NCBI GenBank assembly: GCA_009912575.1
Contig: WNDP01000020.1
Coordinates: forward strand, 1 to 42,309
Reading direction: 5' to 3'
Source: Acinetobacter bereziniae
GTDB lineage: Bacteria; Pseudomonadota; Gammaproteobacteria; Pseudomonadales; Moraxellaceae
DNA length: 42,309 nt
The notes below the pieces were generated by a model. That model worked only from the letters and a program-made list of their open reading frames with translations, searched no databases and was not told the origin of the DNA. Shown here in pieces: positions 1 through 42,309 of the stretch. The number at the start of each line of letters is the position of its first letter. Position 1 is the first letter of the stretch. A program made the position numbers and the translations under genes.

Positions 1-211
1 CAGTAGAAAGCGTATGACTGCGAATCACATTTTGCAAAGTCTCAAAAATACTTTGATAGCGTGAATTTGCTTGAGAAAATGTTTGAGCCGTCATAACAAG
101 ATATACATTTAGGAAAGGACTGGAATCTAGTAAATCATAATTTGCACCAATAATAATCAAGCTAGGCAATGTGATCAAAACAATTTTAGAAAACAATGCC
201 TCATATACCAT
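1..211 (-). CDS. Hypothetical protein, N-terminal part only (runs off the left edge)
   Basis: A reading frame open from an ATG at 209-211 to the window edge (70 codons, no stop). The protein begins MVYEALFSKIVLITLPSLII, giving one hydrophobic stretch at about residues 9-22. It continues with a hydrophilic segment containing AQTFSQANSRYQSIFETLQN. I do not recognise a family. The single N-terminal hydrophobic segment suggests an anchored or exported protein. It lies downstream of the porin gene on the same strand, beyond a probable terminator at 282-328, so it is likely a separate transcription unit. No strong ribosome binding site is visible, so the start is tentative. Confidence 0.4.
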   Translation of the reverse strand, partial: MVYEALFSKIVLITLPSLIIIGANYDLLDSSPFLNVYLVMTAQTFSQANSRYQSIFETLQNVIRSHTLST

Positions 212-268
212 TGGCTTTCAAGTTATATCTTAAAAAGGTCAATATAGCCAAATATAAAAATTCATATG

Positions 269-328
269 AGGTAACAAAAGAAAAAGTTACCTATTTTAAT
301 CACAACGCTATGATTCAAGGTAACTTTT
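269..328 (-). terminator. Terminator-like nested hairpins after the porin gene
   Basis: A 10-bp perfect stem, AAAAGTTACC (282-291) with GGTAACTTTT (319-328), encloses a second short stem (AATCA/TGATT). On the minus strand it is followed by a T-rich tract, as expected of an intrinsic terminator for the gene ending at 367. The same GTTACC segment can also pair with AGGTAAC at 269-275, so two mutually exclusive hairpins are possible. Confidence 0.55.
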
Positions 329-366
329 CTATTTTCAATAACAACAAAATTTAAAGTATTACAGAA

Positions 367-1683
367 TTAGAAATTCATATTGAATTTCACTCCACCTACC
401 CATGCATCACCATAGGCTTTATTGGCACCAATATTTTTGACATATTGAATATTTGGACGCACTGTTAACCAAGGAGCTGCTTTTAAGCCATAATAAATTT
501 CTGCATCCAACTCATCATCAAACTTTTCATTGTTGACTTTGCCTTTAAACTTTATTGCATCTGTATTTACACCAATCCTCGCTAAACCAATTCCAATTTC
601 ATCACTTGGACGAGTATCAAATAATCCCTTGTAGACCACTGCAATATTTTGCGCATCACTATAGGCACTGGTTTTATCATCATAAAATGTCGCTTGTCCC
701 ATCAAGGTCAAACCACGAGATTCATCGCCATGGTGACGAGTCAATTGCTGCTTTGCTGAAAGCCAAGCCGCCCATTTATGATTTTCAGCATCCAACTTTT
801 GGGAAATTCCCGGAACTGAATAATCCACCTGTACATTCTGTGTATCCACAGTACTGGTAAAGTACCCAAGTCGATATTCTCCCGGCAAACTTAAATTTGC
901 ACTGGTTTTTTTCGGTTGCCAGACAATTTCCAATGGAATTACTGAACCATCTGAACCATCTGTACTTAAGTTAAAACCATCACTGGCCGTGGTCGCATTG
1001 GCATTGACCGTATTGCGTTCATAAACGCCTATTTGAACGGCTAATTCTGGATCAATATTGTATTTAACTTGCCCTGCCCATTGGCTCACAGGACCGTTGT
1101 ACCATTGATCGCCAGCCCAGTTGGCAACCTGACCACCACATAAAGCAAGATTTTGAAATTCACAATCAAATCCAGCAAAATCCTCACCAATACCAAAGCG
1201 TCCTAACTTGATATCCAAATGCTGATCAACAAATTTCTTTTTAATCCACAAGTCCGTTAAACGCCAAGTTTGACCTCGACCATACACTTCTTGCGTTTGG
1301 TTAAATTGAGGTGCCATGACATCGGCTTCAGTGTTCAGTGCTTTTCCACCACGATGGGTAATGACAATTTTTGCTTCTGTATCACGCCAACCCAATATCT
1401 TATTTAAATCAAAGTTTGTACCAAAAGCCCATTGATCAGCATAAGCATTGCCCTTGCCGTCACGATCAGCACTCATGACACCTGCAAACTCACCTGTATA
1501 ACCCACATTAAAGTCAAAGCCTTGATCTTTTAACTGGGTTCTTTTACCGTTCCAATCTCCAAGCATCCATGGGCTATCTACACGAAATGCATCTGCTGCG
1601 ATTGCAGCGTTCATGGTTAAACCACTTGATAATGCAATGATTGCGAGTTGTACTTTTCTACGACTTCCATTTTGAATTTTCAT
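367..1683 (-). CDS. oprB: OprB-family carbohydrate-selective porin
   Basis: Outer-membrane beta-barrel porin of the OprB family, probably the sugar entry channel for the adjacent fucose pathway. The chosen start (ATG at 1681-1683) gives MKIQNGSRRKVQLAIIALSS, a clean signal peptide ending near NAAIAADA, with AAGGA 7 nt upstream. In-frame starts further upstream (1701, 1755) would add a non-signal leader. The mature part begins with FRVDSPWMLGDWNGKRTQL, typical of OprB N-termini (substrate-name region then WxGxR-like motif). It has alternating barrel strands and ends in a C-terminal aromatic residue (KFNMNF), as outer-membrane proteins do. It is the last gene of the fucose operon, 122 nt after fucP, separated by an octamer repeat. 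Sugar specificity is inferred from context only. Confidence 0.85.
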   Translation of the reverse strand: MKIQNGSRRKVQLAIIALSSGLTMNAAIAADAFRVDSPWMLGDWNGKRTQLKDQGFDFNVGYTGEFAGVMSADRDGKGNAYADQWAFGTNFDLNKILGWRDTEAKIVITHRGGKALNTEADVMAPQFNQTQEVYGRGQTWRLTDLWIKKKFVDQHLDIKLGRFGIGEDFAGFDCEFQNLALCGGQVANWAGDQWYNGPVSQWAGQVKYNIDPELAVQIGVYERNTVNANATTASDGFNLSTDGSDGSVIPLEIVWQPKKTSANLSLPGEYRLGYFTSTVDTQNVQVDYSVPGISQKLDAENHKWAAWLSAKQQLTRHHGDESRGLTLMGQATFYDDKTSAYSDAQNIAVVYKGLFDTRPSDEIGIGLARIGVNTDAIKFKGKVNNEKFDDELDAEIYYGLKAAPWLTVRPNIQYVKNIGANKAYGDAWVGGVKFNMNF

Positions 1684-1764
1684 GATATTGTCCTTAATCA
1701 TCTTGTCTTCACCCTTATAATTAAATGGCGGTTTTCTCTTATTTATCGCGTTCACTGCGATAAA

Positions 1765-1804
1765 ATTCAGTTATTCAGTTATTCAGTTATTCAGTTATTC
1801 AGTT
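1765..1804. repeat. Five exact tandem copies of an 8-bp unit (ATTCAGTT)
   Basis: ATTCAGTT is repeated five times without error from 1765 to 1804, with a partial copy following. It lies in the gap between the fucP stop codon (1806-1808) and the porin start (1683), directly abutting the fucP stop. On the coding strand the unit reads AACTGAAT and contains stop codons, so it is not coding. Perfect short tandem repeats of this kind are prone to slipped-strand length change. Confidence 0.95.
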
Positions 1805-1805
1805 A

Positions 1806-3035
1806 TTAGTTGACTTGTGCCAAAGTGATTTTTTGGTAGCTTTTCGCATAAAAAATTACGATCACAAAGCAAATCAAAGGCAATACATAGGCAATATGTG
1901 TTCCATAGTGATCAGCCAATTTCCCCATGAAAAAAGGCATAATGGCACCCCCCACAATCGCCATGATCATAAATGAGCTACCAATTTTTGTTTTAGATCC
2001 GAGATTCTTTACTCCCATCGCAAAAATGGTCGGGAACATAATCGACACAAAGAAGAAGATACCAATCGCTGCGATTACTGAAATATATTCAGCGCCAGAT
2101 AAAATCACGATACACAGCACACTGTTAATTACGGCATAAATCAACAACAAATGATTCGCGGAGATTTTCGACATGATGCCAGTACTGACAAATCGCCCGA
2201 TCAAAAAAGCCAGCATGGCAATAGATAAGAAATATGCGCCTTGTTGGCTTGAACTCTGTGGCCAAGTTTCAACCACCAAGTTAATAAAAAATGCACCTAC
2301 GCCAACCTGTGCTGCGACATAGAAAAACAGCGTAATAACACCAAATTTAAATTCTGAATGTGACCACATCGATGCACTATTATTCTGAAGATTGGCTGCA
2401 TCCAATTTCGCTTCGTTTTCACGTAGATCAGGCAATCTTGCTTTAGCAAAAAATACAATCAAAACAATGACAATTGCAGCAATACCGACATAGGTATAGG
2501 TCACAGCATCAAAACTTGCAGCACTGTTACCTTCTACCGAGTTAAAGAAAAATAAACCACCAATGAACGGACCAAAAAATTGTCCTAAGCCATTAAAAGA
2601 CTGAGATAAATTAAGCCGCTGTTCAGCAGTCGACGGATCTCCTAAAGCTGATGAGTAAGGGTTTGCAGCCGTTTCCAAACATCCTAACCCTAGAGCCAGT
2701 ACAAATAATGCAAATAGGAAAAAGCTAAATGTCATCATATTAGCCGCAGGAACAAAGAGCAGAGCCCCGATTGCATAAAGGGAAAGACCGAGAATAATCC
2801 CTGCTTTATAGCCTCTTTTTTCGATAAATAAACCCGCAGGTAGAGCAATCACAAAATAGGCACCAAAATAAGCAGCCTGAATCAAACCAGATTGTGCTTT
2901 GGAAATGTGCAGAGCTTCTTGAAAATGTTTATTTAAAACATCGACCAAACCATACGACAATCCCCACATAAAGAAGAGTGTCGTGACCAATATCAACCCC
3001 ATCCTAAATTGGGGTTCTGTAATTTTTGACTTCAT
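1806..3035 (-). CDS. fucP: L-fucose:H+ symporter, MFS (FucP family)
   Basis: A 409-residue inner-membrane permease with about 12 hydrophobic segments. The N-terminal MGLILVTTLFFMWGLSYGLVD and the GLGCLETAANPY segment (near residues 116-127) are hallmarks of the FucP/GluP branch of the major facilitator superfamily, which imports L-fucose (or related hexoses) with protons. The QSFNGLGQFFGPFIGG segment is also family-typical. It lies 25 nt downstream of the mutarotase gene on the same strand, within the fucose catabolic operon, which supports L-fucose as the substrate. Length is normal for the family. The stop codon directly abuts the octamer repeat. Confidence 0.9.
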   Translation of the reverse strand: MKSKITEPQFRMGLILVTTLFFMWGLSYGLVDVLNKHFQEALHISKAQSGLIQAAYFGAYFVIALPAGLFIEKRGYKAGIILGLSLYAIGALLFVPAANMMTFSFFLFALFVLALGLGCLETAANPYSSALGDPSTAEQRLNLSQSFNGLGQFFGPFIGGLFFFNSVEGNSAASFDAVTYTYVGIAAIVIVLIVFFAKARLPDLRENEAKLDAANLQNNSASMWSHSEFKFGVITLFFYVAAQVGVGAFFINLVVETWPQSSSQQGAYFLSIAMLAFLIGRFVSTGIMSKISANHLLLIYAVINSVLCIVILSGAEYISVIAAIGIFFFVSIMFPTIFAMGVKNLGSKTKIGSSFMIMAIVGGAIMPFFMGKLADHYGTHIAYVLPLICFVIVIFYAKSYQKITLAQVN

Positions 3036-3060
3036 GGCTGAATTCCTTATATCATTCGGA

Positions 3061-3396
3061 TTATTGTTTTAGATCAAATATTTTTTCCATTTCGATCCAT
3101 TTTTCACCAGGTTTTGCACTTGGCAGTACTTGCTGGTACTGCGACATCAAAGTTTCCCACTCAAGATTTTTCGGTTCTGAAACCGCAACACTTTGTGCTA
3201 GGTCAGGGTCATAATCGTCAGTGGTGTCCATAATCATAAAAAGGCGATTTTCGACTTGCCAAATCTGCATATCCAGCACACCACGTTTGCGAATATTGGT
3301 GGTGATTTCGGGCCATACTTTTTGATGATACTGTTGATATTGCTGGATCTTTTCAACATCGTTCACAAGGTCTAAAGCCAAACAATAGCGTTTCAT
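3061..3396 (-). CDS. Sugar mutarotase, RhaM/DUF718 family (likely L-fucose mutarotase)
   Basis: A 111-residue cytoplasmic protein of the L-rhamnose mutarotase family (dimeric ferredoxin-like fold). The start MKRYCLALDLVNDVEKIQQY, a central HQKVWPEI segment and the pair of tryptophans are typical; family members use a conserved His and Tyr/Trp residues to interconvert anomers. In non-phosphorylating L-fucose pathways such a protein supplies the anomer used by fucose dehydrogenase. It sits 29 nt after the dehydrogenase gene and 25 nt before fucP. L-fucose rather than L-rhamnose as substrate is inferred from these neighbours. Confidence 0.85.
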   Translation of the reverse strand: MKRYCLALDLVNDVEKIQQYQQYHQKVWPEITTNIRKRGVLDMQIWQVENRLFMIMDTTDDYDPDLAQSVAVSEPKNLEWETLMSQYQQVLPSAKPGEKWIEMEKIFDLKQ

Positions 3397-3425
3397 CTTT
3401 CGCTCCAGTTTTCGGCGTAGCTGTC

Positions 3426-4208
3426 TTAATCTTGATCCAAGGCACGGTCTAAATGGGTATAACCGCCATCGACATATAAAAGCTGTCCTGTGGTATGCGA
3501 GGAACGATCAGACAATAAAAATACCGTAGTATCTGCAATTTCATGGGTCGTCGTCATACGATGACCAAACGGAATATTTTGGGTAATTTGTGCTAATTTC
3601 TGAGTTGGGTTATCAAAGCTATCTACCCAACGTTGATACAGTGGAGTCATAACTTCAGCAGGTAAAACCGCATTGACCCTCACTCCATCATCTTTAAATT
3701 GCGCAGCCCACTCTCGTGTTAAAGCCAAGCGACCGCCATTTGCTGCCGCATAACCACTGGTATGTCCCTGCCCTGTGACTGCGACTTTAGAACCAATATT
3801 GACGATGCTGCCTTTGCTTTGTTTGAGATGGGATATGCAAAAGTGAGCCATCGTAAAATAATGAATCAGGTTTTTATCTAAGGACTGTTTAAATGCGTCA
3901 ATACTGTCTTCAAGTCCGACATTGTCATTTATTCCAGCATTGTTGACCAAACCATCCAAACGTCCATATAAATCAATAACCTTCTGAACTTTTTCTTGGC
4001 AGGTTTTTTCGTCGGTCAAGTCCAGTTGATGAAAGGAGTAGTTCGTCTGCGTTTCCTTTAAAGATGCTTCGAATTCTGAACTCAGAGCTGAGCGACCAAA
4101 AATCGCAACCGTTGCACCCTCTTGTGCCAGTAATAACGAAATTGCCCCACCAATTCCGGCACCACCACCTGTAACGATAAAGACTTTATTTTTGAGGTGT
4201 AAATCCAT
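3426..4208 (-). CDS. L-fucose dehydrogenase, short-chain dehydrogenase/reductase
   Basis: A 260-residue SDR expected to oxidise L-fucose to L-fuconolactone with NAD(P)+, the first step of the pathway. The Rossmann cofactor motif TGGGAGIG is at residues 13-20, NNAG at about 89-92, and the catalytic Ser at S140 in IVNIGS. The active-site motif reads YAAAN (Y153, N157) instead of the canonical YxxxK, so the usual catalytic lysine position holds Asn. The rest of that helix (GGRLALTREWAAQF) matches this SDR group. The C-terminal TGQLLYVDGGYTHLDRAL is normal. It lies between the lactonase gene (35 nt gap) and the mutarotase. Function rests on the gene cluster as much as on the sequence. Confidence 0.8.
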   Translation of the reverse strand: MDLHLKNKVFIVTGGGAGIGGAISLLLAQEGATVAIFGRSALSSEFEASLKETQTNYSFHQLDLTDEKTCQEKVQKVIDLYGRLDGLVNNAGINDNVGLEDSIDAFKQSLDKNLIHYFTMAHFCISHLKQSKGSIVNIGSKVAVTGQGHTSGYAAANGGRLALTREWAAQFKDDGVRVNAVLPAEVMTPLYQRWVDSFDNPTQKLAQITQNIPFGHRMTTTHEIADTTVFLLSDRSSHTTGQLLYVDGGYTHLDRALDQD

Positions 4209-4243
4209 CTTTCCTATCTCCTATATTTAAAATCTTTTAAATT

Positions 4244-5068
4244 TCATAGCTTATATAAGCGTTTAGGTGTATCTGTTTCGACTTGTTTACGTTCTGAGTC
4301 ACTCCAGTTGCGTGTCCATTCATCCCAAAATGCCAACAATGTGTCATAGCGATGGGTCGCAAAAGACACGGGCCAATCCGATCCCCAAAGCAAGCGTTCA
4401 GGACCAAACAGTTCTAAGGCAATATCAAGGTGGGCTTGAAAATCTTGTGCTTTGCAGTGCGCACCTGCTTCTGTCACTAAACCTGAAATTTTGCAGTTCA
4501 CATGTGTTAATGCGGCTAATTCTTTCATGTTCTTTTTCCACATAGTAAAACCATCACTGGAATAGATCTGTGGCTTGGCTAAATGATCAATCACCAACGC
4601 ATATTGATCATGCCGTTGAGAAAATTTTACGGCTGCATCCAAATCTTTCTGATGAATTAAAACGCCATAAAGCAACTCAGCTTGCTGAATTTTTTCTACA
4701 CCCAGATTAAATTGGTGATTGTTCAACATATAGGCTGTAGGATCAGGCTCATCTTGAAGCATGTGACGAAAGCCTTTTATCCGCTTATTTTGTTTGAATT
4801 TCTCCAACTGCATTTCTGCATCTTTTTTAAAATAAAACCACGCCACAATCCCTTTGATAATCGAATGTTGCTCTGCCAGCCCATTCAGATATTCATTTTC
4901 CTCCCAAGACGGTCTTGCCTGAACAGCGATCACACCCTCTATTCTGGCAGGCAATTGCACGAACAAATCTTCAGGTGACATGTCTTTTGCAATGCTACTT
5001 AAATCACCCGTCATCCAAGGGAATTCAACTGGATTGTATTTCCAAAAATGAATATGACTATCAATCAC
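4244..5068 (-). CDS. L-fuconolactone hydrolase, amidohydrolase superfamily (COG3618)
   Basis: A 274-residue TIM-barrel amidohydrolase that should hydrolyse L-fucono-lactone to L-fuconate. The metal-binding motif HIH is at residues 5-7 (MIDSHIHFW); a conserved LVIDHLAKP follows in the middle, and LLWGSDWPV carries the late catalytic Asp. These are the markers of the COG3618 lactonase group. The start is GTG (5066-5068) with a strong AAGGAG 7 nt upstream. A 230-nt gap separates it from the upstream dehydratase gene, enough for an internal promoter. Confidence 0.85.
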   Translation of the reverse strand: MIDSHIHFWKYNPVEFPWMTGDLSSIAKDMSPEDLFVQLPARIEGVIAVQARPSWEENEYLNGLAEQHSIIKGIVAWFYFKKDAEMQLEKFKQNKRIKGFRHMLQDEPDPTAYMLNNHQFNLGVEKIQQAELLYGVLIHQKDLDAAVKFSQRHDQYALVIDHLAKPQIYSSDGFTMWKKNMKELAALTHVNCKISGLVTEAGAHCKAQDFQAHLDIALELFGPERLLWGSDWPVSFATHRYDTLLAFWDEWTRNWSDSERKQVETDTPKRLYKL

Positions 5069-5199
5069 TTATATACTCCTTGTGGCTTTATGTACTTTCA
5101 TTCTTTTCTCACTGGATGAACTATAAAATCATCCTTAAAAACGCATCCACGATAAAACCACAAATCATCTCTGTTTACTTTGTGAATCATGCCTTGTCA

Positions 5200-5270
5200 G
5201 ACTAGAGTCTAACTCTCGTGTATCAGACTGATCTCACAGTGTTTACATGCTACATTCCTTTAGCATGAAT
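5200..5270 (-). promoter_or_regulatory. Intergenic region with several short inverted repeats
   Basis: The 230-nt gap between the dehydratase and lactonase genes contains CATGCT/AGCATG (about 5247-5268), and an AGACTctAGTCT palindrome and an ATCAGtCTGAT palindrome near 5200-5235. None is followed by a T-run. They could be an attenuating hairpin or a second regulator site for the distal half of the operon. No clear -35/-10 pair is asserted. Confidence 0.3.
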
Positions 5271-5298
5271 CACTTTTGTCACTGAAAAATTCAGCCTA

Positions 5299-6576
5299 TC
5301 AGCCCTTAAATCTATATTTCTCAATAGATGCTGGTTTCATTTCAATTGAGAATCCTGCGAGAGTTGGAGGCATATAAGCTGCATTTTGAATCACACAAGG
5401 ATCGATAAAGTGCTCATGTAAATGGTCCACGTATTCTGTGACACGACCTTCTTTGGAGGTTGAGAACCATAAATAATCAATCATAGAAAGATGCTGAACA
5501 TATTCACACAGACCTACGCCACCTGCATGAGGGCAAACTTTGAGTTGGTATTTTGCTGCCATAAGCAATACCGCCAGCACTTCATTGATTCCACCCATGC
5601 GACAAGCATCAATTTGAACAATATCAATCGCTTCACGCATAATAAATTGTTTAAACATGATGCGATTCTGGCACATTTCACCTGTAGCCACTTGAATCGG
5701 CTGAATTGCAAATCGGATTGCACGATGCGCTTCGACATCATCGGGTGAAGTCGGTTCTTCGATAAACCATGGATTGGAAAATGCCAGTTGCTTCACCCAA
5801 TCAATGGCTTGCTCACGTTCCCAAATCTGATTGGCATCAATCATTAAGTGACGATCAGGACCAATGATCTCACGTGCAATTTTGACCCGACGTTTATCTT
5901 CCTCGACATCGCGACCTACTTTTAATTTGATATAGTTAAAGCCTTCATCCACAGCTTCTTGGCAAAGTCGCGCAAGTTTTTCATCGCTATACCCCAACCA
6001 ACCTGCTGATGTCGTATAACAAGGATAACCTTCTACTAGTAAAGTTTTCTCACGTTGTGCTTTACCGATTTCATTCGACTTTAATAAGTCCAAAGCTTCA
6101 TCAGGCGTAATACAATCGGTTAAATAACGAAAATCAATACAGTTCACTAACTGTTCAGGGGTCATATCCGCAACCAGTTTCCAAACGGGTTTAGCTTCAC
6201 TCTTTGCCCATAAATCCCAAATCGCATTCACCACTGCGCCCGTCGCCAGATGCATTGCGCCTTTATCTGGACCAATCCAGCGGAGTTGACTATCTGAAGT
6301 TAAATGTCGCCACATTAAGGCAGGATTTTTCTTAATCTCATCAATATCTAGACCAACCACCAGATGTCGCATCGCTTCAATTGCGGCACAACAGATTTCA
6401 TTACCACGACCAATGGTAAATGTGAGACCATGTCCTGTCAGCGCGGGACGATCCGTTTTTAAGATGACATAGGCAGCTGAATAATCTGGATCTGGATTCA
6501 TCGCATCTGAACCATCCAACTGCTCTGAAGTGGGGAAACGAATATCCAATACTTCTAAATCCGTTATCTTTAACAT
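5299..6576 (-). CDS. fucD: L-fuconate dehydratase, enolase superfamily
   Basis: A 425-residue member of the mandelate-racemase branch of the enolase superfamily, expected to dehydrate L-fuconate to 2-keto-3-deoxy-L-fuconate. All active-site elements are visible: KLK (K217, K219) at the end of strand 2, metal ligands D248 (MIDANQ), E274 (FIEEP) and E300 (ATGE), and the general base H350 (PHAGG). These positions agree closely with the characterised Xanthomonas fuconate dehydratase, and the capping-domain start MLKITDLEVLDIRFPTSEQL is characteristic. AAGGA lies 6 nt before the ATG. The gene sits between the FAH hydrolase and lactonase genes. Confidence 0.93.
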   Translation of the reverse strand: MLKITDLEVLDIRFPTSEQLDGSDAMNPDPDYSAAYVILKTDRPALTGHGLTFTIGRGNEICCAAIEAMRHLVVGLDIDEIKKNPALMWRHLTSDSQLRWIGPDKGAMHLATGAVVNAIWDLWAKSEAKPVWKLVADMTPEQLVNCIDFRYLTDCITPDEALDLLKSNEIGKAQREKTLLVEGYPCYTTSAGWLGYSDEKLARLCQEAVDEGFNYIKLKVGRDVEEDKRRVKIAREIIGPDRHLMIDANQIWEREQAIDWVKQLAFSNPWFIEEPTSPDDVEAHRAIRFAIQPIQVATGEMCQNRIMFKQFIMREAIDIVQIDACRMGGINEVLAVLLMAAKYQLKVCPHAGGVGLCEYVQHLSMIDYLWFSTSKEGRVTEYVDHLHEHFIDPCVIQNAAYMPPTLAGFSIEMKPASIEKYRFKG

Positions 6577-6623
6577 TCCTATTCCTTTTTAAATGCTGAG
6601 CTTTTTTAAAGACAAGTCTTCCT

Positions 6624-6646
6624 AAGGCATCGAATTTAAATGCCTT
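6624..6646 (-). other. Hairpin between the FAH hydrolase and dehydratase genes
   Basis: AAGGCAT (6624-6630) and ATGCCTT (6640-6646) form a 7-bp stem with a 9-nt loop in the 113-nt gap between the FAH hydrolase and fucD. There is no T-run, so it is more likely an mRNA-processing or attenuating structure than a terminator. Confidence 0.4.
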
Positions 6647-6689
6647 GTTTGTGTAACTTAAAAATTAAATCTATTCAGATAAATCTGGC

Positions 6690-7532
6690 TTATTCAGCAT
6701 TCACAACTTTCTGTTGTTGTTCGCCTAATCCCTCAATACCCAATCGCATCACTTGTCCTGCTTTTAAATACACAGGTGGCTTTTGCCCAAGCCCTACACC
6801 GGGTGGCGTACCTGTAGAGATCACGTCACCTGCCTGCAAACTCATAAACTGGCTTAAATAACTCACAATGGTGGGTATATCAAAAATCATGGTATTGGTA
6901 TTGCCATCCTGATAACGATGACCATCCACCTCTAACCAAATTTTTAAATTATGCGGATTTTCGATTTCATCCTTGGTCACGAGCCACGGGCCTGTTGGAC
7001 CAAACGTATCGCAACCCTTACCTTTGTCCCAAGTCCCAGTGCCTTCAAGCTGAAATGCACGCTCTGAGACGTCATTAATCACACAATAACCTGCAACATA
7101 GTCTATTGCCTGTTCTTTACTGATATAACGACCGTCTTTAGCAATAACGACACCCAACTCAACTTCCCAATCGGTTTTAAGTGAATTCTTTGGAATTTCC
7201 ACATCATCATTTGGTCCAACCACTGCACTGGTCCATTTATTAAAAACCACAGGTTCAGCAGGAACTTCTGCACCTGTTTCTGCAGCATGATCAGAATAAT
7301 TCAAACCAATACAAATAAATTTACCGATATTTCCCACACATGCACCTAGGCGCATATCCTCAGCAACCAAAGGCAGACTTGATAGATCCAGATTTCGAAT
7401 TTTATCTAACTCGGAGGCAATCATCTGTCCATTAATATCCTTTACCACTGAGGACAAATCTCGAATTTGTCCCTGTGGATCTAATATCCCTGGTTTTTCC
7501 TGTCCTTTTACACCATATCTTAATAATTTCAT
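6690..7532 (-). CDS. 2,4-diketo-3-deoxy-L-fuconate hydrolase, FAH family
   Basis: A 280-residue fumarylacetoacetate-hydrolase-fold protein. In the oxidative L-fucose route this enzyme cleaves 2,4-diketo-3-deoxy-L-fuconate to pyruvate and L-lactate. The FAH signature FICIGLNYSDHAAETG begins near residue 72. The metal ligands are visible as DWEVELGVV (E123, E125) and NDVSERAFQ (D154). GPTGPWLVTKDE and the C-terminal STGTPPGVG loop are also typical. AGGA lies 7 nt before the ATG. The gene starts 26 nt after the reconstructed end of the upstream SDR. General FAH family members act on several diketo acids; the fucose assignment is from context. Confidence 0.87.
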   Translation of the reverse strand: MKLLRYGVKGQEKPGILDPQGQIRDLSSVVKDINGQMIASELDKIRNLDLSSLPLVAEDMRLGACVGNIGKFICIGLNYSDHAAETGAEVPAEPVVFNKWTSAVVGPNDDVEIPKNSLKTDWEVELGVVIAKDGRYISKEQAIDYVAGYCVINDVSERAFQLEGTGTWDKGKGCDTFGPTGPWLVTKDEIENPHNLKIWLEVDGHRYQDGNTNTMIFDIPTIVSYLSQFMSLQAGDVISTGTPPGVGLGQKPPVYLKAGQVMRLGIEGLGEQQQKVVNAE

Positions 7533-7558
7533 TGTTCTATCCTAGATCTATTTGAAAA

Positions 7559-8312
7559 TTAATTTGACCAACCACCATCAATCATATTGATAGTTCCCGT
7601 CGTGAATGAGGATTCATCACTCTTGCCAGATAAAGCGCTAAAGCTGCTATTTCTTCTGCTTTACCGACTCTTCCCATCGGTTGGCGAGCGACGAACTGGG
7701 CATAGACTTCATCAATAGTTTTGTTTTGTTCATTTGCTTGAGTTTCAATACGGTTATGCAATGAAGGAGAATCTACAGTTCCTGGACAAATCGCATTGCA
7801 ACGAATCCCTTGGCCAATAAAATCTACTGCAATCGATTTGGTTATACCAATTACAGCCGCTTTAGTAACGCTATAGGAAAAACGATTCGGTACACCTTTG
7901 ATACTCGATGCCGCAGATGACATATTGATGATCGATGCATTCGCTTTTTTCAACATGGTCGGCAAAAAAGCCTGAATCATGTGGTACACCGAATCTACAT
8001 TCATGCTAAATGCACGTTGCCACTGTGTTTCATCACATTCTAAAATTGAACCTGCTGGAACCCAACCAGCACAATTGAACAGCACATCAACATTCTGGTA
8101 TTTTTTTGAAAATTTAATAATTTGCTGATGATTAGTAATATCTAAATATTCCACTTGAATATTGTCGGAATGACTTTTGAGTTCTTCAAGCAGTTCTAAA
8201 TTAATGTCAGTAGCAATGACCTTTGCACCTTCTTTTGCAAAGCATAATGCAGTGGCTCTACCAATTCCTTGAGCAGCTGCTGTAATCACACACGTTTATT
8301 TATCAATCTCAT
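7559..8312 (-). pseudogene. 2-keto-3-deoxy-L-fuconate dehydrogenase (SDR), frameshifted at both ends
   Basis: The uninterrupted frame covers 7582-8289 and contains TAAAQGIGRA, NMSSAAS and the YSVTK catalytic motif of a short-chain dehydrogenase resembling human DHRS6/BDH2 and bacterial KDF dehydrogenases. Both ends are missing from that frame but are readable in other frames. Upstream, ATG at 8310-8312 opens MRLINKRV, out of frame at the CACACAC tract (8287-8293). Downstream, after ALYLA, the expected end SDESSFTTGTINMIDGGW is read in another frame and stops at 7559-7561; the shift is at about 7619-7625 (AAGAGTG on the coding strand). Each is explained by an extra dinucleotide (or a lost base). 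It is first in the fucose operon. If real, the mutations would block the pathway at its NAD+-dependent step. Confidence 0.8.
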
Positions 8313-8352
8313 TCCTTCGTCCCTGCTTTTTACTTTATACTATGGTAAATGC

Positions 8353-8390
8353 TAAATTGACGAGACCAATTAATTGGTCTCGTCAATTTA
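8353..8390. promoter_or_regulatory. Perfect 38-bp palindrome, likely operator of the fucose regulator
   Basis: The half-site TAAATTGACGAGACCAATT is followed directly by its exact reverse complement. It lies between the divergent fucose operon (start 8312, 41 nt away) and the GntR/FCD gene (start 8441, 50 nt away). A related element, AAGACCAATT, recurs at 8412-8421. TTGACG, close to a -35 hexamer, occurs in both arms. The position strongly suggests a shared operator controlling both directions. An intrinsic cruciform or terminator is less likely, as no T-run follows. Confidence 0.8.
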
Positions 8391-8440
8391 GTGGATCAAA
8401 AGTGTTTTGGCAAGACCAATTTTTGTAAAAGTTGAAATTT

Positions 8441-9163
8441 ATGACTCAAACTCGTCTCTATCAAAATATCTTCAATAAAATTCAAGATGATATAAAAAAT
8501 GGGATTTATCAGTTAGGTTCCAAGTTGTCGCCTGAACGTGACCTTGCGCAGCAGTTAGGTGTCAGCCGCACCTCAGTACGTGAAGCAATCATTGCACTTG
8601 AAGTGAATGGAATTGTTGAAGTAAAACTGGGGAGTGGTGTCTATGTCATTAAAGATCAACAAGATCAGCAGTTAGAACAAACAGGTTTTAATACCAATAT
8701 TCATCCTTTGCTGATCCCTCATTTAAAAGATGATGCAGCAGTTACGCCATTTGAAGTTTTAGAAGCACGTTTACAAATTGAACCCTATCTTGCTGAACTG
8801 GCGGCAAAGCATCGTACAGATGAACAATTAGAAGAGATCAAAGAAGCATTTTTTATGAATGTTCGAGATAATTTAGAGCATTCTAGCGAGCATATTGGTG
8901 ATCGTTTATTTCATATTCGTATTGCAGAAGCGAGTCAGAACAGTGCTTTTTCTTTTTTTCTGAAATACTTGCTGGGGAAACAATATACAGAGCTATTCAG
9001 CCGTATGCGTAGTCTATACACCCCTGAAGATATGCCTTTAAGATCTCAGCATGAACATCAAGAAATCATGGCAGCGATCCAGAGCCAAGATGGAGCAGCG
9101 GCACATAAAGCCATGCAGAAGCATTTACAGAATGTCATCAATATCTTTTCAAGGAAGGTTTAG
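8441..9163 (+). CDS. GntR-family (FCD) transcription regulator of the fucose operon
   Basis: About 240 residues. The N-terminal winged helix-turn-helix is clear (KLSPERDLAQQLGVSRTSVR, then EAIIALEVNGIVEV and GSGVYV). A C-terminal FCD domain follows (EARLQIEPYLAELAA, and later FHIRIAEASQNSAF with effector/metal-binding type His and Asp/Glu positions). Family members bind sugar acids or other carboxylates and usually act as repressors. I prefer the ATG at 8441 over the TTG at 8432. It is transcribed divergently from the fucose operon across the 38-bp palindrome, so it most likely controls that operon and itself. The inducer (fucose, fuconate or KDF) is unknown. Confidence 0.9.
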   Translation: MTQTRLYQNIFNKIQDDIKNGIYQLGSKLSPERDLAQQLGVSRTSVREAIIALEVNGIVEVKLGSGVYVIKDQQDQQLEQTGFNTNIHPLLIPHLKDDAAVTPFEVLEARLQIEPYLAELAAKHRTDEQLEEIKEAFFMNVRDNLEHSSEHIGDRLFHIRIAEASQNSAFSFFLKYLLGKQYTELFSRMRSLYTPEDMPLRSQHEHQEIMAAIQSQDGAAAHKAMQKHLQNVINIFSRKV

Positions 9164-9186
9164 CTTTATACTTTATCTAGATAAAC

Positions 9187-9232
9187 AAAAGCTTATTTAC
9201 AATTAAAATTTAACGTGAGTAAGCTTTTTTTT
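9187..9232 (+). terminator. Intrinsic terminator after the fucose regulator gene
   Basis: A long stem, AAAAGCTTATTTAC (9187-9200) with GTGAGTAAGCTTTT, pairs fully with a few G-U pairs and ends in a run of eight T. It lies 24 nt after the stop codon. This is a classical rho-independent terminator. Confidence 0.85.
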
Positions 9233-9282
9233 AGTCTTTCTAAGTACTCGACTACTCCTAATATCCTAGACATAAGACAGCC

Positions 9283-9473
9283 CTATTTTGAAGCTGCCTC
9301 AAAGGCTCCTAGACTCATCCCATTGAGATGCGAGTGACGCCTGATTCGATTGTAAAACATCTCGATGTAATCAAACACATTTGCACGAGCCATTTCTCGT
9401 GTTTTATAGATCCTTTTTTTAATTCTTTCCTTCTTTAAGCTGCTAAAAAATGATTCAGCAACAGCTTCACCAA
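9283..9473 (-). mobile_element. IS3-family transposase remnant (C-terminal end only)
   Basis: The minus-strand frame (9283-9498) reads AVAESFFSSLKKERIKKRIY, then TREMARANVFDYIEMFYNRI and a C-terminus RRHSHLNGMSLGAFEAASK. This is the end of an IS3-group DDE integrase, including the catalytic Glu of the AESFF motif. Upstream of about 9470 the expected GN.YDN segment is absent and the sequence switches to unrelated DNA. Only the last 60 or so residues remain, so it is inactive. Its broken edge abuts a truncated plus-strand gene. Confidence 0.8.
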
Positions 9474-9926
9474 ATGCCTGAAACAGAACTTGATGCAAAA
9501 ACCAAGCAATTTATGCAAAGTGATCTTAGTGAACAAAAAACATCTGATGATGACGTTCCAGTAAATTCTGAAATAGATTCCAATCAAGCCGTTCAAGACA
9601 ATGAGTCTCTCGGTACTGAACAAGCTGAAGTTGAAACACCGACACAAATCGAAGAGCAGTTTGATAATCGAGTTTATCGAGCTGAAGCCGCCGAAACGAT
9701 GGTGGGCTATATTGATAAAGTTGACATTACTTCACTCAATGAACAACCCATTACGATTACGAGTATGCAGATCAATCGTGGTAACTGTAGCATTACTAGT
9801 ATGTATGATTATAAAAATATGCGTTATGGTTCTGCCTCTTTGGTTTATCCACGCTCTAAAGCAGAATATATTCGTGAGGTGAGTATCAGTACAGCAAATG
9901 GAACATATACTTATAGGATTGGTTAG
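9474..9926 (+). pseudogene. Unknown gene, 5' end lost at the IS3 junction
   Basis: A plus-strand frame of up to 158 codons (open from 9450) ends at 9926. Only the part to the right of about 9470 is outside IS3 sequence, so the original start is probably missing. The remaining protein has an acidic, Gln/Glu-rich linker (DLSEQKTSDDDVPVNSEIDS and similar). A compact C-terminal part follows, with VYRAEAAETMVGYIDKVDI, a segment around GNCSITSMYDYKNMRYGS, and STANGTYTYRIG at the end. I do not recognise the family. The linker-plus-domain look suits an exported or envelope protein whose signal or membrane segment has been removed. It may still be translated from an ATG at 9474 or 9450. Confidence 0.45.
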
Positions 9927-9984
9927 GTTAAGAGATCATATTTTATTGTGAAGGTAATTTTAGATTTTAGTCCTATTAATGATT

Positions 9985-10000
9985 AATCAAATGTTTGATT
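9985..10000. other. AATCAAA/TTTGATT hairpin
   Basis: A perfect 7-bp inverted repeat with a 2-nt centre lies 58 nt after the truncated gene. There is only a short T-rich flank. It is possibly a weak terminator. Confidence 0.35.
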
Positions 10001-10060
10001 TAATTCAGTAAAATCTCAAAATAATGATCAATGAGTAGGCGTAGAGCGTGAATAATCACA

Positions 10061-10098
10061 AAAAAGCCATTCCAGTGCACTGTACGCTGGAACGGCTT
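10061..10098 (-). terminator. Intrinsic terminator of the rhs/immunity unit
   Basis: The stem AAGCC-a-TTCCAG / CTGGAA-c-GGCTT (11 pairs, one mismatch) has an 11-nt loop. On the minus strand it is followed by TTTTTTG, so it ends transcripts coming from the 10304-14813 genes. The strand between 10099 and 10303 shows no gene. Confidence 0.75.
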
Positions 10099-10303
10099 AA
10101 ATTAAGATAATGATTTATAGGATATAAATCAACGCATTTCACATAAGCTGTATTATGTTAATTTTAGAAATATTATCATAATAGATATTAGACATCTTAC
10201 CAAAATTAGAAAATAGTCAGTTCTGAAATTTGATCATAATCTGTTCATTTTTTCTAAAATACTCAAAAATAGGATTACTGCAAGAGATCTATTTGTAATA
10301 GCC

Positions 10304-10639
10304 TCAATCCCAATCTTTAATATTTTTTATACTTTTTAAAAAATTTAACATACTGATATCTAAATCTTCAGTAGACTTATATAAATAATCTATAAATAAA
10401 TCATCATGGTAGCTATTAATGTTTTGAATTTTTCTTCCTATCTGGGGGAAAATTTGATGATTAATTTCATTAATACTATATAATTTACTTAATTTCATAT
10501 TTACATCTATTTCCTCATGGAAAATAATTCTAAATTGAACAGTTAAATAACTAGAAAACTCTGAAAGCCACCTTATTTGAAGATCTCTATCTAATGCTAA
10601 GAAATCATTTTTTACTTCGACCCATAAGTCATTCATCAT
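10304..10639 (-). CDS. Small hypothetical protein, probable immunity protein of the Rhs toxin
   Basis: A 111-residue acidic, soluble protein (MMNDLWVEVKNDFLALDRDL at the start) with no signal peptide or membrane segment and no family I recognise. It is rich in Asp, Glu and aromatic residues and appears mostly helical. Its ATG overlaps the Rhs stop codon in an ATGA arrangement (10636-10639), which implies translational coupling. A small orphan gene placed directly after the variable tip of an Rhs protein is the standard position of the cognate immunity gene in polymorphic toxin loci. The function is therefore inferred from position, not homology. Lack of a signal peptide predicts a cytoplasmic target. 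Confidence 0.65.
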   Translation of the reverse strand: MMNDLWVEVKNDFLALDRDLQIRWLSEFSSYLTVQFRIIFHEEIDVNMKLSKLYSINEINHQIFPQIGRKIQNINSYHDDLFIDYLYKSTEDLDISMLNFLKSIKNIKDWD

Positions 10640-13581
10640 GGAATCTCCCTTGGTAACAAATTAACATTTATTCCCCTTTGTTCAAGAATATAGATTCTTG
10701 TATTTCCACCGTACACTGCACCATTAGGACTAACCATTAATGAATTATTACCATTACCTGGCCTTAAGGATTCTATAATAGAATTAGATGGTTGACCTCT
10801 CCAATATTCATAAGAAGAACTAGATTCTATTGTTGAATTTGGATGTATACGTCTTAATGGTATATTGTTTTGATTTGGTCTACATTGAGATTCTAATTGA
10901 CTATTAATCTGCAACCTATTTAATTCTCTTTGTAGATTTTGAATATCTCTTACACCAACTGGATCATTCATTGGTCTGTAAGTTCTATAAGTATAACTCG
11001 GGTCAAATTGCCTAATTTTACCCACATAGAATCTAATTTGGCCAGCCGTTATAGGGTCTATTTGTGATGATAATCCTCTTCGAGTTGGAGCTAAACCTAT
11101 TTGATCAACAAGATTAACTGGATTATTTTCCACATAAGCATAAGTATTTAAACCGCCAGCTAAACCGATCGGATCACTCTGCGTATAACGACCCATACTC
11201 GCATCATAATAACGATTCCAGTTGTACCAAAGTGCACTTTCAGCATCATAGTATTGACCTGGAAAACCTAAGTTAAAGTCTCCAATACTACTTTGCACCA
11301 CAGCACTATCATAACTACTCGTTTGAGCTTTCCAAACGATTGCTTGATTTGCGCCAGTAATCGCTTCAGCCCGACCTAAGTGGTCATTATGAATGTAATA
11401 CAGTTGATTATTACTCATAACACCAATTGGCTGATCACCCAACCAAATATAGATTTTCGCTAAGCTACCATTTTGCGATATAGATAAAGGACTTTCAGCG
11501 AGTATTCGACCATCAGGTGCGTAGACATAATTCACTGTTCCTCCATTACCTGATTTACGGCTACGAAGTTTAAAAACATCATAATCATAAGTTGTTGTTG
11601 TACTTCCTGTTTTGACAGTCTTTAGAAGGTTAAATGCATCATATGTATAATCGACGTTCCCACCATAACCCATTTTTCTCGTTAGGTTACCTAAGGCGTC
11701 ATAAGTAAAACTTTTCGCTTCCGCACCAGTCGTACTGCTTAATCGGTTTCCTTGACCAAGCACATAATTAGTCACAGCATTAGTATTACCTGCACGACTT
11801 GTACGATTGTAATTAGTATCATGTTGCCAGCTTTCTTTATACTCATTTGAAGAGGCAAGGCTTAATCGACCAAGAGCATCATACGCATAACTGGTTGTTT
11901 TGTTACTATCTAAGCCATTATTAATTTGAGTAATCCAATTGTTTGCATTATAGCTATGACTTAAACTTTGTATTCCAGAAGCAAGAATTCCTGTTAGTCG
12001 ATAATCTTGATCGTAACTGATTTGTCTTGATAGACCATTACCATAGGTCCAATTTTTGACTCCACCATAAGGTTCATAAGTAACATTACTGACTATCGTT
12101 TGAGTAGAGGCACCTGTTTTAAATTTAACTGCACTCACTCGATTGAGTCCGTCATATTCATAAATGACTTTATTATTATCGTTTTCTCGACTTTCACCAA
12201 TTAAGTTACCTAAGGCATCATAACTCCAATAAGTAGAATAAGTTACACCATTAATACTTTTGATTTGTACAGAAGTTTGACCGTCTTTCGTATAACCGTA
12301 GCCTGTGCTTGTAATCCCATCTGCTGTTGCACATAGCCGTCCAACGCTATTACTACAATTATCGTAAACCCAAGTTTGAACTTGACTGCCTGATTGTGCT
12401 TTGATTCTACGATTTAAAGTATCATAACTATATGTCGTTACGACATTATTCGCACGAGTTAAACTAATTAAATTGCCATCTATATCATACTCATATTTTG
12501 TTAATCCTGTGTCAGGGCTACTTATCGATAATAATTGACCAAGACCATCATATGTATATGTTGTTGTATTACCTTTTGTGTCTTTAACACTCGTTAATTG
12601 CCCAACACTATCATAACTATAGACAACACTCGAACCATCACTACGATTTTCATTAGCAACATTTCCTTGTGAATCATAAGTATATGTTGTAATTTTGCCT
12701 AAAGAGTCTGTTTTCTTAATGACATTCCCATTAGCATCATATTCATAGCGTTGATTTTGACCATTATTTCCTAAATCGGCTGTTGCCCATCCGAGTTGAT
12801 TTTGCTGATTACTTTTAGAGTAGCGAACAGAGCCACTATCTTTAAACGTAGTACTGAGCAACTCACCCAAATTTGAGTAGGTAAATTCTTGGCTACTTAA
12901 TGCTTGACCACCAGTACCATGAGTAATCCTAGCAACGGTACCATTATCATTATAGTAAATGGTTTCTATACTACCATTGCGGTTAATTTGTGTAGCGCCA
13001 AATGCACCATATTGATACGTTGTTGTACGTGATTGATTACTATCTAGTGTTTGTTTTTGACTAGTTATTCGACCACGAGCATCATAACTAAGCTCTGTTA
13101 TTAAGCCATTGGCATCAACAATTTTTCCAACATTACCTAAATTGTCGTAATTACTGTAGCTTGTCGTTTGACCTAATGCATTTTTGATTTGAATTAGATT
13201 TCCTATAGAATCATAATTATAAACTGTATTCTTGCCATTAATATTTTTCGCTACAGCACTCAATATCCCATTATTGTGCAGACTATAACCATACGTCGTT
13301 GTACTACATATTGTTGTACCTATTTTGCTACAAACTATTTCACTTTTTATACGATTTTTCGCTGAATCGTTTGCCCCATAATAAGTATAGGTTTGTTCAC
13401 GAATTAAAACATTAGAACCATTTAATATTTGAATATTTATAACTAATTCAGTTTCCCCAAGATAGCTATATTTCTGAATTTGCGCGTTAGAAAAATTACC
13501 ATTTTGAATACCTATAGTTTTTTGTATCACTCTGCCCAAGTTATCTCGTAGATAAGTAGTCTCTATACTATACCATTCCAA
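10636..13581 (-). CDS. Rhs/YD-repeat toxin, central and C-terminal part (downstream of a frameshift)
   Basis: A 981-residue frame made mostly of YD repeats (for example TYTYDGLGQLLSI, YEYDANGNVIKKT) that would form an Rhs cocoon. The Rhs core motif follows (GQYYDAESALWYNWNRYY, then SDPIGLAGGLNTYAYVENNP and ending NLVDQIGLAP). After this come about 149 residues of variable tip, the likely toxin, ending NTRIYILEQRGINVNLLPRE. I cannot assign an enzymatic class to the tip. The frame lacks its own N-terminus: it begins inside a sequence continuous with the gene at 13563-14813. The two frames are rejoined by removing one copy of a tandem CTATA at 13563-13572. It overlaps the immunity candidate by ATGA. 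Confidence 0.85.
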   Translation of the reverse strand: MEWYSIETTYLRDNLGRVIQKTIGIQNGNFSNAQIQKYSYLGETELVINIQILNGSNVLIREQTYTYYGANDSAKNRIKSEIVCSKIGTTICSTTTYGYSLHNNGILSAVAKNINGKNTVYNYDSIGNLIQIKNALGQTTSYSNYDNLGNVGKIVDANGLITELSYDARGRITSQKQTLDSNQSRTTTYQYGAFGATQINRNGSIETIYYNDNGTVARITHGTGGQALSSQEFTYSNLGELLSTTFKDSGSVRYSKSNQQNQLGWATADLGNNGQNQRYEYDANGNVIKKTDSLGKITTYTYDSQGNVANENRSDGSSVVYSYDSVGQLTSVKDTKGNTTTYTYDGLGQLLSISSPDTGLTKYEYDIDGNLISLTRANNVVTTYSYDTLNRRIKAQSGSQVQTWVYDNCSNSVGRLCATADGITSTGYGYTKDGQTSVQIKSINGVTYSTYWSYDALGNLIGESRENDNNKVIYEYDGLNRVSAVKFKTGASTQTIVSNVTYEPYGGVKNWTYGNGLSRQISYDQDYRLTGILASGIQSLSHSYNANNWITQINNGLDSNKTTSYAYDALGRLSLASSNEYKESWQHDTNYNRTSRAGNTNAVTNYVLGQGNRLSSTTGAEAKSFTYDALGNLTRKMGYGGNVDYTYDAFNLLKTVKTGSTTTTYDYDVFKLRSRKSGNGGTVNYVYAPDGRILAESPLSISQNGSLAKIYIWLGDQPIGVMSNNQLYYIHNDHLGRAEAITGANQAIVWKAQTSSYDSAVVQSSIGDFNLGFPGQYYDAESALWYNWNRYYDASMGRYTQSDPIGLAGGLNTYAYVENNPVNLVDQIGLAPTRRGLSSQIDPITAGQIRFYVGKIRQFDPSYTYRTYRPMNDPVGVRDIQNLQRELNRLQINSQLESQCRPNQNNIPLRRIHPNSTIESSSSYEYWRGQPSNSIIESLRPGNGNNSLMVSPNGAVYGGNTRIYILEQRGINVNLLPREIP

Positions 13582-14813
13582 TCCTTTTTAGAAGAAATAC
13601 GCCCATTTAAATCGTAGTTGTTCTCCATATTGCTATTAGGATAGTTATTTACTCCACTTCTTTCCACTCTTGCTAATTTATTTTTCTGATTATTAGTATA
13701 AATATATTTTGATACAGCACCGAGCGGATTTTTTACTATTGTATAAATATCGCCAAAAACTAACTTATCAACCTGAGTACCATCACTGCGACCACTTTGA
13801 TAGGCTTTATTTCCATTAAAGTAATAGGTATTGTACCGCTTACCATTAATCGTAATCCCACTTAATACCTGCGCATTAGCTCCATTTTCTCCATAATGAT
13901 ATGTTCGTGATCCAATACCATCAGGGTAAGTTACTGATGCCAAAAGATCACCATTATATGTGTAACTATAAATATTACCTGCTGGATCTATAACTTGAGT
14001 TAATTTTCCATTTTGCCAAATAAGCTTTATCATTTTTCCATTTGTATGAACTACTTTAGTTAAATTTTCTCCATCATAACTAAGTTGCCAACCAATTCCA
14101 GCACTATTCTTTTTATTCACTAACCTCCCTTTATTGTCGTAATATTCAGTTCCTCCATCCAAAAGTTTAACTAACCATTTCCCCATACTTTGATCAGATA
14201 GAGTTACTAATTCACCATTCCTTGTAAAAGTACCATCAGGTAAAACACGGTAATATTTGTATATTTCATATCCTACGATTCTATAATCAAAATTATGTCG
14301 CCATTTCAATCCAACTCTATTTGTAACCCCAATACCTTCAGATGAATTATAAAAACGGACAAACTCTAAAGGCATTTCACCAGTACTAGAGAAATCAAGT
14401 TCTTCTTGATATTTATACCCTGAACTTATTTGGATTGGGTTACATGTTTTATTATTTGTATCATGATTGAGTTCGGGAAAAAATTGTGAACCATTATTGC
14501 CAAGGAGTGATTCAGCAAATACATTGCGCTGCAAAATACGATCTAGGTCAAGACTACTCACTCGTTCAGCATAGGCTTGCATTGTGATTGTAGGTAATTG
14601 CTTTAGATCACTTCCCATGCTCATACACTGCTGTTTAATTTGCATCCATTTTTTGCAATCATTTGTTTGAGACGAAGTTCCTGTAGACTCATCATATCCA
14701 TTCCAACATTCGTAATCTGCTTCGTAGCACTCACTAGCAGAAACGGCAAAAGTTTCTACTGTTAAAAAAAATTGGAAAAATAAAATGATCGACCAACAAG
14801 TATTTTTTTTCAT
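13563..14813 (-). CDS. Rhs/YD-repeat protein, N-terminal part with signal peptide and DUF6531-like domain
   Basis: A 416-residue frame. It starts with a Sec-type signal peptide (MKKNTCWSIILFFQFFLTVE, cleaved near AVSA) and a short Cys-containing mature N-terminus (ECYEADYECW, QTNDCKKW). A DUF6531-type entry module follows (IQISSGYKYQEELDFSSTGE and LEFVRFYNSS) and then the first YD-type repeats. It ends prematurely at KKDWNGIV because of a 5-bp duplication; the expected continuation (NGIETTYLRDNLG) is in the next gene. A signal peptide rather than a PAAR or other type VI secretion adaptor suggests Sec-dependent export. A near-consensus Fur box lies 17 nt before the ATG. Confidence 0.82.
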   Translation of the reverse strand: MKKNTCWSIILFFQFFLTVETFAVSASECYEADYECWNGYDESTGTSSQTNDCKKWMQIKQQCMSMGSDLKQLPTITMQAYAERVSSLDLDRILQRNVFAESLLGNNGSQFFPELNHDTNNKTCNPIQISSGYKYQEELDFSSTGEMPLEFVRFYNSSEGIGVTNRVGLKWRHNFDYRIVGYEIYKYYRVLPDGTFTRNGELVTLSDQSMGKWLVKLLDGGTEYYDNKGRLVNKKNSAGIGWQLSYDGENLTKVVHTNGKMIKLIWQNGKLTQVIDPAGNIYSYTYNGDLLASVTYPDGIGSRTYHYGENGANAQVLSGITINGKRYNTYYFNGNKAYQSGRSDGTQVDKLVFGDIYTIVKNPLGAVSKYIYTNNQKNKLARVERSGVNNYPNSNMENNYDLNGRISSKKDWNGIV

Positions 14814-14830
14814 AATGGTTTAAAATTATC

Positions 14831-14849
14831 AATAATGATTATCATTATC
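14831..14849 (-). promoter_or_regulatory. Fur box upstream of the rhs gene
   Basis: On the rhs coding strand the 19 bases read GATAATGATAATCATTATT, 18 of 19 identical to the classical Fur consensus GATAATGATAATCATTATC. The plus strand contains a 17-bp perfect palindrome. A further GATAAT hexamer follows toward the gene. It lies only 17 nt from the start codon, with no other nearby gene facing it, so iron-dependent repression of the Rhs locus is the natural reading. Confidence 0.8.
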
Positions 14850-14904
14850 GTTAATTTGTATTTTTATTCAAGTATTAATTCCTTTTTTTCTTTGACCTTA
14901 AAAT

Positions 14905-15468
14905 AGCTTTATTACATAAACATCAGTATCTAAAATACTCCATTAAAGTTCTCAAATTTAAGTGAAATTCGTATGCGGTCTGCCTAAATCCTTGAGTTTA
15001 TTCAATACTGCAATATGAGCATAAATTTCAATGATTAAACTTTATCTATGATAGCTGACCATTTTTTCCATAATATCTTACCTAAATGTATGACTGTTCC
15101 AAGCACTTTATTGCGTCCTAGCAATCGAGTATTTATATTCTTCTAAGACTACTCGTTTTTTATTGTGAAATCTGGTTGGATAAATCACAGAGTATCTTTA
15201 AATCACTGACATTGTTACTGGTGTGCTAAAACACTCATATTTGTAATGTAAATATTAATATTTTTTACAATCTACAAATCGTCGTATCATTTGATGCAGT
15301 CCAACTCAACTTAGAATGTTTAACTAGACTTTGTACGAAGCCTGTGAGCATACGTAAAGTTAAACGAATATTAAACAGGACTAAATTACAGTGTTTGAGT
15401 AGATTTTGATTTTTCTCGTGTTGATTCTAATGAGACATACCTTGCAGACAGATTTGTGCAACCAAGTC
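14905..15468 (-). mobile_element. Degenerate IS5-family insertion sequence
   Basis: The minus strand retains pieces of an IS5-type transposase: MLTGFVQSLVKHSKLSW near 15300-15355, NKVLGTVIHLGKILWKKWSA near 15050-15115, and AHIAVLNKLKDLGRP near 14990-15030. They are broken by frameshifts and deletions. The ends resemble the terminal repeats of the relic at 33301-34065: TTTGTGCAACCAAGTC near 15453-15468 and AGCTTTATTACATAAA near 14905-14920. It is inactive. The stretch 15470-15660 shows only a short, non-homologous open frame. Confidence 0.7.
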
Positions 15469-15668
15469 ATTTCCAATATATCTCTGCTAACTCTACTTAT
15501 AGTGAAACGCTAGGTTTTTCTAATTTTACTTTCAACAAAATGCACTCATTTTATTCTTTATTAAACATTTTAATTTACATCAGTAAAGCTGACTTTATAT
15601 GCTTAAAAATCACTATCAGAATCAAAATTTTAATTAGGTTTACAAATTCTATCTGTTGAGTATGGCTA

Positions 15669-15695
15669 TTGATTTTAAAATAAAGCACGTATAAT
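15669..15695 (+). promoter_or_regulatory. Promoter of the orphan dusA fragment
   Basis: TTGATT (15669-15674) and a perfect TATAAT (15690-15695), spaced by 15 nt, precede the dusA fragment start by about 40 nt. The spacer is shorter than the optimum. Confidence 0.45.
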
Positions 15696-15734
15696 CCACA
15701 CTTGCTTTTTTTCTATCTTTTTCAGGTTGACTAT

Positions 15735-15809
15735 ATGTCTGAGCTCCAATCTCTATCTCCCCGTATTTCGGTCGCCCCGATGATGGATGGGATCACTTTT
15801 TATATATAA
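15735..15809 (+). pseudogene. dusA: 5' fragment of dusA (tRNA-dihydrouridine synthase A), possible att site
   Basis: From the ATG at 15735 the frame reads MSELQSLSPRISVAPMMDG and stops at 15807-15809. RISVAPMMD is the highly conserved N-terminal flavin-binding segment of DusA (normally APMMDWT). Homology ends immediately after the MMD codons, where an unrelated AT-rich sequence begins. The fragment is markedly GC-richer than its surroundings. The 5' end of dusA is a known integration site for a class of prophages and genomic islands, and this is what the displaced end of such an insertion would look like. The full gene is not in the window. Confidence 0.75.
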
Positions 15810-16290
15810 TTTAATTATTACAACAAATTAATCCAAATCACTATACCTAGGGTTGCAATATGGTTTCAATGACTGAATTACAACTAAGTAGACAACATTG
15901 AAGTCATAAGAAAAATTAATTTCATATGAAGAATTAGATCGTGAGATTCGAACTCTATAATTAACTTTTAATAGAAACTATTTAGTTTTAATTCATTATT
16001 TATCAAATAATTACAATCTAAGTAAATCTTCAATATTTTATTATTTGTGCCAAATTTTGTGACAACGCCTTTTTTAAGCAATACTTTTTATAACAAGAAT
16101 TTGATGGTGATGGTGTCAGTTGAACTAGAAAAATAACATCCTGTTTTATTTAAATTTAATTTTGATAAAAATCAAATTTACCCAAACTTGACCCCATGCA
16201 TTTTAAATACTGACATGATCACTATCATATCTTACAATTCGATCTTAAATTTCCTAACAGAATTCTATTATTTATATTAGTCACCCAATT
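15810..16290. other. AT-rich non-coding stretch
   Basis: No reading frame, RNA gene or IS homology could be supported between the dusA fragment and the acyltransferase gene, other than the Zur-like site at its end. Short frames here have stops in all phases. Confidence 0.5.
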
Positions 16291-16309
16291 AGTGATACAT
16301 TATAACATA
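16291..16309. promoter_or_regulatory. Possible Zur box (degenerate)
   Basis: AGTGATACATTATAACATA matches the gammaproteobacterial Zur core (AATGTTATA-n-TATAACATT) in 8 of 9 positions of one arm and 6 of 9 of the other. It lies 22 nt before the start at 16332. Weak alone, it is listed because a stronger site precedes the next gene. Confidence 0.35.
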
Positions 16310-16331
16310 TCAATATTTTCTTACTTAATTT

Positions 16332-17476
16332 ATGTCTATATCTTCTCAACGTTTACAAGCAATTGATGCTCTTAGAGGTTTGGTTATCTTAATCATGATG
16401 GTCGATCACGTTAGAGAAACTTTTTACCTTCATCATCAAGTTCCTGATCCAATGCTTGTCCCTGGTACTGAAGAATCTCTTTTCTTCAGTCGAATATTGG
16501 CACACTTATGTGCACCTGTTTTTGTAATTTTAACGGGGCTATCCGCTTATCTTTATCAAGCAAAGAATAATCTAGCGATGACAAGAGAGTTTCTTTTAAA
16601 GCGGGGATTATTCTTAATTTTACTCGAACTAATTGTCATTAATTTTGCATGGACTGGAAACTTCCCTTCTGACATTGTTTACTTACAAGTCATATGGGCA
16701 ATTGGTATTAGCATGCTCGCTCTAGCAGCTCTGATTGGGTTACCAAAAAAATTGCTTTGGTTCATTAGCTTGCTGATAATTTTTGGCCACAACTTACTCG
16801 ATCATCTTTCATTTGAAAATATTCCAACTCTACATAACTTATGGTTAATCCTCCATGATAGAGGCTGGATTGTATTTGGAGATGTTATTCGTTTTAGAAC
16901 TTCTTATCCTGTTTTGCCTTGGATCGGGATCATTACACTGGGATACTGCATTGGTACAACAGTATTTAATCAATCTAAAACAATGCGTCAGAAGAATCAG
17001 ATCTTACTCAGCTTTGGTCTAGCGAGTATCGGAACCTTTGTTGTTTTACGGTATTTGAATTTTTATGGCGATCAAGCTTGGCTTGTAATGCCTTCATTTA
17101 CGAAAACTGCAATGAGTTTTATGAATTTTACTAAATACCCACCTTCACTTCTATTCACGCTTTTCAATGTAGGTGTTGGACTAATTCTATTAGTTTTGTT
17201 GCAAAAAGTTGAAAGTAAGCGTTGGGTTAAACCTTTAATTGTATTTGGTTCTGTGCCGATGTTTTTTATATCATCCACTTATATGTTTTAAAAGTTTTAT
17301 ACCTTATTGCTGTCAATATTTTTGGTAAAAATTACGGCGAATATTACGGTGTAGAAAGCGTTTCAATGCTTTGGACGATTGCTATTGTACTCAGTGTATT
17401 ACTGTATCCTCTAGTTTTTAAATTTTCTGAATTTAAACATAGAAATAAACATATCACTCTGCTTAAGTATTTCTAA
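16332..17476 (+). pseudogene. DUF1624/HGSNAT-like membrane acyltransferase, frameshifted near the 3' end
   Basis: A multi-pass membrane protein of the heparan-alpha-glucosaminide N-acetyltransferase-like family. It opens with LQAIDALRGLVILIMMVDHV, followed by LAHLCAPVFVILTGLSAYLY, both typical of DUF1624 proteins. The continuous frame stops at 17289-17291 after FFISSTYMF. Restoring one T to the run of six at 17262-17267 gives MFFYIIHLYVLKVLYLIAVN and continues to a stop at 17474-17476, adding the last membrane segments (SMLWTIAIVLSVLLYPLVFK). So the gene is either recently broken or misread at a homopolymer. It lies upstream of a TonB receptor; whether it modifies a metallophore or surface glycan is unknown. 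Confidence 0.78.
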
Positions 17477-17510
17477 CTGAATGTAAGTTTTCGCTCTGTT
17501 TAAGATAGGT

Positions 17511-17547
17511 GATTGGAAATGGTTCGAATAGCTAACCACTTCCAATC
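17511..17547 (+). terminator. Terminator-like hairpin after the acyltransferase gene
   Basis: GATTGGAA-a-TGGTT (17511-17524) pairs with AACCA-c-TTCCAATC (17534-17547), a 13-bp stem with one mismatch and a 9-nt loop. The following tail is only moderately T-rich. It separates the acyltransferase from the TonB receptor. Confidence 0.6.
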
Positions 17548-17587
17548 TTATGAAATATTTAAGAAATAAAATGCAAAACACTATTTA

Positions 17588-17606
17588 AATGTAATAATAT
17601 AACATT
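17588..17606 (+). promoter_or_regulatory. Zur-like operator upstream of the first TonB receptor
   Basis: AATGTAATAATATAACATT is a 19-bp palindrome (8 of 9 pairs) that differs by a single base from the enterobacterial Zur core AATGTTATA-n-TATAACATT. It is centred 34 nt before the receptor start codon, where it would overlap the promoter. Zinc-dependent repression is inferred; it was found by eye against remembered consensus. Confidence 0.6.
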
Positions 17607-17630
17607 ACACTTGGTCTATGTTTTCTCATT

Positions 17631-19721
17631 ATGCTTTCCAAATTTTATCTAATATCTTCATGTTCATTACTCTCTAATTTTGTATGGGCACAAACATCTG
17701 ATTCTACGAATCCCCTTCCAACAATCGTTATACAAGCTCAAAAAACAGATCAAGATGCCTTAACGACATCTGCGTCAACAAAATTTACCCATGATGTACT
17801 TGATACCCCCTCTAGTCGTAGCTTTCTTTCTCAGGAAGTTTTAAAACAGCAAGATGTACAACGTATAGATGATGCCTTAAACCAAGTCAGTGGCGTATTC
17901 AATCAAACCAATTATGGTGGTGGCTTCTGGGATAATTTTTCATTTCGTGGATTTAGTACTGACCCGAATATCGGACCGCAAATTATTCGAAATGGATTAA
18001 GTGTAAATCGGGGTCTCAGTGCGTCTCGGGATATGGTCAATATTGAATCTTTAGAGTTTCTCAAAGGCCCAATGGCTGCACTATATGGACGAGGAGAAAC
18101 TGGTGGTTTACTCAATATCAATACGAAAAAGCCAGCATGGGAATCATCTAGTGAAATCAATTTACGAGCGAATAGTCTAGAAAAATATCGTGCTAGCTTT
18201 GAGCATACCGCCCCTATTAACGACCAATTAGCATATCGTTTTGCTATTGCACATGAAGATAATCAGAGTTTTCGGGACTATGTGAGTAATTCACGCTGGT
18301 TTTTTTCTCCGCAATTAAGCTGGAAGTTATCCGATCGAACTCAATTGGACTTAGACACAGAATTCACTCGCGTAGAAGGATTATTTGATCGTGGTATTAG
18401 TGCTTATCAGAAACAAATTGTGATGAATCCAAAAACCTATACAGGTGAACCAGATGATGGAGATCATTTACAAACTGATAATTTTTATCAAATTCGACTC
18501 ACGCATGAGTTAAATGACGATTGGAAGGTCAAAAGTGCTGTGAGTGCGAAAGATAGTTTGTTAAAAGGTTTTTCAAGTGAACCTCGTCGTATACAAAACG
18601 ATGGTCGTACTTTAGAGCGCCAGCGACGTTATCGGGATAATAAAAGTGATGATGTGTTATTCCAAACAGAACTGTTAGGCACGATCCAGCAAGACTGGGC
18701 AAAACATGAAATATTGTTGAGTGCGGAAATGGGACAAATGAAATATAGCCAATTGCAGCTACGCCGTAATCATAGTTCAGATATACCCAACGTCATTGAA
18801 ATTTACCGACCTACCTATGGAACATATTTACCAGACCTTCCCCTATTTATTGACACTGAGGATCGACAAAAATACTTCGCCTTTAATGTCCAAGATCAGA
18901 TATTCTTAAATGATCAATGGAGTGTTTTACTTGGTCTACGCTTTGATCATGTCACACAAGAATTTGTGAATAAGATTGCCACGACCTCAAATCAAAAAGA
19001 CTTACAACAAACCAGTCCACGTTTTGGTTTGAACTATCGTTTGAGTGATGCATGGTCAGTCTATGCCAATTATGGCCAATCATTTGCAATTAATAGTGGA
19101 ATGGATCGCAATAATCAAACCTTTGACCCAGAAAAAGGTCAAAGTTATGAGATCGGCAGTAAATACCAACTCAACCCACAAAGTCTGATCAGTATTGCAT
19201 TATTTAAAATGGATAAGGAAAATGTGCTCACAACAGACCCAATAGATAACAACTTCCAGATAACTGCTGGAGAAGTCTCTAGCCAAGGGATAGAGCTAGA
19301 TGTCGAAACACAACTGAGTGACCAGTTATCGCTCCGCGCCAACTATAGCTACACAGATGCTCAGGTTGAGAAGGATCAAACACTTGCGAAAGGTTCCCGC
19401 TTAAGCAACGTTCCCAAGCATAGCGGTTCAATCAGTACCAACTATGAATGGATGCTATCTGACAACTCAAATGTAGGCGTTGGAGCAACAGCTATTTATG
19501 TTGGGAAACGTAGCGGTCATAGCACTGATAACGGATTCAATCTTCCTGAATATACATTAATTAATTTAAATGCTTACTATGCGCCAAGTGAACAAATACG
19601 TTATCAATTCAACCTGAATAATCTTCTCGACAAAACCTATTACACGGCAAGTTATAGTGAGATGTGGATACAGCCTGGTGAACCGTTGAATGCATCATTG
19701 GCAGTGCAATGGAAATTTTAA
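17631..19721 (+). CDS. TonB-dependent outer-membrane receptor (metallophore/siderophore type) A
   Basis: 696 residues. The signal peptide (MLSKFYLISSCSLLSNFVWA, cut before QTSDS) is followed by a TonB-box-like TIVIQA near residue 32. The plug domain includes GFWDNFSFRGFSTDPN and LEFLKGPMAALYGRGETGG, and the 22-strand barrel ends in a terminal Phe (LAVQWKF). It is clearly paralogous to the receptor at 21793-23916, sharing the FWDN.SFRGFSTDPN plug motif, the FDRGI segment and the final QPGEPL. Family members import ferric siderophores, but the Zur-like site and the His-rich neighbours make zinc or copper chelates possible substrates. A hairpin terminator at 19738-19771 follows. Confidence 0.87.
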   Translation: MLSKFYLISSCSLLSNFVWAQTSDSTNPLPTIVIQAQKTDQDALTTSASTKFTHDVLDTPSSRSFLSQEVLKQQDVQRIDDALNQVSGVFNQTNYGGGFWDNFSFRGFSTDPNIGPQIIRNGLSVNRGLSASRDMVNIESLEFLKGPMAALYGRGETGGLLNINTKKPAWESSSEINLRANSLEKYRASFEHTAPINDQLAYRFAIAHEDNQSFRDYVSNSRWFFSPQLSWKLSDRTQLDLDTEFTRVEGLFDRGISAYQKQIVMNPKTYTGEPDDGDHLQTDNFYQIRLTHELNDDWKVKSAVSAKDSLLKGFSSEPRRIQNDGRTLERQRRYRDNKSDDVLFQTELLGTIQQDWAKHEILLSAEMGQMKYSQLQLRRNHSSDIPNVIEIYRPTYGTYLPDLPLFIDTEDRQKYFAFNVQDQIFLNDQWSVLLGLRFDHVTQEFVNKIATTSNQKDLQQTSPRFGLNYRLSDAWSVYANYGQSFAINSGMDRNNQTFDPEKGQSYEIGSKYQLNPQSLISIALFKMDKENVLTTDPIDNNFQITAGEVSSQGIELDVETQLSDQLSLRANYSYTDAQVEKDQTLAKGSRLSNVPKHSGSISTNYEWMLSDNSNVGVGATAIYVGKRSGHSTDNGFNLPEYTLINLNAYYAPSEQIRYQFNLNNLLDKTYYTASYSEMWIQPGEPLNASLAVQWKF

Positions 19722-19737
19722 AATATTTGAATGAATG

Positions 19738-19771
19738 GGTTAAGGCTAGCTAAGCTGATACAGCCTTAACC
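19738..19771 (+). terminator. Hairpin after receptor A
   Basis: GGTTAAGGCT (19738-19747) and AGCCTTAACC (19762-19771) form a perfect 10-bp stem with a 14-nt loop, 16 nt after the stop. The tail is weakly T-rich, so termination may be partial and let transcription reach the PepSY gene. Confidence 0.6.
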
Positions 19772-19919
19772 ATTAAACTTATGAAAGTGTAAACATATTG
19801 TCAGCATTGAATATAACCGCCAACCTTATAATGCGCATTAACATTACCTTGTCGTGCTATATGGTTTAAACAGTTATAATTTCATCCTCCCAATAGCTCA
19901 TCATTAAATTCTGATTGCC

Positions 19920-21260
19920 ATGCCCCAACAACCTTCTTATTGGCGAAATCTATTCCGCTTAGTCCATATTTATGCAGGAATATTTGTTGCCCCATTTATT
20001 TTTATTGCCGCGTTTACTGGCTTTCTGTATGTCAGCAGTCCGCAATTAGAGCAATATATTTATAAGGAGCAGTTGTATGTATACAGTGAAAATCACCCTC
20101 AACAACAACTGAGTCTGCAAGTTCTTGCAGCTCAGTCTGTAATGGCAGAATCAGCAAGAATTACTGAGCTACGTCCAGCACCTGCATCGGATCAAACCAC
20201 TCGGGTTATTTATACTGATCCAGAAAATAAACTGAATAACCAAGCAGTTTTTGTGAATCCGTATACATTAGAGGTTATGGGGCAACTACCTGTTTATGGT
20301 ACGAGCGGTGTACTTCCTTTAAGAACGCTAATCGATCAACTCCACAGCAATTTACTACTGGGTGACATTGGAAGACTCTATAGTGAGCTTGCAGCAAGTT
20401 GGTTAGCAATTCTCAGTCTGTCAGGACTTTATCATTGGTATACACGTAGAAAATATTTCAATCAGAGCAAGACCATCCGAAATAAAGTTTTAAAATGGCA
20501 TAGCTCAATTGGAATAGTCTTGCTCCCATTATTACTCATTGTTGCAATTACAGGACTAACTTGGTCTAAATGGACAGGAGAAAATATCCGCATACTTCGC
20601 CAAGCCTTGAATTGGCAGACACCAGCTCTCGTTAGCTCTCTTTCGGGTACGCATTCGATTGATAGTCATGCACATCATCATAGTGATATGGGTCAAATGA
20701 GCCATCAGCCGCTTATAAAAGCAGAAGATTTTGATCAAGTGCTACAGGTTGCCAGACAAAATGGTGTTCGCAGCGCTGAACTTCAAATAAAACCACCGAC
20801 AACGATAAATACGGTATGGACAGTTTCTGAAATACGTCGTCGTTGGCCTACAGAAGCAGATAGTATCGCTATTGATATTAGAAATAATAAGGTTATTGAT
20901 CATTTACACTTTAAAGATTTTCCAATCGCAGCAAAACTCACACGCTGGGGTGTTGATGCACATATTGGCATTTTATTCGGCTGGGTCAATCAAGTGATCC
21001 TAATGATCTACGCACTTGCTCTATGCTTTCTGATTCTTTTGGCTTTCAGGCTGTGGAGCCGTACATTTAATTTAAAACAGACAACCTCCAATTTCGTAAG
21101 GCAGAGCCTACAACTTTGGGGAGCCGGCAACATAAAACAGAGATTTTTTCTTCTTCTGTCTCTTGTTATTCTTCTAATTTGTTTGCCAACCTTAGCAATC
21201 AGCATAGCCGTGGCTATTGCTTTCATCATGCTTAAACAGTATCAATCTAGATTGTTATAA
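19920..21260 (+). CDS. PepSY-domain inner-membrane protein with a His/Met-rich loop
   Basis: 446 residues of the PepSY-associated TM (PiuB-like) family, thought to act as inner-membrane reductases or helpers of metal-siderophore use. The first membrane helix follows RNLFRLVHIYAGIFVAPFIF, with the conserved R-x-x-H; further helices lie near 158-172, 198-214 and 345-375, and a C-terminal pair near 400-440. The periplasmic loop at residues 245-262 reads HSIDSHAHHHSDMGQMSH, a probable metal-binding stretch. SIAIDIRNNKV belongs to a PepSY repeat. It follows receptor A in the same direction with a 198-nt gap. Metal reduction or release after uptake is inferred; the metal is not determined. Confidence 0.82.
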   Translation: MPQQPSYWRNLFRLVHIYAGIFVAPFIFIAAFTGFLYVSSPQLEQYIYKEQLYVYSENHPQQQLSLQVLAAQSVMAESARITELRPAPASDQTTRVIYTDPENKLNNQAVFVNPYTLEVMGQLPVYGTSGVLPLRTLIDQLHSNLLLGDIGRLYSELAASWLAILSLSGLYHWYTRRKYFNQSKTIRNKVLKWHSSIGIVLLPLLLIVAITGLTWSKWTGENIRILRQALNWQTPALVSSLSGTHSIDSHAHHHSDMGQMSHQPLIKAEDFDQVLQVARQNGVRSAELQIKPPTTINTVWTVSEIRRRWPTEADSIAIDIRNNKVIDHLHFKDFPIAAKLTRWGVDAHIGILFGWVNQVILMIYALALCFLILLAFRLWSRTFNLKQTTSNFVRQSLQLWGAGNIKQRFFLLLSLVILLICLPTLAISIAVAIAFIMLKQYQSRLL

Positions 21261-21267
21261 TTGGTTG

Positions 21268-21293
21268 GCTAGGCACTAAAAATAGTGCCTAGC
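21268..21293. terminator. Bidirectional terminator between convergent genes
   Basis: GCTAGGCACTA (21268-21278) and TAGTGCCTAGC (21283-21293) form a perfect 11-bp stem with an AAAA loop, between the stop codons of the PepSY gene and the lipoprotein gene. It is placed to end both transcripts, though T-runs are short. Confidence 0.7.
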
Positions 21294-21300
21294 AACTCTA

Positions 21301-21759
21301 TTAAGCAATTTTATCGAGTTGGAAATCTTCAAAGAACTGATAAAGTGAACCCGTCTTAGTCTCTAAAACTTCAACATAACCATGACCTAAAATTAGCTGA
21401 TTTCGCTCTTTCACACTTTGTAATTGAATTTTTACTTTCCCATTATCTAAGAAACTAAAATTTCCTGCATACAGCTCATGTTTATTATGATCACTATTAC
21501 TTGTCCGCTCTAACTGAAAAGTCTGATCTGCATAAATTTTTAAATCTACATTCATACCGTCACAGCCTTCACAAAATGCCGAACATCCAGCACATGGAAG
21601 TGCCCCTTCATAATGCCCAACCCATTTTTGCAGTTGAGCATCAAAATTTCTTTTAACTTCCGAATTTACTTTCTTATCCTTCAATGCCTGCTCATGCTGA
21701 CCACAGCCCATCATTACACTGGCGAAAATGAAAGAACTCAATAATCTTTTCTTCATCAC
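21301..21759 (-). CDS. NlpE-like lipoprotein with a four-cysteine cluster
   Basis: A 152-residue predicted outer-membrane lipoprotein: signal MMKKRLLSSFIFASVMMGC with lipobox MMGC, acylated at C19. The body has the NlpE-N pattern (GHYEGALPCAGC, then VDLKIYADQTFQLER and GNFSFLDNGKVKI). Where NlpE proteins usually have one CxxC, this one reads CAGCSAFCEGC (C56, C59, C63, C66), an extra Cys pair suited to binding Cu or Zn. NlpE relatives are linked to copper tolerance and envelope-stress sensing. It is the last gene of the receptor operon, 33 nt after receptor B. Confidence 0.78.
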   Translation of the reverse strand: MMKKRLLSSFIFASVMMGCGQHEQALKDKKVNSEVKRNFDAQLQKWVGHYEGALPCAGCSAFCEGCDGMNVDLKIYADQTFQLERTSNSDHNKHELYAGNFSFLDNGKVKIQLQSVKERNQLILGHGYVEVLETKTGSLYQFFEDFQLDKIA

Positions 21760-21792
21760 TGTTCAACTTAATCTGTTTAATTTTGCATAAAA

Positions 21793-23916
21793 TCAGAAAG
21801 ACCAATCAAAACGCAAGGTCGCTTTCAATGGCTCGCCAGGCTGTACCCAGTAGTTGGTATAACTTGCGACGTAGTAATCTTGATCAAAGAGATTATCAAT
21901 ATTCAGTTGCACACGCAGGTCTGGTCGTAGCTGTAAATAGCCACCAATATTAACAACAGTAAATTCAGGCAAAGTTGTTCCATTATCAATATAGTTCGCA
22001 CTACGCTGTCCATAATAGTTAATATTTCCGACTAGCCCTGCTTCATGGCCAAAGATATTCACTTGATAGTCAGCACTCAAATTTGCTGTATGCTTAGGAA
22101 TATTTTTAAGGCGCGCACCTTTATCTTCAACTTCACTTTCTACAATTGCCGCATCTGTATAAGTATAGTTAGCATTAAGACGAAGATTATCAGTGAACTG
22201 ATGTTGTAACTCCAACTCAACACCTCGGCTTTGTACCCGACCACTATCTACATAGCTATCAGTAATACCTTCAGTAAGCAGATGCTTTTTTTCCAAATCA
22301 AAATAAGTTAAACCTAACCAACTTTGCGGTAAAAACTTATATTTCACTCCTACTTCCCAACTTTCTGTTTTCTCTGGTTCATAAAGCTCATTGTCTTTAT
22401 TCAAACCAGTATTTAACTCAAATGCTTTACCCCAATTACTATAAAATGACAAATGCTCAGTGGGCTGATAATTTATCCCTGCACGCGGTGTAAAAGTTGT
22501 GAAAACTTGATTTGCTGTCTTTCCTGTTTGGTAATCATCAATTCGTTGTTCCAGACGATTAAAACGACCACCTATCAGTACATTCCATTGATCATTCAAG
22601 AAAATTTGATCTTGAAGGTTTAATCCCAACATATCTTGAGTTTCTTTTGTATCTTTGGTAATTCGGGTTAATGGCAAAATATTTTGACCGTACACGGGAT
22701 TATAAATATCAATCTGACTCGAAGCCCCAACAGCACTCCGACGTTGCAGTTGATCGATCGTATAATGCCCAGCTTCTATATTAGTTACTAACTCATGTTT
22801 GAGAGAACCAGTATCAAACTTACCTCGTAAAATTGACTGAAAATGTCTTGTTTCCGTCTCAAATTGACGAGCTCGACGGAAACGATTTGCTGTTCTTCCA
22901 TCTGTGGCGATTGAACCAATTTCGGTAGATGTACCTTCACGCTCTCCATGGCTGTAAGTAAGAGCTGTAGTATTATTCCAATTATCCTCAAACTCATGAT
23001 TCAAACGTAACTGATACATCTGATCCTTAATTTTAATATCGCCATCACTTGGTTCACCCAAGAATGTTTTCTTATTTACAGCAACTTTGCCATCAACCAT
23101 TGGAATACCTCGGTCAAAGACACCTTGATATTCGGCAAACTCCGTATCAAGATTTAATTGGGTTTGATCTGATATCTTCCAAGCTAATTGTGGTGCAAGA
23201 TAATAATGCTGATTATCTACATGATCTCTAAAACTTTTATTATCTTCATAAGAAGCACCTAAACGATAAGCAAAATCTTCATTAATGGCATCAGTTGTAT
23301 CAACCGAGAGTCGATATTCCTCTGAAGTACTACCGCTAAGACTTAAAGTGCTCTTGCGTTGCCATTCAGGTTGTTTAGTGGTGATATTCATAATTCCACC
23401 AATTGCTCCCTGACCATACATCGCAGCCATTGGACCTTTTAAGAAATCAACTGCTTGGATATTTACCATATCTCGTGGACTATGAATCCCACTCACAGAA
23501 CTTAAACCATTACGCATATAGATCGTTCCCATATTAGGATCGGTACTAAATCCACGAAATGAGTAATTGTCCCAAAAACCACCACCGTAACTGTCTTGGT
23601 AGACCACACCATTTACAAATGCCAAGGCATCACTAATACGTTGAACATTATAGTTTTGAATATCTTTTTCTGAGACATGGGATTTTGTAAAAGGTACATC
23701 CAATAAATCATGATTAAACTGACTAATCGCCTGTGAGGAAGTATGCCTCTCATCTTGTTTCTCAGCAGTAACCGTAATCGTTGGTAACCGCTCTGTGCTT
23801 TCATCTACACTCAATTGCTTTTCAACTGCAACAGCATGTGTTGAACACTGAATGATAAAAATACTCCACGCTAGTGGATGAAATAAAAATTTAGACATAT
23901 ACGACTCTGAATTCAT
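21793..23916 (-). CDS. TonB-dependent outer-membrane receptor (metallophore/siderophore type) B
   Basis: 707 residues. The signal sequence is in MSKFLFHPLAWSIFIIQCST (an internal ATG at residue 7 may be the true start), followed by a TonB box-like TITVTA. The plug domain carries GFWDNYSFRGFSTDPNMG and VDFLKGPMAAMYGQGAIGG, and the barrel ends in a terminal Phe (LRFDWSF). It is a close paralogue of receptor A in overall layout and several exact motifs, encoded in the opposite direction. It starts 21 nt after receptor C and precedes the NlpE-like gene, so these four minus-strand genes probably share one transcript. Confidence 0.87.
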   Translation of the reverse strand: MNSESYMSKFLFHPLAWSIFIIQCSTHAVAVEKQLSVDESTERLPTITVTAEKQDERHTSSQAISQFNHDLLDVPFTKSHVSEKDIQNYNVQRISDALAFVNGVVYQDSYGGGFWDNYSFRGFSTDPNMGTIYMRNGLSSVSGIHSPRDMVNIQAVDFLKGPMAAMYGQGAIGGIMNITTKQPEWQRKSTLSLSGSTSEEYRLSVDTTDAINEDFAYRLGASYEDNKSFRDHVDNQHYYLAPQLAWKISDQTQLNLDTEFAEYQGVFDRGIPMVDGKVAVNKKTFLGEPSDGDIKIKDQMYQLRLNHEFEDNWNNTTALTYSHGEREGTSTEIGSIATDGRTANRFRRARQFETETRHFQSILRGKFDTGSLKHELVTNIEAGHYTIDQLQRRSAVGASSQIDIYNPVYGQNILPLTRITKDTKETQDMLGLNLQDQIFLNDQWNVLIGGRFNRLEQRIDDYQTGKTANQVFTTFTPRAGINYQPTEHLSFYSNWGKAFELNTGLNKDNELYEPEKTESWEVGVKYKFLPQSWLGLTYFDLEKKHLLTEGITDSYVDSGRVQSRGVELELQHQFTDNLRLNANYTYTDAAIVESEVEDKGARLKNIPKHTANLSADYQVNIFGHEAGLVGNINYYGQRSANYIDNGTTLPEFTVVNIGGYLQLRPDLRVQLNIDNLFDQDYYVASYTNYWVQPGEPLKATLRFDWSF

Positions 23917-23937
23917 GAATAGACTGTTTATTAGCTT

Positions 23938-26217
23938 TTAAAATTTAAATGTCACACCAAGCTCAATACTTCTTGGCGCCCCGATATAAACTTGCTTAGA
24001 TGAATAGCCAGAGTACTCACCATAAAATTTATCGGTTAAATTTCTTCCCCAGAGTGTAAAAGTCATATTTTTTAGATCATAGGCAAGCGATGCATCATAT
24101 GTCGTATAGCCTTTTACGAAATATGTATTAGCAGTGTCTGTATAGAAACCACTTGCATGTTTTGCAAAGCCACTCACAGTAATTGGTAATGTTTTAAACT
24201 GATAGCTCAAAGAAGCATTTGCAACTTTTTCTGGAACATTGACAGGTTGATTTCCTGAACGATTAGCACCACCAGCTTCTATTAATTCTTTGTATTCTGC
24301 ATCAACCCAAGATAATCCCAAGCCAGCTTTTAATTGTGGTGTGATTGATGCAGATGCTGTAAATTCAGCGCCTTTAGAAACTTGCTGCCCACCTTGAACC
24401 GTTAAATTAATGTTATTCGGGTCACGCGTTAAAATATCGTTTAATTCAATCCAATATATAGACCCAATCATATCTAACTTGTCATCTAATATACTCGACT
24501 TAAATCCAAGCTCAGCCGACTTACCTTTTGATAAATCGAAGTCGCCATTCGCCGTAGAAATAACAAGTAATGATGAAACTGGCGTAACAGCTGTACTATA
24601 TTGTCCATAAATTTGGGTATTTGGATTTAAATTGTAAACTGTGCCTATGCGCCAAGAAAAAGGATGAAATGAAGGATTAAATTGCTGTTCGCTGTCGGTG
24701 AGTACATTATTAACTGTACGTTCAACATCTAAACGCTCGTATCTTGCGCCTCCAACAATTAACCAGTCTGGCGTAATGTTAAAAGCATCCTCTGCAAAAA
24801 CGGCCCAGTTTTTAATTTTAGTTGCAAATTTATTATAACTGCTCCATCCCTCCCAACGATCTGAAGGCATCACCCCAACATTAGGATTATATGGGTCAAC
24901 AGCTGCTAAGCTACCACTTGGTCGTGGGCTACTAAAATCAGTATAGCTATACTCACTTCCAACGCTGAAACGATTAAGATATTTCCCAGCAATTAACTCA
25001 TCATTCTTCAGACTAACGCGATCGCTCCATACATCATGATCATGACTCCAGCGCTGTGCCGTCCGCTTAAATAACCCAGTCTGAGTATCAAAATTTTGTT
25101 CAGGCGATAAATAATATTTACGGTCTGCATGATAGTAGGTTGCAATATTATTTAATGTCCATGTCGGTGAAAAACGATAGTCTGTTGCCCATGACAATGT
25201 AGTTGTATCAGCACTCAACTCCCCACCGTCTGGATTATAATTTTTATGTCGTGTTGCCTTATCAATCACTAAACCGTCTGGGTTATCCAGAATATTACTT
25301 GGATTTTTGGCAGTTGATGCAGAAACTAGAGGTGATCCATTATAACTAGACGTTTCTTTATCATGATCAAAATTTGCCGAAAAAAGCATAGATAAATGAT
25401 CATCTGGTTTATACAACAAGCTGCCTGCCGCACCAAACTTTACCGTTTTTTGGTTATCAATATCGAATAAACTATCCGACCTTAAAAAACTTATGTCTGA
25501 ACGAACAGCCAGTTCATCATTTAGTGGAAGATTTCCACCAATAGCAGTTCTAAGCGTGTTGAAGCTGCCATAATTCAGCATACCCTCAACTGTTGCCTGT
25601 TCTAGATTTGGCTTCTTCGTTATAAGGTTAACAGCACCGCCTAGAGCACCCTCACCAAATAAAACAGACGAGGGACCTTTTAGTACTTCTATTTTTTCAT
25701 ATTTCCAAACATCTAAATCACGTGTAACAAAAGTAGATGCTCCTATACGAACACAATCTTGTAACACTGTATTGGTATTTCCTGAAAAACCTCTCATGGT
25801 TAAAACTGCTGGATTGCCTGGAACATTACCGACAGTTGCACCAGTCACATTACCAAAAGCCTCTTTAACTGTTCTCACCCCTTTTTCTTGTAATTCCTTT
25901 TGGGTGATTGTCTGAACTGTTGCAGGTGTTTCCTGAGAGGTTAACCCTAGTCGACTACTGGTGGTATTGACCTGTTTTAAATGTAGAGGGTCAACCTTAA
26001 GGTCCTGTTTTGCTTCAATAACCAAAGTTGGTAATTGAACGGCAGGTTGTGAATCATCTGCGGCAAACGCAGTTGATCCTGATATTCCATAAGCTAATAA
26101 CGTAATACCCAAACGATAAGCAAAGCTAATATTAATAAATTTTATCTGTGGGATAACATAATTTGAGACAATAAAATTGTTCCCATTTAAGAATGGGTTT
26201 AACTTGAATTGAGACAT
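23938..26217 (-). CDS. TonB-dependent outer-membrane receptor (siderophore type) C
   Basis: 759 residues. The long N-terminus (MSQFKLNPFLNG...) ends in a hydrophobic signal near ITLLAYGISGSTAFA. TLVIEA is the likely TonB box. The plug includes TSQETPATVQTITQKELQEK, LTMRGFSGNTNTVLQDCVRI and IEVLKGPSSVLFGEGALGG; the terminal residue is Phe (ELGVTFKF). It belongs to a different receptor subgroup from A and B. AAGGA lies 6 nt before the ATG, supporting this start. The conserved GNTN.VL.DCVR in the plug is unusual for carrying an unpaired Cys. It follows the DUF2946-type gene by 72 nt. Confidence 0.87.
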   Translation of the reverse strand: MSQFKLNPFLNGNNFIVSNYVIPQIKFINISFAYRLGITLLAYGISGSTAFAADDSQPAVQLPTLVIEAKQDLKVDPLHLKQVNTTSSRLGLTSQETPATVQTITQKELQEKGVRTVKEAFGNVTGATVGNVPGNPAVLTMRGFSGNTNTVLQDCVRIGASTFVTRDLDVWKYEKIEVLKGPSSVLFGEGALGGAVNLITKKPNLEQATVEGMLNYGSFNTLRTAIGGNLPLNDELAVRSDISFLRSDSLFDIDNQKTVKFGAAGSLLYKPDDHLSMLFSANFDHDKETSSYNGSPLVSASTAKNPSNILDNPDGLVIDKATRHKNYNPDGGELSADTTTLSWATDYRFSPTWTLNNIATYYHADRKYYLSPEQNFDTQTGLFKRTAQRWSHDHDVWSDRVSLKNDELIAGKYLNRFSVGSEYSYTDFSSPRPSGSLAAVDPYNPNVGVMPSDRWEGWSSYNKFATKIKNWAVFAEDAFNITPDWLIVGGARYERLDVERTVNNVLTDSEQQFNPSFHPFSWRIGTVYNLNPNTQIYGQYSTAVTPVSSLLVISTANGDFDLSKGKSAELGFKSSILDDKLDMIGSIYWIELNDILTRDPNNINLTVQGGQQVSKGAEFTASASITPQLKAGLGLSWVDAEYKELIEAGGANRSGNQPVNVPEKVANASLSYQFKTLPITVSGFAKHASGFYTDTANTYFVKGYTTYDASLAYDLKNMTFTLWGRNLTDKFYGEYSGYSSKQVYIGAPRSIELGVTFKF

Positions 26218-26289
26218 TTCAATTCCTTCTAAGCATAAATATCCGCTAGGACATTGCAGGAATGTCCGTAAATAAAAAAATTTTGGAGT

Positions 26290-26745
26290 TTATGCAAATA
26301 AAGGAGGTGCTCTTCCCTGTGGAAGTAGGTATAACCGTTGTAAGACAAAATAAATATGCTGGAAATTATATTCAAATGCCAGCATTCGAACAAAAAGACG
26401 GTCAAGCACTTCATCAAAGCTAAAGTCTAGACCTGTAGTTAAGTTGGCAAATACCGTACAGTATGGACATTCATGTCCAGCATCATGTTGATGGGTACGT
26501 TGAACAGTCTGGAAATTTTGATCTTCATTCAGCATATGATGCTGATGAGAGTGATCAGATAAACGATGAGAACTATGTTGTTGAGTGGTACTAATTGTCT
26601 TAGAAAAAGCATCAGAAATAGTTACACAGACCAGCGCAATACGGTATTGTTCTGGTAACAGTGGTTGTATAAATACAACGGTTTGCAGCAACATTGCCAT
26701 GAAGGCAAGGACTAGAGCAACTCTCAAGATAGGCTGTTTCAACAT
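26290..26745 (-). CDS. DUF2946-type His-rich small membrane protein
   Basis: 151 residues with an N-terminal hydrophobic helix (RVALVLAFMAMLLQTVVFI). Next is a His-rich stretch at residues 57-70 (HSSHRLSDHSHQHH), then HQHDAGHECPYC (85-96), where CPYC and the flanking His residues match the DUF2946 pattern. A second hydrophobic region lies near the end. Such proteins commonly occur beside TonB receptors for metals, particularly copper, and are thought to be periplasmic or membrane metal-binding accessories. It is the first gene of the operon that continues with receptors C and B and the NlpE-like lipoprotein. Confidence 0.75.
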   Translation of the reverse strand: MLKQPILRVALVLAFMAMLLQTVVFIQPLLPEQYRIALVCVTISDAFSKTISTTQQHSSHRLSDHSHQHHMLNEDQNFQTVQRTHQHDAGHECPYCTVFANLTTGLDFSFDEVLDRLFVRMLAFEYNFQHIYFVLQRLYLLPQGRAPPLFA

Positions 26746-26946
26746 TGAGACGGCTGCAATCTAACACAGTCCTTACAATTTAAGCAATTTCTATTATCTC
26801 CAAAATTAACGTTACATCATCCTTAGAAGGAAGTTCTATCCATTACTTTTTATCTTCATAATTTTTTGCACAATAATTTAAGCATTTTATTAGGCTAGTT
26901 AAGGGATATATCCCATTAAAAACTAAGCTCATTCATCCAGCATATT

Positions 26947-27639
26947 TTAAATAAACTGACTAGAATCTAGCATTTGCAATGTAATTTTCTTTACCTCATC
27001 GCGGCTCTGTTTAATATGTTCGGTAATCGCATTTAGCGCAGAATCCCGCTCTTTTCTAAAAATAAAACCTAAAATAGTCTGATGCTCAGCATAAGTTGCC
27101 TCTATACGATATTGTTTGGAGAAATCTAAGCGACGAATAATTCTAATTTTTTCACTCAGTTCTCGATGTATTCGTGCCATTTCCTGATTACCTGCTGCAC
27201 GAACAAGAGAACAATGGAAATCTTCATCTTGTTGAGAAAGCGCCTTAATATCTTTTAGGTATTGCTCAGGTTCGATACACCATAAATCTTTTAATACTGC
27301 CAACTCAATTGATGGCTCCCCAATATGAGCGCAAAGTATTTCGATGGCTGCTTTTTCTAAAATGATGCGAACATCATACAGTTCTTCATAATATCTAAAG
27401 TTCAGTGGTCTCACCTGCCAACCACTTCGAAAACTAACCTCTACATAACCTTCCTGCTGTAAACGATATAAAGCTTGACGTATAGGGGTACGACTCACTT
27501 GATAAGTTTTAGCAATTTCTGACTCAGTAAAACGCTCACTCGGCATAAGTTTAAAATCAAAGATATCATTCTTGATTCTTCGATAAACCAGCTCAGACAA
27601 ATTGTCTGAGCTTTTTAAAGAATTCTTTATTTCAGTCAT
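26947..27639 (-). CDS. GntR-family (FCD) regulator of the urea amidolyase operon
   Basis: 230 residues with a winged-HTH (FTESEIAKTYQVSRTPIRQA, then LYRLQQEGYVEV) and an FCD effector domain (YDVRIILEKAAIEIL, DEDFHCSLVRAAGNQEM and later EATYAEHQTIL with the characteristic Asp/His ligands). It starts only 3 nt after the urea carboxylase stop codon, so it is co-transcribed and likely autoregulates the operon. A TTGTATACAA palindrome before the first gene is the best operator candidate. Ligand unknown; a nitrogen metabolite is plausible. Confidence 0.87.
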   Translation of the reverse strand: MTEIKNSLKSSDNLSELVYRRIKNDIFDFKLMPSERFTESEIAKTYQVSRTPIRQALYRLQQEGYVEVSFRSGWQVRPLNFRYYEELYDVRIILEKAAIEILCAHIGEPSIELAVLKDLWCIEPEQYLKDIKALSQQDEDFHCSLVRAAGNQEMARIHRELSEKIRIIRRLDFSKQYRIEATYAEHQTILGFIFRKERDSALNAITEHIKQSRDEVKKITLQMLDSSQFI

Positions 27640-27642
27640 ATC

Positions 27643-30600
27643 CTATTCCATATAGACCAATGGCTCACCACTATGTACTGTCTGACCAGCGCGACAAGTC
27701 ACAGCTTTTACAATACCGTCTTCAGATGCATATACAGGTAATTCCATTTTCATAGCCTCGATGATCGCTACAGTTTCACCTTTCTTCACCACTTGACCAT
27801 GTTCAACCAATATTTTCCATATATTGCCTGTCATTGATGCATTTAAAGCGACAAAGTGACTAAAATCTTGCTGTTCAATGTAATCCTTTTGGGTTTCTTC
27901 TGGATGGATAAAATCTTCTTTCCATCGTTCAACTTCAGTTTTAAAAGCAAACTGTTGTTTTTCTTTAAAGACCTCGATGCTGTCAGCTTCATCCTCTAAA
28001 AATTTACAGTATTGCGCATAATCAAATTCAGTTTCTTCAATTTGAATTTGAGCTTGACCATTGGCAAAATCTAAACGCCACTGATCTAATTCAGCTTCAG
28101 TAACCTCAAAAAATTTGATTTGGTCAAAAAATTGCAGGAACCATTGTTTATCGCCAAATTGTTTATTCTTTTTAAATTTATTCCAGATCGGTAATGTGCG
28201 ACCAATTAATTGGTATCCACCTGGTGAATCCATTCCATAAATACACATGTACATACCACCAATTCCCACAGTCCCTTCTGCAGTAAATGTACGTGCTGGA
28301 TTATATTTAGAGCTTAATAAACGATGACGCGGATCAATGGGTACTGCGCAAGGTGCTGTCAGATAAACATCTCCTAATCCAAGCACAAGATAATTTGCAT
28401 TAAATAAGATTTGTTTAACTTCATCACGGTGTTTCAAACCATTAATTCGCTGAATAAAATCCACATTATTTGGAAGCCACGGTGCTTTGGCGCAAACACT
28501 TTCCTGATATCGTTCAACTGCACTCAGGGTGGCACTATCTTCAAATGCCATGGGTAAATAAACGATACGTGATGGTATTTTTGTTTGGCTTAGATCACCC
28601 ATTTGTTCTTCTAAATAGAGCAGTTCAGCGATTAGCGTTTTTTGCGGGATGATCAAACCATCATATTTAATTTGCAAGGAACGAACACCAGGTGATAATT
28701 CTAAAATACCTGCGATATTGTGAGCACGTATCAGCTCTATCAATTTGTGGACACGTAATCTAAGGGAAAGGTCCAGAATATTGTCACCATACTCAAGTAA
28801 GATATAACTATCTCCGGCTTGACGATAAACTGTTTTTGGAGAAAGCTGCATCGCTTCTCTCTGTGCCAAAATCGTCGTACCCATTTTCGCTTTAGAAATA
28901 GGGGCTACATCTGGAACAGCAGTTGAAAAGTTTTCAATCAAATCTAGCTGCTGTTGTTCTAATTGATTCGCTTGTTCTACGCTTAATGGATAAAAAGAGA
29001 TTTTATCATCTGCTTTAAGTTGTCCGATTTTCCATAATTCTGCTTTAGCAATCGTTACTGGACAAACAAATCCACCAAGACTTGGTCCATCTTTAGCTAA
29101 AATAACAGGGAAATCACCTGTAAAGTTGATTGCGCCAATGGCATATTCACAATCGTGTACATTGGAAGGATGTAATCCAGCTTCTCCACCATTTTCTCGT
29201 GCCCAACTTGGCGTTGGCCCACTTAAACGAATTCCTAAACGGTTTGAGTTAAAATGAACCGTCCATTCTGAAGCAAAGAATTCTTCAATATATTCTTGTT
29301 TAAAAAAATCTGGTGCGCCATGTGGGCCATACAGCACTCCGATTTTCCATTCGGTGCTATAGCTTGGAATTAAGTGGTTAGACAATGCTTGTGGTTGTGC
29401 AATGGCAATAGGTAACTCATTCATAAGTAAAGTCGGATTCACCATTTTAATCGTATCACCTGCACGAAGTGTACGACCAGCATGACCTCCAAAATTACCT
29501 AATGCAAAAGTCGAGCGACTGCCTAAATATACTGGGACATCCAAACCATCGCGTACTGAAAGATATGTTCGACAACCGGATTCAACTTGCCCTAACTCAA
29601 GTATCTGTCCAGACTTGACTGTGATCGGTTGCCAAAAATGAATAGCTTGATCGTCAAGATATGCAGAACATGGTGCACCTGTTAATGCAATGGTGGTATC
29701 AGCATGAAATTTTAACGTAGGCCCCATCAAGGTAAATTCAAAACCCGCAGCTTTAGCATCATTGCCTACAATTTTATTTGCCAATTGGAAAGCAAAATCA
29801 TCCATAGGACCTGATGGTGGGACGCCAATATCCCAATAACCAACACGCCCAGGATAATCTTGAATCGAACTTAATGTTCCTGGCTGAACCACTTCAATCA
29901 CCCGAGGTGTGTATTTAAAGTCATCTAACATCCGTGTCCAGATTTGCATACTTTCAAAGCGAACATCTGAAATAATCTCACGCGCATAATCAATATTGGT
30001 ACTAATACCGTTGAGTCGTGCTTCAACTAATGCTTGTTTTAACTTTTGTATCGCAGCCTCGCGATTTTCAGCATGAACGATGATCTTAGCAATCATTGGA
30101 TCAAAATATTGAGAAATTTCAGTGCCTGTAGATACCCATGTATCAACCCGAATTCCTTCAGGGAAATAAACATCAGTTAAAACACCTGGACTCGGCTGAA
30201 AATTCTTAACTGGGTCTTCTGCGTAGACCCGAACTTCTATAGCTGCACCTTGGGGCTGTATATGCGCTAAGTCATCCCAATCCAACCGATCCCCTGATGC
30301 GACTTTTAGCATACATTCGATTAAATCCAGCCCTGTTACCATTTCTGTTACAGGGTGTTCAACTTGTAGTCGAGTATTGACCTCTAAGAAATAAAACTCA
30401 TCTCGTGCTGCATCATAAATAAACTCAACGGTTCCAGCGCTACGATATTGAACTGATTTTCCGAGCTCAATTGCAGCTTGATGTAGTTTTTTTCGTGTTG
30501 CCTCAGGTAAATTTGCTGCAGGTGTTTCTTCAACAATTTTTTGGTTACGACGTTGTAGTGAACAATCCCGTTCTCCCAAAGCAACCACTTGACCTTGACC

Positions 30601-31245
30601 ATCACCAAATATCTGTACCTCTACATGACGAGCCTTATCTATAAAGCGTTCTAAAAAGACGCCAGCATCCTTAAAAAATTGCTCACCTAAGCGTTTCACA
30701 CTTTCATAAGCTTCCATTAAGGCATCTTTTGAGTCACAGCGGGTTAAACCAATACCGCCTCCACCAGCGGTACTTTTCAGCATGATCGGATAACCAATTG
30801 TTTCCGCAGCTTCGAGTGCGTCATCTAAACTATTTAATAAACCTGTTCCGGGTGTCATTGGCACATTGGCTATGGCCGCCAGTTCACGTGCACGATGTTT
30901 TAGTCCGAATTCTAAAATTTGCTCGGCTGTAGGCCCCATAAATGCAATATCGTTTTCCTCACATGCTTGAGAGAACTCAGCACTTTCAGAAAGAAAACCA
31001 TAACCAGGGAAAATCGCTTGTGCGCCTGTGTCTTTTGCAATTCGGATTAACTTTTCAATACTCAAATACGTATCTGCTGGCTTAATCCCCTGTAAAGCAA
31101 CTGCGAGGTCTGCATCTAATACATGCTGAGCATAACGATCTGTGTCTGAATAGACAGCCATACTTTTGATACCTAATTTCTTTAAGGTTCGAATGGCTCT
31201 TACAGCAATTTCACCACGGTTTGCAATTAATACAGTATGAAACAT
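27643..31245 (-). CDS. uca: Urea carboxylase (biotin-dependent)
   Basis: 1200 residues; converts urea, bicarbonate and ATP to allophanate. In order it has: a biotin carboxylase domain (IANRGEIAVRAIRTL at the start, ATP-grasp loop AGGGGIGLTRC, and FLEVNTRLQVEHPVTE); a KipI/KipA-type carboxyltransferase middle and late region (VEVVQPGTLSSIQDYPGR, APDFF, FTGDFPVILAKDGPSLGG); and a C-terminal biotinyl domain with EAMKME, biotin on K1166. Length is as expected for bacterial urea carboxylase. It follows allophanate hydrolase by 14 nt. Related enzymes prefer guanidine; there are no carboxyguanidine deiminase genes here, which favours urea, but the active-site residue should be compared. Confidence 0.92.
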   Translation of the reverse strand: MFHTVLIANRGEIAVRAIRTLKKLGIKSMAVYSDTDRYAQHVLDADLAVALQGIKPADTYLSIEKLIRIAKDTGAQAIFPGYGFLSESAEFSQACEENDIAFMGPTAEQILEFGLKHRARELAAIANVPMTPGTGLLNSLDDALEAAETIGYPIMLKSTAGGGGIGLTRCDSKDALMEAYESVKRLGEQFFKDAGVFLERFIDKARHVEVQIFGDGQGQVVALGERDCSLQRRNQKIVEETPAANLPEATRKKLHQAAIELGKSVQYRSAGTVEFIYDAARDEFYFLEVNTRLQVEHPVTEMVTGLDLIECMLKVASGDRLDWDDLAHIQPQGAAIEVRVYAEDPVKNFQPSPGVLTDVYFPEGIRVDTWVSTGTEISQYFDPMIAKIIVHAENREAAIQKLKQALVEARLNGISTNIDYAREIISDVRFESMQIWTRMLDDFKYTPRVIEVVQPGTLSSIQDYPGRVGYWDIGVPPSGPMDDFAFQLANKIVGNDAKAAGFEFTLMGPTLKFHADTTIALTGAPCSAYLDDQAIHFWQPITVKSGQILELGQVESGCRTYLSVRDGLDVPVYLGSRSTFALGNFGGHAGRTLRAGDTIKMVNPTLLMNELPIAIAQPQALSNHLIPSYSTEWKIGVLYGPHGAPDFFKQEYIEEFFASEWTVHFNSNRLGIRLSGPTPSWARENGGEAGLHPSNVHDCEYAIGAINFTGDFPVILAKDGPSLGGFVCPVTIAKAELWKIGQLKADDKISFYPLSVEQANQLEQQQLDLIENFSTAVPDVAPISKAKMGTTILAQREAMQLSPKTVYRQAGDSYILLEYGDNILDLSLRLRVHKLIELIRAHNIAGILELSPGVRSLQIKYDGLIIPQKTLIAELLYLEEQMGDLSQTKIPSRIVYLPMAFEDSATLSAVERYQESVCAKAPWLPNNVDFIQRINGLKHRDEVKQILFNANYLVLGLGDVYLTAPCAVPIDPRHRLLSSKYNPARTFTAEGTVGIGGMYMCIYGMDSPGGYQLIGRTLPIWNKFKKNKQFGDKQWFLQFFDQIKFFEVTEAELDQWRLDFANGQAQIQIEETEFDYAQYCKFLEDEADSIEVFKEKQQFAFKTEVERWKEDFIHPEETQKDYIEQQDFSHFVALNASMTGNIWKILVEHGQVVKKGETVAIIEAMKMELPVYASEDGIVKAVTCRAGQTVHSGEPLVYME

Positions 31246-31259
31246 GATGCTTTCCCCCC

Positions 31260-33092
31260 TTAATTCGATACAGCTGGTACTGGATTATTTCGCTGTTGGA
31301 TATATGCCCGCCATCCTCCCAAATGACTGATATTCTCTGCATCTTCCAAACCATAAGGTTCACAGATAAAGCCTTTTACCCAGCGCCCATCTTCAAGTTC
31401 CACATTTCCCATACCCAGTGGTGTCGGGATTTCTGCAACAAACTCCCCAAAACGAGCAGTTGGAATATCCCAAAGTTCTACAATAATGGCTTTCCCCTCA
31501 GCTTCATTACGTGCAAGACCCGGTTTAGGCGGCACTGTCCCATTCAATGCATATAGAGAATATTTACTGGCAGTTTTGGTCGTTTCAATATGTACAGCAT
31601 CTCTGCTGGTCAATTGAAAATTCAGTGGCATACCTGTTAAATGAGCCCCAACAACAGCCACACGGATATGATGATCAGATCGGGTTAAATCCAGTTGAGT
31701 AGATTTCAATTTTGCTTGTGTTGCCCCTAACTTTAAATCGAGATATCGCTGCCAGAGTTTTCCAAAATGAGTTAATGCAGCATCATGCCAAGCAGGTGCA
31801 ATTAAAGTAATTCCAAAAGGTAAGCCGTCTTCTCGAAACCCTGCGGGTAAAGCCAGTGCACTTAAATCAGCCAAATTGGTGAAATTAGTATATGTACCAA
31901 AATGAGAGTTAAACTTAATGGGTTCAATTTTCATTTCTTCGATTGTGTAAATTGTGGGGGATGTTGGTACGATCAAAGCATCAAATTGAGCCAATTTTTC
32001 CTGAATTTCACGTGCCAAATCTTGTTTTAGATACTCTGCGTTGTAAGCATCAATCGCTGTGTATTGATAACCCTGTTTAACTATTTCTAAAACTGTTTGA
32101 TCAAATGCTTCAGGATTTTGTTCGATAAAATCTTCTAAAGCAGCAGTTCGTTCAGCCACCCAAGGTCCTTGATAAAGTTGTACTGCGAGTTTTTCAAAAG
32201 CCGTAAAATCTATCTCTGTAATAGAAGCCTGAAAAGACTCAAGTAATTTTAGTGCTTGGCTAAACGCTTGTTCCGATTGTTGATCACCAAAAAAATTTAA
32301 AGTGTCGGGTATTGCAAAATTGAGTTTTGAGGTAAAGCGTGCTGGCGCTGTTTTTGGATTTTTTCGCGAGTAACTATCTCGTGCATCATATTTTTCTAAT
32401 AGATTGGCAACATATTCAGCATCTACAACTGTTAAAGCAAAAATCGAAATACAATCAACAGTCTTACAGGCAGGCAATAGACCATGATTTGAAAAACGCC
32501 CTTTGGTTGGTTTTAATCCCACAATATTGTTAAAACCAGCTGGAACACGGCCAGACCCTGCAGTATCAGTTCCCAATGAAAAAGGCACCAGACCACGAGC
32601 CACTACGCTCGCTGAACCAGAACTTGATCCACCACTTACATAATTTGGATTAAAGCTGTTTTTAACTGCGCCATAAGGAGATCGAGTGCCAACTAATCCA
32701 GTTGCAAATTGGTCCAAATTTGTTTTACCAACGACAACCGCGCCAGCATTTTTCAATAACTGGACAAGTGCAGCATCTTGTTCAGCAGGATGAGAAATAA
32801 TCTTACATGCCGCAGTAGACACAAATCCTTTTACATCAATATTGTCTTTAACTGCGAATGGAATTCCATATAACGGAAATTGCTGATAAATATTCTCTAA
32901 GTCATGAGTATCGAATTGAAGATCTTCAATCTGTTGTTTGATTTGTTCGACAGTCGCAATTGAAATCCATGCATTATCTTGCGGATCAAACTCACTCACT
33001 AAGTCACACAATTTTTCGATATTAATTTCACCAGTTTGATAAGCCCGTTGCCAATCACTAATCGTCCAGCCACTCATTTTTTCTAAGTACAT
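31260..33092 (-). CDS. atzF: Allophanate hydrolase
   Basis: 610 residues; hydrolyses allophanate to ammonium and CO2. The amidase-signature triad is visible: K82 (PFAVKDNIDV), the cis-Ser in SGGSSSGSAS (about S157) and the nucleophile S180 (GTDTAGSGR). A separate C-terminal domain (from about residue 480; RVAVVGAHLTGMPLNFQLTS to GGWRAYIQ) is typical of full-length AtzF. The ATG at 33092 has GGGA 8 nt upstream; an alternative start at 33077 (MSGWTISDW) is possible. It is the first gene of a three-gene operon with urea carboxylase and a GntR regulator. No urease or urea transporter genes are adjacent. Confidence 0.92.
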   Translation of the reverse strand: MYLEKMSGWTISDWQRAYQTGEINIEKLCDLVSEFDPQDNAWISIATVEQIKQQIEDLQFDTHDLENIYQQFPLYGIPFAVKDNIDVKGFVSTAACKIISHPAEQDAALVQLLKNAGAVVVGKTNLDQFATGLVGTRSPYGAVKNSFNPNYVSGGSSSGSASVVARGLVPFSLGTDTAGSGRVPAGFNNIVGLKPTKGRFSNHGLLPACKTVDCISIFALTVVDAEYVANLLEKYDARDSYSRKNPKTAPARFTSKLNFAIPDTLNFFGDQQSEQAFSQALKLLESFQASITEIDFTAFEKLAVQLYQGPWVAERTAALEDFIEQNPEAFDQTVLEIVKQGYQYTAIDAYNAEYLKQDLAREIQEKLAQFDALIVPTSPTIYTIEEMKIEPIKFNSHFGTYTNFTNLADLSALALPAGFREDGLPFGITLIAPAWHDAALTHFGKLWQRYLDLKLGATQAKLKSTQLDLTRSDHHIRVAVVGAHLTGMPLNFQLTSRDAVHIETTKTASKYSLYALNGTVPPKPGLARNEAEGKAIIVELWDIPTARFGEFVAEIPTPLGMGNVELEDGRWVKGFICEPYGLEDAENISHLGGWRAYIQQRNNPVPAVSN

Positions 33093-33107
33093 TATTTGAA
33101 TCCCATC

Positions 33108-33117
33108 TTGTATACAA
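33108..33117. promoter_or_regulatory. TTGTATACAA palindrome, probable GntR operator
   Basis: A perfect 10-bp palindrome 15 nt before the atzF start codon, followed by a half-copy, TTTGTAC. TTGTATACAA-like sites are typical targets of GntR/FCD regulators, and the last gene of the operon encodes one. Confidence 0.55.
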
Positions 33118-33300
33118 ATTTGTACTTAAAAAAGCAGAAATCATGCCACAATTTTAATATATTGTTTTTATTTAATTTTCATAATAATTTGGAAAGGTTA
33201 AGCATCAAGTTAAATCATTTTATTAGCCTTCAATAGAAAGTTGTTATTTTATAGTGCAATGTAAAAATATTTATCAAATCTCTAACGATTAATTCTTATT

Positions 33301-34065
33301 GGCATTGTTGCACAAAGCTAGTCTTTGTATCTTTCCAAGGTTTAGCATTTTTCTGGGTTGGATCACTGCATGAGCTTGCCGATGAGAAATCACTTCTCGA
33401 CATTTTTTCGTATCATAAGATCCATCAGTATAAACTGAATCAATTGGTTCAGCTGATGGAATCTGATTATCTAAATCAACGAGTACCAGTGAATCACTGA
33501 TGTTGTTTATAGTGAATTGAACTGCACTTATTTGCACAGAGTCAGCATCGATACCAATAAGTAATTTACGCTATTGTCAACGATATTCAGGCTGATGTTT
33601 ATTAAGTTTTCACTTACATTTACCTATAAATTTCAAATCAGTAGAGTCAATGAATAGATCGAGTCCACAACTATTTCTTTTAATAGCAAATATCAATATG
33701 CTTTTGTCTTCTACAGAGGTTGGAATAATCTGGTGCTGCCCAATCCAAGCCAACATGTTGAATGAGACTTTTAACAAAGCCAGTGACCATATGTAAAGAC
33801 AGATGGAATAAGGATTTAATCATTAAAAAATATTGAATTGCTGTATCTGAATAGGTTTAATTTCGACCTAGTTTACCTTGCGGTTGTTCAAACTGCTTAG
33901 TGTTGGGAACAAATCAAATGGCAATATTCCCATGATTAATGTGAGTTTGGTTTTATCAAGACCAATTTAGAGTATGGTAAATTTTAAGGCGAGAATTAAT
34001 CATATAAAAATTATAGTGTGGAATCAGTCTATAGAGAAGAAATAGTTTTGTGCAACAAAGTCATA
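33301..34065 (-). mobile_element. Degenerate IS5-family insertion sequence with both ends
   Basis: Terminal inverted repeats GGCATTGTTGCACAAAGC (33301-33318) and TTTTGTGCAACAAAGTC (about 34049-34065) flank a broken transposase on the minus strand. The recognisable parts are MVTGFVKSLIQHVGLDWAAP (near 33735-33800) and IDSVYTDGSYDTKKCREVI with SHRQAHAVIQPRK (frame 33289-33537). One A has been lost at PRKN. The C-terminal third of the transposase is missing and the left repeat follows directly, so this is an internally deleted, non-autonomous copy. It is related to the relic at 14905-15468. Confidence 0.8.
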
Positions 34066-34189
34066 ATAACCCCTATTAACAATTCGATCTTTTTTTTAAA
34101 ATATTGAGGCTCAATGACTTACCTCAATTAAATAAATTAAAAATTTAAAAAGAGCATAAATGTTTATTGATTTTTACCCTTATTTTAAA

Positions 34190-34204
34190 TGATAATAATT
34201 ATCA
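34190..34204 (+). promoter_or_regulatory. Perfect Fur box (7-1-7)
   Basis: TGATAATAATTATCA is an exact match to the 7-1-7 Fur recognition motif (TGATAAT-n-ATTATCA). It lies 28 nt before the start of the TonB siderophore receptor. Iron-repressed expression is expected. Confidence 0.85.
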
Positions 34205-34232
34205 CTAGCATCTTTATGAAAAATTTATTCCA

Positions 34233-36443
34233 ATGAAACTTTCAACACTAAGCTTATCTGTACGTCATGTTCTTTTCAGCTCTCTCACCTTGATCAGTTG
34301 TACCGCAATCGCAGAAGACTTCTCAACACAATTGCCAACAATCGAAGTAAAAGCGGATACAGAAAAAACCACGGGATATACTGAAAGAAAATCTCGAGCA
34401 GCAACGAAGCTTGATCTGACCTTGAAGGAAACTCCACAATCCGTAACGGTTATGACTAGCCAACATATCGAAGATCAAAATTTAAATACCGTTGAAGAAG
34501 TTTTATCACAAACACCTGGCATTTATGTACAACGCTATGGTGCACAAGGTGCAGTTGGGAATGGTGGAGAATACACATTCTATTATGCGCGGGGAAATCA
34601 AATCTTGAACTATCAGGTAGATGGTGTAATGACCTCTCCTGCAACCAGTGGCAAAAATGGTTCATCTCTCAGCAATTTAAATCCCATTATTTATGAAAAT
34701 ATTACCGTACTCAAAGGTGCTGCTGGACTCACCAATGGTGCAGGTTATCCAAGTGCCAGTATTAATCTCAATCGTAAACATGCAACCAGTACTACACCAA
34801 CAGGTCAGATTCAACTCAATGTAGGATCAGATCAAGCGATTCGCTCAACCTTTGATGCACAAAGTGCCTTAACATCGTCAGGAGATGTCCGTGGACGAGT
34901 CGTCGCTGCTTATGGTCAAAGCAATTCATGGCGTGATTGGGGAGATCAACGTGATGCCACACTTTATGCAGTAGTTGATGCAGATCTCAGCGAAAAAACG
35001 CAGTTCAGTGTTGGTTCTCTACTCAGTCGCTCTCGTCTCAATGGACAAGGTGTACACGGGATTACTGTATTTGGTGATGATGGCACATTGATGCCCTTCA
35101 ATCGTGAATTTAACCCCAATGCACGTTGGGCTTATAGCAATGTGGATACACTCAATTTATTTACTGAGTTAAAACATGAATTCAACAATCGTTGGAAAAT
35201 TCAAGCCAATTATAATTATACCAAACAAGACATTGATGCTTTATATGGCGTCATTGGTGTTGCCCAAGTCGACTACACCAAAATGACTGCATCACTTGCA
35301 GCATCACAAAATGATTTCAGCCCAGAAGAACATAGCTTAGATCTTTCAGTCACTGGCGACTACTCTCTTTTGGGACGTGAACATGAATTGATGCTTGGTG
35401 CAAGTTATCAAAATCTAAAGAGTAATAACAATGCTTATGCAGGATATAGTAGTAAAGATACGATTAACTTAAACACATGGAATGGGCAAATTGCTCTCCC
35501 GCCAGAAGCTCGCATTGCGACTGGTGTAAGTAATAAAGACTATCAGCAAAGTGGCTACTATCTTGCAACTCGACTTAATCCGATTGATTCCTTACATATT
35601 ATTGTGGGTGGGCGTTTGTCCAATTATGATTTAAAAACCCATTCTACAAATACAGTTAGAAATACAGTTTCAGATTCTAAAATCAAAGAATCCAATCAAT
35701 TTACACCTTATGCAGGGATTACTTTTGATATCTCCTCATATCTTACTGCTTATGCGAGTTATACCAATATTTTCTTACCGCAAACCAACCGTGATTATGC
35801 GTACAATATGTTAGACCCACAGCAAGGCGATAATTATGAAGGCGGGTTTAAAGCAAGTTTTTATGATGACCGATTAAATATGAGTGCCGCTTATTTTCAA
35901 GCAAAAATGGATAATGTTGCTGAATCTGCTGGAAAATATAGTGATACAGATCCCGCTGTCATCAATGGATGGACAACAGCGGGATCAACTTATTATCACG
36001 GCGTCAAAGGTGCAAAAACGCAAGGTTTTGAACTTGAAATTTCAGGGCAAATTTTACCTGAATGGAATATTCAAGCAGGCTATACCCAAGCTGAAACGAA
36101 AGATAAAAATGGTCAACGTATCAATACCGATCGCCCTACACAACAATTTAAATTATTCACCACCTACAACTTGCCCGTGATGGAAAATAAATTAACAGTT
36201 GGTGCAGGTGTAAATTGGCAAAATGAATTTTATGATAAAAGTAAAACAGGTCTAAATTATCAAGCTTTTCGTCAAAAATCCTTTGGCTTGGTTGATGTAA
36301 TGGCTCGTTATGCAATCAACAAAGATCTTAATCTTGGACTAAATGTCAGTAATTTAACTGATGAAAAATACCGTCTAAATACGTGGGCAAATACTTATGG
36401 CGATCCACGACGTTATACCGCATCAATTCAATATAAATTTTAA
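34233..36443 (+). CDS. TonB-dependent siderophore receptor D (FhuE/FpvA-like)
   Basis: 736 residues. The signal peptide ends near CTAIAEDF; TIEVKA is the TonB-box-like segment. The plug carries TKLDLTLKETPQSVTVMTSQ, then LNTVEEVLSQTPGIYVQRY and YQVDGV, typical of the TIGR01783 siderophore receptors in the FhuE/FpvA/FecA group, which import ferric hydroxamate or mixed-type siderophores. The barrel ends with IQYKF. A perfect Fur box precedes it and an esterase gene follows 153 nt downstream in the same direction, so the pair likely handles one ferric siderophore. Confidence 0.9.
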   Translation: MKLSTLSLSVRHVLFSSLTLISCTAIAEDFSTQLPTIEVKADTEKTTGYTERKSRAATKLDLTLKETPQSVTVMTSQHIEDQNLNTVEEVLSQTPGIYVQRYGAQGAVGNGGEYTFYYARGNQILNYQVDGVMTSPATSGKNGSSLSNLNPIIYENITVLKGAAGLTNGAGYPSASINLNRKHATSTTPTGQIQLNVGSDQAIRSTFDAQSALTSSGDVRGRVVAAYGQSNSWRDWGDQRDATLYAVVDADLSEKTQFSVGSLLSRSRLNGQGVHGITVFGDDGTLMPFNREFNPNARWAYSNVDTLNLFTELKHEFNNRWKIQANYNYTKQDIDALYGVIGVAQVDYTKMTASLAASQNDFSPEEHSLDLSVTGDYSLLGREHELMLGASYQNLKSNNNAYAGYSSKDTINLNTWNGQIALPPEARIATGVSNKDYQQSGYYLATRLNPIDSLHIIVGGRLSNYDLKTHSTNTVRNTVSDSKIKESNQFTPYAGITFDISSYLTAYASYTNIFLPQTNRDYAYNMLDPQQGDNYEGGFKASFYDDRLNMSAAYFQAKMDNVAESAGKYSDTDPAVINGWTTAGSTYYHGVKGAKTQGFELEISGQILPEWNIQAGYTQAETKDKNGQRINTDRPTQQFKLFTTYNLPVMENKLTVGAGVNWQNEFYDKSKTGLNYQAFRQKSFGLVDVMARYAINKDLNLGLNVSNLTDEKYRLNTWANTYGDPRRYTASIQYKF

Positions 36444-36474
36444 AAATGAATTTGATTTAAAACGTCATTAAAGC

Positions 36475-36503
36475 ACCATGCATGGGTCCAGTCCCATCAT
36501 GGT
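36475..36503 (+). other. Strong hairpin between receptor D and the esterase gene
   Basis: ACCATG-c-ATGGG (36475-36486) pairs with CCCATCATGGT (36493-36503): 11 pairs with one bulged C and a 6-nt loop. No T-run follows, so it may be a 3'-stabilising or partially attenuating structure rather than a full terminator. Confidence 0.6.
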
Positions 36504-36608
36504 CAATACTCTAAGTGTTGATTTACATATAATACCTGCTGCTGATTGAGCAAGTGTTTACTTTTTAAATTGGTGTGATGGCATCACAAATATAGAATGG
36601 ATCTTTCT

Positions 36609-37670
36609 ATGATCAAGAAAACTTTTCTCTACTTGGCTTTGAGCGTATTGTCTATGCAAATCTCAATATCCAGTTTTGCGGATAACAGCATCAAAATTGG
36701 GGAAACACACAACTTCGTGTCTTCTGTTTTAAATGAAAAAAGGGCAATTCAGGTCTATCTACCAGCCAGCTATAATCAATATCCCAATCAAAGATACCCT
36801 GTTATATATCTTTTAGACAGTGAAAGTAACTTTCATTATGTGACAGGAATTATTGAAAAACTATCTAAGTCTCCTTATCCCTCAATACCTGAAATGGTGG
36901 TTATCGGCATAGTCAATACAGATCGAGCACGTGACTTAACACCTACACCGCAAAAGCCTCAAATTAAAGAAGGACGGCTAATCGAAAGTAAAACTGGCGG
37001 AAATCTTGCTTTCTTTAATTTTTTAGAAACAGAGCTTATGCCGAACGTAGAAAAAAAATATCGTACCAATGGCTTAAATGTATTGATTGGTCATTCTTTT
37101 GGAGGAATCACTGCACTGAATCATATGCTCAACGGTCACAAAAATATTCAAGCTTATATTGTTCATGATCCCAGTATTTGGTGGGATGATGAAATCATGC
37201 TCAAGCGTTTTAAGGAAGTAAAGCACAAAGATTTTCAGCATAAAAAACTATTCTTAACACAAGTCGGCAGCAGTGAAAATACCGCCAGTTTGGACAGCCA
37301 CTACAGTGGTATTCAAAAATTCAATCAATATTTAACTCAACAACCCTTTGCACATTTAAACTATAAATATATCCAATATGATGGTGAGGATCATGGCACT
37401 GTACCACTGAAAGGTAACCTTGACGGTTTGCGTTATATTTTTGAGGGCATGCAGATCAATATTAAATCAATTCCTGAAAATCCTGATCTGGTCAAACAGC
37501 ATTATAACCAACTCAGTCAAAATTTAGGCTTTGAATTACAACCGAGTGAAGCTTATTTAAATGCCGTTTTTGACTATTTAAAACGCTCAAATAATCCTAA
37601 AGTGACACAACAGTTTCAGCGCTATATTCTCTCGATTTATCCACAATGGCAATCTAAAAGCACATCCTAA
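36609..37670 (+). CDS. Secreted alpha/beta-hydrolase, IroE/Fes-like siderophore esterase
   Basis: About 353 residues from an ATG at 36609 (GGA 7 nt upstream, giving the signal peptide MIKKTFLYLALSVLSMQISI); a longer form from 36597 adds four residues. It is a putative esterase (esterase D/COG2819 type), with RAIQVYLPASYN, PVIYLLDSESNF and the nucleophile elbow GHSFGG. The late DGEDHGTVP supplies the His. Periplasmic relatives cleave ester bonds of siderophores such as catecholate trilactones. It follows a Fur-controlled TonB receptor, so release of iron from an ester-containing siderophore in the periplasm is likely. Residues after about 285 form a helical tail. Substrate unknown. Confidence 0.83.
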   Translation: MIKKTFLYLALSVLSMQISISSFADNSIKIGETHNFVSSVLNEKRAIQVYLPASYNQYPNQRYPVIYLLDSESNFHYVTGIIEKLSKSPYPSIPEMVVIGIVNTDRARDLTPTPQKPQIKEGRLIESKTGGNLAFFNFLETELMPNVEKKYRTNGLNVLIGHSFGGITALNHMLNGHKNIQAYIVHDPSIWWDDEIMLKRFKEVKHKDFQHKKLFLTQVGSSENTASLDSHYSGIQKFNQYLTQQPFAHLNYKYIQYDGEDHGTVPLKGNLDGLRYIFEGMQINIKSIPENPDLVKQHYNQLSQNLGFELQPSEAYLNAVFDYLKRSNNPKVTQQFQRYILSIYPQWQSKSTS

Positions 37671-38000
37671 AGAAGTTTTAATACTGATTTAAATGCGCCC
37701 TATCCTTCTGCATACATGAATCAAGGCCAAATCAATAATGCCTGCAGCCTTGAGTCATACTTATATTATTGTAGCTTGCGCCCTGAAGGGCAAAAACGAT
37801 CTTTGCGTTGTATGGGATTCCAGTAAAAGCTTCTTGCAAGCTCAGTACTAGGAACTTTCAAAGCCAAGTGAATGAGTTTAATTCAAGTTTGGCAGTTTTA
37901 AATAAATTTACTGAAATAGGCAGATTTATCATCCAAGTTATCTCTTGAATTTGGTGCAACTAGCTTGAATAGACCCTTGATATGTTTGTGTAACAAAGCC
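37671..38000. other. Gene-free stretch with hairpin and IS-end remnant
   Basis: TCAAGGC (37721-37727) and GCCTTGA (37747-37753) form a weak terminator-like hairpin after the esterase gene. At the far end TTTGTGTAACAAAGCC (37985-38000) matches the terminal repeat of the IS5 relics and directly abuts the stop codon of the MFS gene. No transposase sequence was recognised between them. Confidence 0.5.
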
Positions 38001-38001
38001 A

Positions 38002-39303
38002 TTAACACATGATATCGTCATTCTTGGTTTCACGGATAAAAACAAAAGCAAATAACGATACGCAAGCTGCACCACATAAATAATAACCAACTGCATGGAG
38101 ACCATAGGTTTGCGCTAGTTTAGTCGCAATTAAAGGAGCAAAAGATGCACCTAAAATACTGCCTAAATTATAAGATAAGGCTGAACCAGTATAACGAACT
38201 GAAACGGGAAAAATCTCTGACAAAATCGTTCCAAGCGGGCCATAGGTTAAACCCATAATACTTAAACCTAGACACAAGAAAATCAGGACAGAAACTGGAT
38301 TATGAGCAACGAAGAATACCGAGAAAAATACACCAAAAATAATGGTCAGAATACAAATCGCAATCGAAGTAGTTTTTCGACCAAATTTCTCTGCCAACTT
38401 GGCAGATATTGGAATACACAGAGCAAAACATAATGTAGCAACTAATTGCATTTTCAGGAACACATCACGACTATAACCCAGTGCTGTTGTTCCCCAATTC
38501 AATGCAAACACGGTCATTAAATAAAATACTACTAGAGTACAAACCGTCGCCAATGTACCGAGTATGACTTTGATCAAATGCTTTGAAATTACATCTTTAA
38601 AAGGAGCTTTAGATGCAGCGTGCTTATCCAATACATTTTGAAATGCTGGAGATTCATGTAGCTTTATGCGGATATATAACCCGACAAGCACCAGCAAAGC
38701 ACTTGCAATAAAGGGAATTCGCCAGCCCCAAGCCATGAACTCTTCATTTGATAAAAACGCACCTAATAATAAAAATGAGCTTGCTGCAAAAATAAAACCA
38801 ATAGGAGCACCTAACTGAGGGAACATCCCGTACCATGCACGCTTACCTTTAGGTGCATTTTCAGTTGCGAATAATACTGCACCACTCCATTCACCGCTTA
38901 AACCCAAACCCTGCCCTAAACGACACAACGCCAATAATATCGGTGCAAGCACTCCGATTTGTGCATAAGTTGGTAATAGACCAATACAAACAGTTGAGAT
39001 TCCCATCAATAATAATGCGGCAACCAATGTGGCCTTACGACCGATCCTATCACCTAAATGGCCAAAAATTGCAGCGCCTATCGGACGTGCAACAAATGCG
39101 ATCGCAAAAGTTGCTAAAGATTGTAATAGTGCCGCACTGCCTCTACTTTCTGGAAAGAATAAATGTGGAAAGACCAATACTGCTGCTGTGGCATAAATAT
39201 AGAAGTCAAAAAATTCGATTGTCGTACCCACTAAACTTGCAAACAAGACGCGAGTTTTAGAGTTGGGATTAACGGTAGAGGTTGTGTATTCTGCATATTC
39301 CAT
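38002..39303 (-). CDS. MFS transporter, metabolite:H+ symporter (MHS) family
   Basis: 433 residues with about 12 membrane segments. The N-terminal VGTTIEFFDFYIYATAAVLV and the loop GHLGDRIGRKATL are signatures of the MHS family (ShiA, ProP, YdfJ relatives), which carry organic acids, shikimate or osmolytes with protons. GLGLSGEWSGAVLFATENAP is the conserved second helix-pair region. Substrate cannot be told from the sequence. It is transcribed alone; the IS end-like sequence touches its stop codon, so its last residues (NDDIMC) may come from an insertion boundary. Confidence 0.87.
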   Translation of the reverse strand: MEYAEYTTSTVNPNSKTRVLFASLVGTTIEFFDFYIYATAAVLVFPHLFFPESRGSAALLQSLATFAIAFVARPIGAAIFGHLGDRIGRKATLVAALLLMGISTVCIGLLPTYAQIGVLAPILLALCRLGQGLGLSGEWSGAVLFATENAPKGKRAWYGMFPQLGAPIGFIFAASSFLLLGAFLSNEEFMAWGWRIPFIASALLVLVGLYIRIKLHESPAFQNVLDKHAASKAPFKDVISKHLIKVILGTLATVCTLVVFYLMTVFALNWGTTALGYSRDVFLKMQLVATLCFALCIPISAKLAEKFGRKTTSIAICILTIIFGVFFSVFFVAHNPVSVLIFLCLGLSIMGLTYGPLGTILSEIFPVSVRYTGSALSYNLGSILGASFAPLIATKLAQTYGLHAVGYYLCGAACVSLFAFVFIRETKNDDIMC

Positions 39304-39610
39304 GGGAGACCATCATATTTTCTAAAAAAATGATAAAGGTAAAAAGTCAGTGATCAGTCGTGTTAATCCACACAAAAGAAAGCGGCTTAAAAACCTAGTA
39401 ACCAAAATATGTTTAAAAGCTTGGTCAACTCCCTAAATGACACTCAAGGTAATTCAAACATGTAATATGATGAATCATTAAGATCATTTTTAAGCAAAAC
39501 ACTTTATTAGCGTTCAGCCTTTGTGTATCAAGTAACTTTTTTGCTTCATTGAGAATCGACAATCAATTTCTAAAATATTTGGATACGCGGGTATTTATAC
39601 AAGAATCTTC

Positions 39611-39653
39611 ACATGAATGAAAACGATCCTTTCTCACAAGAACATGAATGAAA
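39611..39653. repeat. Direct repeat ACATGAATGAAA, two copies 31 bp apart
   Basis: Exact 12-mers at 39611-39622 and 39642-39653, spaced by about three helical turns, in the long non-coding region upstream of the MFS gene. They could be regulator half-sites, but the distance to the gene (over 300 nt) weakens this. Apart from the repeat I see nothing in 39304-39870. Confidence 0.4.
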
Positions 39654-39874
39654 TTCATCATACTGTATGGACAAATCCCAGTCCAACATAGCCATGAAAA
39701 GTTAAAAACTATAATCGATTGAATCGTCTGATTTTTCTAAATAATCAGATCCAAAATATGGTTCAGCCCTTTAGCTTTAGATAAAATAGTACTTATAAAA
39801 TAAAGAGGCTCAAACCTAATTCTGTTCACATAAAGATTGAATGTAATTAAATCCCCCCAGAAAATGAATATCTT

Positions 39875-40068
39875 TCAACCTCGCTCAGTATGGGGACGAT
39901 CTGATTTCTTCTTTTGAGTTTCTGCACCAATAAGTACACTCACCATTTCAGTGAATAACTCTTTTGGAACACCGATCAATCGCTTAAATTCAGAGTCCGA
40001 ATAACGGCTTAATTTTTCATATCTCATGGTTCGTATATCGGGATCAAATCTACTTTCGCAAGAGGTCT
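39875..40068 (-). mobile_element. Stump of an IS5-family (ISL2-like) insertion sequence
   Basis: A 50-codon minus-strand frame (40027 down to 39875) reads MRYEKLSRYSDSEFKRLIGV and then PKELFTEMVSVLIGAETQKK. This is the helix-turn-helix N-terminus of ISL2-group IS5 transposases. The expected GRPPKL.LEDQLL continuation is lost. AGACCTCTTGCGAAAG on the minus strand (40053-40068) looks like its terminal repeat. It is inactive. Confidence 0.65.
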
Positions 40069-40235
40069 ATGGAAATCAACTTGCTAAATCATTTTCGTTC
40101 CAAGTTTATATTTTACTTTTACCCACCTTAAAAACTCATGGATAAAAATCCTTCTAAATTATTTATATATTTCATTTATTGTTTAAAGCATAGTTATACT
40201 AGAACCAATTTGTTGTACCATACATTTTGGGTGCA

Positions 40236-40271
40236 GGCTTCTTAATTCGGAAATATATTGCTTAAGAAGCC
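40236..40271. other. 10-bp inverted repeat followed by an IS-end remnant
   Basis: GGCTTCTTAA (40236-40245) and TTAAGAAGCC (40262-40271) form a perfect stem with a 16-nt loop. TTGTTCAACAAAGCC at 40284-40298, just before the Sel1 gene's stop codon, again resembles the IS5 relic terminal repeat. The hairpin could end the Rhs/Sel1 transcript, but no T-run is seen. Confidence 0.5.
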
Positions 40272-40302
40272 TTTAGAATAGTCTTGTTCAACAAAGCCTA
40301 TG

Positions 40303-40821
40303 TTATTTATCATTTTGCATTAGTATTTTTATATCATCAGGTATTGATGGATCTGGTATTTCATTATTCTTTATTTGCTGTAAATAGTTTTTAGCAATTT
40401 CTTCATTATTACTTGCTGCAAGAGTGAGCCATTTTTCTGCTTTGGCTAAATCTTGAGTTACGCCATTATTTCCAAAAAAATAGGCTGTACCTAAATTAAG
40501 TTGAGCAAGTGAATATCCCTTTGATGCTGCTAACTCTGACCAATAAATGAATTTTTCCCCATTTTTTGGTACACCATCACCAAATGCATATAGTCCTGCC
40601 AGTTCATTTTGTGCAATTACATCCCCGCTTTCAGCAGAAATTTCTAAAAATTTTAGATAATTTTCTTTGTCACCCTCTTCAGAATATTTCTTTGCTTTTT
40701 GATATGAATCTTGTTGAGTTGCGGTAATCTTTTCTGATTCGAGAGGCTCATTCGTTGATGTACCATTGCTACAACCACTCACCATTAATAAGATGAAAAA
40801 GATAGAATAAGAATATTTCAT
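40303..40821 (-). CDS. Sel1-repeat lipoprotein, possible Rhs immunity protein
   Basis: 172 residues. The signal MKYSYSIFFILLMVSGC has lipobox VSGC (C17), so it is probably an acylated envelope protein. At least two Sel1-like repeats follow (AQNELAGLYAFGDGVPKN and AQLNLGTAYFFGNNGVTQDL, with AEKWLTLAAS). Such helical-repeat proteins mediate protein-protein contacts. It begins 16 nt after the stop of the Rhs gene, the usual immunity position. A lipoprotein would protect the periplasm, suggesting that the toxin acts there or on the membrane. This is inferred from position. Confidence 0.75.
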   Translation of the reverse strand: MKYSYSIFFILLMVSGCSNGTSTNEPLESEKITATQQDSYQKAKKYSEEGDKENYLKFLEISAESGDVIAQNELAGLYAFGDGVPKNGEKFIYWSELAASKGYSLAQLNLGTAYFFGNNGVTQDLAKAEKWLTLAASNNEEIAKNYLQQIKNNEIPDPSIPDDIKILMQNDK

Positions 40822-40837
40822 TAACTAACTCCAATAA

Positions 40838-42309
40838 TTAAAAACTTGATGGAAACCATTGAGAACTCGGAGGTACATTTAAATAACTTGGATTTTCTTT
40901 TTGATATCTCTCTCCAAGCTCTTGTAACCTCTTCATTTCTTCATCTCTTTTTTTCTTACAATCGCCTTCACACTTAGTCTCAATTCTACAGTCTTCAAAT
41001 TGTTGTGATGTTACTTTTGATACTCCTAAAACATATCCTGCAGATGCAGTGTATCCTCTTGAGAAAAAAGTAAATACACCTTGTGAAAGCGCTGTTCCTA
41101 ATTCAGTTTTTCCTATTGCTATTCCTTTAATAAAACTAACTCCAGCAGAAACTTCTGACCAAGTCCCATTAAATACTCCAGGATCAACTGTTTTTTTACC
41201 ATCTTCAAATGATACGCTTTCAGAGCCAACCGCCCCAACCGCTAAACCTTTTCCTTCAGTACCTCCAGTAGCATAAACAACAATTCTAGCTCTACGTCCA
41301 TTTACACACTCACTTCGGAGTTCATATCTCACACCTGATACAGGCCCACCTGAAACTTGATAAGAAGAACCACTCCATTCAACTAGCCCCAAAGGATCTA
41401 TTAGTTGTTGAGGATTTCTAACATATTTAAATAAATTAAACCCACCATTTAATCCAATCGGATCTTTACTCACATACCTTGCACTATACGGCTCGTAATA
41501 ACGATAACGGTTATAGTGTAAACCTGTTTCTTTATCGTAATATTGTCCCTGAAAACGGATATTACTATAACCGAATGGATTGTCTTTTTCGGTTGCCTTA
41601 ATCTCTAAAGCCGTACCCCATGTGTCCTGTTTGATTTCCCAAATACATTCACCTAACTCATTGCTTAAGGTTTGCGGTGTTCCCACTTGGTCACAGTGAT
41701 AAAACGCAACTCGTTCCAATTCAGCTTTGTTCTTTCGGGTTTCTGTTTTCCATACTGGGTCTTTATAAATCGAATAAGGGACATCTTGGAACTGACGATA
41801 ATCAGGTGTTTCTATCAGTTGAATAAAACGGGTATAGCCTGTTTGTAATAACGGTACAAAGCTGTTCGGTTCATAAACATAATGTTTGGTGTAGTCTTGT
41901 TTGTTGAGTTGATTGGAGTTGGTTTTGTATGACTCCCAAATCATCAAGTCACCATCCCAACCAAATAAGGTTAGACTATCCTCAGTGGTATTTTTCTTAA
42001 ATAATCGACGTCCAAATACATCATAACCATAGTTTGTGATTTGACCATTGTGATCGCTTTGAATCAAACGATTAAGGTTATCCCAAGTCAGCTTTAATGT
42101 TTGACCTGATTGCGTGGTTTCAATCACATTGCCTTGCGCATCATATTTGTAGTGCTTGCCTTGATATTGGGTGATCAGGTTATTTTTAACTTGTAACGTT
42201 TGTGTCGCAATCGGGTCGATCAAGTTCCCCGCAGGATCAAAACTAAAGCTTTCAGAACTATACGGGTTTTGCGCTTTAATTAAGCGCCCAATTGGGTCGT
42301 CTTGGTAAT
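40838..42309 (-). CDS. Rhs/YD-repeat protein, C-terminal part (runs off the right edge)
   Basis: The frame is open to the window edge (in phase, YQDDPIGRLIKAQNPY is encoded next to it), so the start is outside. It contains YD repeats (KYDAQGNVIETTQSGQT, NYGYDVFGRRLF), the Rhs core (FQGQYYDKETGLHYNRYRYY, SKDPIGLNGGFNLFKYVRNP and LIDPLGL), and a 181-residue variable tip. The tip is Gly/Ser/Val-rich in its first 125 residues and ends in a charged, Cys-containing tail (DCRIETKCEGDCKKKRDEEM). I cannot assign a toxin class. Unlike the first Rhs locus, the downstream gene encodes a lipoprotein. Confidence 0.88.
   Translation of the reverse strand, partial: YQDDPIGRLIKAQNPYSSESFSFDPAGNLIDPIATQTLQVKNNLITQYQGKHYKYDAQGNVIETTQSGQTLKLTWDNLNRLIQSDHNGQITNYGYDVFGRRLFKKNTTEDSLTLFGWDGDLMIWESYKTNSNQLNKQDYTKHYVYEPNSFVPLLQTGYTRFIQLIETPDYRQFQDVPYSIYKDPVWKTETRKNKAELERVAFYHCDQVGTPQTLSNELGECIWEIKQDTWGTALEIKATEKDNPFGYSNIRFQGQYYDKETGLHYNRYRYYEPYSARYVSKDPIGLNGGFNLFKYVRNPQQLIDPLGLVEWSGSSYQVSGGPVSGVRYELRSECVNGRRARIVVYATGGTEGKGLAVGAVGSESVSFEDGKKTVDPGVFNGTWSEVSAGVSFIKGIAIGKTELGTALSQGVFTFFSRGYTASAGYVLGVSKVTSQQFEDCRIETKCEGDCKKKRDEEMKRLQELGERYQKENPSYLNVPPSSQWFPSSF

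What the first reader, a model, noticed from the sequence alone, without database searches (positions are those of the whole stretch)
14813..14849. An Rhs toxin gene behind a near-perfect Fur box
The rhs coding strand carries an 18/19 match to the classical Fur consensus 17 nt before the start codon, and no other gene faces the site. The same window has a perfect Fur box before a siderophore receptor, so Fur control is plausible. An Rhs/YD polymorphic toxin derepressed by iron limitation would tie competitor killing to iron starvation. The match is seen directly; the regulation is inferred.
Basis: partly seen in the sequence, partly recalled or inferred. Interest (0 to 1): 0.75.

Follow-up and report, generated by a model that had tools for sequence, protein, structure and literature searches.

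The report
Iron-switch site before secreted Rhs toxins
A near-perfect binding site for the iron regulator Fur really does sit in front of an exported Rhs-type toxin gene in this Acinetobacter genome, and nine of the ten members of that toxin family that I found carry one, which suggests that these bacteria turn on a competitor-killing weapon when starved of iron, although the copy in this window is broken.

Summary
At 14831-14849 (- strand) GATAATGATAATCATTATT differs from the 19-mer Fur consensus at one base, 17 nt before the rhs start codon. It is the best 19-mer match in the 5.16-Mb genome. No other gene faces it.

The regulation is not just this one site. The gene belongs to a small family of Rhs/YD-repeat proteins with a signal-peptide-like start and, in the six scanned, no PAAR domain (10 found: 7 in Acinetobacter genomes, 3 in viral contigs). 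Scored with a matrix from published iron-responsive Fur sites of A. baumannii, 9 of 10 carry a site at least as good as the weakest published one. Of the comparison sets, 3 of 228 control promoters, 2 of 30 vgrG genes and 0 of 11 other Rhs loci do.

So this copy probably makes no full-length toxin. The iron-toxin link is best supported for the family, not for this gene.

Binding, induction and killing were not tested. Fur-controlled weapons are known (microcin, T6SS); my searches found no paper linking Fur to such Rhs toxins. New variant of a known kind.

The parts
14831..14849 (-). Fur box, 18 of 19 to consensus, 17 nt before the rhs ATG; overlapping 25-mer registers 14825-14849 and 14831-14855
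14844..14871 (-). possible promoter: TTGAAT (14871-14866), 16 nt, GATAAT (14849-14844); the second hexamer overlaps the Fur box
   Evidence: consensus match only, the region has no excess over shuffles (37 found, shuffled mean 36.8)
13563..14813 (-). 5' piece of the rhs gene, 416 aa: signal-peptide-like start, DUF6531, first YD/RHS repeats; ends at a frame break
10636..13581 (-). 3' piece of the rhs gene, 981 aa in another frame: RHS repeats, RHS-associated core, C-terminal tip
10639..11058 (-). C-terminal tip (toxin candidate), 64% identical to the tip of the second copy of this genome and 41.5% over residues 57-138 to the end of a Streptomyces polymorphic toxin-type HINT protein
10304..10639 (-). 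small ORF, 111 aa, overlapping the rhs stop codon: immunity-gene candidate; 30.6% identical (E 4e-10, local two-sequence comparison) to the ORF behind the second copy
14937..15370 (.). decayed IS5-family (ISAba13/IS17-like) remnants upstream of the promoter, at 14937-15034 and within 15037-15370
9283..9498 (-). remnant of an insertion-sequence transposase (rve_2) downstream of the rhs module
34190..34204 (.). perfect 7-1-7 Fur box before the FauA/FhuE-like siderophore receptor (34233-36443)

Best explanation
The site is a genuine Fur operator of a family of Sec-exported Rhs polymorphic toxins of Acinetobacter. With enough iron, Fur-Fe2+ sits on the promoter (in the window the box overlaps a possible -10 element) and blocks transcription. 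In iron starvation Fur leaves, and the Rhs shell with its C-terminal toxin, together with the overlapping immunity candidate, is made and exported to the periplasm through Sec and from there by an unknown route. In this way competitor killing is tied to competition for iron, as for Fur-controlled microcins. Shown: the sequence match, its rank in the genome, its recurrence before family members, the module anatomy. Inferred: binding, repression, export, killing, immunity. In the window the promoter is intact but the reading frame is broken, so derepression would yield at most a shell fragment.
For: Only single-mismatch 19-mer of the whole genome. With a matrix from the published A. baumannii sites (PMC3055841, section 7 with Table 1 read), 9 of 10 family members reach the lowest published score of 13.9 within 150 nt of the start, against 3 of 228 control promoters, 2 of 30 vgrG genes and 0 of 11 other Rhs loci. 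An earlier home-made matrix gave 5 of 7 whole-genome members against 2 of 228 controls. Whole-genome scans that knew nothing of rhs list the rhs sites G031:C4:1466298 and G032:C18:15052. Several other Fur-like sites of this genome precede TonB-type receptors, ECF-sigma-like genes and a sodB-like gene (names by eye). Six Fur-family (PF01475) hits are in the genome. The eight members outside this genome are open frames of 1364-1447 aa, stop to stop.
Against: No binding or expression data. A. rudis (G082) lacks a site (score 2.6). The distance from box to start varies (17, about 1, and 51-56 nt) and MAFFT lines up the boxes of only four of seven promoters (C32, G032, G031 C4, G016), placing the window's box elsewhere, so common descent of all the boxes is not shown. 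With the home-made matrix the A. guillouiae C8 copy had no site (5.9); only the published matrix finds one (19.1). The 19-mer scan lists no rhs site for G016, G082 or G031 C8. L131-L133 are close relatives of G016, so independent lineages are fewer than ten. Start codons were chosen by me. 7 of the 24 Fur-like places of this genome lie inside ORFs of 80 aa or more, so the motif alone is not proof. Both copies in this genome are frame-broken. The rhs start codon lacks a clear ribosome-binding site (by eye).
Confidence: 0.82

Rival explanations
1. The box binds Fur, but the locus is a relic: the rhs gene is a pseudogene between decayed insertion sequences and the box is left over from the time when the gene worked.
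For: Frame split into 416 + 981 aa; second copy on C32 also split (805 + 572 aa); insertion-sequence remnants on both sides; neighbour gene 16332-17291 also frame-broken near its end.
Against: The box itself is the best 19-mer match in the genome, not eroded; the tip and small ORF are still open. Small assembly errors in a 335-contig draft cannot be excluded. Says nothing against control in the intact relatives.
Confidence: 0.6
2. Chance: AT-rich promoters throw up such palindromes and the rhs link is accidental.
For: The genome is AT-rich; 3 of 228 controls pass, one extra place in this window passes (5044), and 7 of 24 Fur-like places of the genome lie inside ORFs.
Against: 1 reversed-pattern control match against 30; 0 of 500 shuffles of the window promoter; 9 of 10 family members; binomial 8e-9 for 5 of 7, and 4e-7 with lineages collapsed by hand to 4 of 6, both with the home-made matrix and a background rate of 3 in 229.
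Confidence: 0.04
3. The site serves another metal regulator of the Fur family (such as Zur), or Fur acts here as an activator.
For: The genome has six Fur-family hits.
Against: The site scores at the level of published iron-responsive sites of A. baumannii; a Zur-like palindrome of different sequence stands before another gene of this window (17590-17604).
Confidence: 0.08
4. The Rhs protein is loaded on the type VI apparatus, and Fur co-controls it with a vgrG gene that also has a Fur-like box in this genome.
For: Own vgrG (C277) has a Fur-like site 15 nt before its start, shared by its 90% identical ortholog in G059. A vgrG lies about 15 kb from the A. guillouiae C8 rhs gene (G031:C8:206631).
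Against: Family members start with a hydrophobic signal-peptide-like stretch (by eye) and the six scanned with Pfam show no PAAR domain. No vgrG is seen by eye beside rhs in the four loci whose ORFs I read (L058-L061); L062 and L063 were not read.
Confidence: 0.1

Closest known systems
Microcin Mcc17978 of A. baumannii ATCC 17978 (PMC10333792, passages read)
   Same: antibacterial weapon of the same genus with a putative Fur box before the gene; its promoter responds to iron chelation in a reporter assay
   Different: a small secreted peptide that enters target cells through the receptor Fiu; not an Rhs protein
Fur-repressed type VI secretion systems (EAEC, Salmonella Typhimurium, Edwardsiella tarda and others; review PMC10482370, passages read)
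   Same: low iron switches on an antibacterial system through Fur
   Different: in the passages read Fur controls secretion-system promoters (clpV is named for Salmonella), not an exported Rhs toxin gene; the Rhs family here looks independent of that apparatus
RHS polymorphic toxins exported through Sec (Zhang et al. 2012, PMC3482391, passages read; WapA recalled and seen in a listing)
   Same: signal peptide, RHS repeats, variable C-terminal tip, small neighbour ORF
   Different: no iron regulator is described in the passages read ('iron' does not occur at a word start in the held text); here a Fur site recurs
Tse15 of A. baumannii, a T6SS Rhs effector (PMC11461821, start of abstract seen in a listing)
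   Same: same genus, Rhs cocoon with a C-terminal toxin

Membership tests
Fur-repressed gene of Acinetobacter | operator matching the genus Fur motif | tested here: met
   score 20.6 against 13.9-26.5 for 21 published sites
Fur-repressed gene of Acinetobacter | site conserved before orthologs | tested here: met
   9 of 10 family members against 3 of 228 controls; A. rudis is the miss
Fur-repressed gene of Acinetobacter | binds Fur and is induced by low iron | not testable with these tools
   needs bench work
Rhs/YD-repeat polymorphic toxin | RHS repeats and RHS-associated core | tested here: met
   PF05593, PF03527, TIGR03696 over the two pieces
Rhs/YD-repeat polymorphic toxin | exchangeable C-terminal tip with a small downstream ORF | tested here: met
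   tip shared with a Streptomyces toxin and unlike the tips of relatives outside this genome (by eye); small ORF overlapping the stop; orphan tip plus small ORF in A. gyllenbergii
Rhs/YD-repeat polymorphic toxin | one intact reading frame in the window | tested here: not met
   416 + 981 aa in two frames; open in the eight members outside this genome
Rhs/YD-repeat polymorphic toxin | toxicity and immunity | not testable with these tools
   needs bench work; no Pfam match and no PDB-sequence match of the tip
T6SS PAAR-Rhs effector | N-terminal PAAR domain | tested here: not met
   no PAAR in the six family members scanned (the C32 copy only in its first piece); signal-peptide-like N-terminus instead
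Sec-exported protein | N-terminal signal peptide | tested here: inconclusive
   hydrophobic, mostly positively charged starts in all 10 by eye; no signal-peptide predictor was used

The most novel reading that the evidence does not exclude
Sec-exported Rhs toxins of Acinetobacter, including copies carried by prophages beside baseplate genes, form a class of iron-starvation weapons: mobile toxin genes that have repeatedly been placed under the host's Fur, with box positions (17, about 1, 51-56 nt) that hint at more than one origin.
Probability: 0.55. Interest if true: 0.72.

Novelty: new variant of a known kind. Interest (0 to 1): 0.58.

Why it matters
If true, it extends the rule that bacteria attack competitors when iron runs short from microcins and type VI machines to a family of large exported Rhs toxins, and shows prophage-borne toxin genes wired to a host nutrient regulator. 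It gives a concrete condition (iron chelation) under which to look for the activity and the still unknown export route of Sec-type Rhs proteins in Gram-negative bacteria, which may be silent in rich medium.

Tried and rejected
Home-made Fur matrix from 24 sites found in these genomes: it supported the link in 5 of 7, but its sites were unverified (one was the vgrG site, at least one lies inside an ORF, and two stand before control genes), and it missed the A. guillouiae C8 site; replaced by the published matrix. The first run of the published matrix cut the C32 promoter just after the start codon and gave 8.3; with 15 nt beyond the start allowed for family and controls alike it gives 17.2.

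T6SS as the carrier: weakened by the missing PAAR domain and by the signal-peptide-like starts. Fur control of vgrG genes in general: rejected, 28 of 30 examined have no site (the 30 were one fetched locus per genome out of 127 genomes with a match).

Other Rhs loci as a comparison: 11 were scored (L071-L078 of the order, L010-L012 of the genus); the remaining Rhs-like hits (L003-L005, L013-L032) were not scored with the published matrix. The order-level loci look GC-richer by eye, so they are a soft control.

Nature of the tip: no Pfam, PDB-sequence or viral-contig relative; in 369 genomes of the class and 175 of the genus only this genome's own two copies were found. A single-sequence fold was useless (mean pLDDT 31), so no fold search was made. 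Plasmid relatives of the N-terminal Rhs piece are distant (840 records, all under 60% identity) and their promoters were not examined. A look at one plasmid stretch that matches the IS remnant showed no annotated feature.

Empty-site comparison: the closest relative found for the right flank (G025) shares 16285-19747 at 93%; the rest of the 18 kb read has no further match to the window except a 67% stretch inside another receptor gene, so it shows a breakpoint but no empty site.

Full report
What was claimed and what is there. The window is contig C113 of a 5.16-Mb, 335-contig draft. At 14831-14849 the - strand reads GATAATGATAATCATTATT, one mismatch from the 19-mer Fur consensus, 17 nt before the ATG at 14813. 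Within the window 3 strand-wise matches with up to 3 mismatches were found against a shuffled mean of 0.04. In the whole genome there are 30 strand-wise matches at 24 places, the reversed pattern gives 1, and the rhs site is the only place with a single mismatch. Several of the other sites stand before what look, by eye, like TonB receptors, ECF-sigma genes and sodB, so the motif marks an iron regulon here; but 7 of the 24 places lie inside ORFs of 80 aa or more.

Scoring with a genus matrix. Eijkelkamp et al. 2011 (PMC3055841, author name recalled; section 7 with Table 1 read) list 22 Fur sites of A. baumannii ATCC 17978 found upstream of genes induced more than 4-fold in low iron; they report that over 80% of the 41 genes with a well conserved box were induced more than 2-fold. 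I built a symmetric 25-column matrix from the 21 distinct sites. Left out one at a time they score 13.9 to 26.5, median 21.6. The window site scores 20.6 in two overlapping registers offset by six bases (14825-14849 and 14831-14855). In the whole window the receptor box scores highest (22.5 at 34185) and a third place, at 5044, reaches 15.1.

The family. The first rhs ORF (416 aa) has a signal-peptide-like start, DUF6531 and YD repeats. At E 1e-30 the profile A1 finds 7 members in 5 of 176 Acinetobacter genomes, two of them in this genome; at the looser limit, 28 of 176 genomes have some Rhs match. Three more members come from viral contigs (L131-L133). More distant relatives exist in 8 of 390 genomes of the order besides this one. 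A midpoint-rooted tree puts the ten members in two groups with full support: one of six (A. guillouiae C4, A. gyllenbergii, G016, L131-L133) and one of four (window, own C32, A. rudis, A. guillouiae C8); C32 sits on a long branch. All ten have hydrophobic starts by eye; Pfam finds RHS repeats and no PAAR domain in the six that I scanned (window in two pieces; five others).

Conservation of the box. Within 150 nt before the start (15 nt beyond it allowed), 9 of 10 members score at least 13.9: window 20.6, own C32 17.2, A. gyllenbergii 21.5, A. guillouiae C4 15.5, A. guillouiae C8 19.1, G016 22.8, L131 23.3, L132 19.3, L133 23.3; A. rudis scores 2.6. Of 228 control ORFs of 200 aa or more from 20 stretches of the same five genomes, 3 reach 13.9. 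Of 30 vgrG genes 2 do. Of 11 other Rhs loci (8 of the order, 3 Acinetobacter) none does. An earlier matrix made from sites of these genomes gave 5 of 7 whole-genome members against 2 of 228 controls. The whole-genome 19-mer scans, which knew nothing of rhs, list the A. guillouiae C4 and A. gyllenbergii rhs sites, but none before the rhs genes of G016, A. rudis or A. guillouiae C8. Limits: start codons were chosen by me (TTG for A. guillouiae C4, an internal ATG for C8); L131-L133 are near G016; box-to-start distances differ (51-56, 17, about 1 nt) and a plain MAFFT alignment lines up the boxes of four of seven promoters (C32, A. gyllenbergii, A. guillouiae C4, G016) but not the window's, so either the boxes moved or they arose more than once.

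The window copy is broken. The two ORFs (13563-14813 and 10636-13581) overlap in different frames, where the eight members outside this genome are single open frames of 1364-1447 aa, stop to stop. The second copy of this genome, on C32, is broken at another place (805 + 572 aa). A neighbour, the acyltransferase-like gene at 16332-17291, also loses its frame near the end: the other matches stop at residue 313-315 of 319 and lie in frames of 386-398 aa. So either this region is decaying (insertion-sequence remnants lie on both sides) or the draft has small errors. Either way the toxin claim for this very gene is weak while the promoter is intact.

Module anatomy. The tip (10639-11058) is 64% identical to the tip on C32 and was otherwise not found in 369 genomes of the class and 175 of the genus; its residues 57-138 match, at 41.5%, the end of a Streptomyces polymorphic toxin-type HINT protein that is likewise followed by a small overlapping ORF. 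The 111-aa ORF at 10304-10639 overlaps the rhs stop and is related to the ORF behind the C32 copy (30.6%, E 4e-10), not to the Streptomyces one in that comparison. In A. gyllenbergii an orphan tip (L061:3982-4230) with its own small ORF follows the rhs gene and is, by eye, nearly the tip of the A. guillouiae C4 gene: a usual sign of polymorphic toxins. The activity of the tip is unknown; a single-sequence fold failed.

Prophage members. Around the rhs gene of L131, 8 of 10 ORFs scanned match PHROGs, one of them a baseplate protein (phrog_1369), and the G016 copy has the same neighbours by ORF sizes. L132 and L133 come from the viral collection; their neighbours were not examined. These four copies have Fur scores of 19.3-23.3.

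Mechanism. The simplest reading is classical Fur repression: iron-loaded Fur covers the promoter, and iron starvation releases it. Only the DNA part is shown. Export through Sec to the periplasm is inferred from the N-terminus; how the protein then reaches other cells is open.

Literature. Fur-box weapons are known: A. baumannii microcin Mcc17978, whose promoter responded to chelator (PMC10333792, passages), and type VI systems in several genera (PMC10482370, passages). Zhang et al. 2012 describe Sec-exported RHS toxins (PMC3482391, passages). My searches for Rhs or polymorphic toxins together with Fur or iron listed no paper on this link. They cover open-licence papers only, I judged by titles and abstract starts, and three listings were cut (20 of 250, 12 of 137, 12 of 22).

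Verdict. Observation confirmed; the idea of iron-controlled Rhs toxins is supported by comparative evidence for a family; the window gene itself is probably not a working toxin gene.

Noticed in passing
G000:C277:283-301 (L065, L134): A Fur-like box stands 15 nt before a vgrG gene (907 aa) that is followed by a Tle1-like phospholipase gene; its 90% identical ortholog in G059 (L135) has it too, a 76% identical one (L136) and 27 others of the 30 examined do not.
   Followed up: partly
17590-17604: A Zur-like palindrome TGTAATAATATAACA (1 mismatch to a recalled Zur motif; the search found 2 places with up to 2 mismatches, shuffled mean 0.38) stands before the TonB receptor at 17631 and is kept in the relative G025 (L172:15844-15858), so this receptor may answer to zinc rather than iron.
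   Followed up: partly
16332-17291: Acyltransferase-like gene (HGSNAT_cat) loses its frame near the end; the other matches found lie in frames of 386-398 aa.
   Followed up: yes
L058:2431-2492 and L058:7342-8629: The second rhs copy of this genome is also frame-broken, and an xseA-like gene (name by eye) on the same contig is split into two ORFs; either decay or small assembly errors.
   Followed up: partly
L061:3650-4899: Behind the A. gyllenbergii rhs gene lie its small neighbour ORF and an orphan tip with a second small ORF; by eye the orphan tip is nearly the tip of the A. guillouiae C4 gene: tip exchange cassettes.
   Followed up: no
L131, L060: Family members sit in phage-like regions near a baseplate gene; L060 ends in a gene that looks by eye like a terminase with an intein-like insert.
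   Followed up: partly
L058:4849-4870: In the C32 copy the Fur-like box nearly touches the start codon (about 1 nt), so Fur could also hinder translation start, or the start lies elsewhere.
   Followed up: no
5044-5068: A third place in the window passes the published Fur matrix (15.1), at the start of the ORF 4244-5068 on the - strand.
   Followed up: no
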